This document shows, in pieces, positions 1 through 37,611 of a stretch of DNA of 37,611 bases. The translations under genes were made by a program, and so were the position numbers. Source of the stretch: Paludibacteraceae bacterium (GTDB lineage Bacteria; Bacteroidota; Bacteroidia; Bacteroidales; Paludibacteraceae); the NCBI GenBank assembly GCA_024405875.1, contig JAKSOA010000017.1, forward strand, positions 1 to 37,611, read 5' to 3'. Each line of letters starts with the position of its first letter. Within the stretch, counting starts at the first letter, position 1. The notes beneath the pieces are model-generated. The model was not told where the DNA came from and made no database searches. It saw only the letters and a list, made by a program, of their open reading frames with translations.

Positions 1-462
1 TAGCGCTCGCTGTGTTTGTACAACCGTTGGTGGCTGTGGCTGTTACTGTGTATGTACCTGCATCGCTCACTGTGAGGGTTGAGCCTGTGGTGCTTGATGC
101 GTCATTCCACTTGTAGGTTACTCCCTCTGTGGTTGAACTTGCAGTCAAGGTTATACTGGTGGTTGTGCAGTCTATTGTACCGCTTGTAGGCGTTACGCTT
201 ACATTTGGCACCTCTGTACTCTTTGTTATTGTAGCGCTCGCTGTGTTTGTACAACCGTTGGTGGCTGTGGCTGTTACTGTGTATGTACCTGCATCGCTCA
301 CTGTGAGGGTTGAGCCTGTGGTGCTTGATGCGTCATTCCACTTGTAGGTTACTCCCTCTGTGGTTGAACTTGCTGTCAAGGTTATGCTTGTGGTTGTACA
401 GTCTATTGTACCACTTGTCGGGGTTACGCTTACATTTGGAGTGCTTGTGTTCTTGGTTATTT
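1..462. repeat. 231-bp tandem repeat (77 codons) inside the giant secreted protein
   Basis: Positions 1-142 are identical to 232-373, an offset of 231 bp, exactly 77 codons. The rest of the two units (143-231 and 374-462) is similar but diverged. Each unit encodes one Ig-like domain with the core TYTVTATATNGCTN. More copies may lie left of the window edge. Confidence 0.95.
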
Positions 463-3400
463 CAATAGTCTCTGAGTTACTGCTCTCACACCCCTCTGCA
501 GATACAGACTTAACCGTTAGATTTGCGGCATCTGTAAATATTCTCTCTGCCTCTGTTTTATTATCTGACCACTTATATGTAGCACCACCACTTAACACTA
601 CCCTTGCACTTTGGTCTGTGCAGGTTATTGTATAAGGTGATGACATCTCATCTTCTGTAGAACCTTTATATACCTTATATGATATTGTAGGCAGTGCGTT
701 CACCTTGATATCCTTTTTATCTTTTGCTTCTGAAGCCTCGTATGTAGCATAAGAGATTCCGTTTACTGCACTTACGTATGCACTAACATTAACTGTGGTG
801 GATGCGGCTGTAGATGCTGGTGTATATTGTTCTGATTTTGTATTTTTACCACCAGCGGCAATATCACCTATAGTCCAAGTATAAGGCGTGGTATCGCCTG
901 GCTTTTTATAACTTACGGTTACACCTGTGGCTTTTACCGTAGAGCCATTATACACTTCAATTTTATAATTTGAAGTACCACCTGCACATATAGGGGAATC
1001 AGCGGTAACTGTAAGTGTAAGGCTTGTACAATCCTTATTGGTTAAAGAGACCTCTGAAGTAGCATCTGTACATAGACCGTGTGTTGAAGTTGTAGTAAGG
1101 GTTAAAACAACTGTTTTACCTAACTCAACACCTGTAACCTTAGATGTAAGACTTGTGGGATTTTCTATTGTAGGATTAGTTGTGCCATCATAACTCTTTA
1201 TAGTCCAAGTAGATACGTTTCCTGTAGCGGTACCTGCAAGTGTAAAGTCTGTAGTGTTGCACTCCTCTTGGTTAGTACCTGCATTGTTTGTTGGTTTTGG
1301 GTCTATGGCTACATCTGTAAAACCTTGCATATCAGCAGAACACCCTGTTGTAGCATTCTCAGCCTTTGCCGTATATCTTCCTGCGGCTGTTTGTTTACCA
1401 AATTTAAGCTCATTACCTGTACCAGGAAGTGAAATACCTGTAGATTCACCGTTCCTGAATAATGTATAGGTAAAGCCTGTCTCAGACTTAGATAGACCTA
1501 CAGGCATACCATCACCGTCTGAACAATAAAATCCGCCATTTATTACCGAATACTGAATTGGCGCATGAGAGTTATCTGAAACCGATATACTTACACCCTC
1601 TGAAACACAACCGTTTGAATCTTTTACTTTTGCTGTAACTGACGCAGACTGTAACCCTGGATATGTTGCTGTACTACTATATGATGCACCTCCATCATTT
1701 GAATAAGTATATGTGCCACTACCACCTGTAGCGGTTATTGTATATTCTCCGTTATATGGTGATGTACACCTTGTATTATTAACCACATTTGATGAGCTTG
1801 CCGTTGGCAGGGCGTTTATCTTTAAACCTTTTGAATCCTTTGATGCTGTGGGGGCATCATTATATGTAGTGTATGTTTTTGTGTCAATCTTCTTCAAAAA
1901 TGCTTTTGCTGAAAAATTTGAAGTCTCATTGGTATTAGTTTTGACGTTAATTGTTAATGTAACATCTGTTGCTCCAAGAGTGGGGACACTCCATACTCCC
2001 GTTGCATTATCATAAGCAAACATCGGGTCTGAAGAAGTATATGATTGATAATCAACACAATCTGGCAGTTCAATTTGCCAAGATGTGGCATATACCGCCT
2101 TTGTGGGATTTGACACTGTAAAGGTATATGTAACATCATTAACACCCTTACATACTTCGTCAGGAGAAATAGTTAATAATGCCGCAATATCATTGCAAAC
2201 AACATTTACCGTATTTGTTATTGAATATAAGCCACAAGCACCTGTAGTACCACCAGATTCCACAGACTCTGCAACACCCTTATCATTAGCAATAATAACT
2301 CTATAGAATTTACTTCCGTCAGGAATCACATCTAAATTTTGGAATGCCAAACCAGAACCGGCGGAAGAGTCAGATACTCTACTCCAAGATGTTCCGTCTG
2401 TTGAAACCTGCCAAATATAATATGGAGTAGGAAGTGCTCCTGCATTAACAGCAGAACGCAACGTAAATGGGACACCGCATACTGGAACCAGTTTACCATC
2501 AACCTCCTCTATATCAGCATACAATTTAGTCTCAGGTGTACAAGCCTGGAAAAGAAGGTCATCAAGCAACACATCATTACCATTCGCTCCAGCAGCCGCT
2601 TTGTTTATGACCTGCAAAACAACCGACTCATTATCTCCTGTATTAAACATAGTGGAGACCTCTTGCCATCCTGCGTCAAAGACTAATCCATCAACTACTT
2701 TCTCCGCTATTTTCACACTCTTTGAGCTATTCCAAAGAATAAACTTAAGTTTTATAGGGTCCTTTGAATCAGCTTTTGCAGCATTGGCAATATACATTGA
2801 AAATTTGGTATATGTATTTTTACACAATCCTGTAGCAGTACGCTCATATAAAATATCATTATCGCTACTACTTCCGTTGTCACAATTCAGCATAAGCATA
2901 CCACCATACTCTCCATTCGCCCTCTTGGCATCAGTCCCCGTATGGTCATAAAAATCATCCGTTCTATACCAAAATGTAACACCTCCATAATATCCACAAT
3001 TACACGTATTTCCATAGTGACTCCCATCTGACCCGTGACAACCAGCCCACTTCGGTGTAGCCACTACGGCATATTGTTTGGAATCAGACAATTTTCCACA
3101 CTCTCCCACATAATTGTATTTGGTATATGAGTTTGATGTTCTCTTTTTTTGGACAATAAGGAACGGGTTATGCGGTATGGCATTAGCAGGGTATCCGCAA
3201 ACGCCCAAATAACAGTTAGTATTACTGTCTGATAAATTCTGCGACCAATCAATTCTAATGTCATTTGTCTTATACCAATTACTTCCCGATGGGTCTCCGT
3301 TATTGATAACGAATGTTACGTCATTAGGGTCACTTGCGCCCATAGCAATATAGGCATAACCAGCCTCACTGCCAGTCATTTCCCTTCCAGGCCAATCTCC

Positions 3401-4264
3401 AAAAATCTTGTTCCCATTTGAGGTCTTATATGCGTAACAATACGCTGTAGGCCAATCATCAGGTTTCATAAAATAGATTTTACGATTAGTACCTGTAGGT
3501 TTCAGGCTCATCGTGAACTTTCCGAAATCATCTTTAAAAAGTTCTCGCATATTTTCCGAGTCACATTCAAGTTCCATCTCCGCATAAATTGTGACAGTAG
3601 AACTTTTAGATTCAGAATCCACACATTTATAAACAGTTGAATTCCCTGCAATTACATTTATTGAGACACCTGTTTCTCCGGTCATCTCGGTAAAAGTTGC
3701 TCCATCATCTGTTGAAATGTACCATTGATACGGACCCGTTCCGTTTGCAACAGTAAGTGTTACACTATCATTAAACTTATACTCTTCTGGTGTACAACCA
3801 ATTTGCAAAGATGGTGTACCTACATCAAAGGTTAAACCCTTTGTAGTTTTGTTATAAGTTACTTTTACTGATGTGGAACCTGATTTAAATTCTATTCTAT
3901 ACCATTTATAGTCTCCATAATATTGGATATGATGCGTAGATGTACATATCTCATCTGAGATACACGAATAATCACTCTCACTAGACGACATCATTCCCGC
4001 AATTGAAGTGCCCGAAGTGCCGTTTGTTCCAACCCCGAAATATTTGTTATATCCCTGAATTACATGTGAATCTGTAATGATCCAAGAAACCGTATTGTCA
4101 TCTGATGTCACAGAACCTAACGATTGTGCCGATTCAGGATTGTTATTTTGATTTCCATACCACAAATACAATGTATTAGCAGTAGAATAACTTACCCCTA
4201 CAAAAAGTAGAAATGATATCAGTAACAATCTTGAAAATGAGAATGAGTTGTAAATTCTCTTCAT
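1..4264 (-). CDS. giant secreted multi-domain adhesin-like protein, 3' end outside window
   Basis: Translating the minus strand from the ATG at 4264-4262 gives 1421 codons with no stop up to the window edge, so the gene is 3'-partial. An N-terminal signal peptide (MKR, then a hydrophobic run ending near residue 30) indicates export. Around residues 280-360 there is a stretch like starch-binding module 26 (IYFMKPDDW, then WPGREM). Next come a Cys-rich jelly-roll-like region, several Ig/PKD-like beta domains with paired Cys, and at the window edge two near-identical 77-residue Ig-like repeats. Proteins of this build in Bacteroidota are usually cell-surface or secreted, often by the type IX system, but the C-terminal sorting domain that would show this lies outside the window. 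The substrate is unknown. A -7 promoter element lies about 120 nt upstream. No enzyme motif was seen. Confidence 0.9.
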   Translation of the reverse strand, partial: MKRIYNSFSFSRLLLISFLLFVGVSYSTANTLYLWYGNQNNNPESAQSLGSVTSDDNTVSWIITDSHVIQGYNKYFGVGTNGTSGTSIAGMMSSSESDYSCISDEICTSTHHIQYYGDYKWYRIEFKSGSTSVKVTYNKTTKGLTFDVGTPSLQIGCTPEEYKFNDSVTLTVANGTGPYQWYISTDDGATFTEMTGETGVSINVIAGNSTVYKCVDSESKSSTVTIYAEMELECDSENMRELFKDDFGKFTMSLKPTGTNRKIYFMKPDDWPTAYCYAYKTSNGNKIFGDWPGREMTGSEAGYAYIAMGASDPNDVTFVINNGDPSGSNWYKTNDIRIDWSQNLSDSNTNCYLGVCGYPANAIPHNPFLIVQKKRTSNSYTKYNYVGECGKLSDSKQYAVVATPKWAGCHGSDGSHYGNTCNCGYYGGVTFWYRTDDFYDHTGTDAKRANGEYGGMLMLNCDNGSSSDNDILYERTATGLCKNTYTKFSMYIANAAKADSKDPIKLKFILWNSSKSVKIAEKVVDGLVFDAGWQEVSTMFNTGDNESVVLQVINKAAAGANGNDVLLDDLLFQACTPETKLYADIEEVDGKLVPVCGVPFTLRSAVNAGALPTPYYIWQVSTDGTSWSRVSDSSAGSGLAFQNLDVIPDGSKFYRVIIANDKGVAESVESGGTTGACGLYSITNTVNVVCNDIAALLTISPDEVCKGVNDVTYTFTVSNPTKAVYATSWQIELPDCVDYQSYTSSDPMFAYDNATGVWSVPTLGATDVTLTINVKTNTNETSNFSAKAFLKKIDTKTYTTYNDAPTASKDSKGLKINALPTASSSNVVNNTRCTSPYNGEYTITATGGSGTYTYSNDGGASYSSTATYPGLQSASVTAKVKDSNGCVSEGVSISVSDNSHAPIQYSVINGGFYCSDGDGMPVGLSKSETGFTYTLFRNGESTGISLPGTGNELKFGKQTAAGRYTAKAENATTGCSADMQGFTDVAIDPKPTNNAGTNQEECNTTDFTLAGTATGNVSTWTIKSYDGTTNPTIENPTSLTSKVTGVELGKTVVLTLTTTSTHGLCTDATSEVSLTNKDCTSLTLTVTADSPICAGGTSNYKIEVYNGSTVKATGVTVSYKKPGDTTPYTWTIGDIAAGGKNTKSEQYTPASTAASTTVNVSAYVSAVNGISYATYEASEAKDKKDIKVNALPTISYKVYKGSTEDEMSSPYTITCTDQSARVVLSGGATYKWSDNKTEAERIFTDAANLTVKSVSAEGCESSNSETIEITKNTSTPNVSVTPTSGTIDCTTTSITLTASSTTEGVTYKWNDASSTTGSTLTVSDAGTYTVTATATNGCTNTASATITKSTEVPNVSVTPTSGTIDCTTTSITLTASSTTEGVTYKWNDASSTTGSTLTVSDAGTYTVTATATNGCTNTASA

Positions 4265-4333
4265 ATTATATTGGTTTTTAAGAACTTCATCCACAAAAAT
4301 CTATATAATTACATCCTACGACATAACATATAT

Positions 4334-4381
4334 AAAAAACTACGTCTGTACATTGGACGCATAACACGCCAATATACAGAC
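4334..4381 (-). promoter_or_regulatory. hairpin plus U-run in the 5' leader (attenuator-like)
   Basis: On the minus strand GTCTGTATATTGG (4381-4369) pairs with CCAATGTACAGAC (4356-4344): 13 pairs with one G-U wobble and a 12-nt loop. Six U residues (4339-4334) follow closely. It lies between the -7 element and the start codon at 4264, so it has the form of an intrinsic terminator or attenuator in the leader. Function is inferred only. Confidence 0.55.
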
Positions 4382-4383
4382 TT

Positions 4384-4391
4384 CAAAGATA
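4384..4391 (-). promoter_or_regulatory. -7 promoter element TATCTTTG of the giant secreted protein gene
   Basis: The minus strand reads TATCTTTG here, matching the Bacteroidota -7 consensus TAnnTTTG. No TTTG is found at the expected -33 distance, so the promoter is incomplete by consensus. It would give a 5' leader of about 115 nt. Confidence 0.55.
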
Positions 4392-4434
4392 GCACTTTTT
4401 AATTAAAAATGCTATTATATAAGGTGAAATTTAT

Positions 4435-4490
4435 AAGAGATTTTTCGCTTCGCTCAAAATGACGTGCGTGGAACGCTCAAAATGACGTGC
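4435..4490. repeat. dispersed intergenic repeat, family A, with internal duplication
   Basis: It contains the core ATTTTTCGCTTCGCTCAAAA, followed by TGACG, shared with copies near 9091, 10381, 22886, 31319 and 37465. Within it, the 17-mer CGCTCAAAATGACGTGC occurs twice (4451-4467 and 4474-4490). The right copy overlaps the last codons and the stop of the minus-strand exonuclease gene. Confidence 0.8.
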
Positions 4491-5247
4491 TTCTTAACTT
4501 TATCTCTGAGAGAACTTTTTTTGTGTATAGCGGAAAATCAGCCTGTAGCAGCCACCCGAAATAGCCGGAGTCTTTTTTATAGACATCAACAACCCTCTGC
4601 CCTTTGTACTTGCCAAAGTTAAAGACCTCCGCCCCACTATCATCATAAACAATGTGTCCGGCAAAATCAGCGAACTTACTGTGAGCGCTGAAATCGGATA
4701 GCATAGCCACATCATTCCGCAACTCTTCAGGATAACGGTCAAGTTGAGCCTTTAGCACTTCATACGTGGCACGTATGTCAGCATCGGCGGCGTGCGCCTC
4801 ATCAAGGTTCTTCTGACAATAGAATTTATAAGCGGCTACAAGTGTGCGAGGCTCCATTTTATAGAAAATGTTCTGCACATCAATCATCTTAGCCTTTTTA
4901 AGGTCAATGTCAACTTCGGCACGGGCGAACTCCTCCGCCAAAAGAGGCAAATCAAATTTAAGTGAATTACATCCACCCAAGTCACAACCCTTGAATACCT
5001 CCGCAAGTTCTTTTGCAGCCTGCTTGAAAGTTGGGCAAGAAGCCACATCGGCATCGGTAATGTGATGGATTTCACTTGCCTGCTCCGGAATATGGCACTC
5101 TGGGTTTATGCGTATGCATTTTGACTCTTCAGTTCCATTCGGATATACCTTTATATACCCTATCTCAACAATCCTATCCTTAACAACATCTACGCCCGTT
5201 GTCTCAAGGTCAAAAAATATAATCGGTTTTTTTAGTGTAAGTTCCAT
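4477..5247 (-). CDS. DnaQ-like 3'-5' exonuclease (DEDDh) with C-terminal DUF3820-like domain
   Basis: A 256-aa protein. The DEDDh exonuclease fold shows in FFDLETTG (Asp13, Glu15), NSLKFD (Asp99) and HAADAD (His152, Asp157), the family's metal and catalytic residues. The C-terminal part, about residues 208-250 (FNFGKYKGQ..GWLLQADFPL), resembles the small DUF3820-type domain often found behind such exonucleases. The likely role is trimming or proofreading of DNA 3' ends in repair; it is a stand-alone protein rather than the polymerase subunit proper. It lies downstream of dnaN on the same strand, separated by a 177-bp gap holding a long palindrome and short tandem repeats. The last residues (RSTSF) and the stop are encoded by a dispersed repeat, so the original C-terminus may have been replaced. 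Confidence 0.9.
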   Translation of the reverse strand: MELTLKKPIIFFDLETTGVDVVKDRIVEIGYIKVYPNGTEESKCIRINPECHIPEQASEIHHITDADVASCPTFKQAAKELAEVFKGCDLGGCNSLKFDLPLLAEEFARAEVDIDLKKAKMIDVQNIFYKMEPRTLVAAYKFYCQKNLDEAHAADADIRATYEVLKAQLDRYPEELRNDVAMLSDFSAHSKFADFAGHIVYDDSGAEVFNFGKYKGQRVVDVYKKDSGYFGWLLQADFPLYTKKVLSEIKLRSTSF

Positions 5248-5279
5248 ATTCGGTGATTCGGTGATTCGGTTATTCGGTG
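5248..5279. repeat. 8-bp tandem repeat (ATTCGGTG x4)
   Basis: Four consecutive copies of ATTCGGTG (the third reads ATTCGGTT) sit directly upstream of the exonuclease start codon, in its 5' untranslated region. Changes in copy number would alter the leader length but not the reading frame. Confidence 0.85.
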
Positions 5280-5325
5280 ATTAACGTCAATTTTTATTGA
5301 GATATTTTGTTATTGGAGTTTGAGG

Positions 5326-5429
5326 CATAATGATTTTTTAACCAGATAGTTTGGATTCGAGACCGAAGGAGTCTACTTGAGTAAATGACTGAGGTCAAGA
5401 ATCCAAAATAGCGGTTAAAAAACATTATG
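5326..5429. repeat. long palindromic element between dnaN and the exonuclease
   Basis: The outer arms 5326-5343 and 5413-5429 pair over 17 bp with one bulged base (CATAATG..TTTTTTAACC). Inner arms TTTGGATTC (5350-5358) and GAATCCAAA (5399-5407) pair perfectly, and AGTC/GACT and GACC/GGTC pairs lie further in. The right arm covers the dnaN stop codon (5425-5427). It could be a bidirectional terminator or a MITE-like element; no transposase is nearby. Confidence 0.75.
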
Positions 5430-6546
5430 AAAGCATCATTGGCATTGCTAACATAATAATAGACATACCCTCTTTCTGTTGCACAGGCACAAACAAACCT
5501 GGGCAAGACTGGTCTGTCAGGCGAATCTCAACATCATCACAGTCCATATTGGCAAGCATATCAATTACAAGCGTTGATTTGAAACCAATCTCAAGTGGCG
5601 TGCCATCGTATGAGCATACAAGAGTCTCCTCACCTGCTGTGGCAAAGTCAATATCCTGACCCATTATCTTCAAACTGTTAGATGACAAGCCGAACTTTAT
5701 AAGATTGCTACCACGATTAGAGCAGACCTGTATTCTTTTAATAGAAGAGAGCAGTTGCTCCCTGCTGACTATTGCTACCAGGTTGCTGTTTTGCGGAATT
5801 ACAGAGTCATACTTTGGATAGTTGCCTTCAATTTGACGAGTCACCATTGTATATGCTGACGCCTGGAACACCATAAACTTACTGTCAAATGTGATATCTA
5901 TGTCTCCAATCTCCTTTGCAAGCACACCCTTAAGCAGATTAGCCGATTTTTGAGGAAGAACAAAGCCCTTCTGAGCGCCTGGATTTATTGATAGAGTGAC
6001 CTTTGACAAACGATGCCCGTCTGTAGCCACTATATTCAAACCATTTTCTACAAAATGGAAACAGATACCATTCATTATTGGATGAATCTCATCATTGGCT
6101 GTGGCGAAAGCGGTTTTGGCGATAGCGTCAAGAAGAACAGAACTGCTCATTTTAAATGCGTCAGTGTCATCTGCGTTCAAACCTGAGAACTCAACATAAT
6201 CAGCGGCATTCTGACCCATAAAGTTGTATTTACCGGTGTCAGAAGTCATTGTAATTGAGTAATTGTGGTCATCAATATCAAATGTGAGAGGCTGCTCACG
6301 CATCTCCTTTATGACATCATTAAGAACATTTGATTGAATTGCCACCCTACCGTTACCAGCCATATTCTCTATCTCCAATTTGGTTGACAAAGAGGTGTCT
6401 GAATCAGAGGCTGTCACAGTCAGTTGATTATCCTCTACAGAGAAAAGAAAATAACCATACACAGGAATGGCTGGCTTAGCCGCGATAAACTTGGATGCAA
6501 TCTGCAACCTTTCATAAAGAAGTGATGATGATACCTTAAAATTCAT
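5425..6546 (-). CDS. dnaN: DNA polymerase III subunit beta (sliding clamp)
   Basis: A 373-aa protein, the family's normal length, colinear with bacterial sliding clamps throughout. It starts MNFKVSSSLLYERLQIASKF, carries the central GLNIVATDGHRLSKV segment typical of clamp domain 2, and ends with a hydrophobic MSIIMLAMPM tail as in other clamps. The ring-shaped dimer holds polymerase III and other replication and repair enzymes on DNA. The start is the ATG at 6546, preceded by an exact-spacing Bacteroidota promoter (6598-6628) that lies partly within the end of gldFG. The exonuclease follows on the same strand. No dnaA or recF neighbour is present, as is usual in Bacteroidales. Confidence 0.97.
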   Translation of the reverse strand: MNFKVSSSLLYERLQIASKFIAAKPAIPVYGYFLFSVEDNQLTVTASDSDTSLSTKLEIENMAGNGRVAIQSNVLNDVIKEMREQPLTFDIDDHNYSITMTSDTGKYNFMGQNAADYVEFSGLNADDTDAFKMSSSVLLDAIAKTAFATANDEIHPIMNGICFHFVENGLNIVATDGHRLSKVTLSINPGAQKGFVLPQKSANLLKGVLAKEIGDIDITFDSKFMVFQASAYTMVTRQIEGNYPKYDSVIPQNSNLVAIVSREQLLSSIKRIQVCSNRGSNLIKFGLSSNSLKIMGQDIDFATAGEETLVCSYDGTPLEIGFKSTLVIDMLANMDCDDVEIRLTDQSCPGLFVPVQQKEGMSIIMLAMPMMLS

Positions 6547-6597
6547 AATATATTAGTTTTAATTATTTTACTTTTCAAACCTTGCCCAAACATTTTT

Positions 6598-6628
6598 CAA
6601 AGATAATGAAATTTCTCAGTGTCTCAAA
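6598..6628 (-). promoter_or_regulatory. dnaN promoter (TTTG-N19-TATCTTTG)
   Basis: On the minus strand TTTG (6628-6625) is followed after exactly 19 nt by TATCTTTG (6605-6598), the full Bacteroidota consensus. The -33 element overlaps the last codons of gldFG. The expected transcription start is near 6591, giving a leader of about 45 nt. Confidence 0.8.
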
Positions 6629-8985
6629 GGCGTTTGCCACCGTTTTTTTCTAACCAACTGATATACAAACACAAAAATTATCAACAACACAAGCGGGGCT
6701 ATTATATTCACTATCTGTACCACGACTCTGTATTCTGACAACAGTTTCTTATCAAGAAGCCTGATTCTCCACTCCCTGCCACGCAACTCCAGCCAACCCT
6801 CATCATCGGTCAAATAGTTTACAGCATTAAGAATAAATTGCTCATTACCATATAGTTGTCCGGAGTACTTGTCAACTCCTATGTCATCTCTTATAATATC
6901 CCCGTCAGCAACAAAAATCATTTTTGCCAGAGAACTCTCTTTTTTTCTCTCCTTTACACCCGATGTTATGTCAGGAGGTGTCATACGGTTTGCGAAAACA
7001 GACGGGAACTTACCTTTAAGCATCACAGATACAGGCAGATATGAGAATGAGAAGAACGGAGATTCCGGAGAGAGTCCCACAACTGACATATCAATCTGCA
7101 TAGGTGCCTTGTCCAACCCCGCTTTTGCCGATGAGAAGAGCAATGCGTTTGCCTCCAAACCTGTCTTATTCTCACCCACCAATTCCACAACAGAAGAAAA
7201 ATCAGCCCTCACTCCTGAGAGATTCCTTGTTATGGCATTTGACGGGTTTGGTATCAGGATTGGTGAGTAGTACCAAGGCATAGGTTCAAACTTAGGTTGC
7301 TCCCCTTCAAGAGCCGTATTCACAGGCACCAAAGCACACTGCGTGTCAAGCAGCAGAAGTGGCGATATTCTAAGCCCGTAAGTAAACAACATATCATCTA
7401 AAGATATATCATTTGCAATACCAAGGCTCTCCTTATCAGTACGCACTCCGTCTATCAGCCACAGCACACTTCCACCATACATTATATATTGGTCTAAGAT
7501 AAATTTATCTGTCTCAGAAAACCTCTCAAGCGGACCCGCTATAATTACAGCCTTATATTTGTCAAGCACTGATGCGTCCGCACCCAGCACGCCCCTATCA
7601 ACATTATAATAGGCTGAGAGAGCGGTAGTTACAGAAATCACATCCTGTTCCGCAAATTCATTATGCCCCTCAAGGAACGCCACACTCTCAGGATTAGACA
7701 TCGTGGCGCGGCGTATTGCGTCAGTGAACTCATATTCCAATGATTCTATTGAAGCATTCAAATTCTCATCACCAGACATTCCCTGAATATTCTTCAGAAG
7801 ATTCACATTAATGGTGTCACCAGCAGGAAAACTTAAAACAGCCCACGGGAACAGAACCTTTTGAACCATTCCACCACTTGCATCACGGTCATAGACCATT
7901 GTCGGTTTCAAACCACGCCGCTCAAGTTCAAAGTATCTTCTATCTCTCTCATTACGTTCTGTGGCAGATGAAGGGTCAATCAAACGAATATTCACATTGC
8001 CGTCCCAATAGATACTCATCTCCTTGAGAAGATTTACGGTAGCCTCCTTCAGTCTCAGGAAACCAGGATTCATATCCCCGTCAAGATATACATCTACATC
8101 AACATCTCTGTGAATGCCACTTACCAACCGCTTGGTATTCTCTGAAAGTGAATAACGCTTCTCCTGCGTAAGGTCATACCTGAATACGCTTATATTGACA
8201 AATGTGGAGGCTACAGCCAGCACCACCACCACAGCACCAAGCACCAAGTCACCCCTTGACATTCGTCCCTTGACCCTTATTCCTGTAATACACAGGAATA
8301 ACAGTGCAAGCAGAACAAAATACCAAACATCTTTTATATCTATAACTCCGCGACTCATTGAGTCATAATGAGAGGCAATGCCCCACTCGCTCACCCAACG
8401 CGCCACTGAGGCATCGGGGAAGAGAAGAGAGAGCATATCAAAGCCATAATAAATTATAAAGCACAGTAGCGCCGCAAGCACAAAAGAGACTATTGAATTC
8501 CTGCTTACAGATGAGCAGAATAGCCCTATAGCCGTGTACCCCGATGCCAAAAACATAAGCCCGATAAAGGAGCCCCAGAAAGCGCCTGAATCAAGGTTGA
8601 ACGGAGTGACGCCAAGCAAGCCCACGCTCACCATATATAATAAGGTGGGAATTAAAGCAACTATGGTGAGAATCCAACTCGCAAAAAACTTTGACAGCAC
8701 AATTGAAGTCACGCTCAAAGGTTTGGTGTAGAGCAATTCCAAAGTGCCGCCACTCTTCTCATCAGAGAACATCTTCATTGTAAGGGCGGGAACCAGAAAC
8801 AGGAAGAGCCACGGAGAGAGCATAAAGAGCCCGTCAACATTAGCGTAACCAGAATCAAGGATATTGTATTCTGAAGGAATAAGCCACAGAAATGAGCCCG
8901 TAAGTATCAGAAACACAGCCACTATGATAAAACCAGCAGCCGATGAGAAGAAATTAGACAACTCTTTTTTTAGCAGTACAAACAT
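6616..8985 (-). CDS. gldFG: fused gliding-type ABC transporter membrane and auxiliary protein (GldF-GldG)
   Basis: A 789-aa protein joining two proteins that are separate in many relatives. Residues about 1-245 are an ABC-2 type permease like GldF, with a start MFVLLKKELSNFFSS, about six membrane segments and the motif FSDEKSGGTLELLYTKPLS. Residues about 246-760 match GldG or the ABC-2 auxiliary domain (YDLTQEKRYSLSENT, then a soluble domain with LEGHNE). A last membrane segment (about 762-780) precedes a basic tail. The ATPase GldA is not in the window. In gliding Flavobacteria these proteins are needed for motility; in gut Bacteroidales the exported substrate is unknown. It is transcribed away from the PagL-like gene from a shared divergent promoter region. 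Fused forms are known, so the fusion is probably not an assembly error. Confidence 0.9.
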   Translation of the reverse strand: MFVLLKKELSNFFSSAAGFIIVAVFLILTGSFLWLIPSEYNILDSGYANVDGLFMLSPWLFLFLVPALTMKMFSDEKSGGTLELLYTKPLSVTSIVLSKFFASWILTIVALIPTLLYMVSVGLLGVTPFNLDSGAFWGSFIGLMFLASGYTAIGLFCSSVSRNSIVSFVLAALLCFIIYYGFDMLSLLFPDASVARWVSEWGIASHYDSMSRGVIDIKDVWYFVLLALLFLCITGIRVKGRMSRGDLVLGAVVVVLAVASTFVNISVFRYDLTQEKRYSLSENTKRLVSGIHRDVDVDVYLDGDMNPGFLRLKEATVNLLKEMSIYWDGNVNIRLIDPSSATERNERDRRYFELERRGLKPTMVYDRDASGGMVQKVLFPWAVLSFPAGDTINVNLLKNIQGMSGDENLNASIESLEYEFTDAIRRATMSNPESVAFLEGHNEFAEQDVISVTTALSAYYNVDRGVLGADASVLDKYKAVIIAGPLERFSETDKFILDQYIMYGGSVLWLIDGVRTDKESLGIANDISLDDMLFTYGLRISPLLLLDTQCALVPVNTALEGEQPKFEPMPWYYSPILIPNPSNAITRNLSGVRADFSSVVELVGENKTGLEANALLFSSAKAGLDKAPMQIDMSVVGLSPESPFFSFSYLPVSVMLKGKFPSVFANRMTPPDITSGVKERKKESSLAKMIFVADGDIIRDDIGVDKYSGQLYGNEQFILNAVNYLTDDEGWLELRGREWRIRLLDKKLLSEYRVVVQIVNIIAPLVLLIIFVFVYQLVRKKRWQTPLRH

Positions 8986-8991
8986 TTTTCT

Positions 8992-8999
8992 TAAATTTG
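8992..8999 (+). promoter_or_regulatory. -7 promoter element TAAATTTG of the PagL-like gene
   Basis: TAAATTTG matches TAnnTTTG. The ATG at 9027 lies 28 nt beyond it. A TTG codon at 8997 in the same frame falls inside this element, which argues against that codon as the start. No clear -33 box. Confidence 0.6.
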
Positions 9000-9004
9000 C
9001 ACTA

Positions 9005-9034
9005 CAAAGTTAGCGTTTTTTCAGTAATGACAAA
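9005..9034 (-). promoter_or_regulatory. gldFG promoter (TTTG-N18-TAACTTTG), divergent
   Basis: On the minus strand TTTG (9034-9031) and TAACTTTG (9012-9005) are spaced by 18 nt. The -7 element lies only 5 bp from the plus-strand -7 element at 8992-8999, so the two polymerases would compete for the same DNA. Confidence 0.6.
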
Positions 9035-10373
9035 AAGAGAGTGGGTAAATAGGATTATTTTACTTGTAACTGTTTGTGTTATAGGGGTAAAGATTTCTCC
9101 ACTTCGCTCCGCTCCGGTCGAAATGACGGGAGATGGCTCTGACTTTGTCCCCTATTCTATTAAGATGGAGTTCAATGGTGGTTACATCTATCCCCACGAT
9201 GTCAATATAGTGAAACCGGTAGCACCAAACGGAGGTCCCTCTCTTGGCGGACAGGTGGCGTTTGAGTGGCATACAGACGGGCATAAACAGTGGCACAGAG
9301 ACTTCAACTACCCCACCATAGGCGTTGCCCTGCAAGTAATTGACCTGCACAACCCAAAGGTATTAGGGCAGATGATAGCACCCTACGCCTATATTAACAT
9401 ACCTATGATACGCCACCGCATAGCCGACTTTAACTTTATGTTTGGCGGCGGATTCGGGTTCTGCACAAAGCCGTGTGACCGTGACGGTGCCGTGGCTGAC
9501 AATCGTGGTTTAAAAGGTGATGACCCCGCAAAGAACAAGGCGTTTGACTATAATTTTGCAATAGGCGGTCCCTTCACATTCAACCTTCAGGCAGGCTTGA
9601 ATGTTGATTTCCACGTATGCAAGCAGTTTGATATAACACTTGGCGTTGACTACAACCACTTCTCAAGCGGCTCACTCTACCAGCCAAACTCAGGGCTAAA
9701 CATCTTTGATGGCAAAATAGGTCTGAAATACCACCCCGTTATGCGTGATAAGAGCAAGGTTAAGCCACTGAAGGCAGACACCACAAAGATGAAGCGCTGG
9801 TACGGAGAGGTAATAGCGAGCGGCGGAGCAAAAATACTCTATTATAAAGATACCAAATATTACGGTTGCGCCTCACTAAACATAGGCGGATACTACCGCA
9901 CCTGCCGTCAGCACCGCATAGGCATAGGTTTGGATATGTTCTATAATGGAGCCTTTACCACTACAGCCGTTCAAGGAGCCGATGGCAAGTGGAAAAGTTA
10001 TGACGGCAACACACACTTTGGCAAGACATTCACCACAGAAGATAAGTTCCTCAATAAGTTCAGAGTAGGAATCAACATAACAAATGAAATTACAATAGGC
10101 AACTTTCTCATAGGCTTTGGAATGGGAATCTATCTGTATGACCCTGTAAAGAATATGGAGCCATACAAAGATGCAATGGCTGCCGCCAATGAGGGCAAGA
10201 GCCTCAACAGAGGATTATTCTATAGTTATAACCCTGACAGTCAGGACGGTTGGAACTATTTCCGCCTCTCCTGCAAATATTACATAACAAAACACCTGCT
10301 TGCCCAGATAGCGTTTAAGACGCACTTGCAAAAGGTGGAGTTTGTGGAGTTTGGCATTGGAACTTGGTTTTAA
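9027..10373 (+). CDS. acyloxyacyl hydrolase / PagL-like outer-membrane beta-barrel protein
   Basis: From the ATG at 9027 the protein has 448 aa; a TTG 30 nt upstream is rejected because it lies in the promoter. A signal peptide (MTKREWVN, then a hydrophobic stretch) is followed by alternating aromatic beta-strands typical of outer-membrane barrels. The segment YNHFSSGSLYQPNSGLN around residues 209-225 matches the PagL lipid A 3-O-deacylase active site, with His211 and Ser213. PagL also uses a Glu 14 residues after the His; here that position is Asn, so activity is uncertain. The protein is about twice PagL length, with a second barrel-like half from about residue 255. The signal-peptide border (KISPLRSAPVEMTG) is encoded by a dispersed repeat. 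A DUF3352-like gene follows 70 bp downstream and may share the transcript. Confidence 0.7.
   Translation: MTKREWVNRIILLVTVCVIGVKISPLRSAPVEMTGDGSDFVPYSIKMEFNGGYIYPHDVNIVKPVAPNGGPSLGGQVAFEWHTDGHKQWHRDFNYPTIGVALQVIDLHNPKVLGQMIAPYAYINIPMIRHRIADFNFMFGGGFGFCTKPCDRDGAVADNRGLKGDDPAKNKAFDYNFAIGGPFTFNLQAGLNVDFHVCKQFDITLGVDYNHFSSGSLYQPNSGLNIFDGKIGLKYHPVMRDKSKVKPLKADTTKMKRWYGEVIASGGAKILYYKDTKYYGCASLNIGGYYRTCRQHRIGIGLDMFYNGAFTTTAVQGADGKWKSYDGNTHFGKTFTTEDKFLNKFRVGINITNEITIGNFLIGFGMGIYLYDPVKNMEPYKDAMAAANEGKSLNRGLFYSYNPDSQDGWNYFRLSCKYYITKHLLAQIAFKTHLQKVEFVEFGIGTWF
9091..9129. repeat. dispersed repeat, family A, inside a coding sequence
   Basis: The stretch from AAGATTTCTCC through CGAAATGACGG matches the intergenic family A repeat (compare 37465-37493), with a few extra bases. 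It is read in frame as the end of the signal peptide and start of the mature PagL-like protein. Confidence 0.7.
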
Positions 10374-10380
10374 TTCCATC

Positions 10381-10442
10381 CCGTCATCTTGAGCGTAGCG
10401 AAAGATCTTTCACTGTCAACTATCAACTGTCAACTTTCAACT
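10381..10442. repeat. composite dispersed repeat: family A then GTCAACT heptamers
   Basis: A family A copy in inverse orientation (CCGTCATCTTGAGCGTAGCG, then AAAGATC, 10381-10409) is followed by near-tandem heptamers (GTCAACT, ATCAACT, GTCAACT, TTCAACT, 10414-10442). They end two bases before the ATG at 10444. The same pairing of families occurs at 31287-31350. Confidence 0.8.
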
Positions 10443-10443
10443 A

Positions 10444-13170
10444 ATGAAGAAAGGTATAATAATATCATTAATCTGTATTCTCATAATAGGTTTGTCTGTT
10501 TGGGGATATATTGAGTTACGGAAGAATTCAGTATCTGCTAAAAAAGATTTGTATGAGTCTGTACCAGGAGAACCCTGTGCCGTACTGCAAATAAACAATT
10601 TACGTTCCCTTCAGGAGAGCCTGCTCTATAATAACAACTATTGGCTGAACCTTACAGCAATAAAAACGCTGAATAAAACCCACATATTGCTTGCCGCCCT
10701 TGACTCTCTCAAAGAGAGTGACCCAGTGGTGGCAAGGCTCATTGACCGCAGTGCCCTACTCTCTATATATGAGTCATCAAACAGAGATTCACATTTCCTG
10801 ATAACATCACAAATGTCAATATCTGATTATGAGAAAGCCGCCGAAATTGCCGGCAAATACCTAAAAACCAACGCAAAAACAGAATACTATAATGAATTTC
10901 TCTTAGCGTCGGAATCTGACTCTCTTATAACCTTGGCAAAACAATGCATTGACGCAGGAACCTCTCCCATATTACAAGACCAGGATTTCCACAAGGCAAG
11001 ACTCTCAGCCGGGAACAAGCAGGAGGCAAACATATTCCTAAACGCCGCCAGATGCCAGAATATTATAAGAAAATATGTACTTGAAAGCCGGGAAAGGTTA
11101 TTTACAGTGAGCCGTCAGTATGACAACTGGTGCGGTTATGATGTAGATTTCTCCGTAGATAAAATAGAGATTAACGGATTCGCCTTTTGTAAAAATGGCG
11201 GAGATCTGGTGGCGGCATTCCAGAACCAAAACACAGAGAGAAACACACTATCAGCGGCAATGCCTTATAACACATTCTTTTTCAGGCATTTCGCCATATC
11301 AAACTTAGAAGACTACAAACAGTTGCTATTCCCTGACGACTACTCATTTGATGACACCTACGCAGAAAATTATGAGAATCTCTCAAATGAGACAGACTCA
11401 CTTGAGACAACATCGGGTGAGAATCCAGAGACCTTTATGCAAGAATTTTTCGGAGGCGAGATTGCCTTTGGTTACTCCCCTCTCAATGAATTTGTAATTA
11501 TTAAACTTATAAACGGCTCAGAAGCCTCAGCGGCACTACAACGCATAGCCACCGAACTAAATCCTGACTGTGCAAGTAAATATCAGGGCATTGAGATGTA
11601 TCACATAGGCACAAATGGCTTTGCCGGAAGCATATTCGGTCCATATTTCACCCTTGAAGATGAGTATATTTGTGTTGACGGTGACAATCTTATAATAACC
11701 CCGACTGAGCAATTCACAGCATACATTGCCACCAGAAACCCAAAGACACAGACTCTGCAATGCTCCCCTGTTTTCCGTAGTGCCGACAGAACACTGCTCT
11801 CAACATCAAACCGCTCCATATACATAGATATTCCATACATAGTACGTAACGCATCAAAGTTCTTCACTCCTGAGTTGTCAGAAAAAATCACCGCTGACAA
11901 AGAGATATGGAATGCATTTGACTGCATAGGCTTGCAGAGTGAGAATGAGGGCAAAAATATGGACTATCAGCACATATTCATTCAATATTCAGGTCAGAGA
12001 GGCACATTTGCCGAACTCCCCGATGACACACCTGAGCAAACCGAGGAACTCTTAGCAGCGGCAGAGACTGTTGAGACAGAGACTACTGAGACGGCTACAA
12101 CTAAAACTGAGGCAGAGCAAGTAGCAACCATATCAGGTTCCGTGCAGAAACTATTCACTATAGCACTTGACGCCCCTGCCTGCATAAAGCCACAGATATT
12201 CACAAACCACTATACCGGTGAGAATGAGATATTCATACAAGATGAGAAGAACAACATTTACCTGATATCAGCATCGGGCAAAATACTTTGGAAGACATCT
12301 GTAAAAGAGGCGGTAATCGGGGGTGTGGAAACGGTGGACATTCTCAATAACAAGAAATTACAAATAGCGTTTGTTACAAAAAGCAAACTCTATGTCATTG
12401 ACCGAAACGGCAAAATGGTTTCAGGTTACCCGTTGGCACTCACTGGCGGAGTATGCACTCCACTCGCCGTATTTGACTATGAAGGCAAAAAAGATTACCG
12501 TTTTGCATACGGCACAGAAGATAACAAAGCACATATAATAAAGAAAGACGGCAGCGTGCTTCCTGAATGGAGAAATGTAAGGACAAAGAGCCATATTGAC
12601 GGAAAGATGAGACATTTCCGCCTCAATGGCAAAGATTTCATTGTTTATGCTGACGCAGACAAGTGCTACTTCCTTGACCGCAAGGCAAATGTCCGCCTCA
12701 AATGCGGTGGCACTCTTATTAAATCAAGCGGAAACGAAATCTACACAGATGTAGCAGGAAACAGAATAGCGCTCACCCTATCAAACGGTAAAATCTGTTT
12801 TGTAACCACCGCTGACAAGGCAACCGCCACACAACTGAAGCCGTATGGCGGCAACCACTCATTTGTGCAGTCTGGAGGCTACTACTTCTTTGGCTATGAT
12901 AAAGGATTTGACATCTATGACGCAGACCTGAACCCACTCTACTCTGACAATACAGATGTATCTGCCATAGATGCCTGCGGAAACACCTGTGGCGCATACA
13001 GCAAAAGTGACGGCAAACTATACATCTACCGCCACTCAGGTTCAGACTTTGCAAAAGCCTCAGTCAAAACCACTTCAGACCTTTTCACACTCTCCTCCCT
13101 GAAACCACTCTCAAGCACAGTGGCAATCATCTGCTCAGGCACCAGCCTTGAGGTTTATGGGTTGGATTAG
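10444..13170 (+). CDS. membrane-anchored DUF3352-like protein with beta-propeller-like C-terminus
   Basis: A 908-aa protein. One N-terminal membrane segment (about residues 4-23) with no cleavage motif suggests an anchored periplasmic protein. The next 520 or so residues (starting ESVPGEPCAVLQINNLRSL) resemble the DUF3352 family of unknown function. An acidic, Thr/Glu-rich linker (about 535-565, TEELLAAAETVETETTETAT) leads to a C-terminal region of repeated short strands (ENEIFIQDEKNNIYLISASGK, YVIDRNGKMVSGYPLAL), typical of a PQQ or WD-like propeller. No catalytic motif is visible. The gene follows the PagL-like gene by 70 bp, all of it repeat sequence, so the two may be co-transcribed. A terminator lies 22 bp downstream. 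Family assignment is from general resemblance. Confidence 0.8.
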   Translation: MKKGIIISLICILIIGLSVWGYIELRKNSVSAKKDLYESVPGEPCAVLQINNLRSLQESLLYNNNYWLNLTAIKTLNKTHILLAALDSLKESDPVVARLIDRSALLSIYESSNRDSHFLITSQMSISDYEKAAEIAGKYLKTNAKTEYYNEFLLASESDSLITLAKQCIDAGTSPILQDQDFHKARLSAGNKQEANIFLNAARCQNIIRKYVLESRERLFTVSRQYDNWCGYDVDFSVDKIEINGFAFCKNGGDLVAAFQNQNTERNTLSAAMPYNTFFFRHFAISNLEDYKQLLFPDDYSFDDTYAENYENLSNETDSLETTSGENPETFMQEFFGGEIAFGYSPLNEFVIIKLINGSEASAALQRIATELNPDCASKYQGIEMYHIGTNGFAGSIFGPYFTLEDEYICVDGDNLIITPTEQFTAYIATRNPKTQTLQCSPVFRSADRTLLSTSNRSIYIDIPYIVRNASKFFTPELSEKITADKEIWNAFDCIGLQSENEGKNMDYQHIFIQYSGQRGTFAELPDDTPEQTEELLAAAETVETETTETATTKTEAEQVATISGSVQKLFTIALDAPACIKPQIFTNHYTGENEIFIQDEKNNIYLISASGKILWKTSVKEAVIGGVETVDILNNKKLQIAFVTKSKLYVIDRNGKMVSGYPLALTGGVCTPLAVFDYEGKKDYRFAYGTEDNKAHIIKKDGSVLPEWRNVRTKSHIDGKMRHFRLNGKDFIVYADADKCYFLDRKANVRLKCGGTLIKSSGNEIYTDVAGNRIALTLSNGKICFVTTADKATATQLKPYGGNHSFVQSGGYYFFGYDKGFDIYDADLNPLYSDNTDVSAIDACGNTCGAYSKSDGKLYIYRHSGSDFAKASVKTTSDLFTLSSLKPLSSTVAIICSGTSLEVYGLD

Positions 13171-13191
13171 TACCTTCGTACAATTTTATTT

Positions 13192-13221
13192 CAAAAAAAT
13201 CTGCTAAAGGTGATTTTTTTG
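13192..13221 (+). terminator. terminator-like hairpin after the DUF3352-like gene
   Basis: CAAAAAAATC (13192-13201) and GATTTTTTTG (13212-13221) form a 10-bp stem with a 10-nt loop; the 3' arm supplies the T-run. It ends transcription of the upstream gene. Its 3' arm is the start of the 41-bp direct repeat. Confidence 0.65.
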
Positions 13222-13249
13222 TGTTTTAAGTGAAAATATTTTGCAGAAT
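13209..13249. repeat. left copy of the 41-bp direct repeat flanking the Abi gene
   Basis: The 41 bases are identical to 14303-14343. The repeat spans the 3' arm of a terminator, an A/T-rich spacer and the -33 element (TTTG) of a promoter. The two copies are 1094 bp apart and enclose the Abi_2 gene. Confidence 0.95.
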
Positions 13250-13270
13250 GTAAATTTATTTATAATTTTG
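13240..13270 (+). promoter_or_regulatory. consensus promoter upstream of the Abi gene (TTTG-N19-TAATTTTG)
   Basis: TTTG (13240-13243) and TAATTTTG (13263-13270) are exactly 19 nt apart, the Bacteroidota optimum. Transcription should start near 13277, a few bases before the GC-rich hairpin at 13282. The -33 box and 31 bp upstream are duplicated at 14303-14343. Confidence 0.8.
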
Positions 13271-13276
13271 CACTGA

Positions 13277-13330
13277 CAGAACCCGCCACGCCTCCTAACA
13301 ATGCGCACCAGGGCGGGGCTTTTTTTTACA
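13277..13330 (+). ncRNA. short GC-rich hairpin RNA or attenuator leader upstream of the Abi gene
   Basis: CCCGCC (13282-13287) pairs with GGCGGG (13312-13317), with an inner CGC/GCG, followed by eight T residues (13320-13327). Sitting directly behind a perfect promoter, it would make an RNA of about 50 nt ending at an intrinsic terminator. The Abi gene, starting 10 bp later, would then be made by read-through. It may instead be only a terminator for the upstream gene. Confidence 0.45.
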
Positions 13331-13337
13331 AAGAATT

Positions 13338-14231
13338 ATGTATTCTAAACCTCCAATATCAATAGATGACCAAATTACCCTTCTTAAAGGACGTGGTTTA
13401 TCAATTCCCAATGAAGAGTATGCTCATACTATTTTAGAACATATCAGTTATTATAGATTTGCATCTTATTTGAGACCTATGGAAACAGATAAGAGTACGC
13501 ATAAATTGTATCCTGATGCAACATTTGATAAAGTGTTGTCACTATATCATTTTGATGCTTCCCTTAGACTTTTGGTATTTAATGCAATTCAAGAAATCGA
13601 AATCTCATTACGTTCAAGAATGATTCAAGAGTTCTCTATGAAATATGGAGCCTTTTGGTTTTTTGATGAGTCTCATTTTGTTGATAAGCATAGATTTGTG
13701 GAAAGTATAAATGTGTTGGACAAAGAATTATTGAGATCAAAAGATGAATTTATCAAGGAACATATTGCAAAATACGGAAAGTTAGAATTTCCACCATCTT
13801 GGAAAACACTTGAATTAACATCGTTTGGTACATTATCTAAATTATTTGCAAACTTTTCAGACAACAAACTGAAAAAAGAGATAGCACGTTCCTATGGTAT
13901 TCCTCAACATGAAATTTTTGAATCATGGACGGCCTCTATTGTACCATTGAGAAATTGTTGTGCTCATCATGGAAGATTGTGGAATAAGAAATTTCCAATT
14001 ACACCATTGTTGCCGTCGAGAATGCGTTCTGCGTGGATTTCAGACGTTTCTATTCCAAATAATAAATTATATGCAATACTCTGTTGTGTAATGTATTTGT
14101 TAAATGCAATTGATGCTAACAATTCTTTTGCAAAGGATGTAACAAATCTTATTACAACTAATCCCTATATAAATATTTCTGCAATGGGTTTTCCCTCAAA
14201 ATGGAGGAATGAGACCCTATGGCATTCATAA
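13338..14231 (+). CDS. Abi_2-family abortive infection protein (AbiD/AbiF-like HEPN protein)
   Basis: A 297-aa protein, normal for Abi_2 (PF07751). The N-terminal HISYYRFASYLRPM (about residues 35-48) and the IEISLRSRM segment (about 87-95) are family signatures. RNCCAHHGRLWN carries the HEPN RNase motif Rx4H (Arg205, His210). HEPN proteins of this type are RNases that arrest translation or growth on phage infection; this is family knowledge, not shown here. No antitoxin gene is adjacent. A consensus promoter and a hairpin with a U-run lie directly upstream, and a candidate structured RNA starts 140 bp downstream behind a duplicate of the same promoter region. The gene is AT-rich (28% GC in one counted line), unlike the preceding genes, suggesting transfer. 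Confidence 0.9.
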   Translation: MYSKPPISIDDQITLLKGRGLSIPNEEYAHTILEHISYYRFASYLRPMETDKSTHKLYPDATFDKVLSLYHFDASLRLLVFNAIQEIEISLRSRMIQEFSMKYGAFWFFDESHFVDKHRFVESINVLDKELLRSKDEFIKEHIAKYGKLEFPPSWKTLELTSFGTLSKLFANFSDNKLKKEIARSYGIPQHEIFESWTASIVPLRNCCAHHGRLWNKKFPITPLLPSRMRSAWISDVSIPNNKLYAILCCVMYLLNAIDANNSFAKDVTNLITTNPYINISAMGFPSKWRNETLWHS

Positions 14232-14270
14232 AAAAATTCCTGTTTTCATAGACAATCAATCTTATTAATC

Positions 14271-14314
14271 ATCACCATTAACTCAGCATGCGAGGTAATA
14301 GTGGTGATTTTTTT
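14271..14314 (+). terminator. terminator of the Abi gene
   Basis: ATCACCA (14271-14277) pairs with TGGTGAT (14302-14308), followed by a run of T to 14314. It lies 40 bp after the Abi stop. The 3' arm begins the right copy of the 41-bp repeat. Confidence 0.65.
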
Positions 14315-14343
14315 GTGTTTTAAGTGAAAATATTTTGCAGAAT
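14303..14343. repeat. right copy of the 41-bp direct repeat
   Basis: Identical over 41 bases to 13209-13249. Again it joins a terminator 3' arm to the -33 box of a promoter. Confidence 0.95.
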
Positions 14344-14364
14344 AAATTTTAATTCATACTTTTG
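14334..14364 (+). promoter_or_regulatory. consensus promoter of the candidate ncRNA (TTTG-N19-TACTTTTG)
   Basis: TTTG (14334-14337) and TACTTTTG (14357-14364) are exactly 19 nt apart. The expected start, near 14371, coincides with the first base of a 12-bp long-range stem, which supports an RNA gene here. Confidence 0.8.
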
Positions 14365-14370
14365 CAAGGT

Positions 14371-14680
14371 AGTCCACGCTGATGGCTCCGTTAAAAAGGA
14401 GCGGGTTGTGGGCTATGGGGTGTAGGTCTGAGACCTACAAATGACATATTAAAGGCGTCTGAACGCGCTTTGTTCTTGTCCGTATAGAATCTGGTAAATT
14501 CAAAACTTTATGACAAGGCAATGCGGCATTAGATGTCCGATGGGTATGTAACAGTGTATCCTCTTTATTGAGCGTTTGCACAACATATTCAGCGTGGACT
14601 CGGTGTTGCTTGTTCTTCATAAAGGGGCAATACCAGAGCCTTATACGGTGGAACGGCAACAATGCAGTCCCGCTTTTTTT
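14371..14680 (+). ncRNA. candidate structured non-coding RNA, about 310 nt, unidentified
   Basis: No protein gene is convincing here. Pairings seen: AGTCCACGCTGA (14371-14382) with TCAGCGTGGACT (14589-14600), 12 perfect pairs; a 9-bp hairpin TGTAGGTCT/AGACCTACA (14421-14439); GCTCC/GGAGC (14385-14402); TGTTGC/GCAACA (14604-14609 with 14656-14661); and AGCGGG (14400-14405) with CCCGCT (14669-14674) just before seven T residues. The last pairing would form a pseudoknot with the first. TAGTCCAC/GTGGGCTA (14370-14377 with 14408-14415) is an alternative to the 12-bp stem, so the RNA may switch form. I looked for tmRNA, RNase P and SRP hallmarks and found none. It lies between an Abi gene and a candidate defence operon. 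Base composition is more balanced than in the AT-rich neighbours. Confidence 0.65.
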
Positions 14681-14917
14681 ATGCCCTTTTGTAAGCAAAA
14701 CAAGGACAACTGTTGCCCTATCCGCTACAAAATGTAGACTTTTAGAAACATTTTAACACTGATTAACACTTTTTAACATTATAAAAGATTTATGGCTAAT
14801 AGACAAAATGCGTTTTAGTGAAGAATCTTTTGAGCGATAGCAAGAATTTTTAATGACCTTAGGTAAATCTTTATCAACCATCAGATAAATCTAAAAATAA
14901 AACAGAGTAAAAACACT
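14681..14917. other. AT-rich intergenic region upstream of the four-gene operon
   Basis: It contains three spaced TTAACA-type repeats (14753-14780) and a degenerate family A dispersed repeat (about 14826-14858, TTTTGAGCGATAGCAAGAAT). No consensus TAnnTTTG promoter with a -33 box was found for the operon that follows. The TTAACA repeats could be operator sites; this is a guess. Confidence 0.4.
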
Positions 14918-16057
14918 ATGAAACTAATACGTACATTTCACCCTGTAGGACATGGAGCCTTTTATACAGAGAGGTTCTATGAAGGCGGAGAATGTGTGTT
15001 TACCGCAGTGTATGATTGCGGAAGCGACACACTAAATGGCAGTAGTTTAGCAACACTCATTGGTGGTGCACTACACGGAGAACCTATAGATGTATTGTTC
15101 CTGTCTCATTTCCATAGTGACCATGTAAATGGTTTCTCCGTTATCAAAAATCAGTGTACTAAGATAATATTACCTGTTATCTCAACAGAGGAAAGAGATA
15201 TGTCATTTATTCACAATGCTATTGTAACAGGAAGGGTTGATAATGAGGCTAATAATTTACTAAAGAGAGTTTTTTCTCAAGTCGATGATAGTGAGAATTA
15301 CCAAATAATTAAAGTCGATTCAGTACGCGAACCTGTTGAACCCTCTAATGCAGAACCAATAGAAATAGAATCCGTTAATACAACCATTCCAGCGGGAGCA
15401 CCTTTATACAGCAGAAAAGTTCCTAATTGGATTTATTTGCCATATAATTTGCACCACGATGTCAATCATGCCATTAAAAATTTCTTTATAGAGAAAGGTA
15501 TCTTGAATGCAGGAGGAGGAGTTAACACAGACAGACTAAGTGAGATTATAAACGGAACAGCACACGATGGTATGTCTTTGAGAAATATAAGGATGAAGTA
15601 TAATGCGGTACTCCGACAAAATAATCCTAATCAACATTCAATGACCGTATATTCTGGCTACAAAGATTGCGATGTGTGTTGTAAGTGTAGAAGGCATTAT
15701 CGTCATAGGTATTGTTGTGATTTTGACTGTCCATTCCAAGCCAATTGTTTATATACAGGTGATTTTGTCGCTTCAGAGTCAAATGTTGAAAAATTGGAAC
15801 AATTTTACGATGACTATTTATATTCAAGTGCTACAGTGCAAATACCTCATCATGCATCAGCAAATGTAGGCGGACACTATGGAGATGATATATTTAGATA
15901 TGCAAGAATTGGAATTATTTCAACGCAGTTTGGTAAATATTCCAGTATGCCATCAAATGATGTTGTGATGAATATTATGGATGAAGGCGTTGTTCCCCTG
16001 TTTGTAACGGAACATAAAAGGTCAATAGTTGAGAGAATGTATTATTTGCTTGATTAG
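14918..16057 (+). CDS. metallo-beta-lactamase-fold hydrolase with Cys-rich insertion (operon gene 1)
   Basis: A 379-aa protein. SHFHSDH (His64, His66, Asp68, His69) is the HxHxDH metal site of the MBL fold, and LYTGDF (Asp282) and IPHHAS (His311/312) supply the later ligands. The overall plan resembles the competence-type (ComEC C-terminal) MBL group. Between residues 251 and 277 lies an insertion with eight Cys and several His (CDVCCKC..RYCCDFDC..C), which probably binds one or two extra zinc ions. MBL-fold proteins act as nucleases, phosphodiesterases or nucleotide hydrolases; the substrate here is unknown. The start ATG follows an A-rich leader. Gene 2 follows after 15 bp. The AT-rich composition (30% GC in one counted line) suggests transfer. 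Confidence 0.8.
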   Translation: MKLIRTFHPVGHGAFYTERFYEGGECVFTAVYDCGSDTLNGSSLATLIGGALHGEPIDVLFLSHFHSDHVNGFSVIKNQCTKIILPVISTEERDMSFIHNAIVTGRVDNEANNLLKRVFSQVDDSENYQIIKVDSVREPVEPSNAEPIEIESVNTTIPAGAPLYSRKVPNWIYLPYNLHHDVNHAIKNFFIEKGILNAGGGVNTDRLSEIINGTAHDGMSLRNIRMKYNAVLRQNNPNQHSMTVYSGYKDCDVCCKCRRHYRHRYCCDFDCPFQANCLYTGDFVASESNVEKLEQFYDDYLYSSATVQIPHHASANVGGHYGDDIFRYARIGIISTQFGKYSSMPSNDVVMNIMDEGVVPLFVTEHKRSIVERMYYLLD

Positions 16058-16072
16058 AAATTGGAGTTATTT

Positions 16073-16744
16073 ATGTGTGAGTGTTGTCCATATAATAAAC
16101 AGGAACAATTGGAGGAAAGACGAGACAAAGTCCTGAAGATGCGGAATTTTCATTATGAGAATTTCAACAAGTGGTCCTCGTTTTTCTACATAATTGTAGG
16201 TGCATTGTTTGTTGGATACTATAATGTGGTAGGTCAGGGACATTCTGTTGTAGTTGAATGTTCAATTATAATTCTTGGATTAATTGTTAGTGTATGCTGG
16301 CATTTGTCAAATAAGGGCTATTATTTTTGGGAGTTGCATTGGGTTTTCTTTGTTCTTGATTTAGAGCAGAAAATGAGTGATGACAAAAAAATTTATTCTT
16401 TGTTTTATCAAAAGGGGAAGAAAGATAATGAAAATCCTGTATTGAATGATGGCCAATATTTTAGACCGTGGAAACCAGCAAACATCTCAACTTCAAAAGT
16501 GACTTTAGTTTTATCATTTATAGTGTCTCTTACTTGGAGTTTCCTATTGTGTGAAAGAGTTTATAAATATGTAATAACAGTTAATAAAATATCCTTAACG
16601 TGTTCATGCAAATGGGTATGGCTTGTCATATGTCTTCTAATATCTGTTGGATTAATTTATTTATTGATTTTGATTGGCTCATATATAAAGAGTCCTTTGG
16701 ATCACACAATTAAAATGTTTGATCCAGAAAACAAGAAAAATTGA
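16073..16744 (+). CDS. four-helix membrane protein, RipA-like (operon gene 2)
   Basis: From the ATG at 16073 the protein has 223 aa; a TTG at 16061 in frame is possible, but GGAG at 16063-16066 is better placed for the ATG. Four hydrophobic segments are seen: WSSFFYIIVGALFVGYY (about 34-50), a second at about 62-82, a third at about 143-160 and a fourth at about 180-205. A cytosolic-looking loop between helices 2 and 3 holds KGYYFWELHW and YFRPWKPANIS. The pattern recalls the RipA-type octameric membrane proteins, but I hold this loosely. Small membrane proteins in defence operons are often the effector that disrupts the membrane; that role is inference from context. Confidence 0.7.
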   Translation: MCECCPYNKQEQLEERRDKVLKMRNFHYENFNKWSSFFYIIVGALFVGYYNVVGQGHSVVVECSIIILGLIVSVCWHLSNKGYYFWELHWVFFVLDLEQKMSDDKKIYSLFYQKGKKDNENPVLNDGQYFRPWKPANISTSKVTLVLSFIVSLTWSFLLCERVYKYVITVNKISLTCSCKWVWLVICLLISVGLIYLLILIGSYIKSPLDHTIKMFDPENKKN

Positions 16745-16754
16745 TTCTGTTTTA

Positions 16755-18191
16755 ATGAATATCAAATATTCCATATTGCACATTTCTGACTTGCATAAAG
16801 TGCCAAGTCAATCATATGATGATTTATTGCTTTCTTTAGAAAATGATAGTGAAGCAAGAGAGGAGGAAGGTATAAGTAAAGAAAAAATAATAGTTATAAG
16901 CGGAGATTTGATAGAGGGAGACAAAAATCGTAGAGGAGACTATAATAAAAGGATTGAGAATCAATACAACGAAGTCAGTGATTTTTTAAAAAAATTAGTG
17001 GATGCAGTGTTGGATGGAGATAAAAGGCGTTTAATTATTGTTCCTGGCAATCATGATTTCAGTATGCCAGATTCCATAAGAAGTATGGTAAAGTCTCCAT
17101 CTAAGAAAAGACAGTTAGATTATGTTATAGATAAAGAATTGCAGTCTATTCGTTGGAATTGGAAAGATTTTTCGTTTTATTATATTAATCAACAAGATTT
17201 ATATGATGCTCGTTTTCATGCTTTTGAAAAATTCTATAATGAATTTTTCAATGGAATATACACACTTCCTAAGAATGTTGAATGTAATGCGTATATTGTT
17301 GATTTAGAAGAATTTAATATAACTTTTATATGTTTTAATAGTTGTTATAGATTGGATCATTTAAATCAAACTGGATGTATATGTCCTAGTGCATTAACTA
17401 AAATCCAACCAGAATTACGTAAATATTATAGACAAGGTAGGTTAATAATAGGAGTTTGGCATCATCATATTGCTGGATTACCACATGAAAACAATTATAT
17501 GGATAATCGTATTTTGAATGCTATGATGAAGAGTCACATTCAGATTGGTCTTTTTGGTCATCAACATAAATCAGAAATATTGCATGAGTATAGAGACATT
17601 TCTTCTGATCAAAATATGCTATTAATTAGTAGCGGAACTTTATACGGTGGTACAGAAGCACAATTTGATGGGCAAAAAAGACAATTTAATGTTTTGGAAG
17701 TGAATATGAACACTAAACAAAACAAAGCTAATATTACTATCCATTGCAGAGAAGATAAGAGCATAGATAATTTTGCTATTCCCGATTGGGGTGTTAAAGG
17801 TATTGGAGTAAAAGGTAAAGATAAAGTTGATTATGAAATTTCGTTGTTTGAGCCAGATATTAAAGCAAAGATACTTAGTGTTAGCAAGCAAGTTTATATG
17901 GATAATAATTATTATGGAGCATGTTTAAAATTGAAAAAAATTGGTTTGAAGGATGATATGTGTTGTAAAGTTTACGAATCGTACTTAAAACTACTTAATG
18001 ATCAGCAAAAAATAGTGTTGATTGGACTGAACCCGATGACCAATGTTCAATATATGTATGTTTTAGATGCGGCTATGAATAAAAGAAATAAAAATTTGAT
18101 AATTAAACTTCTTTCAGATAAGTATTTGAGATTTGATAGTGTGCAAGTAAATGAATTGAAAGATAAAGCAAGATTGGAAATATCATTATGA
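16755..18191 (+). CDS. calcineurin-like metallophosphoesterase (operon gene 3)
   Basis: A 478-aa protein from the ATG at 16755. A TTG at 16719 lies inside gene 2 and would put 12 residues before MNIKYSILHISDLH, which reads as a natural start. The metal-site motifs come in order: ISDLH (DxH), VISGDLIEGD (GD), VPGNHDF (GNHD), WHHHIAG and GHQHKSE (GHxH). This is a complete two-metal phosphoesterase core, about residues 5-310. The C-terminal 150 or so residues match nothing I recognise. Substrates in the family include nucleic acids, cyclic nucleotides and phosphoproteins; DNA or RNA would suit a defence role, but this is not shown. It ends in a 4-bp overlap (ATGA) with gene 4, so the two are translationally coupled. 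Confidence 0.85.
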   Translation: MNIKYSILHISDLHKVPSQSYDDLLLSLENDSEAREEEGISKEKIIVISGDLIEGDKNRRGDYNKRIENQYNEVSDFLKKLVDAVLDGDKRRLIIVPGNHDFSMPDSIRSMVKSPSKKRQLDYVIDKELQSIRWNWKDFSFYYINQQDLYDARFHAFEKFYNEFFNGIYTLPKNVECNAYIVDLEEFNITFICFNSCYRLDHLNQTGCICPSALTKIQPELRKYYRQGRLIIGVWHHHIAGLPHENNYMDNRILNAMMKSHIQIGLFGHQHKSEILHEYRDISSDQNMLLISSGTLYGGTEAQFDGQKRQFNVLEVNMNTKQNKANITIHCREDKSIDNFAIPDWGVKGIGVKGKDKVDYEISLFEPDIKAKILSVSKQVYMDNNYYGACLKLKKIGLKDDMCCKVYESYLKLLNDQQKIVLIGLNPMTNVQYMYVLDAAMNKRNKNLIIKLLSDKYLRFDSVQVNELKDKARLEISL

Positions 18192-20497
18192 GCGAGAAAA
18201 TAAAATTTAACATACAGATGAATCGTGTTTTAGATTTGCTGTGTTCGCAAATTTATGATTCGCCATTAGCATTATTAAGAGAGAATGTTCAAAATGCTTA
18301 TGATGCTATTCTAATGCGTCAATCCAAAAAGGAAAGTAAATATCAGCCACAGATATGTGTTGAAATATTTTCTGATAAAATCATTATCAAAGACAATGGT
18401 ATTGGGATGGATTCAAAGATTCTAAAAAATAATTTTTGGACTGCTGGATCCAGTGGAAAAAACACGGAAGAAGCTAAAAATGCGGGAGTAATTGGTACAT
18501 TTGGGATAGGTGCAATGGCTAATTTTGGTGTTTGTAAATCTATTAGGGTCATTACCAGAGCCTATGGTAGTAATGTTACCTACACATCATATGTGGATAA
18601 AGATAAACTGTCACTAAATGAAAATTCCATTATCATAGAAGAGAATGTTGACAATTTACTTGACTATGGAACCCAAATAGTGGCGATATTAGACGAAAAT
18701 GTTTGTATTCAACTTAATGAGGCAATGGAATATTTGATACCGTATGTCGAATATCTGCCAGTCCCAGTCGTAATTAATAATGAAAATATAAGTCAAAAAA
18801 TATTGAATACCAATGGTTCTAAAAATATTTGTGAACATAAAGATGAGGGTTGGATTTCATTTGATTATAAAGTTTCATATTTTGATAAAGCAAAATTAAT
18901 ACCCCAGATATATTTGACTAATTTGGTAATAAAAGGGAATTTAATTAATGGTTGTGTGTTTCTTGAGCAAAATGCAGGTATTTTATTTGGTTTGCGTAAT
19001 TATTTTGGTTTAGCACCAGTCCCTATTTATACAACATTTAATTTGGGTGGGATTGTTAATCTCCCAACATTAGTACCAACTGCAGGACGAGAAGCAGTAA
19101 GCAGAGAAAGTATAGAAGAAGTTGCTAAAATAGTTAAGGTTGCAGAACGAATTATTGCAGAGACCTTAGCTGCAGATGAATTTGCCGCAGACAACAGTAG
19201 GGAGTTGCTGGCATATATAAAAAATAATAAACGTTATGATTTGGCATATAATGTTTGTATTGGCACAGCTGATAATGCAATGCGATATCCTCTAAAAATG
19301 TGTCAAGATACAATTAGTGGAAAAATGGTATATTATTATGAAGGGAATGATAATTCTATTATAAATAATTTGCTTAATGGAGAAAATGTAGTTTTAGTTC
19401 CTGCAAATGATTATATCAGACGGCACATACAATTGAATGTTCTAAAAAGACAAAAAGTGAAATTAATTAAAGATAATATTAAAGTAGATAAAATAAGAGA
19501 ATCTGATTACACATTTCAGCAATGGACAATAGTTGCAAAAATTAAAATGATTTTACAAGAAGATTATTTTTTGCCCAATGTCCAGGTATGTTTTGGAACA
19601 ATATCACATCAATTAAATATTTTTTTGTCTAATGAAAATGGTTCAATAGCAATATATTTAACTAAAGATTCTGATGATGTGTTATGCTTAACGAAAATAA
19701 TTGATCAGAACTTTGGTTATTTTGAACCAATGGTCAAAGAATTTATAAGAAATAAAATTTATCCGAATCTTTCGCCGTACATACCATCATCTATTAAAGG
19801 TGATTTGAATGCATTATATGACACACTTCAAAAAAACAAAGATTTGTATATAATAGATGCAAATGAACTTGGGGAGGTTAAAAGTGTAATGGTAAATTAC
19901 GTTGATGGCAAAACAGACTTTAAACAAGTATTGCAAATTTCAAAACTTATTAAAAACAAACAAATAATATCTGTTGGCAGTTCTCAAGTTGGCGATATCA
20001 CAATTAATTTGAGTCAACATCTAGATAAATCTGATATCTTATATGCACGTACAATTAAGAATACTCAAGAAGAAGATGAACTTTGTGCAAAACCTCCTAT
20101 TATGCGCGATGATGTTCAAATTAAGCATAAAGTGTTAATAGGGAGAAACGAAAACGAAACGATTAATGGTTATAATACATTCTTAGCGGTATCAGACAAG
20201 ATGTTTGAGAGATATAGTTCCTTTTTTAGATTTCCTCATTCCATGAGAGTTATTTGGAGTATGCACAAGATAATATACATATTTACTCTTGTGGATAACA
20301 AGATAACGTTATACTATGATATTGAATTGGAAAAAAAATTGAGAGATAATGAAATAGGTGGTGATGAATTTAGATCTTCAACAATAATCACCAAAGATAA
20401 AATATTTATACCAGTAATTAATAAATTGGCAGATTACTTTAATATATCAACAGGGCAATTAAAATTTACTGTGAGATTTGATATAGTTAATGGCTAA
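18188..20497 (+). CDS. Hsp90/HtpG-like GHKL ATPase (operon gene 4)
   Basis: A 769-aa protein. The Bergerat ATP site is complete: LLRENVQNAYDA (Glu32, Asn36), DNGIGMD (69-75) and GTFGIG (103-108). At about 296-307, VPTAGREAVSRES matches the middle-domain loop that in HtpG supplies the catalytic Arg (SRE, Arg306 here). The remaining 450 residues, with many Lys and Ile, match no family I can name and are not the normal Hsp90 C-terminus. The protein is therefore not an ordinary HtpG but a diverged Hsp90-like ATPase that may act as a sensor or switch for the two hydrolases of the operon. The start ATG overlaps the stop of gene 3. GC is very low (27% in one counted line). Confidence 0.85.
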   Translation: MSEKIKFNIQMNRVLDLLCSQIYDSPLALLRENVQNAYDAILMRQSKKESKYQPQICVEIFSDKIIIKDNGIGMDSKILKNNFWTAGSSGKNTEEAKNAGVIGTFGIGAMANFGVCKSIRVITRAYGSNVTYTSYVDKDKLSLNENSIIIEENVDNLLDYGTQIVAILDENVCIQLNEAMEYLIPYVEYLPVPVVINNENISQKILNTNGSKNICEHKDEGWISFDYKVSYFDKAKLIPQIYLTNLVIKGNLINGCVFLEQNAGILFGLRNYFGLAPVPIYTTFNLGGIVNLPTLVPTAGREAVSRESIEEVAKIVKVAERIIAETLAADEFAADNSRELLAYIKNNKRYDLAYNVCIGTADNAMRYPLKMCQDTISGKMVYYYEGNDNSIINNLLNGENVVLVPANDYIRRHIQLNVLKRQKVKLIKDNIKVDKIRESDYTFQQWTIVAKIKMILQEDYFLPNVQVCFGTISHQLNIFLSNENGSIAIYLTKDSDDVLCLTKIIDQNFGYFEPMVKEFIRNKIYPNLSPYIPSSIKGDLNALYDTLQKNKDLYIIDANELGEVKSVMVNYVDGKTDFKQVLQISKLIKNKQIISVGSSQVGDITINLSQHLDKSDILYARTIKNTQEEDELCAKPPIMRDDVQIKHKVLIGRNENETINGYNTFLAVSDKMFERYSSFFRFPHSMRVIWSMHKIIYIFTLVDNKITLYYDIELEKKLRDNEIGGDEFRSSTIITKDKIFIPVINKLADYFNISTGQLKFTVRFDIVNG

Positions 20498-20565
20498 GAC
20501 ATACAGAATAAAGTAGTTCAATGAATTAATAACAACAAATCAAATAACTTAAAACATTAAAAATT

Positions 20566-22851
20566 ATGGAAAAACAGAAATTATTAAAAAGTTTAAAACG
20601 CAGGTTAGGGTTGATAACAACCATACTTGCAATGTTATTGGTAAGCCAAGGTGCTTTTGCAGCATACACATGGAGTGTAGTTGGTTTAGGTGGTGATTGG
20701 AGCAAAGATTATGAGCTTAAAAACATCTCAGGAAATTATTACGCCGCTGATATTTCTGTGAGCGCAACAACTGATTTTAAAATCAGAAAGAATCAGGCAT
20801 GGACTGAATCTTACGGAGAAGCCCAGATAACAACTTCATCTAACTTTAATATCAGCAACTCAGGAGGTAATAACGCAAAAATTACGATATCATCATCTGG
20901 TATATATAAGTTTATTTGGAATTCATCAAGTAAAAAACTGACAGTCATTTATCCATCACCTCAATTGAATATAAAACAATCTAGTTCAAGTTGGACACAA
21001 CCATCTTTGACTTATAATTCAACAACAACAAAATATTCTGGACAGGTTGCAATTTCATCAATCTATAGCGATGGTGTTGTTCAAGTAAAAAACGGTAATA
21101 ATTATGTTGGTAATGATGGCTCTGCTAAAATGCAAAGAGACAACTGTTCTGGTTGGAATTTTACAACAACAAGTAAGCAGACGGGTATTAATTTTGATGT
21201 TCCTGGAACCTATACATTTAATTTTGACCCGTATGCAGGTACAATGTCAGTAACATATCCGTATGTTGTTTTTGGTAATTTTGATGGTAATGGTAATAAG
21301 GCATATCCGCTTGATAGTGATGGTAAGGCAACAATTAAAATTACTGCTGGGAATAGAACTTTTAGAATGGCAACAGATAAGTGGCGTGGTTGTTCTCAAT
21401 GTTCAATAACAAGAAGTAATTGTACAGACATACAACAATATGACTCAGATGGAGGAGATACGCCAATAAATGCGGATGTGACAGGAGATTATGAATTTAC
21501 ATATAATCTATCTACTTGTAAGGTGACTGTCACCTACCCAACCGTCTATACCGCAAAAGCACAAGTTGGTTCTGTAGCAGGTGGTACAGTTACAATTGAT
21601 ACAGAGACTGCCTCTTCCACTTCAATTTCAAAAACTGTTGTATCAGGTACTGCAGTAGATTTTAAGGCTACTAAATCTTCAGGTTATAATTTCAAAGGCT
21701 GGGGCACAACATCTTCTGCTACATCGTATGAGAGTACAGACAACCCATATAATGTAACAATATCAGCAGACAAAACTCTTTACGCAATCTTTGAGTCGGC
21801 TTGCACCACCCCAACTGCAGGAAGTATAGGCGGTACAACAAGTATTTGTGCTGGTAATGGTACCACTTTAACATTGAGCGGTCAAACTGCCGGTACTAAC
21901 TTGCAGTGGTATAAATCTACCGATGGCTCATCATACAGTGCTGTATCGAGTGCTACAGGTACATCACTTTCAACAGGCACTCTTAATGCTAACGCATATT
22001 ATAAGGTTAGAGTGTCAAGAACAGATGACGCTTCTTGCTACTCAGAAACAACACCTGTTACTGTCACCGTCACCCAAATCCCGTCTATCGCAACACACAC
22101 TGATGGCTCACGTTGCGGTGCTGGTACCGTAACAGTGAGTGCTACAGCAAGTGCTGGTGATGTTAAATGGTATTCAGCCTCTACTGGTGGCATTGCCCTT
22201 AAAACAGGTACATCTTATACAACACCAAGCATAAGTACTACAACAAAATATTATGTTGATGCCACACAGAATGGCTGTACCACAGCATCAAGAACTGCTG
22301 TTACCGCAACAGTAAAGACTGTGCCTTCTGTATCAAACATAGCCCTAACAGGTTCTGGTGAGTGCGGTGCAGGCGATGTTACTTTTACCGCAACAGCAAC
22401 TCAAGGTTCAACCGTTAATTGGTTTGAAGGGGCTTCTGCGGCAGGAAGCGGAAATGAAAAGATTGTTAATATTGCCGCAGGTGGCTCTAAAACACTAACT
22501 GCAAAAGCAACAATGGATGGTTGTACTGAGACAACAGGAAAGAGTGCTACAGGCTCACGTAAAGCAGTTCCGAACCTTACTACAACCCCATCAGGTAGTG
22601 CTGTTACCGCATATCTTTGGGAGCCGGTTAATCTGACCGCCACCACAACAGATGGTACGGCTACAGTAGCCATCAGTACTGCCGCTACCAAATATGAGGT
22701 GGCTGATATAACCAATGGTAAGTCTCTTAAGGCAGGTAATGCTGATGATACTTTTAGCGTTACTTATACTGCCACAAGCCCTAATGGTTGCCAAACACAA
22801 GAGGTAAAGACCGTTACTGCGGAAAAAGCCACTGAGTTCTGCGGCAACTAA
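20566..22851 (+). CDS. secreted multi-domain Ig-like protein, apparently lacking a C-terminal sorting domain
   Basis: A 761-aa protein with a clear signal peptide (to about residue 32, SQGAFA). Residues about 33-325 hold three or four beta-sandwich modules with repeated YxWSVVG and KLTVIYPSP-like strands, as in SusE/F-type or starch-binding proteins. About 335-410 resembles a Listeria-Bacteroides (InlB B) repeat (YNFKGWG..TLYAIFE). The rest has three Ig-like domains (Ig_7 type, for example CGAGTVTVSATASAGDVKWY). It stops at EKATEFCGN without a recognisable type IX sorting domain, so the reading frame may be truncated; a dispersed repeat lies 34 bp after the stop. It is related in style to the giant protein at the left edge. 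The ligand is unknown. Confidence 0.8.
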   Translation: MEKQKLLKSLKRRLGLITTILAMLLVSQGAFAAYTWSVVGLGGDWSKDYELKNISGNYYAADISVSATTDFKIRKNQAWTESYGEAQITTSSNFNISNSGGNNAKITISSSGIYKFIWNSSSKKLTVIYPSPQLNIKQSSSSWTQPSLTYNSTTTKYSGQVAISSIYSDGVVQVKNGNNYVGNDGSAKMQRDNCSGWNFTTTSKQTGINFDVPGTYTFNFDPYAGTMSVTYPYVVFGNFDGNGNKAYPLDSDGKATIKITAGNRTFRMATDKWRGCSQCSITRSNCTDIQQYDSDGGDTPINADVTGDYEFTYNLSTCKVTVTYPTVYTAKAQVGSVAGGTVTIDTETASSTSISKTVVSGTAVDFKATKSSGYNFKGWGTTSSATSYESTDNPYNVTISADKTLYAIFESACTTPTAGSIGGTTSICAGNGTTLTLSGQTAGTNLQWYKSTDGSSYSAVSSATGTSLSTGTLNANAYYKVRVSRTDDASCYSETTPVTVTVTQIPSIATHTDGSRCGAGTVTVSATASAGDVKWYSASTGGIALKTGTSYTTPSISTTTKYYVDATQNGCTTASRTAVTATVKTVPSVSNIALTGSGECGAGDVTFTATATQGSTVNWFEGASAAGSGNEKIVNIAAGGSKTLTAKATMDGCTETTGKSATGSRKAVPNLTTTPSGSAVTAYLWEPVNLTATTTDGTATVAISTAATKYEVADITNGKSLKAGNADDTFSVTYTATSPNGCQTQEVKTVTAEKATEFCGN

Positions 22852-22885
22852 GTTTCTCCTATGTTGTTTTGAGTGTGGCGTTGTG

Positions 22886-22917
22886 AAAAGATTCTTCGCT
22901 ACGCTCAGAATGACGAG
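22886..22917. repeat. dispersed repeat, family A
   Basis: The copy starts AAAAGATTCTTCGCTACGCT and ends AATGACGAG, in the same orientation as the copy at 37465. It sits 34 bp after the stop of the secreted Ig-like protein. Confidence 0.75.
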
Positions 22918-22989
22918 GGTTTTAGCGTTGGCTATTAGTTATATTCAACATATAAGTTTCTAATAGTAATTAAGTATTTTTTGTTTGTG

Positions 22990-23027
22990 CAACACGCCCC
23001 AACTTCCAAGTGGGCGTGTTGTTTTTT
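22990..23027 (+). terminator. strong terminator, first of two near-identical copies
   Basis: CAACACGCCC (22990-22999) pairs with GGGCGTGTTG (23012-23021), with an inner ACTT/AAGT, followed by six T. The 39-bp block 22984-23022 recurs at 23390-23428 with one mismatch. Confidence 0.85.
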
Positions 23028-23084
23028 GTTATACGCATTGTTTTTATTATAAGCAATGATATTGCTATTATTGTTTTATTTATC

Positions 23085-23112
23085 TATATTTGCAGGTGTA
23101 ATATATAAGGAG
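23085..23112 (+). promoter_or_regulatory. promoter -7 element TATATTTG and strong Shine-Dalgarno site
   Basis: TATATTTG (23085-23092) fits TAnnTTTG; a TTG at 23062-23064 is a weak -33 box. AAGGAG (23107-23112) lies 8 nt before the ATG at 23121. Such a perfect Shine-Dalgarno sequence is uncommon in this phylum. Confidence 0.6.
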
Positions 23113-23120
23113 ATAAAATT

Positions 23121-23351
23121 ATGGCAACACAACTTAATGTCCCGTTTAATGAAACACAGTTATATTTACTGTCTTTATTTGAGCATAATAGAACGCAAAC
23201 ACAGTTAAGTAAGTTAAAAATGGCGGTTTCCAAATTTTATTTTGATGAAGTGGAACGAGAAGTGAAGAAAGCGTGTAAAGAAAAAAAACTGAATGCGGCA
23301 ACTATAAATGCGTTTGCAGCTAAAAATCATCATACTCCATACAGAATTTAG
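23121..23351 (+). CDS. small antitoxin-like protein, no partner toxin gene
   Basis: A 76-aa protein, starting MATQLNVPFNETQLYLLSLF and ending HHTPYRI. This start and the following FDEVEREVKKACKEK helix resemble short Bacteroidota proteins that often precede PIN or RelE-type toxin genes. I recall them as antitoxin-like but cannot verify this. Here no toxin follows: the next gene is an unrelated secreted phosphatase. The gene has its own promoter, a strong Shine-Dalgarno site, and nearly identical terminators on both sides, so it forms a self-contained unit. It could be an orphan antitoxin against an incoming toxin or a relic of a pair. Confidence 0.6.
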   Translation: MATQLNVPFNETQLYLLSLFEHNRTQTQLSKLKMAVSKFYFDEVEREVKKACKEKKLNAATINAFAAKNHHTPYRI

Positions 23352-23395
23352 AAAGAAACTAGTAAAATAGCACACATACTAATTTTTTTTTTGTG

Positions 23396-23437
23396 CAACA
23401 CGCCCCAACTTCCAAGTAGGCGTGTTGTTGTTTTTTT
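23396..23437 (+). terminator. strong terminator, second copy
   Basis: CAACACGCC (23396-23404) pairs with GGCGTGTTG (23419-23427), followed by T-rich sequence to 23437. The copy 23390-23428 differs from 22984-23022 at one base (A for G). It ends transcription of the small antitoxin-like gene. Confidence 0.8.
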
Positions 23438-23466
23438 GTAAAATCAAGTCAAAATACTTAATTTTG
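23435..23466 (+). promoter_or_regulatory. promoter of the phosphatase gene (TTTG-N20-TAATTTTG)
   Basis: TTTG (23435-23438) and TAATTTTG (23459-23466) are 20 nt apart. The -33 box lies in the T-run of the preceding terminator. The ATG at 23484 is 17 nt beyond the -7 box. Confidence 0.6.
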
Positions 23467-23483
23467 CAGAAAAATCACACCCC

Positions 23484-25262
23484 ATGAGAAAACACCTTAT
23501 TTTTTTAGTTTTATTGTTTGCCACACTTAGTGCTTTTGCAGGTTCATTTAGTTTTAACGGTGGATATATATTTTTTGATAATACCGTAACCAAATGGGAT
23601 TGTCCGCATATACTGCTTGTGATAGGTAATGATGGCTACAGTTCTGTTTATGAGATGTTTGATGATGAGGGCAAGGGTTCATTTAAGTGTTCACTGCCAT
23701 ACGGTTGGTCAGATGCCACATATATGGCTGTAATAGCAAGTTCAAATGTCTGGGACTCCGGCTCTTGGGGCAGCAGTAATCTTAAAAACGCAAAGGCTTA
23801 TTCTAAGGCTTATACCGCAGGGCTGGAATCTAAAGAGAAACAAGGCTTCAAGTTCACTCCGCAGGCAGCAGGTAATGATTGCAAACTATCTCTTACGTGG
23901 TTAGGCGACGATTTTCCAAACTTCACTTTCTCTGATGAATCAAAGAACAACTGCTATGAGATAGATGAGAAAGCAGGCACCATAAAGTTCATAATGTCAA
24001 CTTCAAGCAAGCGTTTTAACATTGACCCTAACTAAGTAAAGAAAGTCTATGTATATGGCTCTATATCGGCTTGGAATAACGCCGATGAGTATTACCGCCT
24101 TACCCGTTACAGTTTTGACGGTTGCTTCTACATTATTCTGCCACTGTCAGCCATTGAGCGTCCAGGTAACAGCGGAGCGCCTGAATTCCTGTTCCATATT
24201 TACAAGACAGACGGCACAGACTATACAGAGCGTTCTCATCAGTCTTGGAAAGGTGGTATTGACAGCCGACTACTATTTGAAAACAATGGTATAAATATGT
24301 GTGTGGCATTCTCTGAAGCAGAGAAGAATGAACTTGCAGAGCGTGCCAAGATAGCCAAGTATGTGGCTCCTCTTAAAGATTTTGACCTTACAAAAGAGTC
24401 AGACCAAAAGCGTATCAGTAATTTCCGTGGAGTGCCAGGCACTACAAAACTGTTCCGCAGTTACCACCCATACAAGCCTGACCGCACCAAGTTTGAGACA
24501 GAACATGAGCGTATGGTTTGGGTTGCCAAGAACGCCGCAAACGCAGGCATAAAGTGTGATTTAGCCCTATCGGGGAATGAGGAGAAGCACGCTGGTGAAA
24601 AATATACTTGTGGCGGTAAAGAATATACAATTACCATACCTGATTACTATAAGAGCATTATAGCCAATAAAAATGTGCTTTATGTAGGCACCAAGAATGG
24701 CAAGACTCCTACTTTTGATGATGCCATATATCACTCAGACGGAGAGACTTACGCAGAGTGGATTAAGGAACTTGTGGAGTTTGTGATAGATGACGCACAC
24801 CCTGCTCCTTTCCAAATTCACTGTAGTCTTGGCTCTGACCGCACAGGCTCTTTTTGTGCCACCATTGCGGCTCTTTGCGGTGCAAGTTGGGAGGAGATAG
24901 CAGAAAATTATGAAGCCACTACTAATCTTCAGATTCAGGAGTTCAGACATCGCAATGTAATGAAATATCACCTTAAGAATATGACGGGTGTTGACCCTAC
25001 AACTTGTAAAGATTTACAACAAGTGGTTGCTGACCATTTTATTAAGGGCGGTTACCTGACAGCAGAGCAGATTGAAAAATTCAGGGTAAAACTGAATGAC
25101 ACTACAGAAGATACAACAATTCCTGCTGACGGCGATAACGGCGAGGCTCAAGGTGTAAACAGTATTAAGGTTATAGAAGGTAATAACGCAGAAATAACCA
25201 TATATAAGACCGCTCTTGGTCACCCCACCATTGCCTACACCCTTTCTGGTAAGCAGAAATAA
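23484..25262 (+). pseudogene. secreted tyrosine/dual-specificity phosphatase interrupted by an in-frame TAA
   Basis: The frame begins with a signal peptide (MRKHLIFLVLLFATLSAFAG) and a beta-rich module, meets TAA at 24033-24035, and continues open in the same frame to 25262. The first part alone would give 183 aa. Sequence just after the stop (VKKVYVYGSISAWN) reads as a normal continuation, so one nonsense change is the simplest cause. The second part holds the phosphatase signature HCSLGSDRTG (Cys at 24822-24824, Arg six residues on), giving a Cx5R loop, with FRSYHPYKPDR upstream. Family members remove phosphate from Tyr or other phosphorylated targets; a secreted form could act on host or periplasmic substrates. 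A restart at the ATG 24297 would lack the signal peptide. A sequencing error or readthrough cannot be excluded. Confidence 0.75.
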
Positions 25263-25291
25263 AAATTGTTAATAAGTTAATTGACTATTTT

Positions 25292-25322
25292 TTTGAGATG
25301 CGTTTTGTTTGCAGTAATTTTG
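25292..25322 (+). promoter_or_regulatory. purL promoter (TTTG-N19-TAATTTTG)
   Basis: TTTG (25292-25295) and TAATTTTG (25315-25322) are exactly 19 nt apart. The ATG of purL is at 25338. No purine riboswitch or PurR-type palindrome was recognised in the short leader. Confidence 0.8.
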
Positions 25323-25337
25323 TGAATTGCAAATAAT

Positions 25338-28300
25338 ATGGCTATGATATCATTTTTTAAGACTTCCACAGGCTCATACTACGCTGTGGAGACAGAGAAT
25401 GCGTTAAACGCACAGGATTCAGAGAAACTTGTATGGCTTTTTGACGGAGCCACCCCACTTGGTTGTGCAGCCATAGACGGAGACTTTACAGGTCCTCGCC
25501 GTGAGATGATAACCCCTTGGAGTACAAACGCCGTAGAGATTACCCAAAATATGGGACTCAAAGGCATCAAACGTATTGAGGAGTACATTCCAAGCAGTCA
25601 AATCAAGGAGTTTGACCCTATGCTCCAACGCAAATACACAAAACTTGACAGCACGCTGTTTAAGGTTGACAAAACTCCTGACCCGATAGTCTATATTAAG
25701 GATATTGTTGAGTACAACAAGCAGGAGGGTCTTGCCCTTAGTAAGCAGGAGATTGCATATCTTAATGAGGTTTCAGAGAAACTTGGCAGACCGCTTACAG
25801 ACAGTGAGGTATTCGGGTTCTCACAGGTTAATTCAGAGCACTGCCGTCATAAGATTTTCAACGGACAATACATAATTGACGGTAAGGAGAAGGAACTATC
25901 TCTGTTTAAACTTATTAAAAAGACTTCACAAGAAAACCCAAATACACTTGTATCGGCATATAAAGATAATGTGGCGTTCAATGCAGGACCAAAAATCCAG
26001 CAGTTTGCTCCTAAGAGCGGTGACAAGCCAGACTTTTTTGAGGTTAAGGAGATTGATTCCGTTATTTCACTTAAGGCGGAAACTCACAACTTCCCTACTA
26101 CGGTTGAGCCGTTCAACGGTGCCGCAACAGGTACAGGCGGTGAAATCCGTGACCGTCTGGGCGGCGGCAAGGCATCACTTCCTATTGCAGGCACAGCGGT
26201 TTATATGACATCTTATCCACGTAATGAGCAACGCAGTTGGGAGGAGAGCATTAAGGAGCGTAACTGGCTATACCAAACACCAGAGCAAATTCTTATTAAG
26301 GCATCTAATGGTGCATCTGACTTCGGTAACAAATTCGGACAACCTCTTATCTGCGGTTCCCTACTCACATACGAGCATCAGGAGAATAACAAGATTTACG
26401 GCTTTGACAAGGTTATTATGCTTGCCGGCGGTGTCGGGTTCTCATCAAAACGTGACGCCCTCAAGGGTGAGCCTGTTCCTGGAGAGAAAGTCGTGGTTAT
26501 GGGCGGCGACAACTACCGCATAGGTATGGGCGGCGGTGCTGTATCATCTGTTGATACAGGTCAATATGCAGGAGCCATAGAGCTAAACGCCGTTCAGCGT
26601 GCAAACCCTGAGATGCAGAAGCGTGTGTCAAATGTAATTCGTACTCTTGCTGAGAATAACAGTAACCCTATAGTCTCTATCCACGACCACGGTGCAGGCG
26701 GACACCTGAACTGCCTCTCTGAACTTGTTGAAAGCACTGGTGGCAAGATAGATATGAGCAAACTGCCTATTGGTGACACTACCCTTTCTGATAAGGAAAT
26801 AATTGGTAATGAGAGCCAAGAGCGTATGGGTATGCTTATTGATGAGGAAAATCTTGAACTTGTAAAACGTATTGCTGACCGTGAGCGTGCCCCGATGTAT
26901 GTTGTGGGTGAAACTACAGGCGATATGGATTTTGTGTTTGAGAAACAGAATGGAGAGAAACCTATTAACCTCAAACTTGAGATGATGATTGGCAACCCGC
27001 CACGCACTGTTATCAAGGATAATACTGTAGATGAAAAATTTGCAGAGCCTAAGACAAATGTCTCTGAAATAGAAACATACCTTAAAAATGTTCTTACAAC
27101 TGAAAGTGTCGCCTGCAAGGATTGGCTTACAAACAAAGTTGACCGTTCTGTAACAGGTAAAATTGCCCGTCAGCAGTGTCAGGGAGAAATCCAGTTGCCG
27201 CTTAGTGACTGCGGCGTTGTTGCACTTGACTACACCGGAACAAGCGGTATTGCCACATCAATAGGTCACGCACCTGTAGCGGCACTCGCATCGCCTGAAA
27301 ACGGTTCTGTACTATCTATAGCAGAGGCACTTACAAACATAGTTTGGGCTCCGCTGAGGAACGGACTGAGCAGTGTCTCACTCTCTGCCAACTGGATGTG
27401 GCCTTGCAAGAATCCGGGTGAGGACGCACGCCTCTACAAGGCTGTTGAGGCTTGCAGTGATTTTGCCTGCTCTCTTGGTGTGAACATTCCAACAGGAAAG
27501 GACAGCCTCTCAATGACACAGAAATATGGCAAAGACAAAGTCTTTGCTCCAGGCACAGTAATAATTTCAGCAGGTGCGGAGGTTAGCGATGTTAAGAAGA
27601 CTGTATCTCCTGTTATTGTAAAAGACAAGAAGACAGACATTTACTACATAGACTTTTCATTTGACTCACTTAAACTTGGTGGCTCTGTATTATATCAGAC
27701 ACTTCAGGCAGTGGGCTCAAAAGTTCCTACAATTAAGAATGCGGAATATTTTGCCGATGCCTTTGAGGCGTTACAAAAACTTATAAATGACGGACTTGTT
27801 CTTGCAGGACACGACATTTCAGCAGGCGGTATTATCACCACACTTCTTGAAATGACATTCGCCAACAAGGAGGGTGGTCTTAAAATCAACCTTTCAGACC
27901 TTGCTGAAAAGGATATCATTAAATTGTTGTTTGCAGAGAACCCTGGTGTATGTATTCAGGTTAAGGAGAGCAATAAGGTTGAAAAGATATTGAAGAATGC
28001 GGGCATAGGCTTCGCTAAGATTGGCTACCCTGTCTCTGAACGCAAACTTGACATTACAAAAGATAAGTCACACTATAGTCTTGACATTGATGAACTGCGT
28101 GATGTATGGTATCACACCTCATATCTGCTTGACCGCCGTCAAAGTGGCGAGCAATGTGCTCTTGAGCGTTTCAATAACTATAAAAAACAACCTCTTGACC
28201 TTCACATACGCAACAGTTTCTCTGGCAAACTGTCTCAGTTCGGGCTTACACGCGTACACGGAGAGTCTAAGGCAAAGGCAGCCATTATTCGTGAAAAAGG

Positions 28301-29021
28301 CACAAACGGCGAGCGTGAGATGGCATACTCACTCTACCTTGCCGGCTTTGATGTTAAAGATGTTCACATGACCGACTTGGCATCAGGGCGCGAGACTCTT
28401 GAAGATGTTAATATGATAGTATTCTGCGGTGGTTTCTCTAACTCCGATGTTCTGGGCAGTGCCAAAGGCTGGGCTGGCGGTTTCCGCTATAATGAGAAGG
28501 CTAAAAAGGCTTTGGAGAATTTTTACAAACGCCCCGATACACTAAGTCTTGGTATATGCAACGGCTGTCAGCTTATGGTTGAACTTAACCTTGTAAACCC
28601 GGAGCATAGCAAACGCACAAAGATGCTTCACAACAACTCACATAAATTTGAATCAGAGTTCATCGGGGTGGAGATACCAGAGAACAATTCAGTTATGTTC
28701 TCTTCTCTAAAGGGAAGCAGACTTGGTATCTGGGTGGCTCACGGAGAGGGCAAGTTCTCTCTGCCTATGGGTGAGGACAAATATAACATTGTGGCTAAAT
28801 ACTGCTACAGCGGCTACCCTGCAAACCCTAACGGCTCTGACTTTGATGTTGCAGGTATCTGCTCTGCTGACGGGCGTCACCTTGCTATGATGCCGCACCT
28901 TGAGCGTGCCATTTTCCCTTGGCAATGGGGCTGCTATCCTGAGGGCAGAAATGATGAAATCACACCTTGGGTTGAGGCGTTCGTCAATGCAAGACGCTGG
29001 ATTGAAAATAAAATCAGTTGA
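25338..29021 (+). CDS. purL: phosphoribosylformylglycinamidine synthase, single-chain
   Basis: A 1227-aa protein, the size of the large single-chain FGAR amidotransferase of Proteobacteria and Bacteroidota. It converts FGAR, glutamine and ATP to FGAM in purine synthesis, in the cytoplasm. Landmarks: the N-terminal PurS-like region, SQVNSEHCRHKIFNG, the ATP-binding KAETHNFPTTVEPFNGAATG (about residues 243-262), and a C-terminal glutamine amidotransferase domain with the nucleophile loop LGICNGCQL and the His/Glu segment MMPHLERAIFPWQWG. All expected segments are present and no disruption was seen. The start ATG follows a full-consensus promoter. The stop TGA at 29019 abuts a GTGGACA-type repeat and the chromate-transporter pair, which may be read from the same transcript. 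Confidence 0.97.
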   Translation: MAMISFFKTSTGSYYAVETENALNAQDSEKLVWLFDGATPLGCAAIDGDFTGPRREMITPWSTNAVEITQNMGLKGIKRIEEYIPSSQIKEFDPMLQRKYTKLDSTLFKVDKTPDPIVYIKDIVEYNKQEGLALSKQEIAYLNEVSEKLGRPLTDSEVFGFSQVNSEHCRHKIFNGQYIIDGKEKELSLFKLIKKTSQENPNTLVSAYKDNVAFNAGPKIQQFAPKSGDKPDFFEVKEIDSVISLKAETHNFPTTVEPFNGAATGTGGEIRDRLGGGKASLPIAGTAVYMTSYPRNEQRSWEESIKERNWLYQTPEQILIKASNGASDFGNKFGQPLICGSLLTYEHQENNKIYGFDKVIMLAGGVGFSSKRDALKGEPVPGEKVVVMGGDNYRIGMGGGAVSSVDTGQYAGAIELNAVQRANPEMQKRVSNVIRTLAENNSNPIVSIHDHGAGGHLNCLSELVESTGGKIDMSKLPIGDTTLSDKEIIGNESQERMGMLIDEENLELVKRIADRERAPMYVVGETTGDMDFVFEKQNGEKPINLKLEMMIGNPPRTVIKDNTVDEKFAEPKTNVSEIETYLKNVLTTESVACKDWLTNKVDRSVTGKIARQQCQGEIQLPLSDCGVVALDYTGTSGIATSIGHAPVAALASPENGSVLSIAEALTNIVWAPLRNGLSSVSLSANWMWPCKNPGEDARLYKAVEACSDFACSLGVNIPTGKDSLSMTQKYGKDKVFAPGTVIISAGAEVSDVKKTVSPVIVKDKKTDIYYIDFSFDSLKLGGSVLYQTLQAVGSKVPTIKNAEYFADAFEALQKLINDGLVLAGHDISAGGIITTLLEMTFANKEGGLKINLSDLAEKDIIKLLFAENPGVCIQVKESNKVEKILKNAGIGFAKIGYPVSERKLDITKDKSHYSLDIDELRDVWYHTSYLLDRRQSGEQCALERFNNYKKQPLDLHIRNSFSGKLSQFGLTRVHGESKAKAAIIREKGTNGEREMAYSLYLAGFDVKDVHMTDLASGRETLEDVNMIVFCGGFSNSDVLGSAKGWAGGFRYNEKAKKALENFYKRPDTLSLGICNGCQLMVELNLVNPEHSKRTKMLHNNSHKFESEFIGVEIPENNSVMFSSLKGSRLGIWVAHGEGKFSLPMGEDKYNIVAKYCYSGYPANPNGSDFDVAGICSADGRHLAMMPHLERAIFPWQWGCYPEGRNDEITPWVEAFVNARRWIENKIS

Positions 29022-29047
29022 CAATTGACAGTGGACAGTGGACAGTG
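29022..29047. repeat. heptamer dispersed repeat (family B)
   Basis: CAATTGACAGTGGACAGTGGA, then CAGTG: near-tandem 7-mers of the GTTGACA/GTGGACA type, directly after the purL stop. The same type occurs at 10414-10442 and 31287-31310. It provides the GTG that probably starts the next gene. Confidence 0.75.
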
Positions 29048-29590
29048 AATCTATTTACGACATTTTTCAAAATCGGTCTCTTCACCTTCGGTGGCGGGTA
29101 TGCAATGATTCCGCTTATGGAAGATGATGTTGTGAACAAGAATCACTGGCTTACTAAAGATGAATTTGTGGATATGCTTGCTGTGGTGCAGTCACTACCC
29201 GGTCCCATCTCAGTAAACATATCTCTTTTTGTGGGCTATAGAGTTAATGGTGCATGGGGTGCCATTCTATCACTCTTAGGCATTGTGATTCCCTCTTTTG
29301 TAATAATTCTGCTTATTGCGGCGGTTTTCACAGACTTTACTGACAACCCTACTGTAGTAAAGGTGTTCAAAGGGGTGAGGCCTGCCGTTGTGGCACTCAT
29401 AGCCGCCCCTATTGTAAGAATGTATAAGACAGCGGGAATAACGCTAAAGAATGTCTGGATACCTGTAGTGGCGGTTGTTCTTATAGGTTTTTTAGGGGTG
29501 TCACCCATCTGGGTGATACTTGCAGCCGCAGTTTTTGGAATATTGTTTAACCTTTGGAGGCCATCTCCGTCAAAACCCGATGAAAAATGA
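29045..29590 (+). CDS. chromate transporter family protein, half-size subunit 1
   Basis: A 181-aa protein from the GTG at 29045. A TTG at 29018 overlaps the purL stop and would add nine repeat-encoded residues (TIDSGQWTV), so it is less likely. FFKIGLFTFGGGYAMIPL and SLPGPISVN are the hallmark ChrA motifs, and about five or six membrane helices follow. Short ChrA proteins work as pairs of half-size subunits to export chromate or a related anion; sulfate or another oxyanion is possible, and the true substrate is unknown. The gene overlaps its partner by 4 bp (ATGA). Confidence 0.88.
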   Translation: MNLFTTFFKIGLFTFGGGYAMIPLMEDDVVNKNHWLTKDEFVDMLAVVQSLPGPISVNISLFVGYRVNGAWGAILSLLGIVIPSFVIILLIAAVFTDFTDNPTVVKVFKGVRPAVVALIAAPIVRMYKTAGITLKNVWIPVVAVVLIGFLGVSPIWVILAAAVFGILFNLWRPSPSKPDEK

Positions 29591-30111
29591 GCCTCTACCT
29601 GCAACTCTTCCTTACATTCTTTAAGATAGGCCTTTTTGGATTTGGAGGGGGCTACTCTATTGCGGCGCTTATTCAAGATGAGGTGGTTAATGTTAACCAT
29701 TGGCTCTCTGTGGCTCAGTTCACAGACATTATGGCAATTTCACAGGCGACACCTGGTCCCATTGCCATAAACTGCGCCACATACGTGGGTTTTTCTGCCA
29801 CAAGTTCTGTCTTGGGTGCAATTCTTGCCACATTTGCCGTAACGCTTCCATCAATAATAATTGTGGGACTTATCTCTGTTTTCTATGTAAAGTTCAAGCA
29901 AAACAAGTATGTGGAATCAGCGATGACAGGCTTAAAACCTCTTGTTGTGGGTCTGCTGGCATCGGCAGCCGTATTACTGTGTACAAAAGAAAATTTCATA
30001 GATATCTATAGTTATATAATATTTGCAGTGGTTGCCACGTTATCTATTATGAAAGTCAATCCAATAGCACTTTTATGTGCGGCTGGATTGGTTGGTGTTA
30101 TTATCTACTGA
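29587..30111 (+). CDS. chromate transporter family protein, half-size subunit 2
   Basis: A 174-aa protein. FFKIGLFGFGGGYSIAAL and ATPGPIAIN repeat the motifs of subunit 1, so the two genes are a tandem pair encoding the two halves of the transporter. About five or six membrane helices are seen. The ATG overlaps the stop of subunit 1 (ATGA), implying translational coupling. The pair is a normal arrangement, not a split pseudogene. The nucleotidyltransferase gene follows after 3 bp and probably belongs to the same operon, though the functions show no link. Confidence 0.9.
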   Translation: MSLYLQLFLTFFKIGLFGFGGGYSIAALIQDEVVNVNHWLSVAQFTDIMAISQATPGPIAINCATYVGFSATSSVLGAILATFAVTLPSIIIVGLISVFYVKFKQNKYVESAMTGLKPLVVGLLASAAVLLCTKENFIDIYSYIIFAVVATLSIMKVNPIALLCAAGLVGVIIY

Positions 30112-30114
30112 AAA

Positions 30115-31287
30115 ATGACAAAAGAAGAGAGACTAATATTATTACTTGCCACGCAGAGAATTACGGAGAGTGAAAAGAGTGAGATTGCGTCATTGGCGGC
30201 ATCGTCTGACATTAGTTGGTCACTGTTTCTCCAATTGGCGTCGTGGCATAAATTGGAGAATTTTCTCTACAGCAACATACGCACAAACCTATTGTCTGGC
30301 GTACTGCCCGGCAAGGTGGAGAATCATTTAAAGAGCATATACTATCAGGTTTCCATTCGTAATTCAAATTTCAAGAGTGTTATTGAGAATATCTCATCAC
30401 TGTGTTACCAGCATAAGATTCTGATTGTGAAGGGCTCTGCTCTGATTTCTGATTTCTACCAGGACATCGGGGCGAGACGACTTGCAGACATTGACATTCT
30501 TGTTGGCAAAAATGAGCGTGAAGCCGTTTGGAACGCTCTTACAAAGGGTGGGTGGAACAGCGACAACTGGCCTGGGTTCAAATCAAAGGCACACTCTCTT
30601 GTCAATGACAAAATGTATAAGACTATGCATTACCTCTACTACGGCGATGCATCCAACCAAATATTTGTTGATATTCATTGGAAGTTCTACATAGGTGAGA
30701 GTGCCGACAAGGCGGCGGAATACGCACTGCAGAGCAGCCGCAAACTGCGTGGCAACATCTATGTCCACTCTGATGAGATGCAACTCATTCACCTCTGCTG
30801 CAATAACTATCTTGACTACAACGCTGGCGGAGCAATGTACCTTAGGAATATTTGTGACATCAGGGAACTGCTTATTTGCAAAAACATAAATTGGAACAAG
30901 GTGGAGCGGATATTCCAACTGTCTGGTACTGATGACTTTATGAAGCGTGCCGTAGTTGTCACTCTCAATGCCATAAACCGCCTCTTCGGGACAGTGATAC
31001 CCGTCCAATTCAGAGAAGAGATATTTGACGGCACTGAAATAACCCCGATGTCAATTCTGAGGCTTCCCGTAACAGTTTTGAAAAAAACGGCGTGGGAATC
31101 TCTACGTGAGAAGGTTGGCTCACTTGACTCAGCGTCAATGAGGCTTCTATTTCTGTTCAAGGAGATTATACCAGACCGCAAATGGCTCAAAGGAACTTAC
31201 ACTGATACGCACTTCCCTCTTGCGGCATATTGGTCATATATGTTGCGCCGTCACATATTCCACAAAAATATTAAATATAACGGGTAG
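30115..31287 (+). CDS. nucleotidyltransferase-family protein (NTP_transf_5-like)
   Basis: A 390-aa protein. HKILIVKGSAL (about 100-110) and RRLADIDILVGKNE (about 121-134, Asp125 and Asp127) form the polymerase-beta-type nucleotidyltransferase core with a DxD metal pair, as in the uncharacterised NTP_transf_5 group (PF14907). The middle contains the family segment FVDIHWKFY. The substrate is unknown; relatives are often found with polysaccharide genes. The start ATG lies 3 bp after the transporter stop. A composite dispersed repeat follows directly, and its first G is the last base of the stop codon. Confidence 0.8.
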   Translation: MTKEERLILLLATQRITESEKSEIASLAASSDISWSLFLQLASWHKLENFLYSNIRTNLLSGVLPGKVENHLKSIYYQVSIRNSNFKSVIENISSLCYQHKILIVKGSALISDFYQDIGARRLADIDILVGKNEREAVWNALTKGGWNSDNWPGFKSKAHSLVNDKMYKTMHYLYYGDASNQIFVDIHWKFYIGESADKAAEYALQSSRKLRGNIYVHSDEMQLIHLCCNNYLDYNAGGAMYLRNICDIRELLICKNINWNKVERIFQLSGTDDFMKRAVVVTLNAINRLFGTVIPVQFREEIFDGTEITPMSILRLPVTVLKKTAWESLREKVGSLDSASMRLLFLFKEIIPDRKWLKGTYTDTHFPLAAYWSYMLRRHIFHKNIKYNG

Positions 31288-31350
31288 TTGACAGTTGACA
31301 GTTGACCGTGGACTTCCTCCCGTCATATCGAGCGTTAGCGAGATATCTTT
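31287..31350. repeat. composite dispersed repeat: heptamers (family B) then family A
   Basis: GTTGACAGTTGACAGTTGAC (31287-31306) is followed by CCCGTCATATCGAGCGTTAG and CGAGATATCTTT (31319-31350). Same two elements side by side as at 10381-10442, in the opposite order. Confidence 0.8.
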
Positions 31351-31384
31351 TATTTTTTCTTATTCCACTTTCAATTATTTTTTG

Positions 31385-31392
31385 TACTTTTG
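31385..31392 (+). promoter_or_regulatory. -7 promoter element TACTTTTG of the PFOR gene
   Basis: TACTTTTG matches TAnnTTTG, 51 nt before the ATG at 31444. The -33 box is not clear. The highly expressed PFOR gene would start near 31399. Confidence 0.6.
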
Positions 31393-31443
31393 TAGTTTAT
31401 AACAAACTAAACGCATTTATCACTTTTAAATTTATATAATAAA

Positions 31444-34400
31444 ATGGCTAAAGAAAAGAAATTCTTGACCTGTGATGGTAACCAGGCAGCCGCGCATGTA
31501 TCATACATGTTCTCTGAAGTAGCGGCTATCTACCCTATCACACCGTCATCCACAATGGCGGAGTACGTTGATGAATGGGCTGCGGCCGGACGTAAGAACA
31601 TCTTCGGAGAGACAGTCCTAGTACAAGAAATGCAATCAGAAGCAGGTGCTGCAGGTGCGGTACACGGTTCACTACAAGCCGGTGCGCTTACAACAACATA
31701 CACAGCATCACAAGGCTTGCTGCTTATGATTCCTAATATGTATAAGATTGCAGGTGAGTTGCTGCCTTGCGTATTCCACGTATCAGCACGTACACTTGCG
31801 TCTCACGCACTCTGTATTTTTGGTGACCACCAAGATGTTATGGCTTGCCGCCAGACAGGTTTCGCTATGCTGTGTGAAGGCTCTGTACAAGAGGTTATGG
31901 ACCTTGCCGGTGTGGCACACCTCTCTACAATAAAATCAAGAGTGCCATTTGTAAACTTCTTTGACGGATTCCGCACATCACACGAGATTCAGAAGATTGA
32001 GGCGCTTGACAATGATGATTTGGCTCCACTTGTTGACCGTGAGGCTCTTGCTGAGTTCCGTGCCCGTGCTCTCAACCCACAGAACCCTGTAATGCGTGGT
32101 ATGGCAGAGAATCCAGACCACTTCTTCCAGCACAGAGAGGCTTCAAACCCTTATTACAATGCTGTTCCTGAGATAGTTGAGAACTATATGAAGGAAATAT
32201 CAAAGATTACAGGCCGTGAGTATGGACTATTCAATTATTATGGCGCACCTGATGCTGACCGTGTTATAATTGCAATGGGCTCAATAACAGAGGCTATCCG
32301 TGAAACTATTGATTACCTTACAGAGAAGGGTGAGAAGGTAGGACTTGTAGCGGTTCACCTTTATCGTCCGTTCTCTGCTAAGCACTTCCTTGCCGCTCTT
32401 CCAAAAACAGCAAAGCGTATTGCCGTGCTTGACCGTACAAAAGAGCCTGGAGCAAACGGAGAGCCTATGTATCTTGATGTTAAGGATGTTCTTTACGGAA
32501 TGGAGAACGCTCCACTTGTAGTTGGCGGTCGTTATGGTCTTGGTTCTAAAGACACTACACCAGCTCAAATCCTTGCAGTTTATGAGAACCTTGCAATGAA
32601 AGAGCCAAAGAACAATTTCTGCATAGGTGTGGTTGATGATGTAACATTCACATCACTTCCTAAGAAAGATGAGATTGCTCTTGGTGGCAAGGGTATGTTT
32701 GAGGCTAAGTTCTACGGACTTGGTGCTGACGGTACCGTTGGTGCTAACAAGAACTCAGTTAAGATTATTGGTGATAACACTAACAAGCACTGTCAGGCAT
32801 ACTTCTCATACGACTCTAAGAAGTCAGGAGGTTTCACATGCTCACACTTGCGTTTTGGTGACACTCCTATCCGCAGCACTTATTTGGTTAACACACCAAA
32901 CTTTGTGGCTTGTCACGTACAGGCATACCTCAAGATGTATGATGTTACACGTGGTCTGCAAAAGAACGGAACATTCCTTCTTAACACAGTTTGGGACGGT
33001 GACACACTTGCCGCCAACCTGCCCAACAAGGTTAAACGCTACTTCGCTCAAAACAACATAACTGTTTACTATATTAACGCCACTCAGATTGCACAGGAGA
33101 TTGGTCTTGGTAACCGTACCAATACAATTCTTCAATCAGCGTTCTTCCGTATCACAGGCGTTATTCCTGTAGAACTTGCGGTTGAGCAGATGAAGAAATT
33201 CATTGTTAAGTCATACGGCAAGAAAGGTCAGGACGTTGTTGACAAGAACAACGCCGCTGTTGACCGTGGCGGTGAGTACAAACAACTTACCATTGACCCC
33301 GCTTGGGCTAACTTGCCTGATGACGCCGCAGAGGCAAACAATGATGCAACGTTTGTCAGGGAGATTGTTCGTCCAATCAACGCACAAGACGGTGACCTTC
33401 TACCTGTATCTGCCTTCAAGGGAATTGAGGACGGTACCTGGCAACCAGGCACAGCCGCTTGTGAGAAACGCGGCGTAGCGGCATTTGTTCCTGTATGGAA
33501 CGCTGACAACTGCATACAATGTAACAAGTGTGCGTTTGTATGTCCTCACGCTTGCATACGTCCGTTTGTTCTTGATGACAAAGAGGCTGCCGGTCTGAAC
33601 GCAACTATGATTGAGATGAAGGCACCTCTTGCTATGAAGGGAATGAAGTTCCGTATGCAGGTAGGCGTTATGGACTGTCTTGGTTGCGGTAACTGTGTTG
33701 ACGTATGTCCGGGTAATCCAAAACTTGGTGGTCCCGCTCTTAAGATGGTTCCTCTTGAAGGACAACTATCAGAGGCTGCGAATTGGGATTACTGCGTAGC
33801 CAATGTCAAGACAAAGCAAGGCCTTGTTGACATTGCCTCTAATCCAAAGAACTCTCAGTTTGCTACTCCACTCTTTGAGTTCTCAGGTGCTTGCTCAGGT
33901 TGCGGTGAGACACCATATCTTAAACTTATCTCCCAACTGTTCGGAGACCGTGAGATTATCTCTAACGCCACAGGTTGTTCTTCAATCTATTCAGGTTCAG
34001 TTCCTTCAACTCCTTACACAAAGAATGAGAAGGGTCAGGGACCTGCTTGGGCAAACTCTCTGTTTGAGGACTTCTGTGAGTATGGTCTTGGTATGCAACT
34101 TGCAAATGAGAAGATGCAGGCTCGCCTTGTAAAGATTATGACAGAGGCTCAGGATTGTCCAAAGTGCACCGATGAGATGAAGGCTCTATACCGTGAGTGG
34201 ATAGAGAATCACAATGATGCAGCCAAATCAAAGGAACTTGCAGAGAAGATTATTCCTGCCTGCAAGGCTTGCGGTTGTGACTACAGCAAACAAATTCTTG
34301 AACTTAGCGGTTACCTTGTAAAACGCAGTCAGTGGATTGTTGGTGGTGACGGTGCTTCCTACGATATAGGTTACGGCGGTCTTGACCACGTAATTGCATC

Positions 34401-34980
34401 TGGTAAGAATGTAAATATTCTTGTTCTTGACACAGAGGTTTACTCAAATACAGGTGGTCAGGCTTCTAAGGCTACTCCTCTTGGAGCAATAGCCAAATTC
34501 GCCGCCGCTGGTAAGCGTGTACGTAAGAAAGACCTTGGTATGATTGCCACTACATACGGTTATGTATATGTGGCACAAATTGCAATGGGTGCAGACCAGG
34601 CTCAATGTTTGAAGGCTATACGTGAGGCAGAGGCATACGATGGTCCGTCAATCATCATTGCATACGCTCCTTGTATCAACCACGGTCTTAAGAAAGGTAT
34701 GGGTAAGGCACAAGCCGAAGAGGCTGCGGCAGTAGCCTGCGGTTATTGGCACTTGTGGCGCTTCAACCCTGCACTTGAGGCTGAGGGCAAGAATCCATTC
34801 ACACTTGATAGCAAAGAGCCTAATTGGGAAGGCTTCAAGGAGTTCCTGAAGGGAGAGGTTCGTTACGCATCAGTAATGAAACAATACCCTGCTGAGGCAG
34901 AGGAACTGTTCCAGGCTGCTGAAGATAACGCTAAATGGCGTTATAACAGCTATCTGAGAATGCAGAATATGCAATACTAA
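31444..34980 (+). CDS. nifJ: pyruvate:ferredoxin (flavodoxin) oxidoreductase, single-chain
   Basis: A 1178-aa protein, the size of the homodimeric enzyme. It oxidises pyruvate with CoA to acetyl-CoA and CO2 and reduces ferredoxin, the main pyruvate route in anaerobic Bacteroidales, in the cytoplasm. Domains in order: TPP pyrimidine-binding and transketolase-like region (YPITPSSTMAEYVDEWAAAG), a CoA-binding middle, two 4Fe-4S clusters (CIQCNKCAFVCPHAC and CLGCGNCVDVCPGNP), a further Cys set (CSGCGETPY and CKACGCDY) and the TPP-binding GDGASYDIGYGGLDH..TEVYSNTGGQ. All cluster cysteines appear intact. Codon use is that of a highly expressed gene. A strong terminator follows 24 bp downstream. Confidence 0.97.
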   Translation: MAKEKKFLTCDGNQAAAHVSYMFSEVAAIYPITPSSTMAEYVDEWAAAGRKNIFGETVLVQEMQSEAGAAGAVHGSLQAGALTTTYTASQGLLLMIPNMYKIAGELLPCVFHVSARTLASHALCIFGDHQDVMACRQTGFAMLCEGSVQEVMDLAGVAHLSTIKSRVPFVNFFDGFRTSHEIQKIEALDNDDLAPLVDREALAEFRARALNPQNPVMRGMAENPDHFFQHREASNPYYNAVPEIVENYMKEISKITGREYGLFNYYGAPDADRVIIAMGSITEAIRETIDYLTEKGEKVGLVAVHLYRPFSAKHFLAALPKTAKRIAVLDRTKEPGANGEPMYLDVKDVLYGMENAPLVVGGRYGLGSKDTTPAQILAVYENLAMKEPKNNFCIGVVDDVTFTSLPKKDEIALGGKGMFEAKFYGLGADGTVGANKNSVKIIGDNTNKHCQAYFSYDSKKSGGFTCSHLRFGDTPIRSTYLVNTPNFVACHVQAYLKMYDVTRGLQKNGTFLLNTVWDGDTLAANLPNKVKRYFAQNNITVYYINATQIAQEIGLGNRTNTILQSAFFRITGVIPVELAVEQMKKFIVKSYGKKGQDVVDKNNAAVDRGGEYKQLTIDPAWANLPDDAAEANNDATFVREIVRPINAQDGDLLPVSAFKGIEDGTWQPGTAACEKRGVAAFVPVWNADNCIQCNKCAFVCPHACIRPFVLDDKEAAGLNATMIEMKAPLAMKGMKFRMQVGVMDCLGCGNCVDVCPGNPKLGGPALKMVPLEGQLSEAANWDYCVANVKTKQGLVDIASNPKNSQFATPLFEFSGACSGCGETPYLKLISQLFGDREIISNATGCSSIYSGSVPSTPYTKNEKGQGPAWANSLFEDFCEYGLGMQLANEKMQARLVKIMTEAQDCPKCTDEMKALYREWIENHNDAAKSKELAEKIIPACKACGCDYSKQILELSGYLVKRSQWIVGGDGASYDIGYGGLDHVIASGKNVNILVLDTEVYSNTGGQASKATPLGAIAKFAAAGKRVRKKDLGMIATTYGYVYVAQIAMGADQAQCLKAIREAEAYDGPSIIIAYAPCINHGLKKGMGKAQAEEAAAVACGYWHLWRFNPALEAEGKNPFTLDSKEPNWEGFKEFLKGEVRYASVMKQYPAEAEELFQAAEDNAKWRYNSYLRMQNMQY

Positions 34981-35003
34981 ACTGCAATTCAATAAAGAGA
35001 AAA

Positions 35004-35030
35004 AGGCATTCCAACGAATGCCTTTTTTTT
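35004..35030 (+). terminator. intrinsic terminator of the PFOR gene
   Basis: AGGCATTC (35004-35011), loop CAAC, GAATGCCT (35016-35023), then T to 35030; flanking A and T bases extend the stem. A textbook terminator. Confidence 0.92.
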
Positions 35031-35031
35031 G

Positions 35032-35039
35032 TACCTTTG
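35032..35039 (+). promoter_or_regulatory. -7 promoter element TACCTTTG of cysK
   Basis: TACCTTTG matches TAnnTTTG and begins directly after the PFOR terminator. The ATG of cysK is 19 nt beyond. No clear -33 box. Confidence 0.6.
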
Positions 35040-35057
35040 CAACCTAAAATTTGAGTT

Positions 35058-35966
35058 ATGGTTTACAATAATATTGTTGATTTGATTGGGAACACCCCTC
35101 TGCTTAGTCTGAAGGAGACTACTGGTTTTGAAATCTATGCTAAAGCGGAGTTTCTGAACCCTGGTGGAAGCATAAAAGACCGTCCAGCCCTGAATATGAT
35201 TCTTGCGGCAGAGAATGATGGCATTCTTAAACCTGGTATGACTATTGTGGAGCCTACATCGGGGAACACAGGCATAGGTCTTGCATTAGTAGGAGTGAGA
35301 AGGGGCTACAAAGTAATTATTGTGATGCCTGAGAATATGAGTGAGGAGCGTAAGAAGATTATAAAATGCTTAGGTGCGGAATTAGTTCTGACCCCTGCAA
35401 AAAAGAGTATTGACGGAAGTGTCAAGGAGGCGGAGCGCATTGTTTATGAACTTGGGAAGAACGGATTTATGCCACAGCAGTTCATCAATAAAAACAATCC
35501 GTTAATCCACTATAAGACCACTGCGGTTGAGATGGTGGAGCAACTTGGCAAACCAATTGACATATTTGTATCAGGTTTGGGTAGTGGCGGAACTCTGCAA
35601 GGTATTGGAATGTACCTGAAGGAGAAAAACCCGAACACAATGATTGTTGCCGTTGAGCCTAAAGATGTATCCGCTCTTCTTGGTGATGAGCCTGGACTTC
35701 ATCAGATTCAGGGCATAGGAGATGGATTCATTCCGGAGATTCTTAACACAAAGATGATTAATGAGGTGGTGACAGTCTCTGATGAAGATGCAATTAATAC
35801 AACTCGTGACCTTGCCCGTGTTCAAGGAATTATGTGCGGTACATCTTCAGGCGCCAATATTTGGGCAGCCATTCAAATGGCAAAAAAATACGGCCCGGAC
35901 AAAACTATAATCACTGTTCTTCCAGACCGTATGGAGCGTTATTTCTCTACAGGTTTGCTTGATTAA
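35058..35966 (+). CDS. cysK: cysteine synthase A (O-acetylserine sulfhydrylase)
   Basis: A 302-aa pyridoxal-phosphate enzyme of normal length. It makes cysteine from O-acetylserine and sulfide in the cytoplasm. Lys40 in NPGGSIKDRPA is the PLP Schiff-base lysine; TSGNTGIG (about 67-74) binds the substrate carboxylate, and GLGSGGTLQGIG is the phosphate-binding loop. It ends with the typical ITVLPDRMERYFSTGL. A cysteine synthase B or a cystathionine-type relative is possible in principle, but the motifs fit CysK best. It stands alone between the PFOR terminator and a convergent gene 18 bp away. Confidence 0.93.
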   Translation: MVYNNIVDLIGNTPLLSLKETTGFEIYAKAEFLNPGGSIKDRPALNMILAAENDGILKPGMTIVEPTSGNTGIGLALVGVRRGYKVIIVMPENMSEERKKIIKCLGAELVLTPAKKSIDGSVKEAERIVYELGKNGFMPQQFINKNNPLIHYKTTAVEMVEQLGKPIDIFVSGLGSGGTLQGIGMYLKEKNPNTMIVAVEPKDVSALLGDEPGLHQIQGIGDGFIPEILNTKMINEVVTVSDEDAINTTRDLARVQGIMCGTSSGANIWAAIQMAKKYGPDKTIITVLPDRMERYFSTGLLD

Positions 35967-35984
35967 ACAACCTGTTATTTATGT

Positions 35985-37397
35985 TTACTGCTGAATCTTA
36001 ATAGTGGTGCCGTCTGACATTTCGGCTATTCTTACGCCTTTGTAATCTTCAGGAACAATTACACCAATAAGATTCCTATATCGTAGAACATACGCCTGAG
36101 CCTTAGTTTCAGGAGTTGACGTTTTAAGCGGAGACACATCTAATTTTATTGTATCATCATTAATCACGGTCAATGTAACTATAACATTGTCTCCTGAGTT
36201 AAGACCATCTGCAATGGTAAGATTCTCATCTCCCGCCGGATACCAATCCTGCTTAATCAAATTACTTCCACTATAAACATTCAACCCGGAACCTTTACCC
36301 CATATACTTTGAAGAGTGAACACGCCGTCACCCTTTGATGTCATATTTTGAGTTGTCCAATCACCACCGTTCCAATCAGACTTGACCTGCCACTCTGTAT
36401 ATTCTGTATATTTATATTGTATATCTCCCTTACGCTCAGCCACCGCACTACCCTCACCTTTGCTTAGGTCTAATGTGAAAGTTACAGTATATGAGCCATC
36501 TTGTGTAATGCTGAGTTTATAGTTTGAATCATCGGCAGGAATCCTTACCTTCCAATCACCGTTAGCGGCAAACTTATACTCGTACCCTGCACCCTCTGAC
36601 TTAACTTTCAAAGATACGTTCTCTTTAATCAACTTATATGTGCCGTCACTCTGTTTGGTCATCTTGTTTGCATCAGCGGTAACATCCCATTCATAACCGG
36701 TAAGCATTGACTCTCCAGCCACCCTCCAAACCTGCTCTTCTGCAAACTCAGCATATAGCATATCATTCTCAGGCTCTAACTTAATATATAAATCATATTC
36801 GCCTGTCTGTGCAACCACGTATGCTCCGTCATTAACCGTTATTCCTGTTTCACCCTCTACGCCTCCAACCCACGATATCTCCTTAGTTATATTGTACATT
36901 TTAAATGTCTGACCTGCCGTTAATGAAACATTCAGCACCTCCCATTGAGAAGAATACCCCTCCGGATTGAAATCAGACCTGATACCTTGAATAACTTTAT
37001 CAGAGCCTACCACTACTCCAAACTCCTCAGGAGTGGTTTTCCAACCGAAAACTTTAACATCAATCACACCATCTTCATCAGGTTCAACTTTAATATCTCC
37101 ATTTGGGGCGGCATTTGCGTCATCAAATGATGCGTTCCAAGAAAATTGGTAGCCCCAACCTATCTCTGTGGCATCAGGGAAATTAATAGTAAAGTGGCTG
37201 TCATCAACCTTATTCATTAGCACCCACTTATTATCTGACATAGCCCCATTGAAATAACATTGTGGCGTAACCTTGTCATCAGGCGTCTCAACATTAACAG
37301 TAATACCCTCCGCACACACAACACCTGTGGCAAACAAACCAAATAGTATAAAAGAGACCTGTAAAATGTTTTTGCGTAATATATTCCTCATAAACAT
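35985..37397 (-). CDS. secreted protein with starch-binding (SusE/F-like) modules
   Basis: A 470-aa protein. A signal peptide (RKNILQVSFILFGLFATGVVCA) is followed by four or so beta-sandwich modules with repeated patterns such as YKLSITQDGSYTVTFTLDLS and WRVAGESMLTGYEWDVTADANKM. These resemble the tandem modules of SusE/SusF and other outer-surface glycan-binding proteins. No lipobox Cys follows the signal peptide directly (VCAEG has one Cys close to the cleavage site, but the context fits a normal signal peptide better). The C-terminus (YKGVRIAEMSDGTTIKIQQ) looks like a short type IX-style sorting tail, held loosely. The start could be the ATG at 37397 or the one two codons later. No susC/D genes are in the window. 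A promoter lies about 25-55 bp upstream. Confidence 0.75.
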   Translation of the reverse strand: MFMRNILRKNILQVSFILFGLFATGVVCAEGITVNVETPDDKVTPQCYFNGAMSDNKWVLMNKVDDSHFTINFPDATEIGWGYQFSWNASFDDANAAPNGDIKVEPDEDGVIDVKVFGWKTTPEEFGVVVGSDKVIQGIRSDFNPEGYSSQWEVLNVSLTAGQTFKMYNITKEISWVGGVEGETGITVNDGAYVVAQTGEYDLYIKLEPENDMLYAEFAEEQVWRVAGESMLTGYEWDVTADANKMTKQSDGTYKLIKENVSLKVKSEGAGYEYKFAANGDWKVRIPADDSNYKLSITQDGSYTVTFTLDLSKGEGSAVAERKGDIQYKYTEYTEWQVKSDWNGGDWTTQNMTSKGDGVFTLQSIWGKGSGLNVYSGSNLIKQDWYPAGDENLTIADGLNSGDNVIVTLTVINDDTIKLDVSPLKTSTPETKAQAYVLRYRNLIGVIVPEDYKGVRIAEMSDGTTIKIQQ

Positions 37398-37421
37398 AGC
37401 ATTTTATATAAATTCATTCTG

Positions 37422-37453
37422 CAATTATAATAAAAAATACTCTAAATAACAAA
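37422..37453 (-). promoter_or_regulatory. promoter of the starch-binding-like gene (TTTG-N20-TATAATTG)
   Basis: On the minus strand TTTG (37453-37450) and TATAATTG (37429-37422) are 20 nt apart; the -7 box has one mismatch to TAnnTTTG. Confidence 0.5.
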
Positions 37454-37464
37454 AGAAAATGAAT

Positions 37465-37493
37465 AAAGATTTCTCGCTTCGCTCGAAATGACG
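37465..37493. repeat. dispersed repeat, family A
   Basis: AAAGATTTCTCGCTTCGCTC, then GAAATGACG. This is the cleanest copy of the family in the window and a useful reference for the others. Confidence 0.8.
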
Positions 37494-37582
37494 ATATGTG
37501 GCGACATAGCCGTCACTTTCAAAAACGCACTATTAATGGAGTGCGTAAGCCGCCAATTTCAAAAAATCGCTTGTCGCGGGGG

Positions 37583-37601
37583 ATTGGGGGTGTCCCCCAA
37601 T
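37583..37601. repeat. perfect 8-bp inverted repeat near the right edge
   Basis: ATTGGGGG (37583-37590), TGT, CCCCCAAT (37594-37601). No gene is visible between 37398 and the edge apart from the upstream promoter; the hairpin may belong to an element continuing outside the window. Confidence 0.7.
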
Positions 37602-37611
37602 AAACAAGGTG

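Follow-up and report, generated by a model that had tools for sequence, protein, structure and literature searches.

A metallophosphoesterase paired with an Hsp90-like ATPase in a probable mobile defence cassette of a Paludibacteraceae bacterium

Gene content of the locus

The window, a stretch of 37,611 nucleotides from a Paludibacteraceae bacterium, carries four same-strand genes that code for an MBL-fold hydrolase, an 8xMP membrane protein, a calcineurin-like metallophosphoesterase (MPE) and an Hsp90-like GHKL ATPase (Table 1). They are separated by gaps of 15 and 10 bp followed by a 4-bp overlap, as stated in a preliminary description of this DNA; for the 8xMP and MPE genes the ORF tool also lists earlier TTG starts. 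The longest stop-free run in the block spans 776 codons; none of 50 mononucleotide shuffles exceeded 138 codons, a comparison that rules out a chance origin of the reading frames. All four products match Pfam families: Lactamase_B (9e-6), 8xMP (PF24838, 7e-20), Metallophos (7e-12) and HATPase_c_3 (7e-10). The GC content of the block is 31.2% (MBL 36.5%, 8xMP 31.7%, MPE 29.4%, Hsp90-like 30.0%), whereas two stretches of flanking sequence have 44.0% and 44.3%. The lower GC content noted previously is therefore real, but the figure of about 50% for the flanks was too high, and 28-30% fits the MPE and Hsp90-like genes only.

Between positions 13170 and 22851, the genes are AbiF, the four genes of the block and a surface protein. 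The Abi gene and structured RNA previously placed beside the operon are indeed there, as an Abi_2/AbiD gene and an abiF RNA upstream; apart from abiF, Rfam gave no credible match upstream of the operon (best other E 0.53). A further structured RNA-like element occurs at five places in the same genome (six match rows, window included) and in 22 of the 101 genomes searched (own included). Since it precedes different genes where inspected, it was rejected as a part of the operon, and is a shared hotspot feature or a general RNA.

Table 1. Features of the locus, with positions in the window
Feature	Position	Strand	Remarks
Conserved gene, left side of hotspot	10444-13170	+	55% identical in G822, 57% in G691
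abiF RNA, neighbouring system	13282-13318	+	RF03085, 45.1 bits
AbiF/AbiD gene, neighbouring system	13338-14231	+	Abi_2 1.8e-52; PADLOC AbiD 1.7e-80
Structured RNA-like element, between Abi gene and operon	14366-14692	+	Further copies in the same genome and in relatives
Short leader stretch	14702-14788	+	Also precedes RdrA-like genes (L204, L220) and a surface-protein gene (L220)
Cargo block	14769-20530	+	Four genes and little else; 73 bp instead in congener G822
MBL-fold hydrolase gene	14918-16057	+	379 aa; ATG start; accessory gene
8xMP (PF24838) membrane protein gene	16073-16744	+	223 aa; ATG start; accessory gene
Metallophosphoesterase (MPE) gene, calcineurin-like	16755-18191	+	478 aa; ATG start; core gene 1
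Hsp90-like GHKL ATPase gene	18188-20497	+	769 aa; ATG start; core gene 2
Ig-like surface-protein gene, right side of hotspot	20566-22851	+	Pfam; relatives adjoin other cassettes

An exchangeable block in a chromosomal hotspot

The sequences flanking the block align with those of the congener G822, at 87% (window 14369-14768) and 82% (20531-20654), around the short stretch that replaces it there. In a second congener, G691, RdrA-like and RdrB genes (the latter 4.1e-33) occupy the same site. The block is probably a mobile, exchangeable cargo in a chromosomal hotspot, present in the window and absent from G822 by either gain or loss, and within the genus one chromosomal slot can hold either RdrA-like/RdrB genes or the MBL-8xMP-MPE-Hsp90 block. 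Another locus of G691 contains RdrA-like, RdrB (3.9e-39), MBL, X, MPE and Hsp90-like genes in one run, without 8xMP.

A conserved two-gene core and its accessories

The conserved unit is the MPE gene together with the Hsp90-like gene. An MPE gene immediately precedes the Hsp90-like gene in all 16 relatives with upstream sequence (L176 taken from its gene list and not from BLAST; L033 and L035 with only 1180 and 569 bases 5' of the MPE gene), versus none of 73 loci from the same scan matching the N-terminal ATPase domain only, which rules out chance as the cause of the pairing. The two viral loci L258 and L259, whose contigs start at the gene and carry apparent near-copies, were excluded from this tally. 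The ends of the two genes overlap in 14 of the 16 relatives, the catalytic motifs of both proteins are intact in all 12 pairs examined, and the divergence of the two proteins is correlated (Mantel r 0.87, n=12 pairs; 0 of 2000 permutations as high).

The preliminary description treated the four genes as one candidate system and suggested looking for them in other genomes. The full set was seen in the window only, and it is the pair that is together in 16/16 relatives; MBL lies in the same run in one of these 16 and 8xMP in none (mostly by BLAST). An indivisible system in which an Hsp90-like switch governs two hydrolases and a membrane protein as effectors would agree with the tight spacing, with the presence of the whole block as a unit in the window and its absence from G822, and with the reunion of MBL, MPE and Hsp90-like genes in G691. 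These counts across relatives make it unlikely, as do MBL relatives elsewhere that adjoin an RdrB gene and a NACHT gene (PGAP name), where no MPE relative was found.

MBL and 8xMP are accessories to the pair. MBL has the HxHxDH motif at residue 64, as HFHSDH, and a Cys-rich stretch near residues 251-266; it matches the LmuA profile weakly (1.6e-4, PADLOC), and its relatives in L124 and L125 match LmuA and RTasMBL, that of L125 also Avs1a. The 8xMP protein has four hydrophobic segments. The idea that these two form a conserved pair of their own was dropped, as neither was found beside relatives of the other: no MBL relative appeared in 14 8xMP surroundings (L160-L173, 13 above the Pfam cutoff and one below; BLAST at 1e-3) and no 8xMP relative in 22 non-window MBL surroundings (L122-L129, queried with the protein of the window, and L204-L217, queried with five 8xMP proteins), several of these surroundings being short contigs, with three fragmentary MBLs and that of L215 uncalled as a gene. 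Searches of plasmids gave no match for 8xMP, and among solved structures there was no trustworthy relative of 8xMP (best E 0.18) and none of MBL.

Architecture of the core proteins

Motif inspection confirmed the earlier statement that catalytic motifs are complete in both hydrolases and in the ATPase. In the MPE, SDLH, SGD, GNHD, WHH and GHxH are all intact, and the N-terminal catalytic domain is followed by a C-terminal helical region (residues ~369-477). This region is perhaps TPR-like, with a weak match in 2 of 10 members to ANAPC3, a TPR-type family. Over the residues covered by the fold comparison (1-366), the MPE is closest in fold to the YydB model, SMPDL3A and purple acid phosphatases, with protein phosphatases such as calcineurin and PP2A ranking lower. 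The first of these comes from the integrative YydD-YydB model PDB 9a6c, in which YydB is presumably chain B. YydB has an MPE-like fold but, unlike in the pair studied here, its partner YydD is not Hsp90-like: it is an ATPase of SMC/ABC type encoded in an ABC-3C-like operon.

The ATPase, with intact N-box and glycine motifs, has an N-terminal GHKL domain of Hsp90 type (hhalign to HtpG 99.2%, E 2.9e-19, profile columns 4-207). The HtpG profile gives no match beyond this domain; an Hsp90-like middle domain is nonetheless present, so that the likeness to Hsp90 proposed earlier holds and extends past the GHKL domain. The invariant family motif PTAGR (residues 297-301) is, by eye, a candidate counterpart of the Hsp90 catalytic arginine loop, whose consensus is LNxSRE. 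Fold comparison covered residues 1-536; most rows stop near residue 540 or earlier, and the model has pLDDT <50 at 533-568, 580-591 and 610-629, suggesting that the C-terminal region differs from that of the Hsp90 family or is poorly modelled. The protein shares the N and middle domains of HtpG, TRAP1 and Hsp90, and is set apart from them by a fixed MPE partner, its rarity and perhaps its C-terminal region.

Distribution and defence neighbours

Searched with the full-length protein, 157 of 295 genomes of the order gave a match, mostly N-terminal, and among the matches listed only those of its own genome and G052 extend far past the N-terminal domain; later family counts therefore used a C-terminal alignment (A3). 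The protein family is rare, in 2 of 395 genomes of the phylum and 3 of 300 of the bacterial family (own included). Relatives of the pair occur in Bacteroidota, Alpha- and Gammaproteobacteria and Chloroflexota, and their settings include two conjugative plasmids and three viral contigs (IMG/VR). Viral contigs gave no match to the single Hsp90-like protein and five to the alignment; annotated phages gave short N-terminal matches only (5 records), and a DNA search of E. coli genomes with the P. aeruginosa pair gave none. GC content is lower than in the flanks in 9/9 pair loci, by <1 point in L032.

A housekeeping role in stress, as a chaperone and its phosphatase unconnected with conflict, which the Hsp90 fold would allow, is very improbable given this rarity and patchiness, the low GC, the plasmids and viral contigs, the absence from the same site in a congener, and the R-M and RdrB genes co-located with the pair. 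A strong PADLOC match lies near the pair in 7 of 14 loci, a tally of co-location and not of enrichment, with neighbours part-scanned and chosen by eye: type II R-M in L037 and L176, type I R-M genes in L036 and L223, LmuA/LmuB-type genes in L032 and L036, RdrB in L204 and the defence candidate PDC-S01 in L038. At L031, L034, L039, L040, L255, L256 and L257, the small number of neighbours scanned (one to three proteins each at the last three) included no strong match.

This association with different systems, inside or beside them, might also befit a pair that is no defence system in its own right and serves as chaperone and phosphatase in the maturation or regulation of adjacent ones (RADAR, R-M, Lamassu/ABC-3C-like), its MPE acting on proteins. 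In eukaryotes, the PP5 phosphatase works with Hsp90. A eukaryotic Hsp90-phosphatase partnership (titles of PDB entries 8gae and 8gft) and the C-terminal helical region of the MPE with its weak ANAPC3 matches speak for such a role, which we nevertheless regard as a minor possibility in view of the seven loci where the few proteins scanned include no recognised system, and of MPE folds nearer to YydB, SMPDL3A and purple acid phosphatases than to calcineurin or PP2A. Neighbours, mobility and patchiness support the "candidate new defence system" of the preliminary description as probable, and we consider it likely from the sequence data that the locus is a mobile defence cassette, a confidence maintained because RdrB was confirmed at the shared site.

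Comparison with known systems

The preliminary description could assign the four genes to no named system, which agrees with weak and partial PADLOC matches of the four proteins and NCBIfam scores far below cutoff. According to the DefensePredictor study (PMC13092281), MPE residues are required for defence by DS-8 and DS-9; as described there, DS-9 joins an MPE to a HAD phosphatase and DS-8 is an MPE-NACHT, whereas the MPE of the window is paired with an Hsp90-like ATPase. Pfam detected neither HAD nor NACHT domains in the four proteins, and against the DS-9 MPE model NF053862 (DS9_1) the window scores 51.8 bits, versus a cutoff of 420. VcSduA (a Shedu with a GHKL domain, PMC12137116) and MzaB likewise have a GHKL ATPase as a likely control domain; compared with them, the window ATPase lacks a fused nuclease and has an Hsp90-type middle domain. 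Weak MzaB profile matches occur in two of its relatives (L031 and L032). MBL weakly resembles the 'gated' nucleases of Avs1, Hachiman, Lamassu and DRT (PMC12799240), and is like them recurrently captured by different systems; no protease gene was detected beside it, as no Pfam peptidase family (E up to 1) matched the four proteins and both neighbours. RADAR (RdrA/RdrB) is represented in the G691 run by RdrB; in the window locus, genes between the left and right sides of the hotspot have no Pfam or PADLOC match to RdrA or RdrB. Open-access literature and PADLOC and NCBIfam models yielded no defence system in which a phosphoesterase has an Hsp90-family partner, a negative that in itself weighs little. 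The block is probably an antiviral defence system not described before.

A possible Hsp90-like switch

A defence cassette with a two-gene core, in which a divergent Hsp90-family protein controls an MPE of a kind known from other defence systems, has in our estimate about an even chance of being the correct reading. The clamp would bind ATP and hold the MPE, or one of its clients, in an inactive state until a phage product, or stress on protein folding during infection, alters the state of the clamp and switches the MPE on. The active enzyme would hydrolyse a phosphodiester in a nucleotide, cyclic nucleotide or nucleic acid and stop the infection, perhaps with growth arrest. MBL, a nuclease candidate also found with other systems such as RADAR, and the membrane protein may act as exchangeable extra effectors. 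Phages or other mobile elements would be the target. From the sequences we infer which protein senses, what is cut and protection itself, as the preliminary description did for its sensor and effectors.

The overlapping gene ends, their constant order and the mobile settings would also suit a toxin-antitoxin-like or plasmid-stabilising module with a toxic MPE neutralised by the Hsp90-like protein. This seems quite improbable, as an ATPase of 769 aa would make a large antitoxin; an antitoxin released by stress would, moreover, be hard to distinguish from the defence model. More tentatively than the Hsp90-like switch itself, we envisage a dedicated bacterial immune Hsp90, a chaperone paralogue whose ATP-driven clamp would sense infection, for example through phage-protein clients, and gate a bound MPE with its C-terminal helical domain. 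By analogy, it might parallel Hsp90 with the TPR-phosphatase PP5 and the control of NLR immune receptors by Hsp90.

Phosphoesterase effectors are already known in recently validated defence systems, and an Hsp90-family partner would be new. If the pair defends, immunity would be switched by the chaperone itself, and the two genes would provide a small system for asking how Hsp90-type clamps sense foreign proteins.

A conserved pair within the four-gene run

The four genes form a run on one strand as the preliminary description had it, with ATG starts and spacings of 15, 10 and -4 bp, and their products correspond in gene order to the Pfam families Lactamase_B, 8xMP, Metallophos and HATPase_c_3. 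A motif search found none of the catalytic motifs broken, as had been said. The low GC content ascribed to them stands with respect to the flanks (36.5, 31.7, 29.4 and 30.0%), whereas the flanks themselves have about 44% in two stretches, not 50%. The neighbouring Abi gene and structured RNA are an AbiF/AbiD gene and an abiF RNA, both upstream of the four genes.

Features of the window discussed in the text
Feature	Position	Strand	Remarks
Direct repeat	13209-13272 and 14303-14366		91%, with promoter-like stretch; flanks abiF RNA and AbiF gene
Structured RNA-like element	14366-14692	+	promoter-like start, terminator-like end
MBL-fold hydrolase (MBL)	14918-16057	+	
8xMP membrane protein	16073-16744	+	
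Calcineurin-like metallophosphoesterase (MPE)	16755-18191	+	478 aa
Hsp90-like GHKL ATPase	18188-20497	+	769 aa
Surface protein	20566-22851	+	

The proposal that all four constitute a single defence system is not supported: the true unit is the pair of MPE and Hsp90-like ATPase, to which MBL and 8xMP, found in other settings, are accessories. Whole-length relatives of the ATPase are scarce. A scan with one genome per species gave at least 80 ATPase loci; among those listed, seven held full-length relatives, scoring 441 to 516 bits, and 73 held N-terminal-only matches, HtpG-like or other GHKL proteins, of at most 79 bits, and an MPE relative was present at 7/7 of the former and 0/73 of the latter. 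Further pair relatives came from two plasmids (another two P. aeruginosa plasmid records showed the same matches and were left out of the count), a member of the order ended by a contig end, a member of the class, a congener, a member of the family and three viral contigs. MPE lies immediately upstream of the Hsp90-like gene in 16/16 relatives, their ends overlapping in 14; at locus L035 MPE is split into two ORFs and at L255 its ORF is shortened. Two viral contigs (L258, L259) whose sequence begins at the ATPase gene fall outside this count. MPE and ATPase distances are correlated over 12 pairs, which include the window and exclude L033, L035 and the viral contigs (r 0.87, a value reached in 0/2000 permutations), and the motifs searched in both proteins are retained in all 12. 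By organism name, the named records belong to Bacteroidota, Alpha- and Gammaproteobacteria and Chloroflexota. The pair is lower in GC than its flanks at 9/9 loci, narrowly so at L032.

A variable site shared with RADAR-like genes

In the congener genome G822, positions 1501-1904 align with window 14369-14768 (87%) and 1978-2101 with 20531-20654 (82%); therefore window 14769-20530 (5762 bp) stands there as 73 bp, which may reflect either gain in the window or loss in G822. This site is framed on the left by genes 76% and 55% identical to the window's left-hand genes, and on the right by a gene 94% identical, read as purL. In a second congener, G691, the corresponding site lies between a left-hand gene (57%) and a relative (90%) of the window gene at 24297-25262. 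Ahead of the surface protein it contains a gene that by eye resembles a nucleotidyltransferase, a copy of the RNA-like element, genes for an RdrA-like ATPase and RdrB (4.1e-33), and a further two genes, of which one has modest PDC-S31 matches. Another G691 locus reads RdrA-like, RdrB (3.9e-39), MBL, a 155-aa protein, MPE, Hsp90-like and a related surface protein, with 37, 51 and 58% identity to the window's MBL, MPE and Hsp90-like proteins; no relation was detected between the 155-aa protein and 8xMP. The two G691 RdrB genes are 53% identical to each other and the RdrA-like genes 43%. PADLOC RdrA models did not match the RdrA-like ATPases at 1e-5; that of L204 aligns (3e-11) with a neighbour matching RdrA at 4e-34.

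RdrA-like and RdrB genes recur at several loci in the genus (L204, L218, L254, and L220 with L124, contig ends that probably form one locus), followed by varying extra genes and a surface protein beginning M(E/K)TKNLL. Three ORFs at window 23484-25262 seem to correspond to one 592-aa G691 gene (L254, reverse-complement coordinates 15523-17301), with a near-identical start by eye and 90% identity over the final portion; the copy in the window seems to be disrupted.

The own genome has the RNA-like element at five places, and 22/101 genomes searched, this one counted, contain it; 20/76 predicted pairs show two-sided change among five copies; Rfam gave nothing credible. Copies in G000 (contig C35) and G691 (contig C3) immediately precede RdrA-like genes. 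The direct repeat would fit an insertion of the abiF RNA and AbiF cassette at this element's promoter.

Defence neighbours and accessory genes

PADLOC was run on one to six flanking proteins per locus, selected by eye, at 14/16 relatives (all but L033 and L035); strong matches appeared at 7/14, a raw count rather than an enrichment. Type II restriction-modification adjoins the pair in L037 and L176, and nearby lie type I restriction-modification genes (L223, L036), LmuA/LmuB (L032, named ABC-three-component genes by PGAP), LmuB (L036), the candidate family PDC-S01 (L038) and RdrB (L204). The flanking proteins scanned gave no strong match in L031, L034, L039, L040, L255, L256 and L257, mad8 matches of 3.5e-10 (L040) and 1.6e-12 (L257) not being counted as strong; genes around L256 were read by eye as terminase and Mu-like transposase. 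Downstream of the pair, both the alphaproteobacterium L038 (8178-9890) and the Dehalococcoidia genome L040 (12553-14262) have a gene that by eye resembles a serine recombinase. In L176, a second, different 800-aa protein, GHKL-like by eye and unmatched by PADLOC, lies immediately upstream of the pair (11933-14335), beside the type II system.

MBL relatives (E <= 1e-10) occur in 6/295 genomes of the order and 16/300 of the family, own genome counted in each. Another in the own genome adjoins an RdrB gene (4.8e-40), one on a P. putida plasmid adjoins a NACHT gene, and one in L125 lies downstream of ABC-three-component genes (read by eye); many have no recognisable setting. MBL nucleases have been taken up by several defence systems along with proteases, according to PMC12799240; a Pfam scan found no protease family among the four proteins and both neighbours. 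Relatives of 8xMP exceed the Pfam cutoff in 14/295 order genomes, own counted, with no MBL beside them at the order-genome loci inspected, and no solved structural relative was found. Neighbours of this family (PF24838), read by eye at L160-L173, include an OLD-type ATPase (L161) and a PIN gene (L172).

A proposed chaperone-like switch and its enzyme

Hsp90 proteins are clamps that bind clients and whose conformation depends on ATP. A dedicated Hsp90-like protein always accompanied by the same phosphoesterase points to a switch with its enzyme. In the model proposed here, a phage protein acting as client, or folding stress caused by infection, would alter the clamp and release MPE to cleave a nucleotide or nucleic acid. 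The pairing, the co-divergence, the motifs, the presence or absence at one site and the neighbours were observed, while the complex, the switch, the substrate and protection are inferred. Chaperone-based phage sensing has a precedent in bNACHT25, which senses through DnaJ; the same paper recalls the role of Hsp90 in NLR immunity and reports that htpG deletion was without effect (PMC12169576).

The preliminary description could not name the combination, and PADLOC gave only weak, partial matches to the four proteins; NCBIfam matches were all below cutoff, and the relatives' scanned pair proteins, including the L176 Hsp90-like protein, behaved likewise. The open-access literature consulted named no system of MPE and Hsp90-like protein. 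We place the pair with modular systems that use phosphoesterase effectors, among which, as far as could be seen, an Hsp90-like switch would be new.
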